Assembly (NCBI GenBank): GCA_009885955.1
Contig: VFJS01000032.1
Span: 1-64,000 of the forward strand
Reading direction: 5' to 3'
Length of the DNA stretch: 64,000 bases
Source: Spirochaetia bacterium
GTDB taxonomy: Bacteria > Spirochaetota > UBA4802 > UBA5550
The notes beneath the pieces were generated by a model. That model was not told the origin of the DNA, searched no databases, and worked only from the letters and a program-made list of their open reading frames with translations. Positions 1 to 64,000 of the stretch are shown one piece after another. A program made the position numbers and the translations under genes. Position 1 is the first letter of the stretch. The number at the start of each line of letters is the position of its first letter.

Positions 1-1
1 A

Positions 2-1345
2 ATGTTAAAAACAATAACGAGAATATTCAAGCCTTTTTTTGTTGAGATAAGAAAAAGTAAATTGCGATTAATCAAAAGTTCAGGGCTATTACCGATTTAT
101 AATTTCATTCTTAAAAGTCCATTAAAGGAAATAATCGATGATGAATTTTACGATAAGAGAAATCAAAAATTAATTCAATACCTGGCTTCAGAGTTTCTGA
201 TGTCGATATTTCTCAAACTGATAGATGGAAGTATACGATTGTATCATTTCAGACATAAAGTAAATGATGAGATGTTTTCAACATTGTTCAAAACAGGGAA
301 GGTTCCTCATTTTACGACATTGAAATATTTTCTCAAAAGGAATATTTCACATGCACATGTATCGCTTGAACGGATACTGTTTAGATATTCAATCTGGGCT
401 CTGAAACAGGAAATACAAAGCAAATCTTTGAAAACCATAACAATTGATGTTGACGCAACAGCATCGACTATTTACGGGAAACAAGAAGGGGCTGAAAAGG
501 GATATAACCCTGAGAAAAGAAATGCGAAATGTTACCAGTTACAGGTATGGTCAGTTCGTGAAACGAAGACACTGCTGAAAGTCGAATTGCGTAAAGGCTC
601 AGTCCATTGTTCAAATGGATTTCTTTCGGACCTAAAATTACTTATCCCTGAGCTGAAAAAACTGGGAGTCAGGATTAGGCTTGTCGCTGATTCAGGTTAT
701 GAAAATTACGAGGTGTTTGATTACCTCGAAGGGATGGGTGTTGGTTTTATTGTTGCTCAGAAGCAGCGGAAAAAGGTAAAAAATGCCGGGAAATGGGCTA
801 AAAACAGGCGTAAAAGCCGTAAGTTTGATTGTACCCTGAAAGAAAGAATGCTTGAAACTAAAAACGGAAAGTATCGGCAGATTTTTGTACAGGTCGATAG
901 GGTGTACGATGAAGACGGCCAGTTGTACATCCTTGATTTCGCATCTGATGAGTTTACGAATGCCTTTGCCACCAACATGGCATTAACATCAGAAAACATA
1001 TATGGATTATATCGAGAACATGCACAGGTTGAAACCATTATAGGTGAATTGAAATCAGGTTTCGGTTCTGTAAAAAGCCATTGCAAACTGTTCGATGTAA
1101 ATCAGTCATTGACGCAACTGTGCGGGATTGCGTACAATATAAAGACACTGTATGGCTCGCAGATTTTAAAATATGATGAAAAAATCCCAGACATTGAAAC
1201 ACTTCGTGATGAAGAACTGCATATACCTGGTTATTTTGTGAATCACAGTGGCAAAAAAATATTCAATACGGCAGGATCATCATTCAAAAGATTTAATATG
1301 GTGTTCAATAGGGTAAATGATTTTCAATCTATTGGCCGGGGATAG
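2..1345 (+). mobile_element. IS1380-type DDE transposase
   Basis: This 447-residue protein would catalyse cut-and-paste transposition of an insertion sequence. The DDE triad can be placed: D149/D151 in TIDVDATAST, D230 in LVADSGYENY and E344 in REHAQVETIIGELKSGFG. The spacing and the IDVDAT...YGKQEGAEKGY block fit the IS1380 family (DDE_Tnp_1_4). The length is close to the usual 430-450 residues, so the gene is probably intact, but the start lies one base inside the window and the true start or left terminal repeat may lie upstream. I could not define the right end of the element, because the left inverted repeat is outside the window. The reading frame is undamaged and the element could be active. 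Confidence 0.85.
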
Positions 1346-1476
1346 ATTTTTTTGATATTATGATAGCACTGAATGAATTGCGGGGGAAAAATGCCGCATG
1401 GCATAAAAAACATGTGAATGCTTATCGAAGAATATTCATATATGATAATAAATTGAGTTCTTCTAAACATTGTATT

Positions 1477-2196
1477 TTAATATTCGGATTGTTCACTGGT
1501 TAGAGTCATCCCTCTCCTGCCAGGAGAGGGACTGAGGGTGAGGTCAAATGGGTTATAATGTCTCAAAAGGTATTCTAAATCTGAGTAGTACCCTCCCAGG
1601 GCGGAAACGCCTGTAAGTGAAAAAAAGCCTATGAAAGGAGTTGAATAAGGATTCCCGTAAGACGCGTCAGATATGGATTTTTCCTCTTTTTTTATATCCC
1701 CCTTTGCTTCTTTTCTGTCAGTACCGGCCCCGATCCTGTTTGATAATTTGGTTACAAAATCCGAGACGGCCTCGGAAAGGCTGTCCTGGTCGGGCGCAGT
1801 CCCCTTTTCGCTGAATTCGGCTACCCCTTTTTCCACGTCGACAATCCTTCCGGTGATGATTATTTTGCTCCCCAGCTTCATAACGCTCCCCACCAGCATT
1901 TTATTGGCATTCATGATCCTGCCGACCTCAACGGCGCATGATATATCCGTGCATCCTGTCTTCTGAAGGCCCTGTTCATTCAATATCTGGTTCATCTGTG
2001 CCCTTTCAATTACCGTGTATTTTCCTGTATTGATAATTTCATTTCGAATCAGCTCGGAAATCTTTGCCGCGTCCGATACGGATATATCCTTGGGCTCAAG
2101 GTCCATTATGGCTATGCGCATCTTTTCCGCCGAATATCCCCGGAAAGCGAAAATCAGCAGTATCAATGATATCAGAATCATGTTATTTTTTTTCAT
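1477..2196 (-). CDS. CsgG-like secreted protein with repeat-derived tail
   Basis: A signal peptide (residues 1-22, ending FRGYSA) precedes a domain of about 130 residues. That domain reads like the CsgG/LpoB-type fold: an IAIMDLEP strand, ISELIRNEIINTGKYTVIERAQMNQIL, then VGSVMKLGSKIIITGRIVDVEKG. These proteins work at the outer membrane in secretion or envelope assembly; the specific role here is unknown. The C-terminus from about residue 215 (FDLTLSPSPGRRG) is the translation of a dispersed palindromic repeat. The repeat has therefore replaced or extended the natural end, and the gene may be truncated. It lies just downstream of the IS element. SD-like AAGGGG precedes the ATG. Confidence 0.7.
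   Translation of the reverse strand: MKKNNMILISLILLIFAFRGYSAEKMRIAIMDLEPKDISVSDAAKISELIRNEIINTGKYTVIERAQMNQILNEQGLQKTGCTDISCAVEVGRIMNANKMLVGSVMKLGSKIIITGRIVDVEKGVAEFSEKGTAPDQDSLSEAVSDFVTKLSNRIGAGTDRKEAKGDIKKEEKSISDASYGNPYSTPFIGFFSLTGVSALGGYYSDLEYLLRHYNPFDLTLSPSPGRRGMTLTSEQSEY
1505..1546 (-). repeat. Dispersed palindrome, family A, copy 1
   Basis: On the minus strand this reads GACCTCACCCTCAGTCCCTC followed by the 10-bp inverted repeat CCCTCTCCTG/CAGGAGAGGG. It is nearly identical to the copy at 10018-10061 and related to copies at 42463-42510 and 42551-42598. This copy lies inside the 3' end of the CsgG-like gene and supplies its last codons. Confidence 0.8.
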
Positions 2197-2709
<513 letters not shown>

Positions 2710-2895
2710 TTATAAACCAAGTTTTTTTATCACATCTTCATGTTTATGCCATTTTTTAGTGCTCTGTTCCGCTTTTACCGCATCAATATAATCTTCATAG
2801 TCTTCCTGAATTTCTTTCAACTTCTGATATTCCTTATAATCGATAATTACTGCAACAGGTTTTTTACCCTGCCTGATAATTTGAGTTTCAATCAT
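2710..2895 (-). CDS. Phd/YefM-type antitoxin
   Basis: A 61-residue protein beginning MIETQIIRQGKKPVAVIIDYKEYQKLKEI, the usual strand-helix opening of Phd/YefM antitoxins (an XxVxxxGKPVAVLxxxEYxxL pattern), followed by an acidic and then basic C-terminal tail that would wrap the toxin. The N-terminus is shorter than in classical Phd proteins, so the DNA-binding part may be reduced. It overlaps the 3' end of the upstream RelE-type toxin by 8 bp, so the order is toxin then antitoxin. The reading frame is intact, unlike that of its partner. Confidence 0.75.
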   Translation of the reverse strand: MIETQIIRQGKKPVAVIIDYKEYQKLKEIQEDYEDYIDAVKAEQSTKKWHKHEDVIKKLGL

Positions 2896-3152
2896 TATAT
2901 GCCACCTGCCTGTGTTTGATTGCGGATATTTTTATGACATTCTCTTCAACCTTGAAAATTATCCTGTAATTGCCGACCCTGATTCTCACCCTCTCTCCTT
3001 GTTTCCCTTTTAAATACTTGACGTCATAACTTGCAGAAGGATCGCCGGCATATTGCTGAATTTTATCTACGATTTTTTGAGCTGTTTTTTTTATCACCTT
3101 TCATGATTCTGCCAAGATGTTTCAAAGCCTGATCGGAATAATAAATTATCAC
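2888..3152 (-). pseudogene. RelE/ParE-type toxin, frameshifted at an A8 tract
   Basis: Reading back from the C-terminal part (KKTAQKIVDKIQQYAGDPS...RVGNYRIIFKVEENVIKISAIKHR, a RelE mRNA interferase core), the missing N-terminus is found in another frame from a GTG at 3152: IIYYSDQALKHLGRIMKGD. The two halves join at a run of eight A residues (plus-strand T at 3085-3092). Removing one A gives a normal RelE of about 87 residues. An AAAAGG sequence lies 8 nt upstream of the GTG. A shorter product could start at the internal GTG at 3097 but would lack the first strand and helix. The gene is either a dead toxin, a phase-variable one or a sequencing error in the homopolymer. Confidence 0.7.
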
Positions 3153-3504
3153 CCAAATAGCCTTTTAATTAAAATAAAACGAATACTTATATATAAAATT
3201 TTTCAAAAAGCTTTTTGTCAAGAATTAAATACTTTGAATTTATAAAGCATCTGTTAATCTTGAATTCAGGTTCACAGATGTATTTATCCTGAAAAAAAAT
3301 AACTTGCCAAAAATGAGGCCGAAATAAACTATTGACATTTATATGAATTTTCAGGCAATTAATCAGCCATGAATAAAAAAAATCTTGCGGACATTAATAT
3401 AATAAACACTGATAAAATTAAACAAATAATCCGTGAATATCCGTGTGAATCCGTGAGCAAATTTTTATCATTGAATAATTACATCTTTCAGGAAACAATA
3501 AAAA
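3153..3504. other. Gene-free stretch upstream of lepA
   Basis: An AT-rich stretch with no supported gene. A TTGACA hexamer occurs near 3333, but the sequence at -10 distance is poor. The block at 3429-3460 holds a tandem CCGTG-type dispersed repeat, described separately. Confidence 0.5.
3429..3460 (+). repeat. Dispersed ATCCGTG repeat, family B, copy 1
   Basis: Three imperfect tandem units of about 10 bp, each containing ATCCGTG (...AATCCGTGAATATCCGTGTG..., ending GTGAGCAAATTT). Related copies lie at 15572-15592 and 55224-55257, with an inverted partial copy at 55053-55066. All are intergenic. Confidence 0.75.
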
Positions 3505-5304
3505 ATGGATCTCAGCCACATTAGAAATTTTTCAATCATAGCGCATATCGATCACGGCAAATCGACCCTGGCAGACAGGATCATCGGAAAGTGCCAGGTT
3601 GTCAGCGCCAGGGACCAGAAGGACCAGATGCTCGATACCATGGACATTGAGCGCGAAAGGGGAATCACCATAAAGTCCAACGCCATCACCCTGAACTACA
3701 CGTCGAAAAGCGGAAAAAAATATATCTATAACCTCATTGATACCCCGGGGCACGTTGACTTCACCTATGAGGTATCACGTGCGCTGTCGTCATGCGACGG
3801 CGTACTCCTTGTCGTTGACGCAACGCAGGGCGTCGAGGCCCAGACCATCGCGAACCTCTACCTGGCCATGGAAAACAACCTGGAGATACTTCCCGTCATA
3901 AATAAAATTGACATGCAGAGCGCCGATATCCAGCGGACCAAGGACGGCATTGAAAAGATCCTGGGACTCGATTCGGACCTTGCGGTGCTCACCTCGGCAA
4001 AGGAGGGCACCGGCATCGATGAGCTCCTGGAAAAGATCATCGAGATCATCCCCCCCCCGAAAGGAGAAATCGACAAACCGCTGAAGGCGCTGATTTTCGA
4101 CTCATTTTTCGACCAGTACATGGGGGCCATCATCAAGGTAAGGATCTTCGACGGCACGGTGAAAAAAAACGACCAGATAAAATTCTTCTCCACGGGAAAA
4201 GAATATACCGTTGGTGAAACGGGGATATTCAAAATAAAAATGGAGAAGTGCGATTCCCTGAACCCCGGTGACGTTGGCTATATCATCGCCGGGATAAAAT
4301 CGGTCACCGACACAAAAATCGGCGACACCGTGACCAATGCCGTCAACCCCGCCCCGACCGCCCTCAAGGGATTCAAGGAGGTGAAGCCCATGGTCTTCTC
4401 CGGGCTCTACCCGGTCTACAGCGATGATTACGAGAATTTAAAAGACGCCCTGTACAAACTCAGGATGAACGACGCGTCGCTCATCTTTGAGCCGGAAAAT
4501 TCCTATGCGCTGGGCTTCGGCTTCAGGTGCGGATACCTGGGTCTGCTGCACATGGAGATAGTTCAGGAGAGGCTCGAGAGGGAATTCAACCTGTCTCTTG
4601 TCACCACCTCGCCGAGCGTTGAATACCATGTTCAGCTCATTGCCGGAGGCAACAACCTCATCATCGACAACCCGGTCAACCTGCCCGACCCGGTGAGAAT
4701 CGAATACATCCTGGAACCCTATGTAAAGGCCTCCATTGTAACGCCGTCGGAATATATCGGCAACATAAACTCCCTCATCACGGAATGCAGGGGGATACAT
4801 GACCACATGGAATATATTGACCCCATGAGGGTACAGCTCTCATACCAGCTCCCCCTGGCCGAGATCGTTTTCAACTTCTACGACAAGCTGAAATCGTCGA
4901 CACGGGGCTACGCGTCCTTTGACTACGAGATCATCGATTACCGGATCGGGAAGATGGTGAAGGTGGACATCCTGGTAAACAGCGAACCCGTGGATGCCCT
5001 TTCATTCATCGTGCACCAGGATAAGGCATACCAGCGCGGCAAGGATATCATCAAGAAACTCAGGGACATCATCCCCAAGCACCAGTTTAAAATCCCCCTG
5101 CAGGCGGCTGTTGGGGCAAAGATAATCGCCCGCGAAACCATTACGGCCCTTCGGAAAGACGTCACATCCAAGTGCTATGGCGGAGACATCTCGAGAAAAA
5201 GAAAACTTTTAGAGAAGCAGAAGGCCGGGAAGAAGAGGATGAAGATGGTGGGCTCAGTGGAGCTTCCCCAGGAGGCATTCCTCACAATATTGAAAGTGGA
5301 GTAA
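3505..5304 (+). CDS. lepA: Elongation factor 4 (LepA)
   Basis: A 599-residue translational GTPase that back-translocates or remodels stalled ribosomes. G motifs are clear: AHIDHGKST (G1, residues 10-18), RGIT (G2), DTPGHVDF (G3) and NKID (G4). The EF-Tu domain II, the EF-G-like domains and the LepA-specific basic C-terminus ([35 protein letters not shown]) follow. The length is standard. The ATG is the first codon of the conserved [20 protein letters not shown] start. The stop is followed 9 bp later by the HD-hydrolase gene, probably co-transcribed. Confidence 0.97.
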
Positions 5305-5313
5305 TCCCGCCCC

Positions 5314-5970
5314 ATGGCACCTGCCGGACCGGACATCATAAATCTCTCCCTTCAATTTGCAAGGGAGCGGATGAAAAAATTTCATTCAAGCCACGGATGG
5401 GATCATGTGGAGAGGGTGATGATGCTCACCGGCATCCTTCTCGAATCGGAAAAAAACGCGAACCCCTTCATCGTAAAAACTTCGGCCATCCTCCATGACA
5501 TCGCCCGGGAGGATGAGAACAGCGCTTCAGGCGACGTATGCCATGCTGAGCTCGGAAGCAAACTGGCCTATGATTTCCTTCTGGAAAAGGGGCTCGATAA
5601 TGAGAGGGCCTCACACATATCCCGATGCATCCTCACCCACCGGTACCGGAAGGACAACCCCCCGACGACAATAGAAGCCATGATACTCTTCGATGCCGAT
5701 AAGCTCGACTCCATAGGAGCAGTGGGAATCGGCAGGGCCTTCCTCTTTTCCGGGGAGATAGGCGCCAGGCTCCATAATACCGATGTTGATGTGACTAAGA
5801 CCCATGCATATACAAGCGAAGACTCGGCATACCGCGAGTACATGTTCAAGCTGCGCCATATAAAGGACCGCATGCTCACAACCAGGGGCAGGGAGCTTGC
5901 CATGGAGCGGCACGGGTTCATGGAAATTTTTTTCCAGAAGCTTGATGAGGAAACACGGGGAAAAAGATAA
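5314..5970 (+). CDS. HD-superfamily hydrolase
   Basis: A 218-residue metal-dependent phosphohydrolase of the HD fold. The motif is complete: H in SSHGWDHVERV, the HD pair in AILHDIARED, H in CILTHRYRKD and D in FDADKLDSIGAVG. It matches the uncharacterised YedJ-like group within the HD superfamily. The substrate (a nucleotide or small phosphoester) is unknown. It starts 9 bp after lepA and probably forms an operon with it. An internal start at the Met before KKFHSSHGWD is possible, but the upstream residues resemble the helix usually present. Confidence 0.8.
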   Translation: MAPAGPDIINLSLQFARERMKKFHSSHGWDHVERVMMLTGILLESEKNANPFIVKTSAILHDIAREDENSASGDVCHAELGSKLAYDFLLEKGLDNERASHISRCILTHRYRKDNPPTTIEAMILFDADKLDSIGAVGIGRAFLFSGEIGARLHNTDVDVTKTHAYTSEDSAYREYMFKLRHIKDRMLTTRGRELAMERHGFMEIFFQKLDEETRGKR

Positions 5971-6137
5971 GCTTTTTTTTCAAGGAAACTGCGCGAATAA
6001 ATGAGAAAAACAGACCCCGGAAATCATTAAAAACAGAAAGTATTTCATGAGACCCCCTTCACAGGCACTATTCATTTATTATTCATAGTTTAAATTTATT
6101 ATATGCGGACTTCTAAAACTATCATTTTGATGTCCCC

Positions 6138-6220
6138 ATTGTGGGCATATAATTAAGGTAAAAACTGCCTTTTATCTTATTATAATTATGGAAAAAGCAG
6201 TTCTTGGAAGTGCCCATAAT
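6138..6220 (+). other. Possible structured non-coding element
   Basis: Within the gap between the HD gene and the PhnD-like gene, two nested inverted repeats can be drawn. The outer stem is TGGGCA (6142-6147) with TGCCCA (6211-6216). The inner stem is AACTGC (6163-6168) with GCAGTT (6197-6202), extended by T and A runs. It could be a terminator region or a small RNA. It lies upstream of the promoter for the next gene, so it is not that gene's leader. The rest of 5971-6333 shows nothing else recognisable. Confidence 0.3.
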
Positions 6221-6263
6221 AAAAAGGAATAATATTTTTATCAATCTTAGGTACTTGTACTTA

Positions 6264-6291
6264 TTGACAATTTAAAACAATTGTATATTTA
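6264..6291 (+). promoter_or_regulatory. Sigma-70-type promoter for the PhnD-like gene
   Basis: TTGACA at 6264-6269 and TATTTA at 6286-6291 are separated by 16 bp. The element lies about 45 bp upstream of the lipoprotein start and points towards it. A GGAG at 6311 is followed by a 6-codon frame (6317-6337) whose TGA overlaps the ATG at 6334, so a tiny translated leader is possible. Confidence 0.5.
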
Positions 6292-6333
6292 ATTCATAAA
6301 GCTTTAAATTGGAGAAATGAATATTTCAGTTGA

Positions 6334-7290
6334 ATGAAATCGGGTATGATAAACATGCATTGTTGTAAAATAAAAATTTATTGTTTCATTATATTTTCAA
6401 TCAGCCTTTTCCCTGGATGCGGCGATGGCAAATCGGGTTCCATGGAATCAGGGAGAAAAAATGAATCAATGCTCACCGGCGAGCTGAAAATAGGGCTCAT
6501 CCCGGAGCAAAATATATTGGTTCAGAAAAAAAGATATAAGCCGCTTGGTGATTATATTGAAAAAAAAACAGGGTTGAAGATTAATTTCATTATCCTCCCC
6601 CGGTATGGAAATATCATAGACAACTTCAGCAATCTCAAGCTTGACGGCGCCTTCTGGGGCAGCTTTACCGGAGCCATAGCAATAAAAAGACTCAGCATTG
6701 AGCATTTAGTCAGGCCGGTAAATCCCGATGGCACTTCCACCTACAAGGGGTATATTTTTGTCCGTAAGGACAGCAATATAAAGAGCATCAGTGACATGAG
6801 GAATAAGACGATCGCCTTTGTAGACAGGGCGACCACGGCAGGGTATATGTATCCCATAGCCTATTTCAAGGACAATGGCATAGAAAATTTTAAAAGCTTT
6901 TTCAAGGAGTATTATTTTACCGGAAGCCATGACGCGGTAATTCATGCCATTTTAAAGGGTGAGGCCGATATCGGCTGCGTGAAAAATACTATCTATGACA
7001 TGCTGGCCAGAAAGGAAAGCAGGATCAAAGGGGAGCTTTTAGTACTTGCGGAATCTTCCGATGTACCTTCAAACGGCCTTGGATTGAGGAAGGATATTGA
7101 TGTCATGATAAAAAACAGGTTAAAAAATCTGCTGCTGCAGATGGACAGGGAGCCTGACGGCATTCAAGTCCTCAAGGAATTCAGGGATATAAAATTCATC
7201 GAAAACAACGAGAATGATTACAAACCGGTTTTCGAAATGGCTGCAAAGGCGGATATCGACCTTGCAAATTATGAATATGTAAATAAATGA
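6334..7290 (+). CDS. PhnD-like phosphate/phosphonate-binding lipoprotein
   Basis: A 318-residue protein with a signal peptide ending in a lipobox (SLFPGC, Cys about residue 29), so it is probably membrane-anchored in the periplasm. The body is a type-2 periplasmic binding fold of the PhnD/PtxB group: LKIGLIPEQN, YKPLGDYIEKKTGLKINF, GAFWGSFTGAIA and the hinge block TIAFVDRATTAGYMYP. There is no ABC permease or ATPase next to it. Instead a membrane GGDEF-EAL sensor starts 16 bp downstream. PhnD-like proteins next to sensors commonly act as ligand-receptor subunits, so this one probably feeds that sensor; this is inference. Start choice is uncertain between 6334, 6346 and 6355. Confidence 0.8.
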   Translation: MKSGMINMHCCKIKIYCFIIFSISLFPGCGDGKSGSMESGRKNESMLTGELKIGLIPEQNILVQKKRYKPLGDYIEKKTGLKINFIILPRYGNIIDNFSNLKLDGAFWGSFTGAIAIKRLSIEHLVRPVNPDGTSTYKGYIFVRKDSNIKSISDMRNKTIAFVDRATTAGYMYPIAYFKDNGIENFKSFFKEYYFTGSHDAVIHAILKGEADIGCVKNTIYDMLARKESRIKGELLVLAESSDVPSNGLGLRKDIDVMIKNRLKNLLLQMDREPDGIQVLKEFRDIKFIENNENDYKPVFEMAAKADIDLANYEYVNK

Positions 7291-7306
7291 ATCAGTTGAA
7301 TTCTTT

Positions 7307-9829
7307 ATGAAGCGGAAAATTGTCATCTTTCTTACTATAATCTTTGGCCTCTTCACAGCCGGAATTGCCTTGACATTTCTGTTTATAACAGATGTAACCG
7401 GCGACCTGAATCGAATTATTAAGCTTCATCAGATAGAACAGTTCAGGCGGACCTTGTGGATCAATATACAATCTGTCCAGGGCGACCTGTATAAAATAAA
7501 ACCATCCCATACACAGAGCATCGACGCAATCGTCAGCAACATGGAATCCCTTGAAAATGCGTCGGGCAGATGCACATCCTGCCACCATTCCACCGGTATA
7601 CATACCAGGATTATGAAAATCCAGGAGCTCATAAAGGATTACAATGACCATTTAAGCTTTTATATAACCATGAGCGCAAATGAAATGAGGGTCATTAAGC
7701 TGAAAATAGAGTCCTCAGAAATCGGGGAGAGTATTTTAAAGGAGATTCAGGACATGTCTTATCTGGGGAGTAAGAACCTGGATATGACCACAGAAAAAAC
7801 TTCAATAAATTTTCAGATAATTATAAAAATTCTTCTCGTAACATTAATGGGAACACTCATCATCGCCACATTTTTTGCCGTGAGACTTACAACATCGATC
7901 ATCAATCCCATCAATACGCTTCTCGATGCGACAAGAACTATCTCATCCGGCAGATTGGGTTGTACCGTGGATCACAATTTCAAGACGGAATTTGGAGAGC
8001 TGGCAGATAATTTTAACATTATGAGCCTTGGACTGAAAAAAAACTATGACGATATCACGAGGGAAATTGCAGAACATAAAGAGACCGGGAGGAAGCTTCG
8101 GGAAAGCGAGGAGAGGTACGCCCTGGCCGCCCGGGCAGCGAATGACGGATTGTGGGACTGGAACCTCAAGACAAACATGATATATTATTCGCCGAGATGG
8201 AAATCCATTCTCGGATTCAGTGAAGATGAGATCGGGGACAGCCCGGAGGAATGGCTGAAGAGGATTCATCCCGATGATATTTTTCTCATGGAGAAGGAGA
8301 TATCCAGCTGGAAAGAAAGCGGCAGCGAGCAGTTTCAAAAGGAATACCGGATAATTCACAAGGACGGTTTATACCGCTGGGTTCTCACAAGGGGGATTGC
8401 CGTCAGCGATGAAACCAATGCCCCCTGCCGGATGATCGGATCTCAATCGGATATAACCGAAAGGAAAAAGGCCGATGACAGGCTTATCTATGATGCCTTT
8501 CATGACCTACTTACCAATCTGCCGAACAGGGCTCTCTTCTTCAATTATCTTGAAATGGCTGCCAAAAAGATATCAAGGGAAGGGAGCAGCAAAATGCTTG
8601 CTGTGCTGTTCCTGGATATTGACAGGTTTAAAGTAATCAATGATACCATCGGGCACATGGCAGGAGATAAGCTCCTCGTGTCGGTGAGCAGGAGATTGAA
8701 AGAGAGCCTCAGGCCCGGCGATATGGTAGCCCGGTTCGGCGGAGATGAATTCGCCGTGATACTCGAGGATATATCCGGCTACGATGATGTCATCAATCTC
8801 CTGGACAGGATCCGTGAGAAGCTTTCCTTTCCTTATTTCATCGACGATGACATCAAGGAAAACAAGATATTCAATTCTGTGAGCATCGGGGTCTGTTTCA
8901 GCGACTGCGGCTTTGCCAAACCTGAAGAGCTCCTGAGAAATGCCGATATCGCCATGTATCATGCGAAATCGGCAGGAAAGGATTGTTATAAAATATTCAG
9001 CAGTGACATGTATCAGCATGTAATCACCTCCATGCAGCTTGAAAGGGACATCAAAAACGCCCTGGAAAACAGGGAATTTGTTATCCATTACCAGCCCGTG
9101 ATATCGGTGAAAACGGGATCCATTATCGGATTTGAAGCACTTGTCCGGTGGCAGCATCAGGTACACGGGCTGATGATGCCCGGTGAATTCATTCATATCG
9201 CCGAAGAGACAGGGCTTATCATTGAACTCGGGAAATGGGTCCTGGTTGAGGCATGCTGGCAGATTAAAACATGGCAGGATAAATATCCAGGCACAGAAGA
9301 ACTGACAATGAGCGTTAACATTTCAGGAAAACAGTGCAATGAAGATCTTGTTGATCTCGTTAAAAAAACGTTAAAAGAAACCGGGATAAACCCACGTACT
9401 CTTAAACTGGAAATAACGGAAACCATCCTGATGCAGAACGCCGATCATATCGAGCCATTACTCGGAAATTTAAAAAGGCTCAACGTTGAGCTGCAGATAG
9501 ATGATTTCGGTACGGGGTATTCATCACTCAGTTATCTGCACAACTATCCCATAGACGCGCTGAAAATAGACAAGGAATTCATCAGTCAGATGAATCATAA
9601 AAGAGATGAGAAAATTGCAATAGTGAATGCCATCGCTTCCCTTGCCAAAAATCTCAACATGTATGTAATTGCCGAGGGGGTGGAAAACGAAGAACAGGCA
9701 GTGAAACTCTGCAGCCTCTATTGTGACCATATGCAGGGATTCCTGATCTCAAAGCCATTAACTCTTCAGGAAGTGGAAAATTTTCTGGCTGAAAACAGGT
9801 TATTCCTCTTTCTCAAAACCCCTGCGTAA
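7307..9829 (+). CDS. Haem-motif membrane sensor with PAS, GGDEF and EAL domains
   Basis: An 840-residue c-di-GMP synthase/phosphodiesterase. Transmembrane helix 1 is at residues 5-27. The periplasmic part carries C89-T-S-C92-H93, a c-type haem attachment motif. Helix 2 is at about residues 170-193, then HAMP (about 195-245), PAS with PAC (about 270-390; DGLWDWNLKTN, QSDITERKKA), GGDEF (G478-G-D-E-F482, intact active site) and EAL (E610-A-L; EITETILM, DDFGTGYSSL, KIDKEFI all present). Both output domains look catalytically competent. It starts 16 bp after the PhnD-like lipoprotein gene, suggesting a two-part periplasmic sensor. The signal (redox state, nitric oxide or the ligand of the binding protein) is not known. 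Confidence 0.9.
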   Translation: MKRKIVIFLTIIFGLFTAGIALTFLFITDVTGDLNRIIKLHQIEQFRRTLWINIQSVQGDLYKIKPSHTQSIDAIVSNMESLENASGRCTSCHHSTGIHTRIMKIQELIKDYNDHLSFYITMSANEMRVIKLKIESSEIGESILKEIQDMSYLGSKNLDMTTEKTSINFQIIIKILLVTLMGTLIIATFFAVRLTTSIINPINTLLDATRTISSGRLGCTVDHNFKTEFGELADNFNIMSLGLKKNYDDITREIAEHKETGRKLRESEERYALAARAANDGLWDWNLKTNMIYYSPRWKSILGFSEDEIGDSPEEWLKRIHPDDIFLMEKEISSWKESGSEQFQKEYRIIHKDGLYRWVLTRGIAVSDETNAPCRMIGSQSDITERKKADDRLIYDAFHDLLTNLPNRALFFNYLEMAAKKISREGSSKMLAVLFLDIDRFKVINDTIGHMAGDKLLVSVSRRLKESLRPGDMVARFGGDEFAVILEDISGYDDVINLLDRIREKLSFPYFIDDDIKENKIFNSVSIGVCFSDCGFAKPEELLRNADIAMYHAKSAGKDCYKIFSSDMYQHVITSMQLERDIKNALENREFVIHYQPVISVKTGSIIGFEALVRWQHQVHGLMMPGEFIHIAEETGLIIELGKWVLVEACWQIKTWQDKYPGTEELTMSVNISGKQCNEDLVDLVKKTLKETGINPRTLKLEITETILMQNADHIEPLLGNLKRLNVELQIDDFGTGYSSLSYLHNYPIDALKIDKEFISQMNHKRDEKIAIVNAIASLAKNLNMYVIAEGVENEEQAVKLCSLYCDHMQGFLISKPLTLQEVENFLAENRLFLFLKTPA

Positions 9830-9836
9830 TTGAAAT

Positions 9837-9975
9837 TTATTTCTCTCTGACAGCGCGCCCTTCTGTTCCTGCGGCGCGTGCGTTTAATCTGAATTCTATC
9901 CGGTATGCGGTGCCGCCGTTTTCCGTTATGTCCAGTTCGCCTTTCAATCGAACAGCAGGATGCTGTGTATGCCGA
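9837..9975 (-). pseudogene. Possible remnant of a histidine-kinase C-terminus
   Basis: A short minus-strand frame ends LKGELDITENGGTAYRIEF plus a tail and stop. This resembles the last strands of a HATPase domain of the HisKA_2 type, where Q-L-K-G-E-L-x-I-x-x-x-x-G-T-x-F-x-I-x-F is usual. Upstream, the expected GLxLVxxL helix appears only in another frame (FGIHSILLF). No start, kinase core or phospho-acceptor remains. GC is higher than in neighbouring intergenic DNA, which fits an acquired and decayed fragment. The assignment rests on about 20 residues. Confidence 0.3.
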
Positions 9976-10017
9976 AGCGCGAAAGGATGTCACAAAAGGC
10001 TTCGGCTACATCCGCTT

Positions 10018-10061
10018 GACCTCACCCCCGTCCCCTCTCCTGGCAGGAGAGGGGTGTGTGA
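10018..10061 (+). repeat. Dispersed palindrome, family A, copy 2
   Basis: GACCTCACCCCCGTCCCCTC followed by the inverted repeat CCCTCTCCTG/CAGGAGAGGG. It is almost identical to the minus-strand copy at 1505-1546. It sits in the gene-free stretch between the GGDEF-EAL gene and the HEAT/zinc-ribbon gene. Confidence 0.8.
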
Positions 10062-10189
10062 CAAAATAATTTTTCTTTTTCTCTTTGAGCGAGCCACGAG
10101 GGCGAGCGAAATGCCGCCGAGGACGGGCAGGAGGCCCATCCGCAGGCGAAAACAAATAAATTCATACTAATAAAAAAGTCAGCACTCCG

Positions 10190-10290
10190 CAGGAGCACGC
10201 GGGGGATGCAAGGGGGTGGACCGTGCAGCCACCCCCTTGCACGTCCCAGTCCCGGCTCCCGGGGCATCCCCTTGCGGGAGCAATCCCGTA
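10190..10290. repeat. GC-rich long hairpin element
   Basis: A perfect 13-bp inverted repeat, TGCAAGGGGGTGG (10207-10219) with CCACCCCCTTGCA (10229-10241), is separated by 9 bp. Outer imperfect complementarity (GCGGGGGATGC with GCATCCCCTTGC) extends it. The sequence is much more GC-rich than its surroundings. No gene was found here or in the rest of 9976-10393. It could be a REP-like element or an RNA hairpin. There is no T-run for a standard terminator. Confidence 0.6.
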
Positions 10291-10393
10291 CATCTCTTTC
10301 AGGAACCCTGGAAGCGGATTTTCTGTAAAATAGTAATTGCTTTTTTTCATGAATCATTTGCATGTTCTCATGTGATGCAAGAGGACGTGTACC

Positions 10394-12262
10394 ATGGCCT
10401 GGGATAGTAAAATAAAAATATTCAACCTACCCCTCTTCTCCTTCGGGGCACAACCCAGGGGCATCATTGCCATAGGCTGGATTTCAGGGGGGATAATTGC
10501 CATCGGCCAGTTCGGTTACGGGGTAATAACCATTGCGCAATTCGGCATCGGCATCATCTCCCTGACCCAGATGGGTGCAGGATTTATTGTCATCGGCCAG
10601 ATGGCCATCGGATTAATCTTCGCCTTCGGGCAGTTGGCCCTGGGATTCTTTTCCATCGGAGGCGGAGGTTTCGGCTACTACGGCATGGCATTTGAAAAAA
10701 ATCTCGGTGAACAGTTCAGAGAGGCCTATTACCAGTTTCTTGATAATCCGTCGCCGTTATACTGGTGGATTGTTTTATTGGCCCTCCTGTCAATTTATGC
10801 ATTCTCAAAAAGATCCGTCATTTCCACGGACATGTCCGTCCTGGACCTCTTCAGGCCAAAAATAAAAAATTCTCTTGAACACATCAGGCTAAAGGCGCTC
10901 GCCCTGCTTACCAATGAAAAAAAGCTGCTGGAAATCGCCATACATGACCCTTCATTGGAGGTACGGGTTAATGCCTTAAACAGGATGGGCGATATAAAAC
11001 TCCTCGTTGAGTTCATCATGGGTGAACATCCCGAGGACCTTAAAATAATTGCCTTGAAAAAAATTAAAAATGAAAATGTCCTCATGGATATTTTCAAAGG
11101 CGGCATCAGCGATTCCCTCCGCATGGAAATTATTAATTTGATGACCGGCCAGAAACACCTGGCCGATGCGGCGGCTTTTTTACAATCCAGCAAACATAAA
11201 ACAGCGGCAATGAAAAAAATATCAGACCAGAACCTGCTCCTTGACATCATATTAAAAGAGACCGATACCTCCATTGTGAAGATGGCAATGGGAAGGTTTA
11301 CATCAAAAGATACCATTTCCAGACTGGCCAGGGAAGGTGTATCCCCTCAGGCCAGAATCCTTGCCCTGGAGAAAATCGATGCCGGCAATGGTGAACTGCT
11401 GGCCGGGATAGCTCTGAATGATGCCGACAATACCGTGCGCATGCATGCGGCTGGAAGGATCAAGGATCCCGCTGTCCTGGAAAAAATTGCAATGGAAGAC
11501 AGGGACAGCGGTGTCAGGATAGCAGCCGTAAACCGGATTGCAGATAAAAACATCCTTATGAAAATCATCCATGCCGCCGGTGACAGGAGTGTCACAGATG
11601 CCGCATCACAGAGGCTTGAAAAAATCAGGCCTTTCTACAATACCTATATGATTGAAATGAACTGCCCGTCGTGCAGCCAGCCGGTATTTCTTAACGGGCC
11701 GGTACGCAATATAAAATGCAGCTTCTGCCTTAAGGCTGTGAATATAAAGGACAGCGTGTGGAAAAGGGTGCTTAATGCCGAATTCGGCGTTTCCAGGACA
11801 GATTCCCTGAATGGCCTGATCATTGAAAAGACCATGGACAGTGCCTCCTGTTCAGGCTGCGGCGAACCGCTGGAAACCGATGACATCCCCGATCAAAGCT
11901 GCACAGATATACCATGCGGGAGCTGCGGCAAAGGAAACCACTCATTTCCGGTGCCGGGGTGGTTCACCTGGGCCGGGAGCGGGAACCATGTTTTCTGTGC
12001 AGCCCGGGAGACAGAAGATTCAGAAATTGATGAAAAGATGGAGCCCGTGGCCATTTCATGCATCAGGTGCGGCGGCCCCCTGGAAATAACAAAGGATACG
12101 CCGCGGAACGTCAAATGCAGCTACTGCAACACCATTCAGTACCTCCCTGACCCCCTCTGGATTTCCTTTCATCCGGTTAAGACCAAAAAAAGCTGGACCA
12201 TCCGGTTTAATTTCAAAGAGCGGGAAAAAGTAAACAAGGAACTGGGTAGGTTTAAAAAATAG
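10394..12262 (+). CDS. Decapeptide-repeat, HEAT-like and triple zinc-ribbon protein
   Basis: A 622-residue protein of unusual architecture. Residues about 20-100 contain about seven tandem 10-residue repeats of the form G-I-I-x-I-G-Q-F/M-x-x (GIIAIGQFGY, GVITIAQFGI, GIISLTQMGA, GFIVIGQMAI). A transmembrane helix follows at about 122-138 (WWIVLLALLSIYAF). Residues about 150-415 are HEAT-like helical repeats (LLEIAIHDPSLEVRVNALNR, LEKIAMEDRDSGVRIAAVNR). Three zinc ribbons follow (CPSC...CSFC, CSGC...CGSC, CIRC...CSYC). No enzyme motif is visible. It is probably a membrane-tethered scaffold; the function is unknown. GAGG lies 10 nt upstream of the ATG. No obvious operon partner exists: the next gene is convergent. 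Confidence 0.7.
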   Translation: MAWDSKIKIFNLPLFSFGAQPRGIIAIGWISGGIIAIGQFGYGVITIAQFGIGIISLTQMGAGFIVIGQMAIGLIFAFGQLALGFFSIGGGGFGYYGMAFEKNLGEQFREAYYQFLDNPSPLYWWIVLLALLSIYAFSKRSVISTDMSVLDLFRPKIKNSLEHIRLKALALLTNEKKLLEIAIHDPSLEVRVNALNRMGDIKLLVEFIMGEHPEDLKIIALKKIKNENVLMDIFKGGISDSLRMEIINLMTGQKHLADAAAFLQSSKHKTAAMKKISDQNLLLDIILKETDTSIVKMAMGRFTSKDTISRLAREGVSPQARILALEKIDAGNGELLAGIALNDADNTVRMHAAGRIKDPAVLEKIAMEDRDSGVRIAAVNRIADKNILMKIIHAAGDRSVTDAASQRLEKIRPFYNTYMIEMNCPSCSQPVFLNGPVRNIKCSFCLKAVNIKDSVWKRVLNAEFGVSRTDSLNGLIIEKTMDSASCSGCGEPLETDDIPDQSCTDIPCGSCGKGNHSFPVPGWFTWAGSGNHVFCAARETEDSEIDEKMEPVAISCIRCGGPLEITKDTPRNVKCSYCNTIQYLPDPLWISFHPVKTKKSWTIRFNFKEREKVNKELGRFKK

Positions 12263-12284
12263 TTTTTGAGCAATCCCGCACAAC

Positions 12285-13466
12285 CTATTGCCGTCGGGTT
12301 CCGGCAGAATCGGCCGGACCCACAAACCGTATCTTCATCTTCACAATTTCCGGCACCGACCCGAACCTGACAGCCGGGCCCCAGGTACCTATTCCGCTGG
12401 AAATATAATATTGCGTGTTCCCCCTTTTATGATAGCCCCATACTTTTTCATACATAAACCAGACCACGATGTTACCGGGAAAAAACTGGCCGTTATGGGT
12501 GTGCCCTGAAAGCTGCAGGTCAATTGAATCCTCCTCGGCTTCATGAAGGTCATAGGGCTGGTGATCCAGGAGTATGACCGGATACTCCCTGTTCAGCCCG
12601 GACGTGATCTCCCAGAGCGGCATTCTCTTCCCATGGCCGAACCTCTCTGAGCTCCTGTCCTTCCTCCCTGCAATGTAAACCCCCCCTCCAAGGAGAACGG
12701 CTTCATCCTGCAAAAATTTTATGCCGTACCCTTCAAGATATGCAACAGCGCTTTTGACGTCCTGAAAATACTCATGGTTTCCCGTTACGGCGTATATCCC
12801 GAACCTGCTTTTCAGGTTCATGAATATCTCCCCGGTTTTCCTGATCTTTAGAGATTCAATCCTGTTGTCAATGATGTCCCCTGCCATAAAAATGATGTCC
12901 GGATCAAGTTCATTTATTTTTGACACGAATCCAGCGAGGTCCCTGTTGGCAATGATATCCCCCAGGTGGATGTCAGAAATCAGCACAGCGTTCAGCTCCT
13001 TCATCACCCCCCCCTTCCCGGGAATTTTTATTTCAACCTCTGAAATCCTTGGATTCCTGGCATTGTGGTAGCCGTATCCCATTATCATACAAACCATTAA
13101 TAGTATGGCTGCAGCGATAATCTGTTTTGTCCTGGCCGGGTCCCTGTATAAAATCAGGGGCTTCTTACCGGTTATCTTCAACATGAGCCTGATAAAATCC
13201 ACGGCGGCAAGGGACAGGAATGTATAAATCAATATACCGAGCCAGTAAGATCCTATTTTTAGCAGGATCTCAAAAATTTTTAAGGGGAGATGGGATTGGA
13301 GAAACCTTGATATGAAGAAGGTCGTTGATACTGCAATAAGAATAATCCTTAAGGCATTTAGCGCGGCCCGCCCCCTGACAAGCCCCTTTGCCCTTGTGTA
13401 CAGGTAAAAACTTATTCCGCCGTAGATTAACAGCGTTATTGATATGAATATGATAAACCTTCCCAT
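12285..13466 (-). CDS. Membrane-anchored calcineurin-like metallophosphoesterase
   Basis: A 393-residue protein. About four hydrophobic helices occupy residues 1-135 and anchor the catalytic domain. Dimetal-site motifs are complete: LISDIHLGD (D-x-H), FMAGDIIDN (GD), VTGNHEYF (GNHE), H in LLDHQPYD and SGHTHNGQF (GHxH). It resembles the YkuE/YaeI group, some of which act on UDP-diacylglucosamine in lipid A synthesis, but the substrate cannot be fixed from sequence. GGGGGA precedes the ATG. Convergent with the HEAT/zinc-ribbon gene, 22 bp apart. Confidence 0.88.
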   Translation of the reverse strand: MGRFIIFISITLLIYGGISFYLYTRAKGLVRGRAALNALRIILIAVSTTFFISRFLQSHLPLKIFEILLKIGSYWLGILIYTFLSLAAVDFIRLMLKITGKKPLILYRDPARTKQIIAAAILLMVCMIMGYGYHNARNPRISEVEIKIPGKGGVMKELNAVLISDIHLGDIIANRDLAGFVSKINELDPDIIFMAGDIIDNRIESLKIRKTGEIFMNLKSRFGIYAVTGNHEYFQDVKSAVAYLEGYGIKFLQDEAVLLGGGVYIAGRKDRSSERFGHGKRMPLWEITSGLNREYPVILLDHQPYDLHEAEEDSIDLQLSGHTHNGQFFPGNIVVWFMYEKVWGYHKRGNTQYYISSGIGTWGPAVRFGSVPEIVKMKIRFVGPADSAGTRRQ

Positions 13467-13568
13467 AAATCCATTCCCCCGTTTTTCAGCCCATTTATAA
13501 ATAGATTATAAATACATCAAATATTTTATTGAAAAAAATGGCCCCCCGGGGAAGAGTGGCATGTATCT

Positions 13569-15419
13569 ATGATAAAAATATCCAACTTAACAAAATCTTT
13601 CGGCGAAAGGGTCATCTTCGACTCCGTGAGCTTCCACCTGAACCGGGGCGATCATGCAGGGCTTACCGGCAGGAACGGCCACGGCAAAACAACCCTGTTC
13701 AGGATTATCACCGGCGAGGATTACCCCGATTCCGGGGAGATCACCATACCGAAAAATTATTCCATAGGCTACCTGAACCAGAAGATCGAGTTTACATCCA
13801 ATACTGTCATTGACGAAGGCTGCACCGGGCTCCCGGAACACAGAAAGGACGACCGGTGGCTCGCTGAGAAGATACTTTTCGGCCTCGGCTTCACCGCCGG
13901 CGACATGCAGCGGAGCCCCATGGAATTTTCAGGGGGCTACCAGGTAAGGCTCAACCTGGGGAAAGTCCTTGTATCGGAACCGGACCTCCTCCTCCTTGAT
14001 GAGCCGACGAACTACCTGGACATCCTTTCGATCCGCTGGCTCGTAAAGTTCCTCAGGGACTGGAAAAATGAGATCATGATAATCTCCCATGACCGCAGCT
14101 TCATGGACAGCATCATCACCCATACCCTTGGTATTCACAGGAAAAAAATTAGAAAAATCGCAGGGAATACCGAAAAGCTCTATGCGCAGATCCTGAAGGA
14201 TGAGGAAATTTACGAAAAGACCCGGGTCAATGACGATAAAAAACGGAAGGAGACCGAGCTCTTTATAAGCAGATTCAGGGCAAAGGCAAGGCTCGCCGGG
14301 CTGGTTCAGTCCAGGGTAAAGGCCCTTGAGAAACAGGGGAAGCTGGACAGGCTTGAAAAAATAGACTCCCTGGAATTCTCATTCCGGTACGCCCCTTTCC
14401 CGGCCAAAACCGCAATGGGAACCCGGGACCTCTCCTTTTCATACGATCCGGCGAAACCCCCACTGTTCCGCGGCCTCAGCTTTGCCATCGGGAAGAATGA
14501 CCGCATATGCGTCATCGGGAAAAACGGGAAAGGGAAAACCACCCTGCTCAGGATACTGGCAGGTGAGCTCCAGACGCAGACTGGCGGCATTGACATGCAC
14601 CCCGGGACACGGACAGGGTACTATGCCCAGACCAATACCATAAACCTCAACGACTCCCTGACAATCGAGGAAGAGCTCATGTCAACAGGCATTGAGAAAC
14701 AGGAGGCGCGGAACATCAGCGGCGGCATGATGTTCGAAGGCGACGCGGCCCTGAAAAAGATCGGCATACTTTCAGGAGGCGAAAAATGCAGGGTCCTTCT
14801 CGGCAAGATCCTCGCCAGGCCGTCAAACCTCCTGCTCCTCGACGAACCGACCAACCACCTGGACATGGAATCCACCGACGCATTCATGGCAGCCATTGAC
14901 CAGTTTGACGGTGCCGTGGTCATCGTAACGCACAACCAGTTATTTCTTCAGACCCTGGCAACCAGGTTCATCGTCTTTCAAAACGACGGTGTAAAACTTT
15001 TCGAGGGGAGCTACAATTCATTCCTTGAAAAAATAGGTTGGGAGGATGAGATTATCCCGTCAGCAGGGGACGAAAAACCGGGCCTCCCGGCCTCCATGAA
15101 TAAAAAGGATATTAGAAAACTGAGGGCCGAGATACTCACTGAAAGGTCCAGGGTACTGAAGCCAATGGAAAAAAAAATCCTCTCCCTTGAGGAAGTAATC
15201 AGTTCATCGGAAAAAAAGCTCCACACTCTGAACCATGAGATCATAGAGGCCTCGCGCTCCGGCAAAGGCCTGACCATACAGGCCATGTCAAAGGAGGTCC
15301 ATGCCCTGAGGCTGGAAATCGATACATCCTATGATGAGCTGGAGACGGTGATATCAGAATTCGAATCCGGGACTGAACTATTTGACGGGAAAATGAAGGA
15401 ACTCGAAGCATTCGACTGA
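13569..15419 (+). CDS. ABC-F family ATPase (Uup-like)
   Basis: A 616-residue soluble protein with two ABC cassettes and no membrane segment: Walker A GRNGHGKTTL (about residues 35-44) and GKNGKGKTTL (about 316-325), signatures FSGGYQ and LSGGEK, Walker B LLLLDEPTNYLD and LLLLDEPTNHLD. The interdomain linker is basic and helical. The C-terminal 100 residues form a coiled coil (KPMEKKILSLEEVISSSEKK), as in Uup. ABC-F proteins act on the ribosome E site or in DNA/RNA maintenance. The divergent metallophosphoesterase gene lies 102 bp upstream. Subfamily assignment is tentative. Confidence 0.9.
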   Translation: MIKISNLTKSFGERVIFDSVSFHLNRGDHAGLTGRNGHGKTTLFRIITGEDYPDSGEITIPKNYSIGYLNQKIEFTSNTVIDEGCTGLPEHRKDDRWLAEKILFGLGFTAGDMQRSPMEFSGGYQVRLNLGKVLVSEPDLLLLDEPTNYLDILSIRWLVKFLRDWKNEIMIISHDRSFMDSIITHTLGIHRKKIRKIAGNTEKLYAQILKDEEIYEKTRVNDDKKRKETELFISRFRAKARLAGLVQSRVKALEKQGKLDRLEKIDSLEFSFRYAPFPAKTAMGTRDLSFSYDPAKPPLFRGLSFAIGKNDRICVIGKNGKGKTTLLRILAGELQTQTGGIDMHPGTRTGYYAQTNTINLNDSLTIEEELMSTGIEKQEARNISGGMMFEGDAALKKIGILSGGEKCRVLLGKILARPSNLLLLDEPTNHLDMESTDAFMAAIDQFDGAVVIVTHNQLFLQTLATRFIVFQNDGVKLFEGSYNSFLEKIGWEDEIIPSAGDEKPGLPASMNKKDIRKLRAEILTERSRVLKPMEKKILSLEEVISSSEKKLHTLNHEIIEASRSGKGLTIQAMSKEVHALRLEIDTSYDELETVISEFESGTELFDGKMKELEAFD

Positions 15420-15512
15420 TTCAGAAATCCATCCCGTTTTCATCTGAGCCGCAAAGCTCATGGTGATGATGAATGCTGATATATAGATGATGCATGATAT
15501 TACTTTCTTCAT
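15378..15512 (-). CDS. Small predicted secreted peptide (44 aa)
   Basis: The frame begins MKKVISCIIYISAFIITMSFA, a convincing signal peptide, cut before AQMKTGW. A strong ribosome-binding site (TTGGAGGAG, 4 nt from the ATG) supports translation. The mature part would be only about 20 residues (AQMKTGWISESVECFEFLHF). The last 42 bp run antisense through the end of the ABC-F gene, so the natural end may have been lost. It could be a truncated secreted-protein gene or an entericidin-like peptide. Confidence 0.45.
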   Translation of the reverse strand: MKKVISCIIYISAFIITMSFAAQMKTGWISESVECFEFLHFPVK

Positions 15513-15571
15513 TACTCCTCCAAATCTTTGAGTGGCTGAACCGCAGGCAGGCTGCGTCATTCCATTTATAA

Positions 15572-15592
15572 AATCCGTGTAAATCCGTGAGC
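15572..15592 (+). repeat. Dispersed ATCCGTG repeat, family B, copy 2
   Basis: AATCCGTGTAAATCCGTGAG: two units of the family seen at 3429-3460 and 55224-55257. It lies between the small secreted peptide and the flavin-fold protein, directly upstream of a run with no gene. Confidence 0.7.
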
Positions 15593-15620
15593 TGCTGTTT
15601 ATAACTGATCAGCCGAAAAT

Positions 15621-16037
15621 TTACAGATCAATAAATTCCTTGGGCTCCATGTTATGGGCCATGCTCCACACCGTGGCCCTTAAATTACTGACCCGGTAGA
15701 CAGAGAGGGAGTCATAACCGGATTTATCCACCAGGGGTTTAAGGAACTCCCTTTTCCCCACTATCTCTTTTTTTAATTCAATATCATCAACACTTTCTGC
15801 CAGGCCGCTCACCCTTACCTGGGCCAGCTCCTTCGCATTGATGAAGCAGAGTTCCACATTTGGATTTTTCATAATCTGCCCATGCAGGTCCTTCTGCTTC
15901 CCTGAATGAAAAATGATCCCCTTCTCATCTGCCCGGTACAGGAACATCCCCCTTACATGCGGTTTATCGCCTTCGATTGTTGCAAGATGAAATGCCGGGT
16001 TGCTGTTCATGAATTTGAAGATCTCGTTTTTTTCCAT
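15621..16037 (-). CDS. Pyridoxamine-5'-phosphate-oxidase-like flavin-binding protein
   Basis: A 138-residue split-barrel protein: MEKNEIFKFMNSNPAFHLATIEGDKPHVRGM, IIFHSGKQKDLHGQIMKNPNVELCF, then VRVSGLAESVDD. This is the general pattern of FMN- or F420-binding reductases of the PNPOx-like superfamily, not PdxH itself. The start at MEKNEI is chosen because AAAGGAG lies 5 nt upstream; a longer frame to 16082 lacks such a site. The gene stands alone. The substrate is unknown. Confidence 0.8.
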   Translation of the reverse strand: MEKNEIFKFMNSNPAFHLATIEGDKPHVRGMFLYRADEKGIIFHSGKQKDLHGQIMKNPNVELCFINAKELAQVRVSGLAESVDDIELKKEIVGKREFLKPLVDKSGYDSLSVYRVSNLRATVWSMAHNMEPKEFIDL

Positions 16038-16161
16038 GGGAAACTCCTTTGTAATGGACCAGAATATTATCAAATGATTCAAAAATCCAGCTTTAAAACT
16101 ATTTTTATGAATTTTATAAAAAATATTACATCTCAGAAAAAAAACCGGGCAGATGATGATT

Positions 16162-18279
16162 TCAGTAAATCTTGAAATCAGTCTTTAAATCAAAGGAGGC
16201 GATTACCTGTGAATTTGTATATTTATCATTCTTACGAATATAATAATACCTGAACCACTTGTGCTTGACGGCAATGCCGGCCGACTGGCTGAATTTAAAG
16301 GTCATGGAATTTTCAACTTCAATCCTCCTGTATCCTTTTTCTTCCAGAACAATTTTAACCGTACTGTAAGCCATAAATGAATCAATGTTCAGATTGTAGG
16401 TAAAATAGCTTAAAAATTTAACCTCCACGTTCAGGATTGTCTCGAACCCGTAAACAGGAGGCCCTTGCGGATCGTGGACCTCCTTTTCAAAACCTGCGCC
16501 TGCTTTCCCCTTTACGATTGTTCCGGCTATATTGACACCAGCAGTTTCGCGCAGCGTAGTAGGCCTGCGGTTATCCGCAACGGAAATAACAACCGAATCG
16601 GCCTGGGACTTATGGTAGGGTTTCACCATGTGATCCAGGTTCAGGTTGTAGACCAGGGTCCCCCTGAGGAGATTATGAATATATGTATCATTCTCCTTTT
16701 CGTAGAATATATAGGGGGTCAGGATAAACTGGTGCAGGCTGTTATACACGGTGAAATCAATTCTGTCCTCTGTACCAAGATGCTTTAAGGATTTGTCGGC
16801 ACTTCCCGCCGGGGGTTTGGCGCCGTAACTCATTTCCACAGATGTATTATTAAAAAAGCCCGAAAGGAAGATATCGGCAGTTGCCCTGAACCTCCTGTCG
16901 AGGTAGCCATACCCGTTCAACAAGAGGACCTTTTTCCCCTTCAGATCTTCAAGAGCCGTGTCATGGATATTCATCCATGTGTTTACGAAAGGTATATCCT
17001 TTTTCAATAAATACTGTGTCTCGTCATATATGGACTGGGTCGACGCTATGCTGTAGAACCTGCCAGGGGCAAGGTTGTAGTTCTGGACCTTTCCGTCTGT
17101 AACGCCTGAGACCCTGAATGTTTTCAGGAGCGGCTGCATCTGCATGATATCGCTGCCGCTTAGACGGTAAATGAATACGGGATAATTGGTGTTGATGGAA
17201 AAAAGGAGGTCAGACTCCCTGATCTTTTCATCAAGATTAAGAGGGGTTACGGCATTATCGCCAAGTATGGATATCTCAGTGTTGAACCTGTCCCTCAGGA
17301 GGTTAAGAACCCTTTCGTCGTTGAACACAATGGTTTTGCCCCCGGTCACGGCCAGGACCTTGCCGTGTTCGCTCACGAAATGTTCTTTCCACCTGGTAAT
17401 CCTGGAAATGAAATCCCGGTATGGGCTCCCTTCAATCCGGTACCGTTTTGAAGGGATGTACCGGTAATCCGAAACTTTTATCCCGCTCCCCAGTTCAAGG
17501 TCGAGGATATAACATCCGCTGCTCCTTGACGCGCCTATGACGGCCCTTCCATCATAGAGTTCGGCCCTTTCGATCTTTTTATTAAAAATACCTCCGCTGT
17601 TATCCGAACCGCTGATGATGAGGCCGATCCCGCTGAACTCTTTTAAAAGCGCCAGGTTGATATCATCATCAAGCCCTGATAAAAGCATGATATGGGAAAC
17701 AGCTTCCTTTTTCAGCAAGGAAAGAGCATTTTTAAGCGTGAGTATTTCATCCTCCATCCTTGCCTGGTAGAGGTTCTTTTCCGCGATGTCCAGAAGAATA
17801 TTCCTCGACGACAGAGCGATAAAGGCGATTCTCTTATCCCTGACGGTATGTATGGTATACGGCGCGAATATGGGGGAACCGTTCCGCGTAAGGTTGCCCG
17901 ACATGAGCAGCGTGGGGTTCCCCTTCTGGAGAAACTCCAGGGTGTTAATTCCTATCCTGAGATCGGCCGATGAGACAAGGGTCATGGCGCAGTTCATGTG
18001 CCGGAAAAAATCCATCACCGCCGAACCGAAACTGTACTTGGCTATGATGCCTGGGTAGAAGGAGTTGCCCAGGTCGATATAAAGAACATCCCCTGTTTTC
18101 CGTTCATTCAGGATCGTCTGGCCGAGGAGCAGCATGGGGTCTTTGTCCTCCTGGCCTTCTACCTCCGATAAAAAACCGCCCTTGAGGTTTGATGTTATGA
18201 CAATCCTCAGATCACTGCCGGCAAGTTCTCCGTTAAAATAAAAAAGGGCTGCCAGGACAATGGGCAGGGCATATCTCAT
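16162..18279 (-). CDS. Degenerate 5'-nucleotidase-like secreted protein
   Basis: A 705-residue protein with a signal peptide (residues 1-21). The layout follows UshA/5'-nucleotidases, but the metal ligands are replaced. The expected TNDxHG reads TSNLKGG, the LDAGDxF position reads LDLGNSF, the GNHE position reads SADLRIG and the GGHTH position reads SGSDN. The usual C-terminal nucleotide-binding domain follows (SDLLFSINTNYPVFIYRLSGSDI). The last 200 residues are rich in alternating aromatic strands (YIFYEKEND, FRYYYIRKN) and end in Tyr, so they may form an outer-membrane or surface domain. It probably binds rather than hydrolyses its ligand. It overlaps the upstream coiled-coil lipoprotein gene by 4 bp, implying translational coupling. 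Confidence 0.65.
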   Translation of the reverse strand: MRYALPIVLAALFYFNGELAGSDLRIVITSNLKGGFLSEVEGQEDKDPMLLLGQTILNERKTGDVLYIDLGNSFYPGIIAKYSFGSAVMDFFRHMNCAMTLVSSADLRIGINTLEFLQKGNPTLLMSGNLTRNGSPIFAPYTIHTVRDKRIAFIALSSRNILLDIAEKNLYQARMEDEILTLKNALSLLKKEAVSHIMLLSGLDDDINLALLKEFSGIGLIISGSDNSGGIFNKKIERAELYDGRAVIGASRSSGCYILDLELGSGIKVSDYRYIPSKRYRIEGSPYRDFISRITRWKEHFVSEHGKVLAVTGGKTIVFNDERVLNLLRDRFNTEISILGDNAVTPLNLDEKIRESDLLFSINTNYPVFIYRLSGSDIMQMQPLLKTFRVSGVTDGKVQNYNLAPGRFYSIASTQSIYDETQYLLKKDIPFVNTWMNIHDTALEDLKGKKVLLLNGYGYLDRRFRATADIFLSGFFNNTSVEMSYGAKPPAGSADKSLKHLGTEDRIDFTVYNSLHQFILTPYIFYEKENDTYIHNLLRGTLVYNLNLDHMVKPYHKSQADSVVISVADNRRPTTLRETAGVNIAGTIVKGKAGAGFEKEVHDPQGPPVYGFETILNVEVKFLSYFTYNLNIDSFMAYSTVKIVLEEKGYRRIEVENSMTFKFSQSAGIAVKHKWFRYYYIRKNDKYTNSQVIASFDLKTDFKIY

Positions 18280-19052
18280 TTATCACCCTTTTTCAGGGAC
18301 TTTTCCATTTCGATTATATCCTTTCTCTTTTTTGACTCTATGAGCTCCTTTTCCTTTTCTGAAAGGAGACGGCGGAGTTCCTCCTCCCTGTCCTTACCAG
18401 CTCCGCTCAGATCTATGAGTCCCCGTATAATATCATTTTTATTCATCAATTCGCCGCTGAGTTTTTTTATTCTGCCGCTGAGCTCGCTCAGATCCAGGTC
18501 AAGGGAGTGTATGATATCATCATCATTGGAAATGGTCTTTTTGAGCTCTTCGGCCTTAATCGACAGTTCATAAACATTCCGTGCATGCTCCTTTTTAATC
18601 CTCTCCATTTCATTTCCGAAATTCAGTTCCCTCTTCTTTATCTCTTCATTGAGCATGAGAATCTTGCTGCCCAGCGTACCTTCAAGATTCCTGTTCAGCA
18701 GGGCCATGTCCTGAATTTTCCGGGAACTCTCTTTTTCAAGTATCCTGCTTTTCTCCTCAAGGTTCCGGTACTTCTCATTCATGAGGTGCATGTCACTGGC
18801 AGACTTTTCAAGGAGGGCCTTTTTTTCAGCAGCAAGATTTTCATACTGCGCCTGCTTCTCCTGTATCTCCCTGATCCTGGCTATGTTCTCCTCTTCAACA
18901 ATGCTGTTTCTTCTTTCAATGAGGATGAGCCTGTTCCTGATGATATGATTTTGAGATTTAATTTTTTCTATCTCCCCTCTGCCGTCGGCATGTATATAGG
19001 TTGCGCATGACGGGACAACAAAAAGGAAGATCAGGAATAGTGGTTTGTTCAT
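18276..19052 (-). CDS. Coiled-coil lipoprotein
   Basis: A 258-residue protein starting MNKPLFLIFLFVVPSC: a signal peptide with lipobox VPSC. Nearly all of the rest is charged heptad coiled coil (KIKSQNHIIRNRLILIERR through KEKELIESKKRKD). GAGG lies 5 nt upstream of this ATG; a longer frame to 19172 has no such site and would bury the signal peptide. Its stop overlaps the start of the 5'-nucleotidase-like gene by 4 bp, so the two are probably translated together and may interact in the periplasm. Confidence 0.7.
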   Translation of the reverse strand: MNKPLFLIFLFVVPSCATYIHADGRGEIEKIKSQNHIIRNRLILIERRNSIVEEENIARIREIQEKQAQYENLAAEKKALLEKSASDMHLMNEKYRNLEEKSRILEKESSRKIQDMALLNRNLEGTLGSKILMLNEEIKKRELNFGNEMERIKKEHARNVYELSIKAEELKKTISNDDDIIHSLDLDLSELSGRIKKLSGELMNKNDIIRGLIDLSGAGKDREEELRRLLSEKEKELIESKKRKDIIEMEKSLKKGDK

Positions 19053-19255
19053 ATACTGGCCTCTGTCCCGGTAATTATTTTTTCTCACTCCGATGTGTTG
19101 AGGGTATAACCGTAACGATGATATATTGCAGTATATCATGCCGGGAATACCGGAAAAATTTGCAATTTTCACTTAAATTCGTTGACAATAACCGTAAAAA
19201 ATAAATTAACTAACGATTCTGAAATTTACATAAAAATATATACGATTGGATTTCA

Positions 19256-20509
19256 ATGAAAAAATTATTTTTACTCCCTTTTTTATTATCTGCCCTTATA
19301 TTTTTCATACAAAAGTGCAGCACACTTCCCGGGTCAGGGCCGGGACAGGTAAAAAAATTGGAAATAGAGGGATTAAGGGAGATAAAAATATCCTTTACCG
19401 GCGATATTATCATGCACGATGCAGTGAAGCTCTCTGCAGAGCACCACAATGTTCTGGGCAGCGACAGGAAAACCTCGCTGAACAACCTGGGATTCGACTA
19501 CCTCTTTGAAAAGGTGAGCCCCTACCTCCGATCATCAAACATGGCTGTGGGGAATATGGAGTTCCCGGTTTCGCCCCCCTTTAAAGCTGCAGGCATGGTT
19601 TTCAACTGCATCCCGGAAATCATCCCGTCAATGAAAAGCTCGGGATTCACTGCAATGACCATAGCAAACAACCATATACTGGACGGCGGGATCAAGGGGA
19701 TTGTAGATACCATTAATTATCTGAACACCTATTCCATGGACATCATCGGGGTCAACAGCTCAGAGCAGCTCACCAGATCAGGTCTAATAAAAGAAATTGG
19801 CGGCATAAAAATCGGTTTAGTCTCATACGCCGGTATAATGAACTACCCATTCCCCCGCGATCCGAAAGGGTTCTATATTAATAATGTTGCCAACAGGGCT
19901 TATGTGAAAAAGGACATAGCGGCAATAAGGGCTAAATGCGACTACCTCGTTATGATCGTCCATTCCGGGAACGAATATGAAATAGACCCGCTGGGTACCG
20001 ATGTAATCATGATAAAAGAAAACATTGAGGACGGAGTTGACCTGGTAATAAGGCACCATCCCCATGTCCTTCAGCCTGCAGAAAAAGTTATTGCCAAAGA
20101 CGGCAGGGAAACCTTCATATTCTACAGCCTGGGGAACTTCATTTCAAACCAGGGGGCTTCAAAAGTCAACCCGAAGGACGGAGTGATAGTCCACACCAGG
20201 GATTCCATGATTCCCACGCTTATCCTGAAACAGGAGGATAAAAAACTCTCCGCCAGGTTCGAGGTTCTCCCGGTGACTACAATAAACAGGATAGAGGCCA
20301 AAAGGGAAATTCAGACTGTGCCGATAAAAGACGAAATCAATTCACTCAGGGAAAAACTGAAAAATTCCGACGGGAAAATGAAAGGGAAGATAGACATGGA
20401 GCTTAAATCCATGGTAACGAAAAATGAGCACATTAAGAAAATAATTTTCAGGTACCAGGACATTAAAGAGATCAGAATACTAGAACCGGCGGAAATAACA
20501 GGAAAATAA
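19256..20509 (+). CDS. CapA-family (PGA_cap) lipoprotein
   Basis: A 417-residue protein of the CapA/PgsA family, a metallophosphatase-like fold found in poly-gamma-glutamate capsule synthesis but also widespread in bacteria without capsule. Motifs: ISFTGDIIMHD, MAVGNMEFP, TIANNHILDGG, VHSGNEYE, IRHHPHVLQ and FYSLGNFISNQ. The N-terminus is a signal peptide with a Cys near residue 22, so it is probably lipid-anchored. No capB or capC lies nearby. The STAS gene follows after 1 bp. Confidence 0.85.
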   Translation: MKKLFLLPFLLSALIFFIQKCSTLPGSGPGQVKKLEIEGLREIKISFTGDIIMHDAVKLSAEHHNVLGSDRKTSLNNLGFDYLFEKVSPYLRSSNMAVGNMEFPVSPPFKAAGMVFNCIPEIIPSMKSSGFTAMTIANNHILDGGIKGIVDTINYLNTYSMDIIGVNSSEQLTRSGLIKEIGGIKIGLVSYAGIMNYPFPRDPKGFYINNVANRAYVKKDIAAIRAKCDYLVMIVHSGNEYEIDPLGTDVIMIKENIEDGVDLVIRHHPHVLQPAEKVIAKDGRETFIFYSLGNFISNQGASKVNPKDGVIVHTRDSMIPTLILKQEDKKLSARFEVLPVTTINRIEAKREIQTVPIKDEINSLREKLKNSDGKMKGKIDMELKSMVTKNEHIKKIIFRYQDIKEIRILEPAEITGK

Positions 20510-20510
20510 T

Positions 20511-20900
20511 ATGTCCGGAAAACTGATACTTACTGAAAGAAAAAAATACGGGTACATGATCATAGACATGTCCGGTGACATTTCGAATAATGAGACCGCG
20601 GCGCTCCAGTCATACATACTGGCCCATCACACAAAGGAATCAAGCGTCATTATCCTTAACCTTGAAAAATTCTCAAACCTCTCCGACCAGATGCAGGCAA
20701 GCCTTGTTCAAATGGCCAGGGACCTGTCCGGGAACGGTATAAGCATATTCATGATGAATGTTTCTGAAGAGATCAATTCATCGCTGATCCGCAACAGGTA
20801 CAACAACTATATCAAGATTATCCGAAATGAAGAGATGCTGATGAACAGAAAAAAGCAGCAGGAGCTCGATAACATCCTGAACATCTCAACCGAGGAATAA
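20511..20900 (+). CDS. Divergent STAS-domain protein
   Basis: A 129-residue single-domain protein with the STAS strand-helix pattern (YMIIDMSGDISNNETAALQSYI, SSVIILNLEKFSNLSDQMQASLVQMA, GISIFMMNVSEEI). The usual D-S-S/T-G phosphorylation loop is replaced by SNLSDQ, so it may not be a normal phospho-switched anti-anti-sigma factor. It lies 1 bp after capA and overlaps the convergent RtcA-like gene by 15 bp. Confidence 0.65.
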   Translation: MSGKLILTERKKYGYMIIDMSGDISNNETAALQSYILAHHTKESSVIILNLEKFSNLSDQMQASLVQMARDLSGNGISIFMMNVSEEINSSLIRNRYNNYIKIIRNEEMLMNRKKQQELDNILNISTEE

Positions 20901-21878
20901 ATCAACCAAATCAGGTTCCGGGTATCCGCCGTTTCCGGGCCCTCCCTTCACCGGCATTTTCCCGGCAAGGCGTAAAAAAAAACTGCTTTCACGGAAAAAA
21001 TCCCCCGGGAGAATATTTTTTTCAATGGACTCTGCTGCCTCATGCAGCCTTGCCGTTAATATTTCCAGGTTATGTTCAGCGTCAAATACAAGGTCGCCGG
21101 CACTGTTATATATATTAAAGCACACCGGTACAATGCATGGCTGCGGACCTGAACCGGAGGAATCTTCAGCATCCAGAAACAGGGATGCAGAGATCCCCAT
21201 CCCTGCGCTGTCGAGGACTTCAATGATGGATACATTGTTACTATCCAGATGAAGCTCAGAAGAGATAAGGGCTTTCATATCTTCTGGGTGTCTCATGTTG
21301 AGACCGGAGAATACAATGGAACCCCTTTTTGCCGCAATCCTCTCCCGGCATAAAGACGGACCCTTTTCCCCGTCCTCTTCCGGATATATCCTGGCCTCAA
21401 CCAATCCCTGTCCGGAGCCGTAAAAGCCGTAGCGCTTCAGCCTGATTCCGCCGTAGAGGCCGGCTTTTTCGAGCATCGGAAAAAGTGAATCATTAATAAA
21501 TGATATCGGATACGACAGCGAAGAATGGGTCACGCCGCAGATATTCAGAACCGTCCTGAACTCTCTCTTGAACAGCGCCGGGGCAAGAAACAGAATTATT
21601 TCCGAAATTGCCGAAAACATGCCTGATGCGATGTCATAGCTCCAGCCGGCAGGCCTGGCTGGATAATATGAAATGGAAATGCCGTCCCTCTTCATGGACC
21701 CAAGCCCTGAAGAATGTACAAGGTTTTCAATATCAGCAAGGACCGGCTCAAATTCACGGTTACCGGAGATAAAGGCGCAGCCGTGGTTTAATCTTACCGG
21801 TTTTTCAGTGAGGAGTGAAAGGGAAAGTGCCTGGCGAAAAAAAATCCAGTCAGGGATTTCAACATCAATGGAGATCAT
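20886..21878 (-). CDS. RtcA-like protein lacking catalytic motifs
   Basis: A 330-residue protein with the fold signature of RNA 3'-phosphate cyclase: RQALSLSLLTEKPVRLNHG, a long insert, then GVTHSSLSYPISFINDSLFPMLEKAGL and RYGFYGSGQGLVEARIYP. The family's S-G-G-G-Q motif near the N-terminus is absent (EIPDWIFFRQAL), and the C-terminal H-x-A-D-Q block holding the nucleophilic His is not seen (YPEPDLVDLF). About 30 C-terminal residues are missing compared with RtcA. It is probably non-catalytic, like Rcl1-type relatives, or a decaying gene. The stop overlaps the convergent STAS gene. serS lies 9 bp upstream, so the two share a transcript. Confidence 0.65.
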   Translation of the reverse strand: MISIDVEIPDWIFFRQALSLSLLTEKPVRLNHGCAFISGNREFEPVLADIENLVHSSGLGSMKRDGISISYYPARPAGWSYDIASGMFSAISEIILFLAPALFKREFRTVLNICGVTHSSLSYPISFINDSLFPMLEKAGLYGGIRLKRYGFYGSGQGLVEARIYPEEDGEKGPSLCRERIAAKRGSIVFSGLNMRHPEDMKALISSELHLDSNNVSIIEVLDSAGMGISASLFLDAEDSSGSGPQPCIVPVCFNIYNSAGDLVFDAEHNLEILTARLHEAAESIEKNILPGDFFRESSFFLRLAGKMPVKGGPGNGGYPEPDLVDLFLG

Positions 21879-21887
21879 GAGAATTTC

Positions 21888-23147
21888 TTATCTCAGGTAG
21901 CTTTTAAGAACGTCAGGGATGTCCATGGTGCCGTCGCCCTTCTGATAGTTTTCAATCACGGCTGCAAGGGTCCTTCCGGCTGCGAGTCCCGATCCGTTAA
22001 GAGTATGGAGGTACTTCGGCTTCGCGCCCTTCGATTCCCTGTATCTGATCATGGCCCTCCTGGCCTGGTAGTCTATAAAATTGGAGCACGATGAGACCTC
22101 AAGGTACCTGTCCAGCCCGGGCATCCAAACCTCTATGTCGTATGTTTTGGATGATGAAGCCGATGTGTCGCCGCTTGAGAGGAGTACCACGCGGTAATGG
22201 AGATCAAGGCGCTTCAAGACCTCCTCGGCATTTGCCGTGAGCTTCTCAAGCTCTTCCGATGAAGTTGCGGGATCTACAAACTTAACCAGTTCCACCTTCT
22301 GGAACTGGTGGACTCTTACCAGGCCCCTGGTGTCCCTGCCGGCAGCCCCGGCCTCCCTCCTGAAGCAGGAAGACTGCATGGTCACATATACCGGAAGGTC
22401 CTCCATTTCAAGGATTTCATCCCTGTAGAGGTTGGTCAGCGTCACCTCGGCCGTGGGGATAAGGGAAAGGCCATCCTTCTCGAGCCTGTAATATTCGTCC
22501 TTGAACTTGGGATACTGGCCCGTGGCCGTCATGCTTTCGTCATTCACTATCAGGGGGCCGAAAATTTCAGTGTATCCATGCTCACCGGTGTGAAGGTCGA
22601 GCATAAAGTTCAGAAGGGCCCTTTCAAGCCTGGCAGCCAGCCCCCTGTAGACATAGAACCTGGCTGCGGCAATTTTAGTCCCCCTCTCGAAGTCCAGGAT
22701 ATTCATTTCAGTCCCAATATCATAATGGGGCCTGGGTGTAAAGGAAAACTTCCTCTTCTCGCCCCAGGTCCTTACAACGGTATTGTCCTTCTCATCCTTG
22801 CCTTCCGGCACCGATTCATCGAGTATGTTGGGGATGGTCAGATGGAGCTCGTTGTATTTTTCGTTGATACTGTTGATTTCCTCATCCATCTTTTTAAGTT
22901 CATCGGAAATCCCCTGGACCTCTTTCATGATTTCCTCTGTATCGCCCCCCTTCGACTTCCGTATGCCGATCTCCTTCGAAATCCTGTTCCTCTTCTCCCT
23001 CAGTTCGTCTGATCTGCCGGAAAGCTCCTTTCTCATGTCCGAGATCTCTTTCAAATAATCTATATCAACCACCCCGGTCATGTTTCGCTTTTCGATGAGC
23101 CTCCTCAGGCCCTCGAGGTCTTCCCTGATCAGTTTCGGATCAATCAT
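21888..23147 (-). CDS. serS: Seryl-tRNA synthetase
   Basis: A 419-residue class II synthetase that charges tRNA-Ser (and also tRNA-Sec, relevant to the selenoprotein gene beside it). The N-terminal coiled-coil arm (residues about 30-105) is present. Motif 2 is FRREAGAAGRDTRGLVRVHQF, and motif 3 is TLNGSGLAAGRTLAAVIENY. The length is standard. It precedes the RtcA-like gene by 9 bp. No T-box or other leader structure was recognised upstream. Confidence 0.97.
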   Translation of the reverse strand: MIDPKLIREDLEGLRRLIEKRNMTGVVDIDYLKEISDMRKELSGRSDELREKRNRISKEIGIRKSKGGDTEEIMKEVQGISDELKKMDEEINSINEKYNELHLTIPNILDESVPEGKDEKDNTVVRTWGEKRKFSFTPRPHYDIGTEMNILDFERGTKIAAARFYVYRGLAARLERALLNFMLDLHTGEHGYTEIFGPLIVNDESMTATGQYPKFKDEYYRLEKDGLSLIPTAEVTLTNLYRDEILEMEDLPVYVTMQSSCFRREAGAAGRDTRGLVRVHQFQKVELVKFVDPATSSEELEKLTANAEEVLKRLDLHYRVVLLSSGDTSASSSKTYDIEVWMPGLDRYLEVSSCSNFIDYQARRAMIRYRESKGAKPKYLHTLNGSGLAAGRTLAAVIENYQKGDGTMDIPDVLKSYLR

Positions 23148-23273
23148 ATCTCCACCCCAAAATCAATTTTTTGGCATCTACCCAATGATACATAGTCCTA
23201 TTTTTAGTAAAATTATGATGAAATCATTTTTTGTCAAGAGGTAAACTGCGAAGAGAATTCAGGAAATAAATAT

Positions 23274-23302
23274 TTGACGCCGGCAACACCCCTATGTATA
23301 TT
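23274..23302 (+). promoter_or_regulatory. Strong sigma-70-type promoter for the selenoprotein gene
   Basis: TTGACG at 23274-23279 and TATATT at 23297-23302 have the ideal 17-bp spacing. It points to the glutaredoxin-like gene and predicts a leader of about 95 nt. It lies in the space between divergent serS and that gene. Confidence 0.7.
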
Positions 23303-23405
23303 CAAAGGAGGCTGCGGGTTGATATTTATACAAAGCAGTTCTCGAAAACAAAAAAACAGGGATACACGAAAATCATTCATATCAGACATGGAAAAGGAGG
23401 AAAAT

Positions 23406-23621
23406 ATGCCCGATAAAATTCTAATTTACGGAAAAGCCGGATGACCTTATACCGATTCGGCCAGGTCGGCCTACGGAAACAGGGCTATTTATTATGATGT
23501 AAAAGAGGACAAATCAAAGATCGACGAGATGCTCAAATATTCAGGCGGGAAAAAACAGGTGCCCGTCATAGTTGAAGGAGATAAAGTCACCGTGGGATAC
23601 GGCGGTTCCTGAGGGGTTTAA
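23406..23621 (+). CDS. Glutaredoxin-like selenoprotein with two UGA/Sec codons
   Basis: A gene of 71 codons, missed by standard calling because UGA appears in frame at codon 13 (23442-23444) and codon 69 (23610-23612); the stop is TAA at 23619-23621. Read through, it gives MPDKILIYGKAG-U-PYTDSAR, then a thioredoxin-fold body (IYYDVKEDKSKIDEMLKYSG, KQVPVIVEGDKVTVGYGGS) and ends U-G-V. The first UGA replaces the first Cys of the CxxC site (U-x-x-T), as in the Uxx-star glutaredoxin-like family. The body keeps the cis-Pro (QVPVI) and the final GYGG. AAGGAGG lies 5 nt upstream of the ATG. Each UGA is followed at the correct distance by a hairpin with GGU in its loop. The sel genes are not in this window. 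The redox partner is unknown. Confidence 0.9.
23452..23476 (+). promoter_or_regulatory. SECIS element 1 (after UGA codon 13)
   Basis: CCG (23452-54) and GGCC (23459-62) pair with GGCC (23468-71) and CGG (23474-76), closing a loop AGGUC. The GGU begins 19 nt after the UGA; in E. coli fdhF the equivalent spacing is 18 nt with loop AGGUCU. This is where SelB would bind to decode codon 13. The stem is interrupted by an internal loop, as is common in bacterial SECIS. Confidence 0.8.
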
Positions 23622-23646
23622 TGTGCTGCGGTCTGCAGCATGGCAT
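23621..23646 (+). promoter_or_regulatory. SECIS element 2 (after UGA codon 69)
   Basis: TGCTGC (23624-29) pairs perfectly with GCAGCA (23635-40), closing loop GGUCU; a lower AUG/CAU helix (23621-23/23644-46) follows a 3-nt bulge. The GGU begins 17 nt after the second UGA. The hairpin lies mostly beyond the TAA stop, so it has no coding role and is best explained as a SECIS for the penultimate UGA. Confidence 0.78.
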
Positions 23647-23686
23647 ATTCCCGGGATGTTGACAGGGGAGAGATCAATCTCTATTT

Positions 23687-23956
23687 TTACCTGCCGTATT
23701 TTTTAACATTATCCTCGATTATCACCTTCCCCTTTTCAACCTTATCCGTGATATGCTTCACGGTCTCCTCCCTGGTCTTCGGGATTTTCTGCCCCGTATA
23801 ATAGAGGTAGCCGAGATATGCGCTAATAACAATGAGTGAAAGTATTATCATTTTTATCATCTTTTTCACAAGGGATATAATGATGATTACCCCGAGTATA
23901 ACTGCAGCGGCCAGATAAAGATTATTTGATGTAATTGTCTTTAGTATCTCTTCCAT
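23687..23956 (-). CDS. Small membrane protein, function unknown
   Basis: An 89-residue protein with two hydrophobic helices (residues about 13-30, YLAAAVILGVIIIISLV, and about 34-53, MIILSLIVISAYLGYLYY) separated by a short KKMIK turn, then a charged helical tail (REETVKHITDKVEKGKVI). No family was recognised. It is convergent with the selenoprotein gene and lies 26 bp downstream of the transglutaminase-like gene on the same strand, so the two are probably co-transcribed. Confidence 0.6.
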   Translation of the reverse strand: MEEILKTITSNNLYLAAAVILGVIIIISLVKKMIKMIILSLIVISAYLGYLYYTGQKIPKTREETVKHITDKVEKGKVIIEDNVKKYGR

Positions 23957-23982
23957 ATTTACTCCTGTACCTCATGAATGTT

Positions 23983-25497
23983 TCACTTTAAAAATTTTTT
24001 ATTATGATGATAAATTTCTATGATTTTCAGCAGATTCTGCTCATTGCTGAACTTGAGTTCATCTTTCAGGAACCTGATCCCCTCCTCATATATCCTGTCG
24101 GCCTTTTCGTGTTCCCTCCTGTTGACAGGTCCCACGCCCAGGTTGTATATATACAGGGCGATATTATTTTTGTAGAGCCTGATATATTTTTCAGAAAAAT
24201 TATCCTCAGTGAGAATCTCCATGGAGAGGAGTTTCATCAGATTCCGGGCATAGGGTATAATATTCTCCATGCTGCTGAGAGGGAACCTCTTCTCAAGAAT
24301 TGCATTGAAATCGATAATCGCGTTGTTCCATACCCCGTTCCGTATCTTCCTGTTCCACTCAATATTTTTCCCGGCCATGGTTACACTCTCCCTGAAAATA
24401 TTCAGGATTTCTTCCGGTTCCCCTCCCTGTACCGCGTTTAACCTGGCTGCCCTGATTTTTTCAACGGCCCTGGACAGGCCCACCTCCATGTTATACATGT
24501 GGGATTGTGAAAAACTGCTGAAGAGGGGATGCATGATAATCCTGAAATACCTGTTTTTTTCAAATTCGGCTGACCCCGGGTCCCTGACAATATTCTCCTG
24601 AGATATGAGGAAAATTTTGTAGAGCATGCTGTCAATTATTTCCTTTTCATCCCCGGGGTTCAGATAATTTCCAATGACTGCAAGGAGGGACGCCCTGGAA
24701 AAGTCCTTCTCTCCCCCATGACCCATATAGGAAACCTGCCCGGAATATATATTCGACCTGTTCACATAGACATGAGTGAGTACTGAAACATTGTCAAAGG
24801 GCTTTTTGCTGCTGTACCGGTGCTTGATAAGTTTCACATTCTTCTTATCAAACTTCCTTGTGAAACCGGGCTTCCCTGTATCATTTGGATCAAAGCCGAA
24901 CCTGTTTGTGGTCTCAACATCGATTGGCGCATCATCAATATAAACCACGGAATAGATGTGCTCCGGAACCGAGACATATCCCGACCTGTACCCGTAGTAT
25001 TCAAGAAAGGCGTTATAGATGAGCGCAGACTTGTAACAGTTGAACCTTCCCGAATCCAGTGTCTCCCGTATCCCGATATTATAGCTTGAGTACACTCCCT
25101 TCTCCATTTCCAGGAAAACATTCGTATGAAGAAAATGGAGAAGAAATTCCGCCCTGTTGTAGCTGTTCAGGTTCATCCGGCTCATCTCGCCATCGGCCTT
25201 TTCCTTGAGTTCCCTGAACCTTGCCATGTACTTCTCAATTTCCCGTTCATCGGTAATCTCCGAAGCGATTATGTATAACCTCAATAATTCCCCCCTGTAG
25301 AGTGGGGGGGAGGCTGTAACATCAATTCTGGACAGCTCTGATTTTTCAGCAGGTCTTAACATTCCGGTTATTTCCGTATATCCAAACATATTAAGGTAAT
25401 CAAGTATGGGCACCCCGCCGGGGCTGCCCATAACACCACCGCAGAGGAATGGAATAAAAATTAATATTTTAAGAATTTTAGATATACTATTTAACAT
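23983..25497 (-). CDS. Secreted transglutaminase-like protein
   Basis: A 504-residue protein with a signal peptide (residues 1-24). A transglutaminase-like core lies at about 140-205. The catalytic Cys is in LDSGRFNCYKSALIYNAFLEYYGY, His in VPEHIYSVVY and the acidic residue in PIDVETTNRFG. These are spaced as in microbial transglutaminase-like proteases and peptidoglycan or capsule-linked enzymes. The C-terminal 250 residues are helical and TPR-like (EKADRIYEEGIRFLKDEL). The substrate is unknown. Confidence 0.75.
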   Translation of the reverse strand: MLNSISKILKILIFIPFLCGGVMGSPGGVPILDYLNMFGYTEITGMLRPAEKSELSRIDVTASPPLYRGELLRLYIIASEITDEREIEKYMARFRELKEKADGEMSRMNLNSYNRAEFLLHFLHTNVFLEMEKGVYSSYNIGIRETLDSGRFNCYKSALIYNAFLEYYGYRSGYVSVPEHIYSVVYIDDAPIDVETTNRFGFDPNDTGKPGFTRKFDKKNVKLIKHRYSSKKPFDNVSVLTHVYVNRSNIYSGQVSYMGHGGEKDFSRASLLAVIGNYLNPGDEKEIIDSMLYKIFLISQENIVRDPGSAEFEKNRYFRIIMHPLFSSFSQSHMYNMEVGLSRAVEKIRAARLNAVQGGEPEEILNIFRESVTMAGKNIEWNRKIRNGVWNNAIIDFNAILEKRFPLSSMENIIPYARNLMKLLSMEILTEDNFSEKYIRLYKNNIALYIYNLGVGPVNRREHEKADRIYEEGIRFLKDELKFSNEQNLLKIIEIYHHNKKFLK

Positions 25498-25587
25498 AAA
25501 GCTTCAACAGAAAATATTCGTTACAAAGGATCTGTCCCGATTTCATCAGGATATTTATCAGTTTACCTGAAAACAGCCTATAATTTA

Positions 25588-25616
25588 TTGACATTTATAT
25601 AAAAGCAATTTAATTT
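25588..25616 (+). promoter_or_regulatory. Candidate promoter upstream of the DUF559 remnant
   Basis: TTGACA (25588-25593), a 17-bp spacer and TAATTT (25611-25616), pointing towards the decayed DUF559 cassette. No intact gene follows, so it may be inert or a leftover. Confidence 0.35.
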
Positions 25617-25668
25617 TACTATGGCGCCCCTTGACAATCAATTAATTACATACCTATAGCATCCCTGC

Positions 25669-25696
25669 CCCCCTAAATCCCCCGGAGGGGGACTTA
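25669..25696 (+). repeat. Inverted repeat arm, family C, left
   Basis: CCCCCTAAATCCCCCGGAGG followed by GGGACTT. The exact reverse complement (about 27 bp) occurs at 26023-26050, so the two arms flank the DUF559 remnant as terminal inverted repeats would. Each arm also contains its own small palindrome (CCCCCGGAGGGGG). Confidence 0.85.
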
Positions 25697-25741
25697 AAGA
25701 TTGCTTTACAAATAAAACAATTTTTCAATAATTTGATATTT

Positions 25742-26010
25742 ATGAATTTAAAAATCAGATATCCAGGATATGTTATTGAGCTCGCCAGAAAAATGAGACT
25801 TAATTTGACACCCTCTATTCAGGTATATTATTGATTTTTACTGCCATAAAAATTGATGGTGATATTCATAAATTTAGACAGGAGTACGATGAATATCGTG
25901 ATAATTTCCTGAAAAGTGTTGGAATATCTACTTTACGATATACAAATGAAGATGTAATTCACAATATAAACTATGTTTTAGCTGATATTAAAAAGAATTT
26001 AATTTTATAA
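25742..26010 (+). pseudogene. Decayed DUF559 (Vsr-like) endonuclease gene
   Basis: Three blocks of a DUF559 protein survive in order. Residues from the ATG at 25742 read YPGYVIELARKMRLNLTPS (family: ARELRKNMTPAE). A second frame then gives YIIDFYCH (family: YIVDFYC). From about 25845 a third gives KIDGDIHKFRQEYDEYRD and LKSVGISTLRYTNEDVIHNI, the C-terminal half with its IDGxxH catalytic block, ending in TAA. The linking parts are deleted or frameshifted, so no active nuclease is made. DUF559 proteins are related to the very-short-patch-repair and restriction-type nuclease fold. Confidence 0.75.
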
Positions 26011-26022
26011 CTATGTTTTTCC

Positions 26023-26050
26023 AAGTCCCCCTCCGGGGGATTTAGGGGGC
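26023..26050 (-). repeat. Inverted repeat arm, family C, right
   Basis: The reverse complement of the arm at 25669-25696. It begins 12 bp after the stop of the DUF559 remnant and is followed by a T-run (GGGGGCTTTTTT), so it could also terminate plus-strand transcription. Confidence 0.85.
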
Positions 26051-26226
26051 TTTTTTCGGATGGATAATGGATAACTTGTCAGGAGGGAGAAATAGATTTA
26101 TGGGTGGAGGGTTCTTTTTTGCCGAAAAATAATTCACACCCGAATTATATGATATTTATATTGAAACGAAAATTCACCCTATTACAATCATGCTGGTTAT
26201 TTGTATGACAGGAGGACCGGCGATAG

Positions 26227-27600
26227 ATGAAATATGACCTTATCATAGTGGGCGCCGGCCCGGCGGGAATATTCACCGCCATTGAATACAAAAAACATAA
26301 CAGCGGCAGAAAAGTGCTCCTCATCGAAAAGGGCAAAAGCATGAAAAACAGGATCTGCCCAAAAAGAACCACGGGCCTGTGTGAGAGCTGCAGCCCGTGC
26401 AATATAACTACCGGATTTTCAGGCGCCGGCGCATTCAGCGACGGCAAGCTCATACTTTCAGCGGAGATCGGCGGCTCCCTGAATGAATTTGTCAATGCCG
26501 GAGATATGGCCGCCCTGATACAATATGTAGACAGCATATACCTGTCTTATGGAGCCGACAGCAGGCTCTACGGATGTACTGAAAGCGAAAATGCGAAGGG
26601 CTTCAAAAGAAATGCGGCAAAGTGCAATCTCCAGTTCATTGAAAGCCTCATCAGGCACCTGGGCACGGAAAAATGTTATGAAATCTTCACCCTGATAGAA
26701 GCTGAACTCACAGCCTCCGGTATTGAAATAAGCTTCAACAATCCGGTCAGTGACATTCTGGTCCGGGACGGGTCTGTCATTGGGGTCATTGCCGACAGGG
26801 ACTACTACTCAGACAGGGTTGTCATTGCTGCCGGAAGGGACGGGGCACAGTGGCTCATGGACATCTGCGTGAGGCACAGGATAGAGAAGAGTGTTGGAGC
26901 TATTGATATAGGCGTCAGGGTCGAGGTTAAAAACGAGACAATGGGATGGGTCAACAATGACATGTATGAGAGCAAGCTCATCTATCACACCCCCACATAC
27001 AATGACAGGGTGAGGACTTTCTGCAGCAATCCCTCTGGAATGGTCTCGTCGGAATATTATGACGGGGACATGGCCGTTGTCAATGGCCACAGCTATAAAT
27101 CCGGGAATCTCAGGACCGGAAACACCAATTTTGCCCTGCTCGTATCCAATTACTTCACACAGCCCTTCAAGGAGCCGATAGAATACGGCAGATACATTGC
27201 CAGGCTGGGCAACCTTCTTTCGGGCAACAGGGTCATTGTTCAGAGATTCGGAGATTTGATGAGGGGCAGGAGGTCCACCCATGACAGGATCAGAGGGAAT
27301 TCCATAATCCCCACACTGTCCGATGCCGTCCCGGGCGATTTGAGCCTTGTCCTTCCGTATCGCATCATGGTCGACATCAGGGAGATGCTTGCCGTCCTTG
27401 ATAAAATTTTCAACGGATTAGCCGGGGACGACACCCTGCTCTACGGCATTGAGGTAAAATTCTATTCAAATATGATCAGGGTTAACAGGAGATTTGAAAC
27501 TGCCGTACATGGGCTCTATGTCGCCGGTGACGGGGCTGGAATAACGAGGAGCCTTATGCAGTCAAGCGCCAACGGGATTCTGCTGGGCAGGATATTGTAA
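26227..27600 (+). CDS. FAD-dependent dehydrogenase (COG2509-like)
   Basis: A 457-residue flavoprotein. The N-terminal FAD-binding motif IIVGAGPAGIFTAIEY (residues 5-20) is followed by EKGKSMKNRICPKR and the Cys-rich stretch GLCESCSPCN, then GFSGAGAFSDGKLIL. The second FAD motif is LYVAGDGAGITRSLMQSSANG near the C-terminus. This matches uncharacterised NAD(P)/FAD-dependent oxidoreductases with a CxxCxPC segment. The electron acceptor is unknown. AGGAGG upstream of the ATG supports the start. Confidence 0.88.
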   Translation: MKYDLIIVGAGPAGIFTAIEYKKHNSGRKVLLIEKGKSMKNRICPKRTTGLCESCSPCNITTGFSGAGAFSDGKLILSAEIGGSLNEFVNAGDMAALIQYVDSIYLSYGADSRLYGCTESENAKGFKRNAAKCNLQFIESLIRHLGTEKCYEIFTLIEAELTASGIEISFNNPVSDILVRDGSVIGVIADRDYYSDRVVIAAGRDGAQWLMDICVRHRIEKSVGAIDIGVRVEVKNETMGWVNNDMYESKLIYHTPTYNDRVRTFCSNPSGMVSSEYYDGDMAVVNGHSYKSGNLRTGNTNFALLVSNYFTQPFKEPIEYGRYIARLGNLLSGNRVIVQRFGDLMRGRRSTHDRIRGNSIIPTLSDAVPGDLSLVLPYRIMVDIREMLAVLDKIFNGLAGDDTLLYGIEVKFYSNMIRVNRRFETAVHGLYVAGDGAGITRSLMQSSANGILLGRIL

Positions 27601-27695
27601 ACATCAACCACCCTATTATTCTTGACAATTTTAACCCCGGTGTTGAAAATTGCTAAAATTGTATAAACAAACATTTTAAATTGAGAGTGAATAAC

Positions 27696-28730
27696 ATGGC
27701 TAAGAATATAAAAAAAGCAGACCTTGACTGGGCAAATCTCCCGTTTGGAATCGTCGAAACCGATTATAACATACGCTATCATTACAAGGACGGAAAATGG
27801 TCTGAAGGAGAGCTCACCTCGAGCCAGTTTTTTCCCATTCATATAGCAGCCCCCTCGCTGCACTATGGCCAGGAGGCCTTTGAGGGCTTAAAGGCCTTCG
27901 AAACTGTTGATGGAAAGATTGTAATCTTCAGGCCCATGGCAAACGCGCTGAGGCTCCAGAAGAGCTGCGAGAGGATTTATATACCGCTTATACCAGAAGA
28001 TATGTTCATTGATGCATGCAGAAAAGTCGTAAAGGCCAATGCCAGATTCGTGCCCCCGTACGGTACCGGCGCAAGCCTGTATATACGGCCCCTGGCAATC
28101 GGAGTCGGGGCAAAAGTAGGCCTCGGCCCGGCTGACGAATACATGTTCATAGTCCTGGTAACACCGGTGGGTCCCTATTACAAGGGCGGATTCAAGCCGG
28201 TTAAGGCCCTTGTCATAGAAGATTTCGACAGGGCTGCTCCCAACGGCGTGGGCGACTGCAAGGTCGGGGGCAACTATGCTGCAGGGCTCAAAGGGAGGCA
28301 ATACGGTCTGGACAGGGGTTATCCCATCACCCTCTTTGTTGACCCGAAGGAGAAAAAATTTGTTGATGAATTCGGGACATCGAATTTTATCGGAATCATG
28401 GGAAAGGATTACGTGACGCCCAGTTCCCCGTCAATCCTGCCGAGCATTACCAATGACAGCCTTGCAACAATTGCCGGGGACATTGGCCTGAAGGTCAGGA
28501 AGGAGCCGATTCCCATGAGCGGCCTGGGGAAATTCAATGAGGTAGGCGCTGTGGGGACTGCTGCCGTTATTACCCCGGTGAATGTTATCAATTACAGGGG
28601 TAAGGATTACAACTTCGGAAACGGCGATAAGGCCGGCCCGGTACTCACAGACCTTTATGAAAGGCTGACAAAATTGCAGAAAGGTGAAACTGAAGATAAA
28701 TTTTCATGGCTTGATACTGTAGAAATATAA
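27696..28730 (+). CDS. ilvE: Branched-chain amino acid aminotransferase
   Basis: A 344-residue PLP-dependent class IV aminotransferase for the final step of Leu, Ile and Val synthesis. Markers: HYGQEAFEGLKAF, FRPMANALRLQKSCERI, GTGASLYIRPLAIG, the catalytic Lys in DCKVGGNYAAGLKG, and FVDEFGTSNFIGI. It belongs to the long ilvE type with the N-terminal DLDWANLPFG block. The ATG at 27696 is preferred over an in-frame TTG at 27681 because the conserved N-terminus begins there. Confidence 0.93.
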   Translation: MAKNIKKADLDWANLPFGIVETDYNIRYHYKDGKWSEGELTSSQFFPIHIAAPSLHYGQEAFEGLKAFETVDGKIVIFRPMANALRLQKSCERIYIPLIPEDMFIDACRKVVKANARFVPPYGTGASLYIRPLAIGVGAKVGLGPADEYMFIVLVTPVGPYYKGGFKPVKALVIEDFDRAAPNGVGDCKVGGNYAAGLKGRQYGLDRGYPITLFVDPKEKKFVDEFGTSNFIGIMGKDYVTPSSPSILPSITNDSLATIAGDIGLKVRKEPIPMSGLGKFNEVGAVGTAAVITPVNVINYRGKDYNFGNGDKAGPVLTDLYERLTKLQKGETEDKFSWLDTVEI

Positions 28731-28741
28731 AAAAGCTTGAT

Positions 28742-28780
28742 ATGGTTAAACAGAGAGTATATTACTCTCTGTTTAACCAT
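28742..28780 (-). terminator. Perfect 18-bp stem terminator
   Basis: ATGGTTAAACAGAGAGTA (28742-28759) pairs without mismatch with 28763-28780 across a 3-nt loop. On the minus strand it is followed by a T-run (from the A-run at 28731-28735), so it ends the MshEN gene. It also lies directly after ilvE and may act in both directions. Confidence 0.85.
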
Positions 28781-28797
28781 TTAAAAAACAATAAGGC

Positions 28798-28995
28798 CTA
28801 TTCGCCCTTGGCTACTTTTTCCGCCTGCATGGCAAGATATTTTACCAGCACCTGTTCCTTTATGACTCCCTGATTTACCAGAATAATTCCTATCAATCCA
28901 CCCTCATTTTTCTGAACCTCCAGCGCCTGATCAAGCTGCTCGCGGGTTATTTCACCTGTTTCATAGAGTAATTCCCCCAATAACGGCCTTGCCAT
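28798..28995 (-). CDS. Stand-alone MshEN (GspE N-terminal) domain protein
   Basis: A 65-residue protein that is almost wholly one MshEN unit: RPLLGELLYETGEITREQL, DQALEVQKNEGGLIGIILV, NQGVIKEQVL. In larger proteins this domain (T2SSE_N) binds c-di-GMP through an R-L-G-x-x-L...G pattern; here the first half reads R-P-L-L-G-E-L-L. No ATPase follows. It could be a free c-di-GMP sensor or adaptor, fitting the GGDEF proteins in this window. AGGAGG lies upstream of the ATG. A strong terminator follows. Confidence 0.7.
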   Translation of the reverse strand: MARPLLGELLYETGEITREQLDQALEVQKNEGGLIGIILVNQGVIKEQVLVKYLAMQAEKVAKGE

Positions 28996-29176
28996 AATAT
29001 ATCCTCCTGATTTTTGTAATTAATTGTCAATAGAATATCCGCTGACTCAATAGATCTCAGCAGCAACCTGATAAATATAATACAATGAGTGAAATATTCA
29101 ATTGTTTTTTTCTTTTTTCAGAATACTTTCAGGAAAAATTTATTTAAAGCAAGTATTTTGATTATCCGGGGTTTCC

Positions 29177-30670
29177 TTAAAATTTTAAAATCAATCTTTT
29201 TACCGCATCTTCCCATAAAAATATTTCCCTATCCCTTCTGAAACTGTCCATATCGGGATAATATATGGATGCCTCCCTGTTTTTCCCTGCAACTTCATCG
29301 ATCTTCCCGTATATCCGCACTGTGATACCGGCAAGATAGGCGGCGCCCAGGGCAGTGGTTTCTATGATTTCAGGAACCTTCACCGGAATATTGAGTATAT
29401 CTGCCTGGTACTGCATTAAAAAATGGTTTTTGGAAGCGCCCCCATCAGCCTTAAGCTCTTTTACCGGACTCCCGGAATCATGCTCCAGGGATTTAATCAC
29501 ATCCCTTGACTGCAGCGCAATGGATTTCAGAGCGGCCCGCACTATCTGCCCCCTTGTTGTATCCCTGGTGATTCCGGAGATTGAGCCCCTGATGTCCATC
29601 TCCCAGTAAGGCGCGCCCAGGCCCACGAAGGCCGGGACAAATACCACCTCATCGCCGCTGCCGGCTTCCCCGGCCATCACCGCAGTCTCATCGGAACTCA
29701 CAAAAAATTTCATGTAGTCCCTGAGCCACTGGATCACCGCCCCCCCGATAAATACCGACCCTTCCAGGGCATAGAGCGGCTCACCGCTATTGCCGCAGGT
29801 AAGGGTTGTGATGAGGCCTTTTGCCGAAAGGGCAAAAGTACCGCCGGTATTTTGTAAAAGAAAACAGCCTGTTCCATAGGTGTTTTTAGAGGTTGATTCG
29901 AAGACGCATCCCTGCCCGGCCATGGCCGCCTGCTGGTCTCCGGCGATTCCGCCAATGATGATACCATCAGGGAGCCCGGGGACATCGCGGGTAGTTCCAA
30001 AATCATCTGAAGACCCATGGACAGAAGGAAGAATGTTCACCGGAATATCCAGGATATCGAGGAGTTCCCTGGACCATTTTTTTTCTCTGATATCAAACAT
30101 CAGCGTCCTCGATGCATTGGTAAAATCAGTTTTATGCGACCTCCCGCCCGTCAGGTTCCAGAGAATCCATGTATCGATTGTACCGAAACAAAGCCTCCCC
30201 CCGGAAGACAGCTCCCTGGCGCCGGGAACATTGTCCAGGAGCCACTTGACCTTTGTGCCTGAAAAATATGGGTCAAGGACCAGGCCGGTCCTCTCCCTGA
30301 ATATTTTTTCATGTCCCTTATTTTTAAGGGATGCGCAGATTTCGGATGTCCTCCTGCACTGCCATACAATGGCATTGTAAACGGGCTTTCCTGAAATTCT
30401 GTCCCACAGCAGGGAGGTCTCCCTCTGGTTGGCCATCCCGATCGCAAGGGCATCACTGCCCGAAAGGCCGCCGGCGGCCATGGCCCCGGGAATCAGTTGT
30501 TTTACAGAGTCCCATATCTCAAGAGGGTCGTGCTCAACCCATCCCGGTTTCGGGAAGTACTGGGTAAACTCCCTGTAGGCATGGGAAATGGGCCTTCCCT
30601 CTTCATCAATGCAGAAGACCCGGTTGCCTGTTGTTCCAAGATCAATGGAAAGGATAAATTTTTTTTTCAT
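29177..30670 (-). CDS. glpK: Glycerol kinase
   Basis: A 497-residue FGGY-family kinase making glycerol 3-phosphate. Motifs: FILSIDLGTTGNR, QYFPKPGWVEHDPLEIW, MANQRETSLLWDR, the ATP-binding NTYGTGCFLL and ELKADGGASKNHFLMQYQAD, and ALGAAYLAG near the C-terminus. The start is placed at MKKKFILS; the in-frame TTG 12 bp upstream has no advantage. No glpF or glpD is adjacent. Confidence 0.92.
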   Translation of the reverse strand: MKKKFILSIDLGTTGNRVFCIDEEGRPISHAYREFTQYFPKPGWVEHDPLEIWDSVKQLIPGAMAAGGLSGSDALAIGMANQRETSLLWDRISGKPVYNAIVWQCRRTSEICASLKNKGHEKIFRERTGLVLDPYFSGTKVKWLLDNVPGARELSSGGRLCFGTIDTWILWNLTGGRSHKTDFTNASRTLMFDIREKKWSRELLDILDIPVNILPSVHGSSDDFGTTRDVPGLPDGIIIGGIAGDQQAAMAGQGCVFESTSKNTYGTGCFLLQNTGGTFALSAKGLITTLTCGNSGEPLYALEGSVFIGGAVIQWLRDYMKFFVSSDETAVMAGEAGSGDEVVFVPAFVGLGAPYWEMDIRGSISGITRDTTRGQIVRAALKSIALQSRDVIKSLEHDSGSPVKELKADGGASKNHFLMQYQADILNIPVKVPEIIETTALGAAYLAGITVRIYGKIDEVAGKNREASIYYPDMDSFRRDREIFLWEDAVKRLILKF

Positions 30671-30993
30671 ATAATAATTCAAAGGTAAAACCGGTTTGAT
30701 CCAGCCCCTTCCGGTAATACCGTTCCCTTTTTATAGAGTATCATATCCTGTTATTTTGCTCAATGGTATCAGAAATTTATGCCATGTCAACCATTTATCA
30801 AATCCTGTGCCATTGGCTGCAGATTATAAGATACGATATCTGCTCAATTTTTTAAATGCCGTCAGCAGTGCCCCAAAAAACATAAACCGATCATCATGTT
30901 TTCAGTCATACTATATTGAGAAAACAATTAATTTATATCAATATATTCCTTGACATAATAAATTATTTTATAAATTTAAAACAGGTTACTAAT
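30671..30993. other. Gene-free stretch between glpK and mntA
   Basis: A divergent intergenic region of 323 bp. No convincing gene, tandem repeat or clear hairpin was found. Reading frames here lack ribosome-binding sites. Confidence 0.5.
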
Positions 30994-31278
30994 ATGAGGT
31001 TGGATAATAAAGAGTTGAATGCCCTTGAAAAAGCTATTGAAAATATTGATGGCGAAGTTTATATTTTCGGATCAAGGGTTGATGATACCCGGAAAGGAGG
31101 AGATATCGATATCCTGATCTTATCCAGAGAGCAGCCGTTCTCCCTGTCCAGAAGGGTTGCAGTGAATTTTTTTATGGAATGTGAAGAAAAAATCGATGTT
31201 ATTGTAATGGACCCGGATAATCTCAGCATGATACAGAATGCTTTTCTCAATACCTTAAAAATTGAGAGGTTCAGGTGA
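30994..31278 (+). CDS. mntA: MntA-type nucleotidyltransferase antitoxin
   Basis: A 94-residue minimal nucleotidyltransferase. The motif G26-S27-x9-D37-I-D39 (GSRVDDTRKGGDID) is intact. In the MntA/HepT systems the antitoxin adds AMP to a Tyr of the HEPN toxin. The start at MRLDNKELN is chosen; a longer frame upstream has no family support. It overlaps the HEPN gene by 4 bp. Confidence 0.8.
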   Translation: MRLDNKELNALEKAIENIDGEVYIFGSRVDDTRKGGDIDILILSREQPFSLSRRVAVNFFMECEEKIDVIVMDPDNLSMIQNAFLNTLKIERFR

Positions 31279-31721
31279 AAGTTGACCTGAGAGCTCTGGC
31301 TGAAAATGCTGCAGAAAAAGTAAATAATTCCGTTCTTCTTGTAGATGCATCAATTAAAAGCATATCACCCTTTGACCTTAATAAAAAATATACCCCGAAG
31401 GAACTCGAGCCTTACGACGCAATGTGCGATAGATTTACAAGATCGGTTGAAGTCTGTTTAAAATTTTTCCGGACCTATGAAAAATATATGTATGGTGAAA
31501 ATTCCGAAACTATCCGTGATTTATTGAACAGAATTGAAAAACTTAATTTCATAACCTCTCTTACACTATGGATGGACATGAGGGATGTAAGAAACAGGAT
31601 TGTTCATGATTATTTGCCAGAAGACCTGAAGGAATTATATGAACTCATAACCGGGGATTTCGGAAGTGAATTACTGATGGTTAAAGACAGGATATCCAAC
31701 ATAAAATGGCATCTTCAATAA
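31275..31721 (+). CDS. hepT: HepT-type HEPN toxin
   Basis: A 148-residue HEPN-fold ribonuclease toxin. The R-x4-H-x-Y motif is complete (R106, H111, Y113 in RNRIVHDY); the Tyr is the residue AMPylated by MntA in studied pairs. It starts at a GTG overlapping the mntA stop, so the two are translationally coupled. Order and overlap are those of functional HEPN/MNT modules. Confidence 0.82.
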   Translation: MKVDLRALAENAAEKVNNSVLLVDASIKSISPFDLNKKYTPKELEPYDAMCDRFTRSVEVCLKFFRTYEKYMYGENSETIRDLLNRIEKLNFITSLTLWMDMRDVRNRIVHDYLPEDLKELYELITGDFGSELLMVKDRISNIKWHLQ

Positions 31722-32007
31722 ATATATTTTTACCACATGTACCAGCCTAGATATCTAATCCAACCTGATAATCGTTATCAATAAAACCCATACATACGCC
31801 GACCATTTAATGGATAACCGGATAATGAAATCAGGGGAAAAATTCTAATTTTTTGTGGCGCCTGAATTTGATTTTGTATAAATTTAATTTGAAATTATTA
31901 ACGCACTAAACTTAAATGGTATTATGTTTATGTTCACAAGACAGGTTCCCGGTTTTCGGGCCGGCAGATTTGAATAATGAAATTATACCTAAAACATTCT
32001 AAATATA

Positions 32008-33045
32008 ATGATAAAAAATATTTTTAACAGGCACAGTAGAGCTGCCGTATATATCGCTGAAATAGGCCTCAACCACAACGGGGATTTCGGCATGGCAAAA
32101 AAAATGATCGACCTTGCAGGAAAGGCCGGAGTTGACGGTGTCAAGTTTCAGACATTTCTCCCGGAAAGCATGAATTCCCAGTATACCACATCCCTCATGA
32201 ATAAAGGCTTTGAGGAATTCAGGGACTCCACCCAGTTCGATTTTTTCAGCAGATTCTGCTTCAACGAAAGCCAGTACATTGAGCTGAAATCAGATGCAGA
32301 TTCCAGGGGTATGGTCTTCTTCTCTTCGCCCTTTGACATTGAATCCGTGGAACTCCTTGAAAAGGTAGGCGTGCCCGTATACAAAATAGCATCCTCTGAA
32401 GTCACAAATCATATCCTGCTCCAAAGAATCGGACAGACAGGTAAGCCTGTTATAATGTCCACCGGGATTTCCACGGAATATGAAATATCACTTGCCATGG
32501 ATCTCCTCCGGAAGAGCGGTGCAGGCGAAATATCGCTTATGCACTGTGTTTCCCTCTATCCGCCCAGGCCTGAACATGTTAACCTGAAAAGGATTGAGAC
32601 CTTGAGAGAAAAATTTAAAATCGAAGTGGGCTTCTCCGACCACACCAGGGGAATGGAGGCTGATATAATCGCTGCCGCCATGGGCGCCAGAATTTTCGAG
32701 AAGCATTTTACCATTGACGGAAATTACCAGTGCCCGGACAGGGAAGTATCAATAACCCCTGGTGAATTCCTCGACCTGATACATGCCGTTGAAAAATGCA
32801 TAAAGATGATCGGAACCGGTGAAATGGCCTTCTCCCATGACGAAGACGAGGTAGCAAAAACAGCGAGGCGGAGTCTTTTCGCAAAAAGGTTTATCCCCAG
32901 GGACAAGGTAATTGATATGGATGACCTTATTGCCCTGCGGCCCGGGATGGGTATACCTGTTTATGAGATCGGCAGAATCATTGGGAAAAAAACCAGGTTC
33001 GACATAGTAGAAGGATTTCTAATAAAAAATGAGGATCTGGAATAA
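32008..33045 (+). CDS. NeuB-family sialic-acid-type synthase
   Basis: A 345-residue enzyme condensing PEP with an N-acetyl-hexose to make a nonulosonic acid. The TIM barrel shows AEIGLNHNGDFGMAKKMIDLA, KFQTFLPES, VKIASSEV-like IASSEVTNH, STGIS, HCVSLYPP, and GFSDHTRG; the C-terminal SAF antifreeze-like domain is at about residues 285-340. It could be NeuB, LegI or PseI; partner genes are not here. The secreted-protein gene starts immediately after its stop. Confidence 0.88.
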   Translation: MIKNIFNRHSRAAVYIAEIGLNHNGDFGMAKKMIDLAGKAGVDGVKFQTFLPESMNSQYTTSLMNKGFEEFRDSTQFDFFSRFCFNESQYIELKSDADSRGMVFFSSPFDIESVELLEKVGVPVYKIASSEVTNHILLQRIGQTGKPVIMSTGISTEYEISLAMDLLRKSGAGEISLMHCVSLYPPRPEHVNLKRIETLREKFKIEVGFSDHTRGMEADIIAAAMGARIFEKHFTIDGNYQCPDREVSITPGEFLDLIHAVEKCIKMIGTGEMAFSHDEDEVAKTARRSLFAKRFIPRDKVIDMDDLIALRPGMGIPVYEIGRIIGKKTRFDIVEGFLIKNEDLE

Positions 33046-33615
33046 ATGAGAATTACATTTTTTTTCATGGTTTTATTATCATTTCTGATTGTTAAACCCG
33101 GGCTCTATCCGGCAAAATATGATTATGATTATTTCAGCAGGGAAGAGATGGATATTCTTGCGAACACCACAAAATCATTGGGATTTGAATACGGCTATGA
33201 CTTTGAAATCAATCTTGTCTATATCTTTACAATTACTTTTAATAAAGATGACACGCCGGAAAAAAGTAAAAACTTTAAACAGGTTCTGGGAAGCATCAAA
33301 AAAGAAATTCTCATAAAATTTTATCAGAAAATATACAAACTCAGGGAAATAACCCTTTATAAGATAGAACGTTTTCAGGATAAATCCTTATGGAAAAATT
33401 ATACATACCTGGGAAAATATATCCTGCCCCATTTAAATAGATACATGGGCTATTTTGAAAAAGAGATCCAGGCAATAGATCCATCCTATATGACAAATGC
33501 GGCGGGAAGGCATAAGGAACTCACAACCGAAGCAAAAAAAATTGTAAAGGATGAAGAGCATATTGAAAAAATCAGGTTAATGGAAAAAACCAGACGGAGG
33601 AGATGGAAAATTTAA
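33046..33615 (+). CDS. Secreted protein of unknown function
   Basis: A 189-residue protein with a signal peptide (MRITFFFMVLLSFLIVKPGLYPA). The mature part is rich in Tyr, Lys and Glu (KYDYDYFSREEMDI, YGYDFEINLVYIF) with a basic end (EKTRRRRWKI). No family was recognised. The ATG follows the neuB-like stop directly, so it is co-translated with that gene and precedes a polysaccharide deacetylase, hinting at a surface-glycan role. Confidence 0.6.
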   Translation: MRITFFFMVLLSFLIVKPGLYPAKYDYDYFSREEMDILANTTKSLGFEYGYDFEINLVYIFTITFNKDDTPEKSKNFKQVLGSIKKEILIKFYQKIYKLREITLYKIERFQDKSLWKNYTYLGKYILPHLNRYMGYFEKEIQAIDPSYMTNAAGRHKELTTEAKKIVKDEEHIEKIRLMEKTRRRRWKI

Positions 33616-33669
33616 AGGGCCTCCTGATTTTCGGGATTTCCGGAAAAAAAATCCATCATTAATAATGAA

Positions 33670-34770
33670 ATGAAAACGGCCGCATTAATATTAGCCTCAG
33701 CAATGCTCTTTCAAGCCCCGGTTGGAAAGGACAGGGTCTATATACTCTGTTATCACGGCTTTTCATCGGACAGCAACAGCTACTCTTTTCTGTTAAATGA
33801 ATTAAATACACATATAGACTATCTTCAGAAAGAAGGATTTAAATTCGTATCCATATCCGATGTAACCGGTAATAACATCAGCGGCTCCAAAAATATCCTT
33901 GTAACCGTTGATGATGGAAATAAAACCGTATATGAAGCATTCCATAAGGTTTTCAAGCCAAGGGGGATAATGCCGATCCTGGCAATTTATCCTGCCATTA
34001 TCGGCAGAGAAAAATATGCCCTTACATGGGAGCAGCTTAAAAGTCTCTCCGATGACGGATGCGCCATTGCAGCGCACGGATTCAACCACCTGTATGTAAA
34101 TGAAAAGCTTTACAAAAAAGACAAAAAGGCATTCATGAGGGAGATAAGCAAATCAAAGAGTACCCTCGAAGAAAAATTGAATATAAAAGTCGACATGTTT
34201 GTATATCCTTTCGGCGTAAGGTCTGAAATCACAAAGGAGACCTTAAAGGCAGAAGGATATACATATGCTTTCACCATTGCCGGGTACCCGGTGGATCCCA
34301 ATGAGATCACTTCTGCCAATAGATATGAACTCCCCAGGTACATGCTTACTAGGGAGAACTGGAAGGGAAGCCTGAAATACATCTCTGCTGATTCGACAGG
34401 GAAAAAACCTTCAATCGCCCGGAAAAATAAAAAAAAGAGCGAGAAAAAAGGGGCAGTCATACAGGTAAAACCTGCTGTCGGTTTATTATCCTTTGAAAAA
34501 GCCGATGACACCTCCAATATGAACTTTTCACTGGTTCTTGTGAAATCCGAGGGGGAAATAAATCATTCCGGTAAAACCGGCGGCCTCCAGGAAAAAGAGA
34601 GGCCGCATAAGGGAGAAACAGAAACCCGCCATGCCAGTATCAAAAATAATTATTTCAGGCTTGTGTCAGATTCCTTTGATCTGTATGAGAAGTGGATGCG
34701 CCACGTAAACAGTAAAATTGAAGTTACAGGAAATAAATTTTCTGAATTCTGGAAATCTCTGTCCAGATAA
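33670..34770 (+). CDS. Secreted polysaccharide deacetylase
   Basis: A 366-residue NodB-fold carbohydrate esterase with a signal peptide. Motif 1 is ILVTVDDG (DD) and motif 2 HGFNHLYVN (H-x3-H) for metal binding; PFGVRSE provides the later Arg motif. The C-terminal 120 residues are lysine-rich and probably a linker or surface tail (ARKNKKKSEKKG). Function on peptidoglycan or exopolysaccharide is not decided. It probably belongs with the neuB-like gene upstream. Confidence 0.83.
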   Translation: MKTAALILASAMLFQAPVGKDRVYILCYHGFSSDSNSYSFLLNELNTHIDYLQKEGFKFVSISDVTGNNISGSKNILVTVDDGNKTVYEAFHKVFKPRGIMPILAIYPAIIGREKYALTWEQLKSLSDDGCAIAAHGFNHLYVNEKLYKKDKKAFMREISKSKSTLEEKLNIKVDMFVYPFGVRSEITKETLKAEGYTYAFTIAGYPVDPNEITSANRYELPRYMLTRENWKGSLKYISADSTGKKPSIARKNKKKSEKKGAVIQVKPAVGLLSFEKADDTSNMNFSLVLVKSEGEINHSGKTGGLQEKERPHKGETETRHASIKNNYFRLVSDSFDLYEKWMRHVNSKIEVTGNKFSEFWKSLSR

Positions 34771-34885
34771 TTTTTTTGACTAACCGGTAAAAAATTTATA
34801 GAGTAACCACACTGAATGTTAATATTCAGTATAAAAAAAAATAATTTAAAGGAACCCCATATTTACATTATTCGAGGTTGATCAC

Positions 34886-35179
34886 ATGGATTATAAAATT
34901 ATTAACAATGATGAAAAAGTGATATTAGAATTTATCGGGGATATGATACTGAATGAATTGATGATGAAAAAAAACAGAATAATTGACGAAGTTGAGAGGA
35001 GCAATAAAAATTTAGTAATCGATTTTTCCCATGTGGAATATCTGGATTCCACCGGTATCGGATTGCTGATGAATCTGACGGGAATCCAGAAAAAAAAAGG
35101 CAAGACTTTCGATATGATCAATATGTCCGACAGGCTTAAAAAAATAATGGAACTAAGTTCCATTACCGATATACTCTGA
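34886..35179 (+). CDS. STAS anti-sigma factor antagonist
   Basis: A 97-residue anti-anti-sigma factor. The phosphorylatable Ser/Thr loop is intact (VEYLDSTGIGLLMNL), with the strand NLVIDFSHV before it. It would release a sigma factor by binding its anti-sigma kinase when dephosphorylated. The kinase is not in the window, but a SpoIIE-type phosphatase lies at 36359-37591. Confidence 0.85.
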   Translation: MDYKIINNDEKVILEFIGDMILNELMMKKNRIIDEVERSNKNLVIDFSHVEYLDSTGIGLLMNLTGIQKKKGKTFDMINMSDRLKKIMELSSITDIL

Positions 35180-35223
35180 CATACACAGGCCCAATTACAA
35201 TATTTTTTAATTAAAAATACATT

Positions 35224-36189
35224 TCATTTTTTTTCTCCCGTGTTCCCCGCAACTTTCTCAATCTCCAGTCCCATGTTCTCATACTCCCTCCCCCTGGCAT
35301 AATTGCCGATACTGTAGTAAATCATGGACAATGAGTAGCAGGTTTCATAGCTGGCGGGATTTAGCTCTAAGGCCTTCATGTAATTCCTGATTGCCAGGTC
35401 GATATAGTATTTTTTTTTCCCGGAAAATTTTTTCTCAAAATAAATATGCCCGAGGTTAACATAGGCCATTTCGTAATCAGGTTTTATAAACTTGAGCCTC
35501 TCCATGATTTCAGCAGCATGAACGTGGTCATCCAGGTACCTGTTGGCATGGAAGAGATCAATATATGCTTCAACGAGAGAGGGATTTTCCTTTATGGATT
35601 TTTCAAGAAGGGTTACTGCCCTGCGGTAATTCTTTTTTTTCAGCTCCTCCTTTGCCTTTTCATAAACCAGCCTGGATTTCTCTATTCCCGCGGCATTGCT
35701 TGCCCTGAAATGCCTTTCAGCCGCTCCTTTTTCGTTTCTTATTATGTAAAACCTTACCAGGTTCAAATTGGATTTCAGATGTTTGCTGTCCAGTTTTACC
35801 GATTCAATAAAATGCCGGAAGGCGAGTTCGTTTTCTGAAAAGAATTCATACAATTCACCTATAGCGCAATGTATATCGGGCTGATTATTATTTACCAGGA
35901 GCGAGTCATTATAATATTTTATTGCCCTGTCCCTTTTATGTTTAATCACGTAAATATGCCCCAGTACATTGAGGGCCGTGTAAAGGCTGCCGTCCCTGTC
36001 AGCCGCCTTCTCCATATTCTCAATGGAATAGTCATACATTTCATTCTCATATTGAAGAAGGCCCTTATGATAATAATAGAGAGCATTTTTTTCAGGCTCC
36101 CCTTCCCAGAGAGCCGTGGAATGAGAAATAAGGAGGGTAAAAAAAATATTATTTATTATAAAAAATATTACGAATTTACTTATTGACAT
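35224..36189 (-). CDS. Secreted TPR protein
   Basis: A 321-residue protein with a signal peptide (ending LISHSTALW), then about seven tetratricopeptide repeats (ALYYYHKGLLQYENEMYDYS, TALNVLGHIYVIKHKRDRAI, AYVNLGHIYFEKKFSG, AIRNYMKALELNPASYE). It is probably a periplasmic protein-interaction scaffold; partners are unknown. The gene ends 45 bp from the convergent STAS gene, and tRNA-Phe lies just upstream on the other strand. Confidence 0.78.
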   Translation of the reverse strand: MSISKFVIFFIINNIFFTLLISHSTALWEGEPEKNALYYYHKGLLQYENEMYDYSIENMEKAADRDGSLYTALNVLGHIYVIKHKRDRAIKYYNDSLLVNNNQPDIHCAIGELYEFFSENELAFRHFIESVKLDSKHLKSNLNLVRFYIIRNEKGAAERHFRASNAAGIEKSRLVYEKAKEELKKKNYRRAVTLLEKSIKENPSLVEAYIDLFHANRYLDDHVHAAEIMERLKFIKPDYEMAYVNLGHIYFEKKFSGKKKYYIDLAIRNYMKALELNPASYETCYSLSMIYYSIGNYARGREYENMGLEIEKVAGNTGEKK

Positions 36190-36224
36190 TTTAACTATCT
36201 GAAATAAATGTGTTTTGTTTTCAT

Positions 36225-36297
<73 letters not shown>

Positions 36298-36358
36298 TTT
36301 ATTTTTTTCCCTGCAAAGAAATTCAACGGGCCAGGTCCGGTGAATTTCCCGGATTCAA

Positions 36359-37591
36359 TCAAAACTCAAAGAGAAGAAGTGTTATATCATCATCAAAAGA
36401 TGTGACTTTCGAAAAGGCTTTCAGGTCTTCATACATTTTATTCAAAATCGCAACCTCGTTTTTCCTTATCATATCCTGAAAAATAAATTTTAACCTTTTC
36501 ATGGAATACATCTGATTATTTTCATTGAACTGCTCGATGATGCCGTCTGTAAAAAAAAGAATCTTATCACCGGCTTCAATATCAAACTGCATCTGCTGAT
36601 ACTTCCCGTCAGGGACAATCCCCAGCCCTATGCCCCCGCAATCGACCTCCAGAAAATCATTGTATTTTTTTTTCCATACCAGGGGATGATAATGGCCGGC
36701 CTTGGTCATTGTAATTTTATTATTCTCCGTATCAAAAAGGGCATAATAGCTTGTTGCATAGAGTTGCTTTATCACATGTATAAAATGTTTATTCAGGAAG
36801 CTCATCAGCCTGATAGGTTTCATGCCGAGCTTTTTAACTGCCAGCGAAAACACGCTTTTTAGCACACCGGTCCCAAGGGCTGCAGTTATTCCATGGCCTT
36901 CAAAATCGGCAATAATCATTCCAATGAATCCGTTATCGAGCTTTTCAATGGAAAAAAAATCGCCGCCAATAGCTATGCAGGGCCTGTACATATAGGAAAA
37001 TTTTGCCGCGCCGCCGAAAATATCATCATCCTTGAGGTTTTGAGAAATAAAAAATTTCTGGATTTTCTGCGCGGAGGAGAGGTCCTCATTGATCTCGCTT
37101 AATATATCGGACTTCTCCTTCAGGATGTGCTGGGAAAAGGTAAAATTTGACACCAGGCTTCTAAACCTTGAAAAGGTTTCATTAAGGCAGTTTCTATAAA
37201 AAATATAACCAATGTTGATATTCTTCTTGAGGAGCTCGTCAAAATTTTTCTTATCCAGTATGAATATTTCCGTCTCTTCAATCGTCTTCACATCTGCGGA
37301 CCTCGGAAGATTGTCAATCAGTGAGAGTTCTCCGAAATAGGATCCGGAATAGAGGTTCCCCAAAGTGATATAATCCCTGTTATTTTCCGTTTTTGCAACG
37401 CAAACCGACCCTTTTTTTATAATATACATGGAGTCCCCCTCGGTCCCTTCCTTTATAATAAGGGTTTCCGGAGGAGAGGTCAGTGTTTTAAGGAGAGGGA
37501 TGATATTTTTTAATTCTTCATCCGAGAGGCCGTTAAATATTGAAATCTGACTTAAAATTTTAATCAGTTCATTCATGTTATCAGCTTCCAT
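36359..37591 (-). CDS. Cyclic-nucleotide-binding SpoIIE-type phosphatase
   Basis: A 410-residue protein. The N-terminal cNMP-binding domain is at about residues 10-120 (GTEGDSMYIIKKGSV, YFGELSLIDNLPRSADV). A helical linker with AQKIQKFF follows, then a PP2C SpoIIE phosphatase (about 200-410: IGGDFFSIEKL, IIADFEGHGITAAL, AGHYHPLVW, FFTDGIIEQ, DDDITLLLFEF) with its Asp metal ligands. It dephosphorylates STAS proteins such as those at 34886 and 48254. The start at MEADNMNE is preferred; the upstream GTG would add 4 residues. The activating nucleotide is unknown. Confidence 0.87.
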   Translation of the reverse strand: MEADNMNELIKILSQISIFNGLSDEELKNIIPLLKTLTSPPETLIIKEGTEGDSMYIIKKGSVCVAKTENNRDYITLGNLYSGSYFGELSLIDNLPRSADVKTIEETEIFILDKKNFDELLKKNINIGYIFYRNCLNETFSRFRSLVSNFTFSQHILKEKSDILSEINEDLSSAQKIQKFFISQNLKDDDIFGGAAKFSYMYRPCIAIGGDFFSIEKLDNGFIGMIIADFEGHGITAALGTGVLKSVFSLAVKKLGMKPIRLMSFLNKHFIHVIKQLYATSYYALFDTENNKITMTKAGHYHPLVWKKKYNDFLEVDCGGIGLGIVPDGKYQQMQFDIEAGDKILFFTDGIIEQFNENNQMYSMKRLKFIFQDMIRKNEVAILNKMYEDLKAFSKVTSFDDDITLLLFEF

Positions 37592-37639
37592 CAGAACATA
37601 CACCTATCCCATGTAGAAAATATAAAATCCATTAAATGA

Positions 37640-38146
37640 TTAGCAGGCATCGCATCCGCTTGAACAGCCTCCGCCGCATGAATTAGGTTTTGAGTAAATC
37701 TGCTCAAGTTCTATTACCGTGGCATCTCTGACCTCTGTAATGTCCAGTTCAATGTTGATCTCCAATCCGGCAAGCGGATGGTTCCCGTCCAGAGTAACTT
37801 CATCGTTTTCAAATTTTGTCACAGTCATAACCTGATTTACCAGCTCATTGTGTACATGAACCTGCATCCCGGGATTAATCTCGTTAAAATCGGCGAACTG
37901 GTCCCTGCCGAGGACATGAACAAGGGATTCATCCCTTGAACCGTATGCTTTTTCAGGGGAAAGCGTTATTGAAAAGCTGTCTCCGGCGCTTTTCCCGGTC
38001 AGGGCATCTTCAAGACCGCTCATAAGATTACCAGTGCCATGTATATAGGAAATGGGACCCTCTTCTTCAGAGCTGGTCAGCTTTTCGCCCTTATCATTTT
38101 TAAGCAGATAATTCAGTGTTACAAATTTATGCTTTTCTATTTCCAT
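37640..38146 (-). CDS. slyD: SlyD-type peptidyl-prolyl isomerase
   Basis: A 168-residue FKBP-fold isomerase with insert-in-flap domain: ISYIHGTGNLMSGLEDAL, FSITLSPEKAYGSRD, VTLDGNHPLAGLEINIELDITEV. The C-terminal CGGGCSSGCDAC is a short metal-binding tail, as in SlyD proteins that deliver nickel to hydrogenases. The start at MEIEKHKF is chosen because AAGGAT lies just upstream. It stands between two unrelated genes. Confidence 0.9.
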   Translation of the reverse strand: MEIEKHKFVTLNYLLKNDKGEKLTSSEEEGPISYIHGTGNLMSGLEDALTGKSAGDSFSITLSPEKAYGSRDESLVHVLGRDQFADFNEINPGMQVHVHNELVNQVMTVTKFENDEVTLDGNHPLAGLEINIELDITEVRDATVIELEQIYSKPNSCGGGCSSGCDAC

Positions 38147-38306
38147 GGTTTTATCCTTAATTTTATTTACTGACATACATGCCAGTATTTATCAATATAT
38201 AAATCATAAAGAATATTGTCACATAAAATTTGGGAATATTGAAAAATATTTCACCGGTATAATTTCCATTCATGATAAGTCCCGGTAGTAAAGGAAACCG
38301 CACATC

Positions 38307-38801
38307 CTATCCCTTTTTTCTGCTTTTTGATTCAAGATATTTTGCATACCAGGCCCTGGATAACTGCCATTTCCCAAGGCGCTCATAGAGTATAACAATG
38401 TTATAGAGCGCTTCCACATAGCTTTCATCATTCCTGAAGGCCAGTTCAAAGTTGTACAGGGCCGCAGTATATTTCTTTGCAAAGAGATAGGCTATGCCGA
38501 GATGAAAATAGCCCCTTGTAAAACTCCTGTCCAGCTCCACGGAATATTTCAGGTGACTGATGGCATATTTTATCATACCCTTTTTAAACATATATGCCCT
38601 GCCCAGGCCGAAATGGCCAAGACAGTAATAAGGGCTTTTACTTATCACATCTTTAAATGTTTTAATAGCTTCATCATGCTGCCCGGCCTTCATAAACCGG
38701 ACACCCTTATCATAGAGGAGAGTAGTATTGTCCAGGGACGACAGGCTGGCGGAATAAAAAAGAACAGAAAAAAATATTAATATTTTTATACTATTTTGCA
38801 C
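38307..38801 (-). CDS. Secreted TPR protein
   Basis: A 164-residue protein with a signal peptide (MQNSIKILIFFSVLFYSASLSSL) and four tetratricopeptide repeats (YDKGVRFMKAGQHDEAIKTF, YFHLGIAYLFAKKYTAALYN, ALYNIVILYERLGKW). Basic end (SKSRKKG). The upstream membrane-protein gene overlaps its start by 11 bp, so the two are co-translated. Function unknown. Confidence 0.75.
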   Translation of the reverse strand: MQNSIKILIFFSVLFYSASLSSLDNTTLLYDKGVRFMKAGQHDEAIKTFKDVISKSPYYCLGHFGLGRAYMFKKGMIKYAISHLKYSVELDRSFTRGYFHLGIAYLFAKKYTAALYNFELAFRNDESYVEALYNIVILYERLGKWQLSRAWYAKYLESKSRKKG

Positions 38802-39234
38802 CTGGAATCATCTTTTTAAAATTTTCATAGAAATATTTATCAATACCTGAACTGAAAAAGCTGTACATAATGAAAATTATCCATAAAACCAGCGTAAGTA
38901 CGCAGAGAAACTTGAGCAGCCTTTCTGCTCCAATGTCATCGGCCTGGTAAAATATCATGACCAGGCATACAGGCCAGAAAAAAAACATATTAACAAATAC
39001 CAGGGTCAGCAGTTCTTTCAAAAAATGAATGGTTGAAACATACCAGTTCGATGAAAAAAGACCGTATCCCTTCTTTATATCATCCAGAAAAAACCATATA
39101 TACAATCCGAAAATAACTGTCGCGATAATCTTCCAGAATATTTCAACACGGGGCCTGAACCATAACAGTATAATGCCGATACCCCAGAAGGATAAAAAAA
39201 TAAATACCGATTTGATGATAATAGTGTCGCTCAT
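38791..39234 (-). CDS. Membrane protein, four helices, unknown function
   Basis: A 147-residue protein with four hydrophobic stretches (about 8-25, 33-50, 72-92, 105-127), for example IFLSFWGIGIILLWF and IIATVIFGLYIWFFL. No family was recognised. It overlaps the TPR gene by 11 bp and is probably partnered with it. Confidence 0.6.
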   Translation of the reverse strand: MSDTIIIKSVFIFLSFWGIGIILLWFRPRVEIFWKIIATVIFGLYIWFFLDDIKKGYGLFSSNWYVSTIHFLKELLTLVFVNMFFFWPVCLVMIFYQADDIGAERLLKFLCVLTLVLWIIFIMYSFFSSGIDKYFYENFKKMIPGAK

Positions 39235-39402
39235 AAAAATATCTTACCCGAATTAATAAATATTGCATGAAAACAGCCCGGAATGGCCCTGTCATCCGTA
39301 CTCAAAAGAGCATGCTGATTTTTAATGCCGGCATAAATTAAGTATTTACAAACATACATAAATATAAAAATACTTCATCAGAACCCTATGGACGATGAAA
39401 AT

Positions 39403-39855
39403 ATGAAAAAAAACAGGCGCCCGGTTTCCTTCCTATTATTATCGGGATTTTTATTAATAAATATACCATTATTGTCATCATGCAGCACAATAAAATGGAG
39501 CTATGGCAGTATAATTATTACAATTCCCGGCAATATACATCTGACCGAAGATGAAGTCAGGAAGGCATTCACCGGCTCCGGCAATACAGGCGATAAGGGG
39601 CTCCTGGAGGTTACGGTTTATTCCTACACTGCGGGATATGAATCCATATGGTATGAAGGAGAGGGAAATTTCAGGCAAAAAAATCATAATGCCGGCATGA
39701 AGCTTTTACTCAAGCTGAAAAGGGGCAATACCCTGGAACAGGTGATGTTTATAACAGCCGAGGGGAGGGATAAGGATGATATGATAATAAATCTTTCAAA
39801 AAAAATCAGGGGGCTTGTCCCATCCTCTTCAAATCAAGGCCGGACACAAAACTGA
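39403..39855 (+). CDS. Lipoprotein of unknown function
   Basis: A 150-residue lipoprotein. The signal sequence ends LLSSC (about residue 27), then a small alpha/beta domain (ITIPGNIHLTEDEVRKAF, LLEVTVYSYTAG, FRQKNHNAGMKLLLKL). The start at MKKNRR rather than 39388 fits the signal-peptide charge. It is convergent with pdxA, 14 bp apart. Confidence 0.6.
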   Translation: MKKNRRPVSFLLLSGFLLINIPLLSSCSTIKWSYGSIIITIPGNIHLTEDEVRKAFTGSGNTGDKGLLEVTVYSYTAGYESIWYEGEGNFRQKNHNAGMKLLLKLKRGNTLEQVMFITAEGRDKDDMIINLSKKIRGLVPSSSNQGRTQN

Positions 39856-39869
39856 GGTCCCGGTAAAAA

Positions 39870-40850
39870 TTACCGGTTTTTCCGTTTGCCCTCAAGAATT
39901 GCGGCCAGGTTTACAGCCTCCGCCATGCTCGTATAACGGGCAATGTTTCTCCCGGCAATGTCATAGGCAGTCCCATGGTCAGCGGAAGTTCTTGTAAGTG
40001 ATAGGCCCAGGGTGACATTTACCCCTGTATCAAAGGCAAGCATCTTAAAGGGGATAAGTCCCTGGTCATGATAAAAGGCCGTGACAATGGTATACTTCTC
40101 CCAGTTTTCAGACATGAAAAGTGTATCCGCGGAATAGGGCCCATTCACATCAATCCCCCTTTTCCTGGCTTTTTCTATGGCCGGCAGGGTGACATCCCTG
40201 TCAAAGGTCCCGGTGGAACCGCTGTCTCCGCAATGGGGGTCAAGGCCGGCAACTGCTATTTTTACATTGCCGCGGTCAATTAATTCCATGGCGCTGTGAG
40301 CTGTTTCAATAAGAAGCTCCACCCTGTCCCTGTCAAGGGAACTGGAAATCATGGATACTGGAATATGGGTCGTTGCCAGGAGAACCCTGTATTTCTGTGA
40401 ATACATCATCATAAAGGGGTTATCTTCATTCAAATACGCAGCAAGGTACTCAGTGTGGCCGGTAAATTTTACACCGGATTTTTCAATGAAACCCTTGCTC
40501 ACCGGGGCAGTTGCCAGTGCATCAATCTTCCCCAGTCTCCATAATTCAAGGGCCCTGTCTATATACACCTTTGATTCAATTCCTGTAAGGATGCTCCCTT
40601 TCCCGGGGACCGGGAGAGGCTGGTTTACCGGGATGTGAAATATATACTTTTTGCCCCTGACGGGTATGAAGGATTCAGGATTATCAACAATTTCAAATTC
40701 ACCAGATTTTCCCGGGAAATAGAGGTCAATAATTTCTCTGCGTCCGATTAAGACAGGAATTACAGAATCAGATACATAGTCCAGGGCCTTGACTGACACT
40801 TCAGGGCCTATGCCTGCAGGGTCACCAATCGTTATCCCGATTACCTTCAA
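39870..40850 (-). CDS. pdxA: 4-hydroxythreonine-4-phosphate dehydrogenase
   Basis: A 326-residue enzyme of the DXP-dependent pyridoxal phosphate pathway: NAD-dependent oxidation of 4-phosphohydroxy-threonine. Motifs: GITIGDPAGIGPEVSVKAL, TAPVSKGFI, TGHTEYLA, VAGLDPHCGDSG (metal His), GPYSADTLF, YHDQGLIPFKM (metal His) and RTSADHGTAYDIAG (metal His). The length is standard. The bactofilin gene lies 2 bp upstream on the same strand. Confidence 0.95.
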   Translation of the reverse strand: MKVIGITIGDPAGIGPEVSVKALDYVSDSVIPVLIGRREIIDLYFPGKSGEFEIVDNPESFIPVRGKKYIFHIPVNQPLPVPGKGSILTGIESKVYIDRALELWRLGKIDALATAPVSKGFIEKSGVKFTGHTEYLAAYLNEDNPFMMMYSQKYRVLLATTHIPVSMISSSLDRDRVELLIETAHSAMELIDRGNVKIAVAGLDPHCGDSGSTGTFDRDVTLPAIEKARKRGIDVNGPYSADTLFMSENWEKYTIVTAFYHDQGLIPFKMLAFDTGVNVTLGLSLTRTSADHGTAYDIAGRNIARYTSMAEAVNLAAILEGKRKNR

Positions 40851-40852
40851 TT

Positions 40853-41290
40853 TCAGGGGCTCTTTTTTTCTTTATCAATAAATTCCTGGGGAATTATCCT
40901 GTTTTTCATATATTCAGCTTCAAGAAGGTCCTTTGCCGATGATTTAAGATCATTGGATATTGTGCACCGGCCTTCAAGGATAACGCCGTTCTGTATGATG
41001 AGCTCAGGTGTTTTAATGTCGCCGTATATCATGGCAGTGGGCATGAGAATGACCCGGCTCGAAGCGCTGATATTTCCGATGATAAGGCCTTCAACTATGA
41101 CCGAAACGGCATTAATATTGGTCTTAATCTTACCGCTCTGGCCGATATAGAGCTGCTCGGCCTGGAGGGATTTACCCTCAAACCTGCCGTCAATTTTTAA
41201 TGAACCATTTATGACAAAATTACCGGTAAAAAATGAATCTTCACCTATTACATTGTTCGCTACATCACCGCCGCTCTTTGCAAATGCCAT
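40853..41290 (-). CDS. Bactofilin
   Basis: A 145-residue cytoskeletal protein with a right-handed beta-helix core (SFFTGNFVINGSLKIDGRFEG, IVEGLIIGNISASSRVILMP, IQNGVILEGRC), the repeat-rich bactofilin pattern. The start at MAFAKSGG is chosen because AGAGG precedes it; longer frames would overlap the divergent M23 gene's leader. Bactofilins are often coupled to M23 peptidases (LmdC/BacA type) in cell-shape control, and an M23 gene is divergent 166 bp away. Confidence 0.87.
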   Translation of the reverse strand: MAFAKSGGDVANNVIGEDSFFTGNFVINGSLKIDGRFEGKSLQAEQLYIGQSGKIKTNINAVSVIVEGLIIGNISASSRVILMPTAMIYGDIKTPELIIQNGVILEGRCTISNDLKSSAKDLLEAEYMKNRIIPQEFIDKEKKSP

Positions 41291-41456
41291 AATAGCCTCT
41301 GTTGCCTGATATTTATAATTTTGCATATTAATATCTGGAGTTTTTTTATTGTCAATAGGATTTTTATCCAGCATCAAAAAAGATATGGAGACATAAAATT
41401 TCCGCTTATGAGATATAAATTTCCTGCCGAAAATCGGAATAAGGCAATATTCTGAT

Positions 41457-42389
41457 ATGAAACTGTTTACAAATATCACCGGGCTTATTACTATCCTGAG
41501 CATTCTATTTTTCAGTGTAAATTCTTATGGAAATACAATAGAAACTATTGAAGACCTGAACACGATAAAAAATGAAACAGTAAAAAGCCTTAGAAATGAC
41601 GTAAGAAAATCAATTTATATTATAAAAAGCAGGATGCCGGCAAAGGAAATCCCGGAACTCAAATTTTACAGGTATGCGGTGAAAAAAGGGGATACCTTGT
41701 GGTCCATAATGTCCGCCACTTCCCTGGATATGGATTCACTTATATCAGTTAATTCCCTTTCCACATCCAGGGATATTACGCCGGGGAAAGTCCTGTATAT
41801 ACCGAATATGAGGGGCATTATACTGGAAAAAAGCAGCAAGGTTAACCTGGAAGAATACCTTGCAGCAGCGAGGATTGATCCTGGCTATGTAAAAAAAGTA
41901 AACAGGGCCGGCGACCTTGACAAAGACCACCTCTATATTCCATGCGGAAGGCTTACCGACCTGGAAAGGTCGCTGTTTATTGGTACCGGATTCATGAGCC
42001 CCCTTGAAACAGGGAGAAGGACATCGGGCTTCGGGATGAGAAGGAACCCGTATAATAACAGGGAATATGAGTTCCACAGCGGTGTTGACATATCATGCCC
42101 GGTGAACACAAAGATATATGCCTCAAGGGATGGGAAGGTAACTTTCTCAGGATACATGGAGGGCTATGGGAACCTGGTCATTTTAAGCCATGAATACGGA
42201 TATCAGAGTTATTACGGCCACCTGAAAACCAACATGGTCAAGGCAGGGGATAATGTGGCCAGGGGAAAACTTATAGCCCTTTCAGGGAATACGGGAAGGA
42301 CCACCGGGCCCCACCTCCACTTTGAAGTCAGGCGCCAGGGGAAACCGGTAAATCCCGGCATGCTGCTACGCTTCGCCTCGGTCAAATAA
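41457..42389 (+). CDS. LysM-M23 peptidoglycan endopeptidase
   Basis: A 310-residue secreted enzyme. The signal peptide is at 1-24, LysM at about 75-120 (YAVKKGDTLWSIMSATSLDM) and the M23 zinc peptidase at about 185-305 (HSGVDISCPVNTKIYAS, VILSHEYGYQSYYGHL, GRTTGPHLHFEVR). The zinc ligands H-x3-D and HLH are present, so it should be active. The gene is divergent from bactofilin, a common functional pair in cell curvature and spirochaetal shape. Confidence 0.88.
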   Translation: MKLFTNITGLITILSILFFSVNSYGNTIETIEDLNTIKNETVKSLRNDVRKSIYIIKSRMPAKEIPELKFYRYAVKKGDTLWSIMSATSLDMDSLISVNSLSTSRDITPGKVLYIPNMRGIILEKSSKVNLEEYLAAARIDPGYVKKVNRAGDLDKDHLYIPCGRLTDLERSLFIGTGFMSPLETGRRTSGFGMRRNPYNNREYEFHSGVDISCPVNTKIYASRDGKVTFSGYMEGYGNLVILSHEYGYQSYYGHLKTNMVKAGDNVARGKLIALSGNTGRTTGPHLHFEVRRQGKPVNPGMLLRFASVK

Positions 42390-42462
42390 TACCGTCAATA
42401 TTAAATTCAGGTAATTCCGAAATATTGGGAAACAAAATTCTTTCGATCTAATAAATCTGATG

Positions 42463-42510
42463 CCCTCACCCGCGCTCCGCGCGCCCTCTCCCAGCAGGGC
42501 GAGGGCTTCT
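42463..42510 (+). repeat. Dispersed palindrome, family A, divergent copy 3
   Basis: CCCTCACCCGCGCTCCGCGC followed by GCCCTCTCCCAGCAGGGCGAGGG. It is related in layout to copies 1 and 2. It lies between the M23 gene and ispG. Confidence 0.6.
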
Positions 42511-42516
42511 TATACT

Positions 42517-42542
42517 GAACGAGGGGCTTAAGCTCCTCGTTC
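42517..42542. terminator. Hairpin between convergent M23 and ispG genes
   Basis: GAACGAGG and CCTCGTTC form an 8-bp stem around the near-palindrome GGCTTAAGCT, giving a 26-nt structure with one wobble pair. It lies between converging genes and may terminate either, although the T-runs are weak. Confidence 0.45.
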
Positions 42543-42550
42543 TTGATTGC

Positions 42551-42598
42551 CAACTCCCCTCTCCCTATTTCGGGAGAGGGGCCGGGGGTGAGGGCAAA
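42551..42598 (-). repeat. Dispersed palindrome, family A, copy 4
   Basis: On the minus strand TTTTGCCCTCACCCCCGGCC followed by CCTCTCCCGAAATAGGGAGAGG. It overlaps the last dozen codons and the stop of ispG. Confidence 0.7.
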
Positions 42599-43686
42599 AT
42601 TTTCTCAACTTCTTTTATAAGTGCGGCCAGCGCATCACAGCTCTTTATCCTGCCTATTTTCCCGCTCCTGGCAAAAAGGATCATATGGCCCTTCCCCGCT
42701 CCGGCGATGCCGAGATCGGCTTCGGAGGCCTCTCCGGGCCCGTTTACCTCGCATCCCATTACGGCCACGGTAAGAGTCCTGCCGGTTTCAGCGAGCCTTG
42801 ATGAAAACCTGTCATTGCACTCTTTTTCAATCTCCTCAGCAAGCATCCTGAGATCCAGATCTTCATCGGTCCTGCCGCAGGTAGGGCAGGCGACGATTCT
42901 CAGCGCCGGTGTGATATCCCCGGTTGTTTCAAGAATTTTACAGGCTACGGCAATTTCATCCACGGGATCGCCTGTCATGGACACCCGGATGGTGTCCCCG
43001 ATACCGAGCATAAGCAGGTGGCCTATGACAATGGAGCTCTGGACCATACAGGACAGCCCGTAGCCTGCCTCGGTGAGCCCTACATGAATCGGATAGTCCC
43101 TTGCCAGGGAAAGGAGCCTGTTCGCTTCGATGGTCAGGAACGGGTCCGATGATTTGATTGACACTGCAATTTCATGAAAATCCATTTCTTCCAGTATCCT
43201 GATCTGGTCTATGGCGGATTCCACCAGGTCAGCCGGGGTCCCTTCAGGATATTTCTTCCTGTCAATTGAGCCGCCATTCACCCCGATCCTGATGGGGACT
43301 GAATAGTCCCTGGCAGCCTTTACCACCTCCCTCACCTTCCCTGCATCGCCGATATTTCCGGGATTGATCCTGATCTTTGATACGCCAGCCTTAATCGACT
43401 CAACTGCAATCTTATAATTAAAATGAATGTCGGCGATGAGCGGGACCTCAACTGAGGCGATTATCTTTTTCAGATAGGTCACCGATTCGATCCCCTTGAC
43501 AGCGAGCCGTACAAAAGATGCGCCCTTTTTATAAAGGGCATTGATCTGCCTCACTGTGCCCTCAATATTTTCTATGGGAAGGTTTGTCATGGACTGAATA
43601 GATACGGGAAAATCACCCCCCATACCCCCCTTCCCCACCCTGATGGGCCTGGTCTTTTTTCTTATCCTGCTTCCCTTCATCTTCAA
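42565..43686 (-). CDS. ispG: (E)-4-hydroxy-3-methylbut-2-enyl-diphosphate synthase
   Basis: A 373-residue [4Fe-4S] enzyme of the MEP isoprenoid pathway. Motifs: SIQSMTNLP, LVRLAVKG-like VRLAVKGIES, LIADIHFNYKIA, KIRINPGNIG, and the cluster ligands in CPTCGRTDEDLDL and CEVNGPGEA. The enzyme proper ends at about EVEKI; the last residues LPSPPAPLPK and the stop come from a dispersed repeat. The start MKMKGSRIRKKTRPIRVG is preferred for its SD-like upstream sequence. Confidence 0.95.
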   Translation of the reverse strand: MKMKGSRIRKKTRPIRVGKGGMGGDFPVSIQSMTNLPIENIEGTVRQINALYKKGASFVRLAVKGIESVTYLKKIIASVEVPLIADIHFNYKIAVESIKAGVSKIRINPGNIGDAGKVREVVKAARDYSVPIRIGVNGGSIDRKKYPEGTPADLVESAIDQIRILEEMDFHEIAVSIKSSDPFLTIEANRLLSLARDYPIHVGLTEAGYGLSCMVQSSIVIGHLLMLGIGDTIRVSMTGDPVDEIAVACKILETTGDITPALRIVACPTCGRTDEDLDLRMLAEEIEKECNDRFSSRLAETGRTLTVAVMGCEVNGPGEASEADLGIAGAGKGHMILFARSGKIGRIKSCDALAALIKEVEKILPSPPAPLPK

Positions 43687-43862
43687 AATAATCCGCCTCT
43701 GTTATTCATGGAAAAAAAAAATTTTCATTGAAAAATTATTGCCGGCTGCAAAATTCAAACCACCTGAAGCCAGTACTGAATGAACATCAGGATGGCCGGA
43801 TTTATTCAGCCTTTACGGAAAACAGGAACATGTCAAATATAAAAAAAATTAAGGGATGATTT

Positions 43863-44744
43863 ATGCCGCTCTTTTCTGTAATAATCCCGGCATTCAACCG
43901 TTATGAATTGACTAAACGGGCAGTTGACTCGGTCCTTGCGCAGACTTTCCATGACTACTCCCTGGTCCTTGTGGATGATGGCTCCACAGACAATACCCGG
44001 CACATGGAAGAGGAATACAGAGGGAGGATAACCTATATCCGCCAGGAGAACATGGGCGTAAGTTCTGCGAGGAACAGGGGCATAGGAGCATCGGATTCAG
44101 CGCATATAGCCTTCCTCGATTCCGATGATGAATGGCTGCCGGGAAAGCTTGGGAGCCATTTCAACTATATCCGGGAAAACAGGGGTGCGGGCATCCACCA
44201 GACCGCCGAGAGGTGGATACGGAAAGGAAAAAGGGTAAACCACGGGGAGAAGCACCTTAAAAGGGGCGGAGAAATTTTTATGGATTCCCTTGAACTCTGC
44301 CTCATCAGCCCTTCAGCTGTATGTATTGACCGGGAGATCTTTGAAAAGTTCGGGCTCTTTGATAAAGACCTGCCGGCATGTGAAGATTATGATCTCTGGC
44401 TCCGGATAACTTCAGTGGAAAAAGCCGGTCTCATAAACGATGAACTTGTAATAAAGTATGGCGGCCACCCGGACCAGCTTTCTGGAAAGTTCTGGGGAAT
44501 GGACAGGTTCAGGGTCTATTCTATTATCAAGCTTTTAAATAATCAGGGCTGCGGCATCAGGATGGATTACCTTGAAGCGGCAAGGAATGTCGCGCTGAAA
44601 AAATGCAGGATTCTCCTGGATGGTGCTGTGAAGAGGGATAAAAATGATTTTGCCAGGGGGATTGAATTGATAATGAGAGGAATTACTGATGGATGCTATA
44701 GCAGTATAGATTCCCGGATCCTCTTACAAACAACCGATCCCTGA
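43863..44744 (+). CDS. Family-2 glycosyltransferase
   Basis: A 293-residue GT-A fold transferase: FSVIIPAFNRYELTKRAVDSVL, LVLVDDGSTDNT, NMGVSSARNRGI, and the metal-binding FLDSDDEWLPGKL. The length suits a single domain without membrane helices. The acceptor is unknown. Its 3' end overlaps the convergent beta-propeller-like gene by 62 bp. Confidence 0.9.
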   Translation: MPLFSVIIPAFNRYELTKRAVDSVLAQTFHDYSLVLVDDGSTDNTRHMEEEYRGRITYIRQENMGVSSARNRGIGASDSAHIAFLDSDDEWLPGKLGSHFNYIRENRGAGIHQTAERWIRKGKRVNHGEKHLKRGGEIFMDSLELCLISPSAVCIDREIFEKFGLFDKDLPACEDYDLWLRITSVEKAGLINDELVIKYGGHPDQLSGKFWGMDRFRVYSIIKLLNNQGCGIRMDYLEAARNVALKKCRILLDGAVKRDKNDFARGIELIMRGITDGCYSSIDSRILLQTTDP

Positions 44745-45753
44745 CTATTGATGAGTGGAGATATTCCTCTGCCGGAAACTCTCTGGAAAGGAGGATTGTC
44801 CCCCGTTCCCTGAAAAAAATAAGCTTGGAACCTCCGGACAACAGTGAATAAGATGCAGTGTAAAAGGGCTCTTTGAATTCAATGGATGATTGCCCAGTTT
44901 TTCTCGGCGGGATTTCAATTATATATTCAATGCTGCCGTTGTTCTTATAGCGGACTATTTCACTGGAAGTAATAATTGTAACAAATCCTTTTCCTGTCAC
45001 AGAGAGGGGCATCTTAGCCGCCTGCGGCTCCCTGACCCTGGCATCGGTAAATTTTTTATTTTCCAGGTTTATAATCCTTATCATGTCATTGACAGAGTCG
45101 CCGTAATGCACTGCAGAATAAGCACCATTGGCGCTGATGGATATGCTTTTGACAATACTCCCCTGCGGCGCGGTACCGCTGGTAATCAAGTTCCCTTTCT
45201 CATCGAGGATGTGGTAGCTCCCGTCTATGAACCCGAAACCGCTGAAATCCGATTCCATGGAGAAAACGATTACAGTGCACAGTTTGCCCCAGACTGTTTT
45301 CTTTCCAGTTTCATTGCTGTTCATGTCAACAATTCTTACTGTGCTCATGTCCCCGTTTGCAAGGAGTATTATCCTTCCATTGTATGAGAGGTAGGGGTAC
45401 TCACGTGACTTGAGCTTCCAGAATTTATCGCCGTTTATGCTGAAATATTCTATTTCAGTCCCAAGCTTACGGTATTTTATGAAATTTTCACCGTTCCCGC
45501 TGAATGCTGCAAGGTCGTTCTCCAGAAAAATTCTTTTTAGAATATTTCCATTGCCGTCAACCTGAAAGGCATGGGCATCTTTTTTCACAAGAAATTTTGC
45601 AAGACTGGTCCCGGGCCCGTACCTTACCTCGGGCTTTTCGGTATTGGAAATGTCGATGCTGAACTCCGGATATAACTCAAGGGCGCCCATGTGCTGAAGG
45701 ATAAAAATATTCAGGATTATGCCTGCCGCAAGACCTGAGAGAAAAATTTTCAT
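44683..45753 (-). CDS. Secreted beta-propeller-like protein
   Basis: A 356-residue protein with a signal peptide (ending QHMGALELYPE). The body has repeated short strands with Gly-Asn/Ser turns (IEYFSINGDKFWKLKSREYPYLSYNGRIILLANGD, SISISANGAYSAVHYGD), a WD40/YVTN-like propeller pattern. No enzyme motif was found. It lies 4 bp downstream of the sigma-factor gene on the same strand, so the two are probably co-transcribed. Confidence 0.6.
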   Translation of the reverse strand: MKIFLSGLAAGIILNIFILQHMGALELYPEFSIDISNTEKPEVRYGPGTSLAKFLVKKDAHAFQVDGNGNILKRIFLENDLAAFSGNGENFIKYRKLGTEIEYFSINGDKFWKLKSREYPYLSYNGRIILLANGDMSTVRIVDMNSNETGKKTVWGKLCTVIVFSMESDFSGFGFIDGSYHILDEKGNLITSGTAPQGSIVKSISISANGAYSAVHYGDSVNDMIRIINLENKKFTDARVREPQAAKMPLSVTGKGFVTIITSSEIVRYKNNGSIEYIIEIPPRKTGQSSIEFKEPFYTASYSLLSGGSKLIFFRERGTILLSREFPAEEYLHSSIVRDRLFVRGSGNLYCYSIHQ

Positions 45754-45757
45754 TGTT

Positions 45758-46780
45758 CTAATCCTGAAGGAAGCTCTTCAGTTTCTGGCTGCGCGATGGA
45801 TGGCGGAGACGGCGGATCGCCTTTTTTTCTATCTGCCTGATTCTCTCCTTGGAAAGGTTGAATTTATCTCCAATCTGCTGAAGCGACATGGGCTCGTATC
45901 CGTCGAGCCCGTATCTCATTCTCAAAATTTCCCTTTCAGAAAGCGTCAGAGTATCAAGAATATCGTCCAGGGCCTTGCGCAGAGACTCATCAAGGACCTT
46001 CTGGTCCGGGGAGTCCATTTTTGAATCGACAATCATGGCAAGTATTGTTGTATCCTCAGAATCCCCATAGAAGGAATCAAGGGATATAAAATCCTGTGTG
46101 ATATTTCTTAAATGATTTATCTCATCATCATTCATGTCAAGGTCTTCAGCTATTTCGGCCGGGGTGGGTTCTCTTCCGAGCTTGTTTTCGAGCTTCTTGT
46201 GGACTTTGTCAATCTTCTGGATGTCGGCAGTCCTGTTTAACGGAAGGCGTATCAGGGATGCCTTCTGGGATATGGCAAGGATAATGGCCTGCCGGATCCA
46301 CCAGACCGCATAGGATATAAAGTGGTACCCCCTGTCGGGATCAAATTTTTCAGCAGCTTTTATGAGGCCCATGTTGCCTTCATTTATGAGATCGAGAAGG
46401 GATATTCCACTGGTCTGATATTTCTTGGCTATTGAGACAACAAATCTTAAATTTGCCTTTATAAGCCTGTTTTTACCCTTCTCATCCCCGTCCCTTGCAA
46501 GCCTGGCCAGGGTATCTTCCTCTTCCCGTGAAAGAAGCGGTATTTTGTTTATCTGTTCAAGGTACCATGAAATTGAGGAATCTGTGAATATCTTGTCGTT
46601 TTTTTTCCTGATCTGCCGTTTGTTCCTGTTATCACTGTCGGGCAAATCATCATTTTCAGATACATCACTGTTTTCTGAATTATTGAATTCTTCATCGATG
46701 GCGTCAACAGAATCAATACTATCAACTGAATCAGCTGTATCAACATTTATGCTGTCATCTATGTTATTATTTTCAGACAT
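45758..46780 (-). CDS. RpoD/RpoS-type sigma-70 factor
   Basis: A 340-residue primary-like sigma factor. Region 1.2 ([20 protein letters not shown]), region 2 ([50 protein letters not shown]), region 3 and region 4 ([47 protein letters not shown]) are all complete. Region 1.1 is missing; instead the first 60 residues are Asp/Ser-rich ([14 protein letters not shown]). It is probably a group 2 alternative factor rather than RpoD itself. Confidence 0.88.
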
Positions 46781-46860
46781 TTCAATAACCGCTTTATGAA
46801 CTTTGTAGATTAAAGATAATTACTCAACTTAATAAAGAGTTTTTTTTGAAAAAATTAAAA

Positions 46861-46904
46861 AAAACCCCATATGCTTTAATACAAATAAAAAGTTATGGGG
46901 TTTT
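46861..46904 (-). terminator. Intrinsic terminator of the LysM lipoprotein gene
   Basis: AAAACCCCAT (46861-46870) pairs with ATGGGGTTTT (46895-46904) around a 24-nt loop. On the minus strand it directly follows the LysM lipoprotein gene and is trailed by a T-rich run. Confidence 0.7.
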
Positions 46905-46923
46905 AAATTTTAATAAACAGTAT

Positions 46924-48198
46924 CTATTTTTTGACTTGTTTTGGGACTTTTATTACCCAGTCAGGCTGTATCATATCAGGATTTTTTATCAACTCCTTAT
47001 TTGCATTATAAATGAGTGTCCAGAGCTTGGGATTTTTGTAATAGTTCTGAGCTATTGTCCAGAGGCAATCCCTCCATTTCGGATTGTATTTCACCTTGTA
47101 ATAAAAATAATTTTCATCTTCTGATACGGCAGACACTGATTTTTTGTCTTTAAGTGAATCCTTATCCGTATCCTTGTCTGAATCCTTATCCTTGTCTTTA
47201 TCCTTGTCAGCATTTCCCATGCTCACCGTTTTATTCTTATCCTTGTCGGCATCTGTATCAGCAGGTTTTTTTGTTGCTATAACAATTGATGAAAGCCTGG
47301 CCGATTCTTTCGTGTATTCTATGGCTTCCCTGTATTTTGAATTTGAAAGCATAACCTTAGCATTGTTAATCGATTCCCTGGATGCGGCAAGTTCATCAAT
47401 GGCTACGGAAGAGCCTTCCGATTTAATCGCCTGATCAAATAAAATTTCAGCGTTGGCAATTTTTTCTTTTGCCGTACCTTCAGCAGCAAGGACAAGCGCT
47501 TCATCGGCATTAATTTTAGCAACCTGTACTGCAGAAAAACCCTTTTTCAACTGGGAATTATTATAAGACTCCTCGGCAATTTTCAGATTTTCATTGGCTA
47601 TGCTTATTTTACCTGATGCAGAGGATAAATTTTCATATTCATTAGCTTTTAATAGAGTTAACTTTACTTCATCTATAGAATCTTTCAATAAATCCTTTTT
47701 CCCCGATGATATTCCTATTGCGCTTTTGGCTTTTTTATCAGCTTCAAGAGCGGTAAGGTATGCCTCATAAAACTTCGAAGAGCCATTCTCAGCCTCAGCT
47801 TTTACCAGCAGGTCCTTTGATGACTGCAGGTCGTCCTGCGCAAGCTTTTCCGCGTAGACTTCTTCGGCGCTGACTATGCTTGCCTTTGCCGTTGCTATTG
47901 TATCTTTCGCAAGGAGCGGGATTGCTTTATTGTAAGCTTCAACAGCTTTCTTAAATGAATCATCAGCCGATATCCTGGATTTGTCATAATTCCCGGCCTT
48001 TATAAAATCATGGTTTTCATAGAGTTTGCTTTCAGAAGCGGTTAACTCAGCAGCAGCATATTTATCCGCCTTCACCGTATATGCCTTTGATATAGCATCT
48101 CTGGCTTTAACCATCTCCATAATCGGTACCGGTGCGTCACATCCCATAATGAATAATGTCAAAAATAACGATGCTGCCGATAGATATATGCCTTTCAT
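46924..48198 (-). CDS. LysM lipoprotein with helical repeats
   Basis: A 424-residue lipoprotein (lipobox FIMGC at about residue 20). The middle is an Ala/Ser/Lys-rich helical repeat region with recurring A-x-x-x-Y/L-x-x-A units (AVEAYNKAIPLLAKDTIATA), then a very acidic/basic DKDKDK linker (47150-47230), and a C-terminal LysM (WRDCLWTIAQNYYKNPKLW, YNANKELIKNPDMI). It would tether the outer membrane to peptidoglycan. Spirochaetes have comparable LysM lipoproteins. The start at MKGIYLSA follows GAGAGGTG. Terminator at 46861. Confidence 0.8.
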   Translation of the reverse strand: MKGIYLSAASLFLTLFIMGCDAPVPIMEMVKARDAISKAYTVKADKYAAAELTASESKLYENHDFIKAGNYDKSRISADDSFKKAVEAYNKAIPLLAKDTIATAKASIVSAEEVYAEKLAQDDLQSSKDLLVKAEAENGSSKFYEAYLTALEADKKAKSAIGISSGKKDLLKDSIDEVKLTLLKANEYENLSSASGKISIANENLKIAEESYNNSQLKKGFSAVQVAKINADEALVLAAEGTAKEKIANAEILFDQAIKSEGSSVAIDELAASRESINNAKVMLSNSKYREAIEYTKESARLSSIVIATKKPADTDADKDKNKTVSMGNADKDKDKDKDSDKDTDKDSLKDKKSVSAVSEDENYFYYKVKYNPKWRDCLWTIAQNYYKNPKLWTLIYNANKELIKNPDMIQPDWVIKVPKQVKK

Positions 48199-48253
48199 AT
48201 ACACCTCTCTGTAATAAAATTTAATTAAAATCAAGGGAGTAAAAAAGAAAAAA

Positions 48254-48589
48254 TCAGGAAAAAGAACTTATAGCCTCATCTTCTGAATCAAAAATCTCAA
48301 AGAAAGAAGTCAGCTTAGTTAATTCAAAAACTTTTCTGACAGATGCAAAAACATTTATAATCTTCAATCCCCCCTGGTATTTTTTCAGATTGGACAGGCT
48401 GGAAATGAGAGCGCCTATGCCTGATGAATCAATATAAGAAACTTCCTGAAGGTTGATAACGACATTATATTTTTTTTCATCAATCAATTTGTTTATAATA
48501 TCTTTAATCTCCGGCGCGTTATACAGATCTATCTCACCTGAAATATCCAAAATAACAATATCAACCTTTGTCCTGGTATTGATATCCAT
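48254..48589 (-). CDS. STAS anti-sigma factor antagonist
   Basis: A 111-residue anti-anti-sigma factor with the intact phospho-loop (VSYIDSSGIGALIS) and strand NVVINLQ. The start at MDINTRTKV lies downstream of AGGAGG, though the spacing (11 nt) is long. It precedes the LysM lipoprotein gene by 55 bp. A SpoIIE phosphatase is in the window, but no anti-sigma kinase. Confidence 0.85.
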   Translation of the reverse strand: MDINTRTKVDIVILDISGEIDLYNAPEIKDIINKLIDEKKYNVVINLQEVSYIDSSGIGALISSLSNLKKYQGGLKIINVFASVRKVFELTKLTSFFEIFDSEDEAISSFS

Positions 48590-48731
48590 TATAATAATTT
48601 CCTCCTGTATATGGGCAACACGCGCCAAAAAGCATACAAAATTAGCTATTTGTTGAAAAAATTACACTCCTTACAATTTATTTCTGTTTGTCAAAGATGT
48701 CAAGATAAATTATTTATATAAAGTAAATTAG

Positions 48732-49862
48732 TCAATTTTTTCCATTGCCTGATAAATATACACTTTCCCATTTTTTGCATATATCTGAAAAATTTCCGCT
48801 TATAATACCCTCCCTGATTTCATTGAAAAAAGATTTCATGAAATAAAGATTATGATAGGTGAAATATGACAGGGCGGATATCTCACCCACCCTGAACAGG
48901 TGTCTTAGATATGCCCGTGAAAAATTCCTGCATACATAGCAGAGGCACTGGTCATCGAGAGGGTTGAAATCCTTTTCATATATGGATCCTTTTATGTTTA
49001 TCCTCCCCCTGCTGGTAAACAGGGTTCCGTTTCTTGCAATCCTTGTGGGCATGACGCAGTCGAACATGTCGACACCATATGTTACCGCGTGTAGAATTTC
49101 AAGAGGGCTGCCCACACCCATCATGTATCTCGGTTTTTCCACGGGAAGAATTTCGGAAAGGAATGATGTGATATCCCTGTATGCCTCTCCCGGCTCCCCG
49201 ACTGAAAGCCCGCCTATGGCATAGCCCGGGAAATCCAGATCCATGAGGCGCCCGGCGCACTCCCTCCTGAGATTTCTGAACACCCCGCCCTGTACAATAC
49301 CGAAGAGGGCCTGCTTCTCCCTGTCAAAACAACCTTTCCAGTGGCCCATGGATTTTTCCGCCCAGTCCACGGTTTTCTCCACTGCACCGGCTGCCTCCTC
49401 TTCGGTCACCGGATAGGAGGCGCACTGGTCAAGGACCATCATGATGTCCGAGCCGATGACCTTCTGGATGTCCAGCACCTTCTCAGGAGTGAAAAAATGC
49501 CTGGAGCCGTCAAGGTGTGACCTGAATTCCACGCCTTCAGGGAATACCCTGCACAGGTCCGAAAGGGAGAACACCTGAAAGCCCCCGGAATCGGTGAGAA
49601 GGGGCCTGTGGAAGTTCATGAAATTATTGAGCCCGCCTGCCTCGCCCATAACTTCCATGCCCGGCCTGATGTAGAGATGGTAGGTATTGGAAAGGATCAT
49701 TTCGAAGCCTATCTCATCAAGCTCCCTGAAAGAAAGGGCCCGTACCGTCCCCCTTGTGGCAACAGGCATGAACAGGGGGGTTTTTGCAATCCCCCTGGAG
49801 GTGACAATGGCTCCGGCCCGTGCCTGGGAACCGGCGTCTGAATGTTCAATATTGAAAATCAT
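48732..49862 (-). CDS. tgt: Queuine tRNA-ribosyltransferase
   Basis: A 376-residue enzyme exchanging G34 for preQ1 in tRNAs with GUN anticodons. TIM-barrel motifs: FMPVATRGTVRAL, LSNTYHLYIRPG, LLTDSGGFQVFSL, the catalytic Asp in VDMFDCVMPTRIARNGTLF, and zinc ligands CLCYVC plus H in FTYHNLYFM. The length is standard. Confidence 0.95.
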   Translation of the reverse strand: MIFNIEHSDAGSQARAGAIVTSRGIAKTPLFMPVATRGTVRALSFRELDEIGFEMILSNTYHLYIRPGMEVMGEAGGLNNFMNFHRPLLTDSGGFQVFSLSDLCRVFPEGVEFRSHLDGSRHFFTPEKVLDIQKVIGSDIMMVLDQCASYPVTEEEAAGAVEKTVDWAEKSMGHWKGCFDREKQALFGIVQGGVFRNLRRECAGRLMDLDFPGYAIGGLSVGEPGEAYRDITSFLSEILPVEKPRYMMGVGSPLEILHAVTYGVDMFDCVMPTRIARNGTLFTSRGRINIKGSIYEKDFNPLDDQCLCYVCRNFSRAYLRHLFRVGEISALSYFTYHNLYFMKSFFNEIREGIISGNFSDICKKWESVYLSGNGKN

Positions 49863-50087
49863 TTTGATGAGCCCATTATTTTAAGATGAAATTCCTTTAA
49901 TCATTATAACCGGTTTTACTTTGGGCGCTCCATGATAATAGTTCACGGGCCATTATGCATACGCTGCGCATGGTTTCAACAATAAATCCATTGATTTAAC
50001 AGGATTCCATGAAGTTCCGGGAAAATTACAGGCGCATAAAAAAATTCCAATGTAATGATAATAAATGTTAGTAGTTTCAAATTATTC

Positions 50088-50116
50088 TTGACACTTGATG
50101 TATCAAATTGATAAAA
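50088..50116 (+). promoter_or_regulatory. Promoter with palindromic operator before the flavodoxin gene
   Basis: TTGACA (50088-50093) and ATAAAA (50111-50116) have 17-bp spacing. Between them lies the inverted repeat TTGAT-GT-ATCAA (50095-50106), placed where a repressor would block RNA polymerase. It is about 40 bp from the flavodoxin start. Confidence 0.45.
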
Positions 50117-50148
50117 AAGATTTTATCATAAAATTTCAGAGGTGCACT

Positions 50149-50589
50149 ATGGGAAAAGTTTTAATTGCATATTTCAGCAGGGCCGGCCACACAAAACAGA
50201 TGGCTGATTATATCGCCGAAGGGATCAGAATGACCGGAAATGAGGCGGTTATAAAAAAAACATCGGAAATAGAAAAGGATTCGGACATCAAAGGGTATGA
50301 TGCATATGCCTTCGGATCTCCCACATACCACCGGGATATGGTGGAAAGCATGAAAAAATTCCTCTTCCTGTGCGAAAAGGCCGGGCTCCAGGGAAAACCG
50401 GGCGGAGCCTTCGGTTCATATACCCACAGCGGCGATGCCCCTAAAATCATATTTGATACCCAGGAATTTGTTTTTAAAATGAATGTAATGAAACTGGGGT
50501 CCTTTAACCTCCTTGAGGATAAAATCGACACGGCCGAGGGGCTTAAGGCATGCCAGGATTACGGGAAGGCCCTTGTGGAGATGATTTAA
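50149..50589 (+). CDS. Flavodoxin-family protein
   Basis: A 146-residue FMN-binding electron carrier of the short-chain type: VLIAYFSRAGHTKQMADYIA (phosphate loop), AYAFGSPTYHRDMVESM, GAFGSYTHSGDAPKI. The start at MGKVLIAY is chosen because AGAGGTG lies 4 nt upstream. It is convergent with the haem-motif histidine kinase, 15 bp apart. Confidence 0.87.
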   Translation: MGKVLIAYFSRAGHTKQMADYIAEGIRMTGNEAVIKKTSEIEKDSDIKGYDAYAFGSPTYHRDMVESMKKFLFLCEKAGLQGKPGGAFGSYTHSGDAPKIIFDTQEFVFKMNVMKLGSFNLLEDKIDTAEGLKACQDYGKALVEMI

Positions 50590-50604
50590 ATATAGATCAA
50601 ATAT

Positions 50605-52848
50605 TCATGCGTCTTTCTTCAGCGGAAATGATATGATAAACATGGTCCCGCCGTTCCGTTCGATATTCATGGTCCCGCCAAGCTGGTGTACAAGCGCCCG
50701 TATGATCTGCATGCCCAGGGTTTTTTTCTGCGACAGGATGTCATCTCCGGGGAGTCCAATGCCGTTGTCGCTGATCATCAGGCGCACCTGCATCCCCTCT
50801 TCAGTCTGCAGCGCGATCTTTATTTCCGGCAGGGCGTCCAACCTCACAAAGGCATGCTTAAAGGTATTGGCCAGGATTTCATTGATTATCAGCCCCAGGG
50901 GGATGAGATAGTCCAGTGATATATTATAATTTTCAATATCAAGCTTAAGGCTGACATTCCCTTTTTCTCCTTCATATTCGGAAAGGAGCTCCGATGCAAG
51001 TTCCGAAATATATTCGGATATATCTATATAGGCAAAGTTTTTACTCCTGTAGAGCTTTTCATGGACCAGGGCCATGGATTTTATCCTGTTGCAGCTTTCC
51101 ATGAACATGACTTTTGAATCATCATCCCTTGCATAGCCCGACTGCAGCTCAAGGAGAGACATGATCACTGCCATGTTGTTCTTTACCCTGTGGTGGACCT
51201 CCCTCAGGAGTATGTTTTTTTCATTCAGCGATCTGAGGATTTCATCTTCCGCCCGTTTCTTTTCCGCCAGTTTCCACACGGTGTCCATGAGAAGGGTGAG
51301 CTGGTTCATGTCGCTCGTGTCATAATCCCCTTGCTTGTTGGCAACACCCACCACCAGTACAATGCGGTCCCGGTTGAATACCGGAATTATCAGTAACCTG
51401 CCGAGTTTAACATGACCTTCGGGATACCCTTTTTTCAGGGGGTCCGGGGTATGATAATCATTGATGAGGATCGCCCGTCTCTGCCTTACCGCCTCGCCCC
51501 AGATTCCTGTGGCATCCAGTGCATAGACCGTTAAGGGATCACGCACCGAGCACTCCTTCATCACATCCCTGGACCAGGTGTTGAGGGTGAATTCACGCTT
51601 CTCCTCGCTGTAATAATAGATAAATCCTATGGTGCTTCTGGTGAGACGTATTGCCTCTTCAAGGGCATAGTCCAGGAGCTCCTGGAGACTCTCCGCCCTG
51701 TGCTGTGAAATCTTGATGAGGCTCTCCATCCTCTCCCGGTTGAGGAGGCCCTGCTCCTCTGCCTCAATGCGCCCGGTGATGTCCCTGGCTGTTGCATAGA
51801 GATGTTCTTTTGAGCTCATTGAATTTGTCATCCACTCCAGCCAACGGTATGAACCGTTTTTATGCCTGTACCTGTTCCTGAAATTAATTGCTGAAATCCC
51901 TTTGCTCAATTTATCCTCAACAATATCCCTCGTGGGCCTGATGTCATCGGGATGAATGAATTCTATAAAGGGCCTTCCCAGAAGTTCCTCTTCACTGTAG
52001 CCCAGTATTCTCGTAAATGAGGGGTTGACCCTTATAAAGTGAGTCAGGCTGGCAATGGAGACAAGGTCGTTTGTCAGGTTAAAGATGTTTTCAAAATCCT
52101 CCTCCCTTTTTTTCCGGGCCTCCAGACTGCGGTCGAGCCTGCGGCCGGCAACAACTATCCCTGTAATACCGGCAAGCCAGAGGATAAAATATGTCAGGAT
52201 CGATTTCTGAAGGGAAGCGGTTTCAATCTTGATATAATTATCCAGGGGGACCGCGGTGCTGAGCCCGCCGCGGATATCTCCCTTCTTATAGCCCTGGTGG
52301 GCATGGCACTTGAGGCACCCCTCCTGGGTGATGAGGGGCTGCATGTACCTGAGATAAGGCTTATCATCTATGAGTGAAATTTCAGCAACCTCCTTAACCC
52401 CTTTTTCAAAGGATTCCATGGATTTTTTTTCCCAGGGATCTGCCGCGTTTTCAGGCCTGATGGGATTAAGGCTCGTAATATGCCCCCTTATATTGTACAA
52501 CCTGGAATACACATCCATGACCTGGCGTATCACGTACGCAGGGTTCATCAGGGTGAGCACATCACCTTTTGTAGTTACAATATTCCTGTCGGGAATATAG
52601 TTGAGATAGGGGTTGGGAGGCGTATCTTTGTCCGGGTAGACATATACTCCGCCATGCGATGTCACCCATAGGCGGAACGACAGGTCCTTGTTTACTGTTG
52701 CCTTTGCCTCACTGAGGGCCAGTTCAAAAGTCGATTTTTTTATCTCCCTGAGATTTATATAGGCTGCTGCGGAAATAATAACTGTCCATAATATACCAAG
52801 GAAGATTATGAAATTTATTGTATATTTAAATTTTTTTATTTTTTTCAT
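50605..52848 (-). CDS. Haem-motif histidine kinase (DUF3365, PAS, GAF, HisKA_2)
   Basis: A 747-residue sensor. Transmembrane 1 is at about residues 8-28; the periplasmic DUF3365 (Tll0287-like) domain carries C178-L-K-C181-H182, a c-type haem site, in QEGCLKCHAHQGY. Transmembrane 2 is at about 215-235, then PAS (about 250-375; RDITGRIEAEEQ), GAF (about 385-530), and HisKA_2 (LREVHHRVKNNMAVIMSLLELQS, phospho-acceptor His) with HATPase (NEILANTFKHAF, ISDNGIGLPGD). No response regulator is adjacent. The start follows the usual Met before KKIKKFKYT. Confidence 0.88.
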   Translation of the reverse strand: MKKIKKFKYTINFIIFLGILWTVIISAAAYINLREIKKSTFELALSEAKATVNKDLSFRLWVTSHGGVYVYPDKDTPPNPYLNYIPDRNIVTTKGDVLTLMNPAYVIRQVMDVYSRLYNIRGHITSLNPIRPENAADPWEKKSMESFEKGVKEVAEISLIDDKPYLRYMQPLITQEGCLKCHAHQGYKKGDIRGGLSTAVPLDNYIKIETASLQKSILTYFILWLAGITGIVVAGRRLDRSLEARKKREEDFENIFNLTNDLVSIASLTHFIRVNPSFTRILGYSEEELLGRPFIEFIHPDDIRPTRDIVEDKLSKGISAINFRNRYRHKNGSYRWLEWMTNSMSSKEHLYATARDITGRIEAEEQGLLNRERMESLIKISQHRAESLQELLDYALEEAIRLTRSTIGFIYYYSEEKREFTLNTWSRDVMKECSVRDPLTVYALDATGIWGEAVRQRRAILINDYHTPDPLKKGYPEGHVKLGRLLIIPVFNRDRIVLVVGVANKQGDYDTSDMNQLTLLMDTVWKLAEKKRAEDEILRSLNEKNILLREVHHRVKNNMAVIMSLLELQSGYARDDDSKVMFMESCNRIKSMALVHEKLYRSKNFAYIDISEYISELASELLSEYEGEKGNVSLKLDIENYNISLDYLIPLGLIINEILANTFKHAFVRLDALPEIKIALQTEEGMQVRLMISDNGIGLPGDDILSQKKTLGMQIIRALVHQLGGTMNIERNGGTMFIISFPLKKDA

Positions 52849-53220
52849 ACAATACTGATACATTAATTCTTCATAACTTAAAAAATTGTCCTGCTTCAGT
52901 TGTGTGCGATATTTAAATATATTGAAGCTTTATTATAAAATCAAGCAGATTGCCGGAAAAATCACGATTCAATAATAAAAATGCTCCATGGATAGGAGTT
53001 ATTACAAACAGAATAAAAAGAACATTGACATTCCGCATCATTTTATAAATATCAGGAATATGATAGGATAAAATGAAAATTGAATGTGTTTCATGCATAA
53101 TAAGAGTTTCTTAAATTGCATTAAATTTTTTTCAAAATTAAAAAATTGCAATTTACAAATAACATCATTAATATCAATATCAGATAATCTGAAATGATAA
53201 AATTTTTAAGGCCGGGTACC
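52849..53220. other. Gene-free AT-rich stretch
   Basis: No convincing gene, hairpin or repeat was found in this 372-bp divergent spacer. A short minus-strand frame exists near 52913-53098 but has no family or ribosome-binding site. Confidence 0.5.
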
Positions 53221-53943
53221 ATGAAAAAAATACATATTTATCTGCCGCTCCTTCTCCTCATACTCTCAGGCTGTTTTGCCACAATGCCCGAGGTCAACAA
53301 TGCCTTTATTAAGAACAGGAACGATTCTGAAAAAACGGACCTGTATAAAATTCAGAACGACATCATAGCAATCAACAGGGAGATAAAGGAACAGGAAAAA
53401 ATTTCTGAAGTAATGAGGCAGAAACTTACCGTGATTAAGAAAAAAATCTCCCTCCTCGAATACCGGAAGCCCTGGCTGGAGGAGGTTGTGAAACTCTATA
53501 TCCTGATGGAGGATGGAGAAAAACTCGGAAAAGCCAGAGGGGAACTGACTGCAAATGACGAGGATATGAAATTCAACAATGAACTGGCAGACTTCACTAC
53601 CATTAATGTTTCATATCAGGCCGCCAGGGTTGAGGGAAAGCAGGCTGAATTATCAGTCAAAATAGCCGAGCAGGAACTGGAAAAGGCATATATAAATTCC
53701 AGGGGCAATACCGGACAGCAGCCCGATGCAGTCAAGGAGAGCAAGCCGGAATTAAAATATAAAGACGTTCCATGCGCCATTCTCAGCAAGGGCCTCGATG
53801 TTAATGTATGCAAGATAGCGGAGCAGTATAACGACAGGCGGAAAATTCTATCGGACAGAAAACAGGAACTTGACGTGGTTTCTGCAAAATTCCTTGACGC
53901 TGAAAAAAATATAAAAAAATACAATAAGCTCTATGACTTCTGA
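53221..53943 (+). CDS. Lipoprotein with coiled-coil segments
   Basis: A 240-residue lipoprotein (signal MKKIHIYLPLLLLILSGC). Two coiled-coil stretches (about 45-90, NREIKEQEKISEVMRQKL; about 120-160, QAARVEGKQAELSVK). A pair of Cys residues (VPCAILS, VNVCKIAE) may form a disulphide. It is followed after 15 bp by the OmpA-type coiled-coil gene; the two probably form one envelope complex. The start avoids the upstream in-frame ATG at 53194, which lacks the signal sequence. Confidence 0.7.
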   Translation: MKKIHIYLPLLLLILSGCFATMPEVNNAFIKNRNDSEKTDLYKIQNDIIAINREIKEQEKISEVMRQKLTVIKKKISLLEYRKPWLEEVVKLYILMEDGEKLGKARGELTANDEDMKFNNELADFTTINVSYQAARVEGKQAELSVKIAEQELEKAYINSRGNTGQQPDAVKESKPELKYKDVPCAILSKGLDVNVCKIAEQYNDRRKILSDRKQELDVVSAKFLDAEKNIKKYNKLYDF

Positions 53944-53958
53944 TAAACAGGAAATAAA

Positions 53959-55038
53959 ATGAAAAAATACATTATCCTCCCGGCAATTCTGGCTTTGGTA
54001 TTAACCGGGACAGGTCACATGACTGATCTGTCAGCAGATCTTTTTTATACTCCGGCAGACTATAACAAACTCCGTAATGAAAAAGTTGCAGTGGAGCTTG
54101 AACTCGGGGACCTGTACAAAAAAAAGGTGGCCCTGGAAAATGAACTTAAGAACCTTAAAGAGCAGTATGAAAATGACAGGTTTAACCTGGGAAAAACCAT
54201 TGTGTCCCTGAACAATGAAATCAGCGACCTCAATAATAAAATTAAAAAATTGAATAGTGAAAAAAATGAAGAAAAAAAGAGATATGAGAACAGGATAAAC
54301 GAACTGGCCGGCACCATTGAACTCCTTAAAAAAACCAGCAGCGGCAGGGAGAAGGATCTCATTAAAAACAACAGTGACATGCAGGCAAGGCATGAAACTG
54401 AGATGGATAAGCTGAACAGGCAGCTGAACAGCGAACGGGAGAAAAACCTGGCTGAAATAAAAAATCTCAAAGAGCAGTGCGAGAAAAGGATCTCCGAGCT
54501 TCAGGATAAAATCAGAAACCTGAACCAGGAGCTCGATTCATTGAAGAAGATCACGGAATCGCAGAAAAAAGAGCTCGACAGGCTTGCCCAGCAGACGAAT
54601 GATCTTGAAAAGCAGCTTGAGAATGAGATAAAGGATGGAAAAATAAGGCTTAAAAAATTTCATGACAGGCTGATAATAAATATTGACGACAAAATATCCT
54701 TTGACTCCGGGTCGGCAACATTGAAAAAAGAGATACTCCCGGCACTCCAGAAAATATCAAAGATACTTTTTGACTATCCTGAAAACAACATTGTCATTGA
54801 AGGGCATACGGACAATGTGCCCATCGTGTCGAATACCGGCTACAGCAACTGGCACCTCTCATCGGAAAGGGCCCTGGCAGTACTTATTTTCATCCTCAAA
54901 ACAACCAGGCTCGATGAGGCCAGGTTTTCGGCAGCCGGCTATGGTGAATTCCACCCCATCGTGCCCAACAACTCCCCGGCCAACATGTCGCTCAACCGGC
55001 GGGTGGATATCGTCATACTCCCAAGGGCGAAGAAATAG
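53959..55038 (+). CDS. OmpA-domain coiled-coil protein
   Basis: A 359-residue exported protein: signal peptide, then about 180 residues of coiled coil (VALENELKNLKEQYE through ELDRLAQQTND), then a C-terminal OmpA/MotB peptidoglycan-binding domain (ISFDSGSATLKKEI, NIVIEGHTDNVPI, AAGYGEFHPIVPNNS, MSLNRRVDIVI). It anchors to peptidoglycan and probably reaches the lipoprotein encoded upstream. Confidence 0.85.
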   Translation: MKKYIILPAILALVLTGTGHMTDLSADLFYTPADYNKLRNEKVAVELELGDLYKKKVALENELKNLKEQYENDRFNLGKTIVSLNNEISDLNNKIKKLNSEKNEEKKRYENRINELAGTIELLKKTSSGREKDLIKNNSDMQARHETEMDKLNRQLNSEREKNLAEIKNLKEQCEKRISELQDKIRNLNQELDSLKKITESQKKELDRLAQQTNDLEKQLENEIKDGKIRLKKFHDRLIINIDDKISFDSGSATLKKEILPALQKISKILFDYPENNIVIEGHTDNVPIVSNTGYSNWHLSSERALAVLIFILKTTRLDEARFSAAGYGEFHPIVPNNSPANMSLNRRVDIVILPRAKK

Positions 55039-55052
55039 TTACTACTCAACAA

Positions 55053-55066
55053 TGAAAAAAATTTGC
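55053..55066 (-). repeat. Dispersed ATCCGTG repeat, family B, inverted partial copy
   Basis: TTGCTCACGGATTT, the reverse complement of the arm at 55244-55257. The two arms enclose about 180 bp after the OmpA gene. Confidence 0.65.
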
Positions 55067-55223
55067 TCACGGATTTCATGGATACGTGCTCAGAAAAATG
55101 AAGATATTGAGAAAATTGCCGATGTTATGGCTGAGATATTAATTATTGTGCAGGTTATTCTATTGTTGAAATAAATCTGATATAAAAAGATACGTTTACA
55201 TGTTAGGTTTAGACTTATTTCAA

Positions 55224-55257
55224 AATCCGTGAACATCCGCGTTAATCCGTGAGCAAA
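55224..55257 (+). repeat. Dispersed ATCCGTG repeat, family B, copy 3
   Basis: AAATCCGTGAACATCCGCG followed by TTAATCCGTGAGCAAAA. Same family as 3429-3460 and 15572-15592. Confidence 0.75.
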
Positions 55258-55322
55258 AAAGGATACCGAGCAGATACAAAAAAAAGGCTGAATACTACCC
55301 GGGGGGCATACCCGATATCCTG

Positions 55323-57311
55323 CTACATATCCATCCGTATCGGCATGATGACATTTGTTATGCCGCTCCACTGCAGCCTGCGCTGAACGGCAAATGCCGT
55401 CTCATTATGCAAAAATTTGTGGTAAAATTTTGCAATCCTGAATGTAAGCTTGCCGGTGAACACCGTGGACCGGGGGAACTCCTTGACCACCGCCTGGCAT
55501 ATGCTGGTTGAGGTCTCCACTACATCGGTGCCTATTTCGATCCTGTACTCAGCCGGAAAGCCGAGCCTCCGCGCCAGGTCCACATACCTGACCAGCGACT
55601 CCCGTACCGTATTTTTCAGGTCTTCCAGCTTTTCCTCGCCCTTGAAGAGGCCCTGGTCTACAACGGCAACTGAAACAAAAATAAAGTTTTTATAGAGGCC
55701 GGGGAACGCCCGGGTGATGGAGAGCAGGGTGTGGACCCCGAAGCCGTTGTATCCCCTCACCAGCTGAATGGCAGTCATATCCTTCGGGTCTGCCGGCGCA
55801 TCAACTGCCGGCCCCACGGTGGGTATGTCTGTAAGAAGCTCGTCCAGCTGCTTCATGTCCAGGCTGATCTTTGTGTAATGGTCGCGTATCAGGTAGCACA
55901 AAAGGATGAACGTTGAAGTAATCACAAGCGTCAGCCATCCGCCCTCCAGGAATTTTTCAAAAACAGTTATGAACAGAATGGTCAGGCACAATGTCAGGCC
56001 GGTAATGTGAACTCCCAGGTGCCGTTTCCATTCTGCTACCTTGTGGCGGTTTTTTATAAAAAAATGAACCATACCATACTGGGAAATTGAAAAAGTAAGG
56101 AAAACGTTTATTGAATACATGACAACCAGGGCGCTGATTGAACCGTGGGTGTAAAATAAAAGGGCCAGGGCGGCAATACCGATCATGATGACGCCGTTGC
56201 GCATGGTGAGCCGTTCAGAAAATGCCGCGAACCTGTGAGGGAGCCATGAATCCACGGCCATGTTAGCCATGACCCTCGGCGCATCGATGAAGCCGGCCTG
56301 GGCTGCTACAAAGAGAAGGGCCCCCTCGGAAACAATGGTAACCAGGGCCAGGAGGTAGCCGTATTTCCACTCCCCGAAAAGGGCATCTGCAAGTACCGCG
56401 TTCAGCGTTTTCCCTTCTGCCGGAACGACTTTTACCAGCAGGTAGCAGAGGAAAAGGCCGCTGGCGGCAACTGCAAGGGAGGCTGCCATGTAGGCCATGG
56501 TGCGCTTGCCCGTCTGTACTTTCGGGTCCCGCATAATCTGCAGGCCGTTAGATACCGCCTCGATCCCGGTATATGTCCCTCCGCCCAGGGAATAGGCACG
56601 CAAAAAAATAAGCGCGATACCCATGAACCCTATTGACCTCATATCCTCCCTGAATTCCGAGCCCACCTGGTTTACCACCTGGCCCACTTCCCCTATATGG
56701 CTGAAAATGCCGTATCCGAGCATGACGGCGTGAGTTATTAAAAATATCATGAAAATGGGAGCGAGCATGGTGATGGATTCCTTGACACCCCTGATATTCA
56801 TAATGATAAGAACAATGATCAATACTGTTGCGCTTGCAATCTTGAATTTGTGATATTCAATGGGAAGGTAGCTGAAAAGGGCATCGGTGCATGAAGCGAT
56901 GGAAACGGTTATGGTTAAAATATAATCGACGATGAGGGCGCTGCCCGAAATAATCCCGGCCTTTTCCCCGAGCATTTGAGTTGCAACGATATAACCGCCG
57001 CCGCCATTGGGAAAATGCTCGATGATCCTGGAATAGGAATAGGATATGATAAAAACGGTAAGGGCCGTTGCAATGCCCAGGAAAAAAGCGAGATACATGT
57101 GGCTTCCCAGGGCCCTGAATGCCTCTTCGGGACCGTATGACGATGACGACAGGCCGTCGGCTCCAAGGCCGATCCATGCGAAAAAGGGGATGAGAGCGAT
57201 TTTGTGAAATATTCCGGGGTCGTTTATATCCCGCGGGGCGCCGAAAATCCTGATGCGGATTCTGGACAGGAACGACGGATCGCCGTCAGTTTTTTTTGTA
57301 CTGTTTTCCAT
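55323..57311 (-). CDS. KimA-like potassium/APC transporter
   Basis: A 662-residue membrane transporter with about 12 helices: IGLGADGLSSSSYGPEEAFRAL, IIEHFPNGGGGYIVA, LRAYSLGGGTYTGIEAVSNG, and a cytosolic C-terminal domain of about 180 residues (LLSITRAFPGLYKNFIFV, VETSTSICQAVVKEF). It resembles the KimA/KUP branch of APC transporters. The c-di-AMP riboswitch directly upstream supports a K+ uptake role, since c-di-AMP shuts down K+ import in studied bacteria. AGGAGG-type SD (GGAGGC) lies before the ATG. Confidence 0.85.
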   Translation of the reverse strand: MENSTKKTDGDPSFLSRIRIRIFGAPRDINDPGIFHKIALIPFFAWIGLGADGLSSSSYGPEEAFRALGSHMYLAFFLGIATALTVFIISYSYSRIIEHFPNGGGGYIVATQMLGEKAGIISGSALIVDYILTITVSIASCTDALFSYLPIEYHKFKIASATVLIIVLIIMNIRGVKESITMLAPIFMIFLITHAVMLGYGIFSHIGEVGQVVNQVGSEFREDMRSIGFMGIALIFLRAYSLGGGTYTGIEAVSNGLQIMRDPKVQTGKRTMAYMAASLAVAASGLFLCYLLVKVVPAEGKTLNAVLADALFGEWKYGYLLALVTIVSEGALLFVAAQAGFIDAPRVMANMAVDSWLPHRFAAFSERLTMRNGVIMIGIAALALLFYTHGSISALVVMYSINVFLTFSISQYGMVHFFIKNRHKVAEWKRHLGVHITGLTLCLTILFITVFEKFLEGGWLTLVITSTFILLCYLIRDHYTKISLDMKQLDELLTDIPTVGPAVDAPADPKDMTAIQLVRGYNGFGVHTLLSITRAFPGLYKNFIFVSVAVVDQGLFKGEEKLEDLKNTVRESLVRYVDLARRLGFPAEYRIEIGTDVVETSTSICQAVVKEFPRSTVFTGKLTFRIAKFYHKFLHNETAFAVQRRLQWSGITNVIMPIRMDM

Positions 57312-57364
57312 AATGCCTCCAAATGATTCAGGGCACGGGAGGTTAATGCTGTTTAAACCGGCAT

Positions 57365-57502
57365 ATCTCTATCCGATGCTCTTCCAAACGCCTGCGAGGT
57401 TAGCTGACGGGCTCGGGCATGGAAGTGCCCTATCCTGCTTGGAATTCGCCCCGGATTCCCGGTTCCCCCGCATTCTCAAACATGAGAATTTCGGCTACAA
57501 AG
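57365..57502 (-). promoter_or_regulatory. ydaO-type c-di-AMP riboswitch
   Basis: On the minus strand the leader of the transporter carries the conserved blocks in order: AGCCGAAATTCTC, GCGGGGGAACCGGG, GGGGCGAATTCCAAGC, TAGGGCACTTCCATGCCC, GAGCCCGTCAGCTAACCTCG and CAGGCGTTTGGAAGAG. These are the pseudo-symmetric ydaO/yuaA aptamer signatures. The aptamer ends about 55 nt upstream of the start codon. High c-di-AMP would lower expression. Confidence 0.92.
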
Positions 57503-57761
57503 AATATAAAAGAATATAATGAAACAAAAATAAAAACAATCAATGTTCCCATGCAGGGATACTATAAAAAATCAGAAATTTCTTTTTCCCTATCATCGAA
57601 TAAAAAAATCCTGATTTTCCCGGCACCCGCAATTAAATTGGACATTTAAAAAGGGAAAAAATTTATGTCAATAAACTAATAAATCTATTCATGCCCCGCC
57701 CCCCTCTGAACTTTGCCAACCTGAAGCTCATTGTCAGGCTGAGATAGAAATATGAGATCCA

Positions 57762-57976
57762 TCAATGTACAAATCCGGAAAAAGCATTTTCATACTCAAT
57801 ACATTTTTTTCTTGCGCTCTTTACAATATCCATGGGATCTTTTGCAGGCGAGATACCGTGATCCTCCTTTAACCACTTGCGGAATTTACTGTTTTCCTCT
57901 TCGTTTCCCTCTCAAGAAGTTCAGGCACACTGTGAAGCTTGAATTTTCCCCTGATTTTATCAAGAGTTTCGCCCAT
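57762..57976 (-). pseudogene. Small gene with a single-base frameshift, unknown family
   Basis: From an ATG at 57976 with a good SD (GGAGG, 6 nt) the frame reads MGETLDKIRGKFKLHSVPELLER; a second frame then continues EENSKFRKWLKEDHGISPAK and DPMDIVKSARKKCIEYENAF to a stop at 57762. One inserted base near the GAGAGGG would give one protein of about 71 residues. Both parts have protein-like composition. I do not recognise the family; an antitoxin or nuclease accessory is possible. It is divergent from the glycosylase gene. Confidence 0.5.
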
Positions 57977-58122
57977 TACATCCCTCCATCTCGAGAATGT
58001 AATTTTTGCCAGGCGGATAGTATGTATCTTTTTTTTCAAGAGTCAATATTTTTTTGTATAGACCTATGACGGCGGTCTCAAGTAACATGGGCTCCATTAA
58101 AATTTATACAACGGTTTATTAT

Positions 58123-58560
58123 ATGAGATTATGGTCTTTCCACCCGGCATATCTTGATTCCAGGGGATTAGTTGCGCTGTGGAGAGAGAGCCTGCTGGCC
58201 CTTGCCGTGCTCCAGGGGAGGACTAATGGGTACAGGCACCATCCGCAGCTCACCAGGTTCAGGGATTCTGAAGATCCGGTTAAATCAATCGGCTATTATC
58301 TCTCAATAATATTAATTGCTTCAAGGGAGAGAAATTTTAATTTTAACAGCAGTAAAATTCCCTTTTGTAATTATGACATCGCAGGAAGCATCCCTGTGCC
58401 GGCCGGCCAGGTCAGGTATGAATGGGCTCATTTCATAAAAAAAATAATGTCCAGGGACATGAACAGGTATCTCGAAGTCAAAGGGATTCTGATCCCCTGT
58501 CTCCATCCGCTCTTTCACGGAACCGAGGGTGGTGTGGAGCCGTGGGAAAAAACCCATTAG
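58123..58560 (+). CDS. Pyrimidine-dimer DNA glycosylase (T4 endonuclease V type)
   Basis: A 145-residue enzyme for UV-damage repair. The N-terminus MRLWSFHPAYLDSRGLVALWRESLLALAVLQG and then YRHHPQLTRFRDSEDPVKSIGYYL match the Pyr_excise family. The start is at MRLWSF, because the family begins there; an upstream in-frame ATG at 58054 adds unrelated residues. The N-terminal residue after Met removal is R rather than the T2 nucleophile of T4 denV, as in many bacterial homologues. Confidence 0.85.
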   Translation: MRLWSFHPAYLDSRGLVALWRESLLALAVLQGRTNGYRHHPQLTRFRDSEDPVKSIGYYLSIILIASRERNFNFNSSKIPFCNYDIAGSIPVPAGQVRYEWAHFIKKIMSRDMNRYLEVKGILIPCLHPLFHGTEGGVEPWEKTH

Positions 58561-58616
58561 AGCCCGCTTCAGACAGTGATTCCCAGGATGCTTTTATGAA
58601 TGGGGCCCCCGGGCCA

Positions 58617-60005
58617 TCACCTGTTCATAAGAGGAAATGACAGGAAAAAAACGATACCCCCTTCAACCGTTTCAACTCTGATCTCACCGCCGTTAATCTC
58701 CACGATTTTTTTCGATATCGCAAGCCCCAGGCCGGTGCCTGTCCCTTCGGTTCCATCGATCCTTTTAAAAGGCTCAAAAATAATATTCAGATCCGGGACA
58801 GGAGAAATACGGCAGGTATTGAAGATCCGGATCGTTACCCGGGGGCCTTCATGAAACATATCAACAGCTATCACCCCCGATTCCGGGGTGAACTTGACGG
58901 CATTGTCCAGCAGGTTTGTCATTGCAGCCTGTAAATCCTCAGCCCTTCCCCATATGACGGATCCGGGGATGGGGCTGCCCATTTTGAGTGTAATCCCTTT
59001 TCTTTCTATCAGCGGCCTGTATTTATCCATGTTCTCAACCAGAATACAGGCAAGGTCAACCTCTCTCTTTTCATCGGGCAGCCCCTTGAAATCATACCTG
59101 GAAAACAAGAGTATCTGCCCGATAAGGCGGTCCATCTCCACTATCTCTAACTCCACCGATTTCATCAGCCTGTCCGGCGTTCCACCGGCCAGGACCTTTC
59201 TCTCATCGATCATCATTTCCAGGGCCACCCGCATCCTTGCCAGCGGCGACCTGAGCTCATGTGAGATGTTTGCATAGAGCTCCTTTCCCCCTTTGATCAT
59301 GCGGCTTATTTTAGCTGCCATGGCGTTGAATTCATCTGCGAGCTCGCGTATTTCATCCCGGCTCTTCACCGAGACCATCTGCTCCAGGTCGCCCTCGGAG
59401 ATCCTTTTAGCCGACATTGTGAGCTTCTTCAGCGGCCCGGTGATATACATAGTCAGGGGATAGAGTAGTACGGCTATGGCCAGGGCAATCACAGCCAGGG
59501 CTGCGAGAAAACTCCCCTCATGGAAAGGCGGCTTCTCCCTGACATGAAGAAAATTAATGCTCCCGATCCTCCCGCCCGGAAAACTGATCGGAAGCCTGAA
59601 GAAAAATGTGTGCGGGCCCCTGAATGTATGAAGATACCTGAACTCCCCGGCATCCATGAGATCCTTTTCGTTCACCTGAGGCGGAACGCCTGGGAAGGAG
59701 CTGGATATGACAGTTCCGTCATCATACGCCAGCCACACCCTGGACCTGGAGAGCCTCCCCATGGCATCGATGAATTCATGAACCTGCTGCCTGTTCCCGG
59801 AAGGGCCGCTCCCGCTGTCCGTGGCAATATTTTTTTCAAAAATCTTCCGTAACAGGCTGGACGACTCCTGCATATACCCGTGAAAATCCCTGCGTACCGA
59901 TTCAAGAGAGACATGCCTGAACGCGGCGAAGATGAGGGCCTCGGTGATAACCAGGAGCGCCATATATGCGAAAAATATCTTTATATAGAGACGAGGCCTT
60001 TTCAT
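58617..60005 (-). CDS. CpxA/EnvZ-type sensor histidine kinase
   Basis: A 462-residue membrane kinase: transmembrane helices at about 8-27 and 157-178, a periplasmic sensor of about 130 residues, HAMP (about 180-232), HisKA (NISHELRSPLARMRVALEMM), HATPase (LLDNAVKFTPE, GTGLGLAISKKIVEINGG). Its start overlaps the response regulator stop by 4 bp. The module is divergent from a Spy-like chaperone gene, the classical Cpx layout. Confidence 0.88.
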   Translation of the reverse strand: MKRPRLYIKIFFAYMALLVITEALIFAAFRHVSLESVRRDFHGYMQESSSLLRKIFEKNIATDSGSGPSGNRQQVHEFIDAMGRLSRSRVWLAYDDGTVISSSFPGVPPQVNEKDLMDAGEFRYLHTFRGPHTFFFRLPISFPGGRIGSINFLHVREKPPFHEGSFLAALAVIALAIAVLLYPLTMYITGPLKKLTMSAKRISEGDLEQMVSVKSRDEIRELADEFNAMAAKISRMIKGGKELYANISHELRSPLARMRVALEMMIDERKVLAGGTPDRLMKSVELEIVEMDRLIGQILLFSRYDFKGLPDEKREVDLACILVENMDKYRPLIERKGITLKMGSPIPGSVIWGRAEDLQAAMTNLLDNAVKFTPESGVIAVDMFHEGPRVTIRIFNTCRISPVPDLNIIFEPFKRIDGTEGTGTGLGLAISKKIVEINGGEIRVETVEGGIVFFLSFPLMNR

Positions 60006-60703
60006 TGCCGGCTCACGAACAGGTATCCCGTGCCCCAGACGGTCCGTATCCTCTCCTTGTCGCCGGAAAGGGATTCAACCTTGGCCCGGAGCTTGCTTAT
60101 GTGCACATCTATGCTCCGTTCAAAGGCTATAAAATCCCTCCCCCTGGCAATGTTCATGAGAGAATCCCTTGTAATAACCGTATCGGGCCTTTTCATGAGT
60201 GCCTCGAGTATCCTGAATTCAGTCTGTGAGAGCTCGATTTTTCCATCGCCGATATGGAGCGTCATGGATGACAGGTTCAGGGCAAACCCGTCGGCATCTA
60301 TGATATCGGACATGGCTGCGGGATCAGCCTGGAGGGGCACGGCAGACCTGCGCATAACAGCCCGTATCCTGGCAAGGAGCTCCCTGGGGCTGAAGGGCTT
60401 GGGTAAATAATCATCGGCACCGAGCTCGAGCCCCACGATCCTGTCGGTCTCGTCGCCCCTGGCCGTAAGCATGATCACCGGGATGGAGGAGGTTTTTCTC
60501 ATGTCCCGTAAAATGTCGAGGCCGTCGCTCCCGGGGAGCATGATGTCTAATAGAATAACATCCGGTTTTTCCCTTTCAATTACTTCCATGGTCCCCTTCC
60601 CTTCCTTCCATTGAATAACATGAAATCCATATCCGCCCAGGTACTCTTTCAAAAGCGCCTGGAGTTTCATATCATCATCTATAATAATAATTTTTTCGTT
60701 CAT
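60002..60703 (-). CDS. CpxR-type response regulator
   Basis: A 233-residue OmpR-family regulator. Receiver: IIIIDDDMKLQ (acidic pocket), phospho-Asp in DVILLDIMLPGSDG, Lys in YLPKPFSPREL. Winged-helix DNA-binding domain at about 130-230 (FRILEALMKRPDTVITRDSL, RSIDVHISKLRAKVE, RTVWGTGYLF). It overlaps the kinase gene by 4 bp. It is expected to act on TTTAC repeats in the adjoining divergent promoter region. Confidence 0.92.
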   Translation of the reverse strand: MNEKIIIIDDDMKLQALLKEYLGGYGFHVIQWKEGKGTMEVIEREKPDVILLDIMLPGSDGLDILRDMRKTSSIPVIMLTARGDETDRIVGLELGADDYLPKPFSPRELLARIRAVMRRSAVPLQADPAAMSDIIDADGFALNLSSMTLHIGDGKIELSQTEFRILEALMKRPDTVITRDSLMNIARGRDFIAFERSIDVHISKLRAKVESLSGDKERIRTVWGTGYLFVSRQ

Positions 60704-60738
60704 AATCTTTTCCGGGATGTAAAAAAATGCAGATTTTA

Positions 60739-60774
60739 TTTACACTTTATTTACAATTAATCATCACTTTTTAC
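60739..60774 (+). promoter_or_regulatory. Candidate CpxR-like operator: three TTTAC direct repeats
   Basis: TTTAC occurs at 60739-60743, 60750-60754 and 60770-60774, on the same helical face (spacings of 11 and 20 bp). The known E. coli CpxR box is GTAAA-N5-GTAAA, i.e. TTTAC repeats on the other strand. The site is between the regulator gene and the Spy-like gene. Confidence 0.55.
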
Positions 60775-60845
60775 AGAGGCAAAAAACTCTCTTAACATAC
60801 ATCTGCTACTTTGTAAATTAAAATCAAGCTAAAAAGGAGATACAT

Positions 60846-61316
60846 ATGAAATTAACAAAAAAAATCACAATGGCCGGTATCGCAGCGCTCATAGGATTCT
60901 TTGCCTACGGGTGCAGGCACAATGGCCACCACAAACATTTCTGCAGCAACGATTTCCCGGAGAACATCCTATCCCATGCTGACAAAAAGGTTAAGGAGCT
61001 GAACTTTAACGAGATCCAGCAGAAAAAATACAGCCAGATAAGGGAGCAGGTGAAGGCTGATATGATCGCAGCAAGGAACGAAAAGCTTCAAAAACTCGAC
61101 GAAGCCAATGATGAGCTGGCGAAACAGAACCCGGACATCAATAAGCTCGCGGGAAATTTCAAAAAATTTCATGATGCCGGGCATGCAAAAAAGGCTGATG
61201 CATTCAGCAGGTATTACGACCAGGTATTGGAGCTCTACAACCTGCTTGATAAGGATCAGCAGGAGAAGATCATAGATAAGCTCCGTGAACTGGGAAAACA
61301 TTTCAACTGCAGATAA
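60846..61316 (+). CDS. Spy/CpxP-like envelope stress protein
   Basis: A 156-residue exported protein whose signal peptide ends FAYGC, so it is probably a lipoprotein. A His/Cys-rich segment (RHNGHHKHFCSND) follows, then an LTxxQ-like helical array (LNFNEIQQKKYSQIREQVKADM, LLDKDQQEKIIDKLRELG) of the Spy/CpxP family. These are periplasmic chaperones or Cpx inhibitors. It is divergent from the CpxAR-type genes and preceded by AAAGGAG. The His-rich part may bind metal. Confidence 0.8.
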   Translation: MKLTKKITMAGIAALIGFFAYGCRHNGHHKHFCSNDFPENILSHADKKVKELNFNEIQQKKYSQIREQVKADMIAARNEKLQKLDEANDELAKQNPDINKLAGNFKKFHDAGHAKKADAFSRYYDQVLELYNLLDKDQQEKIIDKLRELGKHFNCR

Positions 61317-61356
61317 AAACCATCCTGCAACTGACTAAAAGTCAGCCAGGTCGATT

Positions 61357-61420
61357 CAGAGGCACAGAGAATGATAGAATATACAACCATATCTCTGTGT
61401 CTCTGTGCCTCTGTGGCAAA
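61357..61420. repeat. Dispersed inverted repeat, family D
   Basis: CAGAGGCACAGAGA (61357-61370) pairs perfectly with TCTCTGTGCCTCTG (61400-61413) across 29 nt; the right arm contains two TCTCTGTG units. It is related in style to the other dispersed repeats. It lies between the Spy-like gene and the di-haem GGDEF gene. Confidence 0.75.
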
Positions 61421-61476
61421 ATCTTCTTTCTGATAATATCAATGTTCATCCTTTAATAATTTTCCAAATTCATGCA

Positions 61477-63123
61477 TTATTCCTTTCCCGCCCCGGAGGA
61501 ACTCACGATAACAACATTCTTACCCGATTTTTTTGCCTGGTAAAGGGCCTGGTCGGCAAGGTTAACCAGCTCCTCTGATGAACGGGCATTGCCGGGGCAG
61601 GTGGCTACCCCGATGCTTATGGTAGTTTTGAGATCATGGTTTCCTTTAAGAAAAAGCGTCTCACTTACCCTTCCCCTGATCCTTTCGGCTATCATGATAC
61701 TTTCGGAGACCTCGGCTGAAGGGAGTATCACCGCGAACTCCTCTCCCCCGTACCTGAAGGCCCTGTCAGAATCGCGGATGGATGCCATGATGCAGTTTAC
61801 AATCTCCTTCAGCAGCACATCGCCTGCCGGATGCCCGTAGGTATCATTAACCTGCTTGAAATTATCCACATCCATCATCAGGAGGGAAAAGGGCTCTGCA
61901 TGTTCAAGGTACTTGCGCATCACCCTTGACAGGTTCTCCCTGAAATGCCTCAGGGAATAAAGCCCGGTCAATTCATCGGTTATTGCAATTTTATAGAGAT
62001 ACACGTTCTCAAAGGCAGCGGATATATGGCCGCTGATAACCTTAATCAGCCTTAAATAAAACTGGTCAAAGGGATTGCCCTTTCTGTTTATATACAGCAG
62101 GGCAAGCCTGTCGCCGTTTCTCCTGAACGGGTAGCATACCTCGCATGAATCCTCTGAAACCCATTCTTTTTCAAACCTTCCGGCGAGCCACTTCTCCACA
62201 TTCGCTTCAAGGGTGCTGCCGGAAATTATTTTCATCCGCTCACTCTTGTTGTGCTGCGAAGACCATGAGGTGACCCTGTATTCATCATTGGACGGCATGA
62301 TAATGACTATCTCATCGGCATTAAGGAATTTGTGCAGGGCGCTCAATATGATATCCTTCAGGTCGTCTATATCAATAATTCTACTTATACTTTCAACCAG
62401 GGTATAGAGCATGGAGAGCTCATCATACTGGCCCGTTATTTTATATATATATTTATTCACCCCCCATGAGATAATCCTGTAGATGAATATGATGCACAAT
62501 ATTCCCGAAATCAGTATGACAAGGGTAATAAAAAAAATCAGCCTGTCAATCCGCCCGATGGAACGGTCGATGATGAGCTTGCCATTGACCACGGATGTAT
62601 CCCTATGGCACTGGTGACATGCTTGTTCATTGAATATGATGCTGATATTCCTGTGGAACTTGCCGTCTTTGTTGAACAGAATCGCGGAGCTCTCCATCTT
62701 TGTATCCAGAAATTCTCTGTGACAGTCGCTGCACCCTTCGTGATAGTTGCGATCAATGACAACTCCCCTTTCCGATTTGTCCGAGGAATAGATTATTTTC
62801 CCCTTATCGTTAATTATTGCAGCTTTTACTATGAAGCCTTTCCTGACAACCTCCTCCAGAGTTTCCTGTATGGAGTCCCCTGACCGCGTAATCATCATGG
62901 TCCTCAGGCAGTTCTGGATCATATTTGAAATTTCAATGGATTTTTCCCTTGTGTCATCAACAAGGGTTTTCTGAAGAAAATATACTATGATGCCCATGGA
63001 TGTACATATTGAAAACGAGGTAAGAAAAAAAATGATGAGGATTATCCTTCTTTTAAAACTGTAAAAGGCCTCCATGCCTGTCTCTTTTTTTTTGTCCGGT
63101 ATTTTCCCATCTATATTCTCCAC
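61477..63123 (-). CDS. Di-haem-motif membrane diguanylate cyclase
   Basis: A 548-residue sensor. Transmembrane 1 is at about 26-50; the periplasmic domain carries two CxxCH motifs, C131-SD-C134-H135 and C169-HQ-C172-H173. Transmembrane 2 is at about 196-218, followed by a GAF-type domain (about 235-385), then GGDEF (G459-G-E-E-F463 intact; ELTGLYSLRHFRE, DVDNFKQVNDTYGH). No EAL domain. The two motifs could bind one or two c-type haems for redox or gas sensing. The nearest gene starts divergently. Confidence 0.9.
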   Translation of the reverse strand: MENIDGKIPDKKKETGMEAFYSFKRRIILIIFFLTSFSICTSMGIIVYFLQKTLVDDTREKSIEISNMIQNCLRTMMITRSGDSIQETLEEVVRKGFIVKAAIINDKGKIIYSSDKSERGVVIDRNYHEGCSDCHREFLDTKMESSAILFNKDGKFHRNISIIFNEQACHQCHRDTSVVNGKLIIDRSIGRIDRLIFFITLVILISGILCIIFIYRIISWGVNKYIYKITGQYDELSMLYTLVESISRIIDIDDLKDIILSALHKFLNADEIVIIMPSNDEYRVTSWSSQHNKSERMKIISGSTLEANVEKWLAGRFEKEWVSEDSCEVCYPFRRNGDRLALLYINRKGNPFDQFYLRLIKVISGHISAAFENVYLYKIAITDELTGLYSLRHFRENLSRVMRKYLEHAEPFSLLMMDVDNFKQVNDTYGHPAGDVLLKEIVNCIMASIRDSDRAFRYGGEEFAVILPSAEVSESIMIAERIRGRVSETLFLKGNHDLKTTISIGVATCPGNARSSEELVNLADQALYQAKKSGKNVVIVSSSGAGKE

Positions 63124-63349
63124 AATGTCACACCCTGAAAAATTCTTTAAACAGCCCTGAACCCGATAATCAACAATAATTGCGGTGAAAATATTTCAAG
63201 TCAATTATAATTAAAAAATTCTTCTTGCAAAAATAAGCAACGGCCTGATTTATTATATATAGGATGAGTCTTTCTGGAAAGCTTGAGATAAAAGATGTTG
63301 ATGAAATTTTATCAAAAAAATAGTATCATCCGGCATCAGGGGAGGATTT

Positions 63350-63655
63350 ATGGACTGCATACGGATATGGACAGAAATTGACATACAGGAGATTGACAGC
63401 CACATCATCATGGTGGACGACACGCTGGGCTACTGCCATAAATGCAAGACCATCGGCATCGACATCAGGGATATTAAAAAGTGCCCCTCGTGCGGCAGGG
63501 AGATCAGGTATGTCACCTCAACAGAAGCGAAGGGAGGCAGGCCGGAAATTGTTTCGCGGATACGAAAAAAGCTCCCGCACCTGGCCTTTGTAGATTATGA
63601 CGACTATATCCGCCTCACCGGAAAGAAAAAAGCCGAAAGCCTTTTCAAGGCCTGA
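63350..63655 (+). CDS. Small zinc-ribbon protein
   Basis: A 101-residue protein with a four-Cys zinc ribbon: CHKCKTIG and CPSCGREI. The N-terminus is a short strand-rich segment (RIWTEIDIQEIDSHIIMVDD) and the C-terminus is basic and helical (RIRKKLPHLAFVDYDDY). Family not identified; possibly RNA/DNA-binding. GGAGG precedes the ATG. It is convergent with the GIY-YIG gene. Confidence 0.65.
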   Translation: MDCIRIWTEIDIQEIDSHIIMVDDTLGYCHKCKTIGIDIRDIKKCPSCGREIRYVTSTEAKGGRPEIVSRIRKKLPHLAFVDYDDYIRLTGKKKAESLFKA

Positions 63656-63673
63656 CGCTGTAGTACAGAGGGG

Positions 63674-64000
63674 CTAAGCACTTTTGTTGATCCCCTCCCT
63701 TTCCCGGGAACTGCAGGTGACAATATTGAATCCAGTCCCGTACTTTTCCGTTACCGCCTTCTTCAGTGTTCCCGGCCTCGTGACCAGGGATTCCTTCGCG
63801 CTCCTGGACATCCCCTTGATGCAGGCCTCCACTTTCATCACGGGGCCCCTCTCCTCATAGACCTTCCAGCATGCAGCTATGTTCACGGGCCGGAAGCTCC
63901 TCGTGTACCTGCTCCCGGACCTCCCCTCCCTGTGAAGCCTGAACCTTTCGGAAAGGTCATTGGCCATTCCGGTGTAGAAATGGCCGTTGGTGCATTCCAT
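63674..64000 (-). CDS. GIY-YIG nuclease-like protein (5' end outside window)
   Basis: The visible 108 residues run ECTNGHFYTGMANDLSERFRLH, then SGSRYTRSFRPVNIAACWKVYEE and a C-terminal part rich in Lys and Arg. This is the GIY-YIG fold of UvrC-like/YhbQ proteins, where the family opens WYVYLLEC-NGxxYTG. The start codon at the window edge is therefore probably internal, with about 8 residues missing. Function may be DNA repair or mobile-element related. Confidence 0.75.
   Translation of the reverse strand: MECTNGHFYTGMANDLSERFRLHREGRSGSRYTRSFRPVNIAACWKVYEERGPVMKVEACIKGMSRSAKESLVTRPGTLKKAVTEKYGTGFNIVTCSSREREGINKSA

Follow-up and report, generated by a model that had tools for sequence, protein, structure and literature searches.

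A putative double selenoprotein with a glutaredoxin fold, a member of UXX-star selenoprotein family 1, in a Spirochaetia bacterium

The stretch of DNA analyzed here (the window, 64,000 nt from a Spirochaetia bacterium) contains a short gene on the forward strand (positions 23406–23621) which, judged from its sequence and conservation, very probably encodes a small glutaredoxin-fold selenoprotein with both of its in-frame UGA codons read as selenocysteine (Sec). We assign this reading a probability of roughly 90%. An earlier note on this DNA had proposed a frame of 71 codons that is open only if UGA at codons 13 and 69 is decoded, and this frame is present, beginning with ATG at position 23406 and ending with the true stop codon TAA at 23619–23621. 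According to the homologue alignment, the first UGA (UGA1, 23442–23444) corresponds to Sec13 at the position of the glutaredoxin active-site Cys (UxxT), and the second (UGA2, 23610–23612) to Sec69, two residues ahead of the stop (U-G-V-stop); the 3′-end of the gene reads TGA GGG GTT TAA, and its relatives end alike. The Shine-Dalgarno sequence named in the earlier note, AGGAGG, is found 5 nt upstream of the ATG (23395–23400). The promoter described there as ideal was overstated: the promoter-like site TTGACG-17-TATATT (23274–23302) agrees with the consensus at 10 of 12 positions, which is mildly better than chance; a shuffled region should by chance contain about 1.9 sites of this kind. The gene has no close companion and is flanked by a seryl-tRNA-synthetase-like open reading frame on the opposite strand (21888–23147, named from reading its sequence) and a small convergent open reading frame (23687–23956), and clustering of neighboring genes across the family revealed no shared partner and hence no conserved gene neighborhood.

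The read-through protein matches the NCBIfam model NF041114 (UXX-star selenoprotein family 1) with 109.1 bits at a cut-off of 72 and over positions 1–70 of 70, so that both UGA sites, and the U-G-V end with them, fall within the curated model. The broader model NF041212 (Uxx-star family) was passed as well (85.1 bits, cut-off 66), and the Pfam glutaredoxin model PF00462 was passed narrowly (28.1 bits, gathering threshold 22.9); the scores for NF041211 (family 2; 51.4 bits, cut-off 100) and NF047338 (family 3; 49.3 bits, cut-off 97) remained below threshold. The thioredoxin-type fold supposed in the earlier note is borne out by the predicted structure (mean pLDDT 88), which matches glutaredoxins and NrdH. 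The model stops after the last strand and lacks the last glutaredoxin helix, and the active-site motif UPYT carries Thr in place of the usual second Cys of CxxC, so that neither the CxxC/S active site nor the complete fold of a glutaredoxin is found. What is found are the two marks of family 1, namely a Sec at the C-terminus that is followed by two residues and the stop, and an active-site column of U or C in a UxxT context. In the table of a 2026 review, NF041114 is listed as UxxT with 2 Sec (PMC13188914), and in view of the parallel names GUXX-star and UXPK-star, “UXX-star” most likely denotes U-x-x-stop, i.e., a C-terminal Sec. For both reasons the gene is an ordinary member of an already known family of double selenoproteins. 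That the family is known had been stated beforehand, and the placement of UGA1 at the active site as well as the kinship to Uxx-star proteins hold; only the family name had been tied to the wrong codon, since it fits the C-terminal UGA. Two further expectations were not borne out. Annotation pipelines that use NF041114 need not skip the gene, as the curated NCBI model covers it completely, and a pair of Sec codons is nothing unusual within the family, since both are present in 98 of 122 sampled members and the review table already gives two.

These 122 homologues are distinct sequences, remaining after removal of identical copies, which were read codon by codon. In the phylum of the host, 10 of 393 genomes contain a protein above the NF041114 cut-off, all with two in-frame TGA codons, and the corresponding numbers are 100 of 395 genomes in the phylum of a deltaproteobacterial metagenome-assembled genome and 3 of 399 in that of a Pelotomaculum one. 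The alignment runs through both sites, with a U/C column at the first and U at the second. Cys in place of UGA had been expected at both, and this proved right for site 1 only, where TGA occurs in 98 and a Cys codon (TGC/TGT) in 24 of the 122 sequences; site 2 is TGA in 122 of 122, and the combination of Sec at site 1 with Cys at site 2 was found in none of them. When 84,980 species genomes were scanned with Cys codons placed at either of the two sites (Sec was back-translated as Cys, and hence only relatives with Cys at site 1 were recovered), site 2 was again Cys in none of the relatives. A degenerate pattern for a Cys form of this site gave two matches in 395 genomes, neither within a homologue; with TGA instead, the pattern recovers 79 of the 122 known genes, so it sees most of them.

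Several observations concern individual loci. A single genome (G762; L081:1076-1276 and 1501-1701) contains two tandem, differing family copies at a distance of 425 nt, each with two UGA codons. A genome of the same family as the host carries a degraded copy (L055, about 1790–2046; G097:C83:25450-25545), in which UGA1 and the central part of the protein have been lost through a deletion and a frame change, but the tail with UGA2 can still be read. In a genome of the same order, a glutaredoxin-like gene (L056; G166:C63:10392-10577) contains one TGA at the active site (TTPT-U-PYC) and no tail Sec, and is probably a different Sec-glutaredoxin. Finally, a subclade (L153, L155, L162–L167, and L174) has a longer loop ahead of the tail Sec (..LFGGTUP..), with several of its members near arsenic genes.

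As for the function of the protein, the most likely mode of action, which we favor with some reservation, is that of a two-selenol redox center formed by Sec13 and Sec69. Sec13, at the position of the nucleophilic Cys of glutaredoxins, would attack the substrate. Sec69 is located on a short C-terminal tail, found where glutaredoxins have their last helix, and would resolve the resulting intermediate or serve as a co-ligand. Replacement by Cys is seen for Sec13 but never for Sec69, and of the two it is therefore probably the C-terminal Sec that is essential. Nor is it a mere stand-in for the missing second Cys of the active site, because certain relatives in which site 1 is Cys have a full CxxC and still keep the tail Sec, which speaks against the simplest version of this mechanism. 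A less likely, though by no means negligible, alternative is that the double selenoprotein binds or carries arsenic, mercury, or another soft metal instead of taking part in thiol-disulfide exchange. At several loci of the longer-loop subclade, ArsR-like and ACR3-like genes (assigned by reading their sequences) lie close by, which points in this direction, as does the suggestion of a possible metal-ligand role for the Sec of this family (PMC13188914). However, no ArsR-like or ACR3-like neighbors are present at the window gene, and the fold together with the exchange of Sec and Cys at the active site is typical of redox proteins.

A far less probable reading holds that only UGA13 is decoded and that UGA69 is a real stop, leaving the following two codons untranslated. 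A chain of only 68 residues would still amount to a glutaredoxin-like domain, no search recovered a Cys form of site 2, and UGA recoding is known to be incomplete, a figure of 30–40% being given for E. coli (PMC4513850). Nevertheless, the codons behind UGA2 behave as coding ones. They are mostly GGN GTN/ATN (Gly-Val or Gly-Ile), giving a tail that is mostly U-x-[VI]-stop, and the Val codons of the U-G-V/I genes are spread nearly evenly over the third base (GTT 20, GTA 17, GTG 16, GTC 15), with the real stop located two codons beyond UGA2 in 110 of 122 homologues. As Val/Ile is kept with a free third base and the stop stays at a fixed place, the sequences argue for constraint at the protein level and thus for translation past UGA2. 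Moreover, site 2 is followed by strong hairpins of varied sequence at the distance expected of a SECIS element, homologues with Cys at site 1 keep both UGA and hairpin at site 2, and the count of two Sec in the review (PMC13188914) likewise speaks against a stop at codon 69.

Decoding of both UGA codons as Sec would depend on the RNA structures that follow them. The earlier note had placed hairpins with GGU loops 19 and 17 nt behind the two UGA codons, and both were found by RNA folding. Hairpin 1 (GGCC-AGGUC-GGCC, 23459–23471, loop AGGUC) lies within the coding region, with GGU 19 nt past UGA1. Hairpin 2 (UGUGCUGC-GGUCU-GCAGCAUG, 23622–23642, loop GGUCU) has GGU 17 nt past UGA2 and lies wholly behind the TAA in the 3′ untranslated region; it had been described as mainly downstream of the stop. 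Taken alone, the folding energies of the window hairpins are unremarkable (z from −0.2 to −2.0), and Rfam, searched with a relaxed threshold, returned nothing beyond chance matches at this locus. Evidence beyond chance was drawn from the homologues, in the form of covariation and natural controls rather than z-scores of single hairpins, and across them hairpins follow both UGA codons, which is consistent with two SECIS-like elements. Site 1 was read in a fixed register with a 4 bp stem and a 5-nt loop that begins 19 nt behind UGA. The loop-adjacent pair is formed in 100% of the genes with UGA (C-G 65, T-A 23, T-G 10), whereas only 42% of the genes with Cys are paired at this position; registers that were slid along the sequence lose pairing over the stem as a whole. 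The RNA structure at site 1 is thus kept where Sec is needed and decays where the codon specifies Cys.

At site 2, the best-stem score amounts to 17.8, whereas shuffled sequences reach 9.7 and the ends of 527 ordinary genes 9.5 (for the comparison with gene ends, p is about 4e-51, a value inflated by the relatedness of the homologues), and stems of at least 6 bp are present in 83% of cases, compared to 18% at ordinary gene ends. Because the stem finder seeks pairing, its per-position pair counts do not represent independent evidence; the comparison with gene ends does. The stems vary in sequence and yet stay paired, with 60 different 5-nt arms in 115 stems, and the loops start with (N)G[G/T] in 112 of 122 homologues, about 19 nt past UGA. 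A stable stem in the 3′ untranslated region might also be a transcription terminator, a reading that we consider slightly less probable still than a stop at codon 69. A T run follows the hairpin in only 6 of 122 homologues, the spacing from UGA is tight (median 19–20 nt) with loops that start G-G or G-U, and no terminator was called at hairpin 2 in the window.

The window gene ends in TAA, unlike 67 of the 122 homologues, whose reading frames close at a further UGA that mostly lies 6 nt behind the Sec UGA, under the same hairpin. Whichever stop is used, the distance of the hairpin from the first UGA stays the same (medians of 19, 20, and 19.5 nt), and it is therefore probably this distance which decides which UGA is recoded. 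Taken together with the lack of a Cys form at site 2, we tentatively propose, with less confidence than for the redox center itself, that the tail Sec is chemically irreplaceable and the active-site Sec optional, with the chemistry centered on the tail selenol, and that the decoding machinery tells apart two UGA codons two codons apart, the second of which ends the chain in many genes. As far as the sequences indicate, these two features, an invariant tail Sec and a frequent neighboring stop UGA, are less expected than the double Sec.

The idea that two nonsense mutations mark a glutaredoxin gene in decay, or that UGA means Trp in the code used here, has nothing in its favor at the window apart from the deleted copy in one related genome and was rejected on conservation, as ten genomes of the same phylum keep both TGA codons in a conserved protein, site 1 alternates with TGC/TGT and never with TGG, and long open reading frames in the sampled loci use TGA as an ordinary stop.

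Decoding of both UGA codons as Sec is further supported by the genes for Sec synthesis and insertion. All four genes whose presence the earlier note had proposed to check were found in the host genome, namely selA (492 bits), selB (295 bits), selC (70.9 bits; called as tRNA-Sec by ARAGORN), and selD (365 bits), with selA adjoining selB. The selD gene (G000:C112:58989-59912; L048, L060) contains one in-frame TGA, and the host SelD is probably a selenoprotein itself. Among the sampled carrier genomes, 54 of 56 contain selB; as it is also found in seven genomes of the same family that do not carry the gene, its presence is permissive and not specific to carriers. Sequence, conservation, and the Sec genes of the host thus support a scheme in which SelB and Sec-tRNA would decode UGA13 by means of hairpin 1 within the coding region, and UGA69 by means of hairpin 2 directly behind the real stop.

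With two UGA codons and two hairpins in 240 nt, one of the hairpins lying wholly beyond the stop, the gene offers a compact test case for dual Sec insertion. Its family shows the decay of a putative SECIS element upon a change from Sec to Cys, provides a natural series of Sec-UGA and stop-UGA two codons apart that can be used to study how tightly SelB gauges distance, and, by its invariant tail Sec, points to the residue to be mutated first when asking for the function of the family.

Compared to known systems, the window protein shares UxxT, two Sec, and the C-terminal U-x-x-stop with the proteins described by NF041114, also termed distant Grx-like protein 1, and differs from them in nothing of kind. 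The same fold is common to NF041212, NF041211, and NF047338. Selenoprotein glutaredoxins with a UxxC motif, such as Clostridium oremlandii Grx, carry Sec as the active-site nucleophile; the window protein has the glutaredoxin fold and the active-site Sec in common with this enzyme, but differs in having UxxT instead of UxxC, in lacking the last helix, and in its second Sec at the C-terminus. In mammalian thioredoxin reductase, which ends in Gly-Cys-Sec-Gly, a redox-active Sec is located near a flexible end. The position of a Sec close to the C-terminus is alike in both cases, but the proteins are unrelated, so that the likeness is an analogy in the way of working only.
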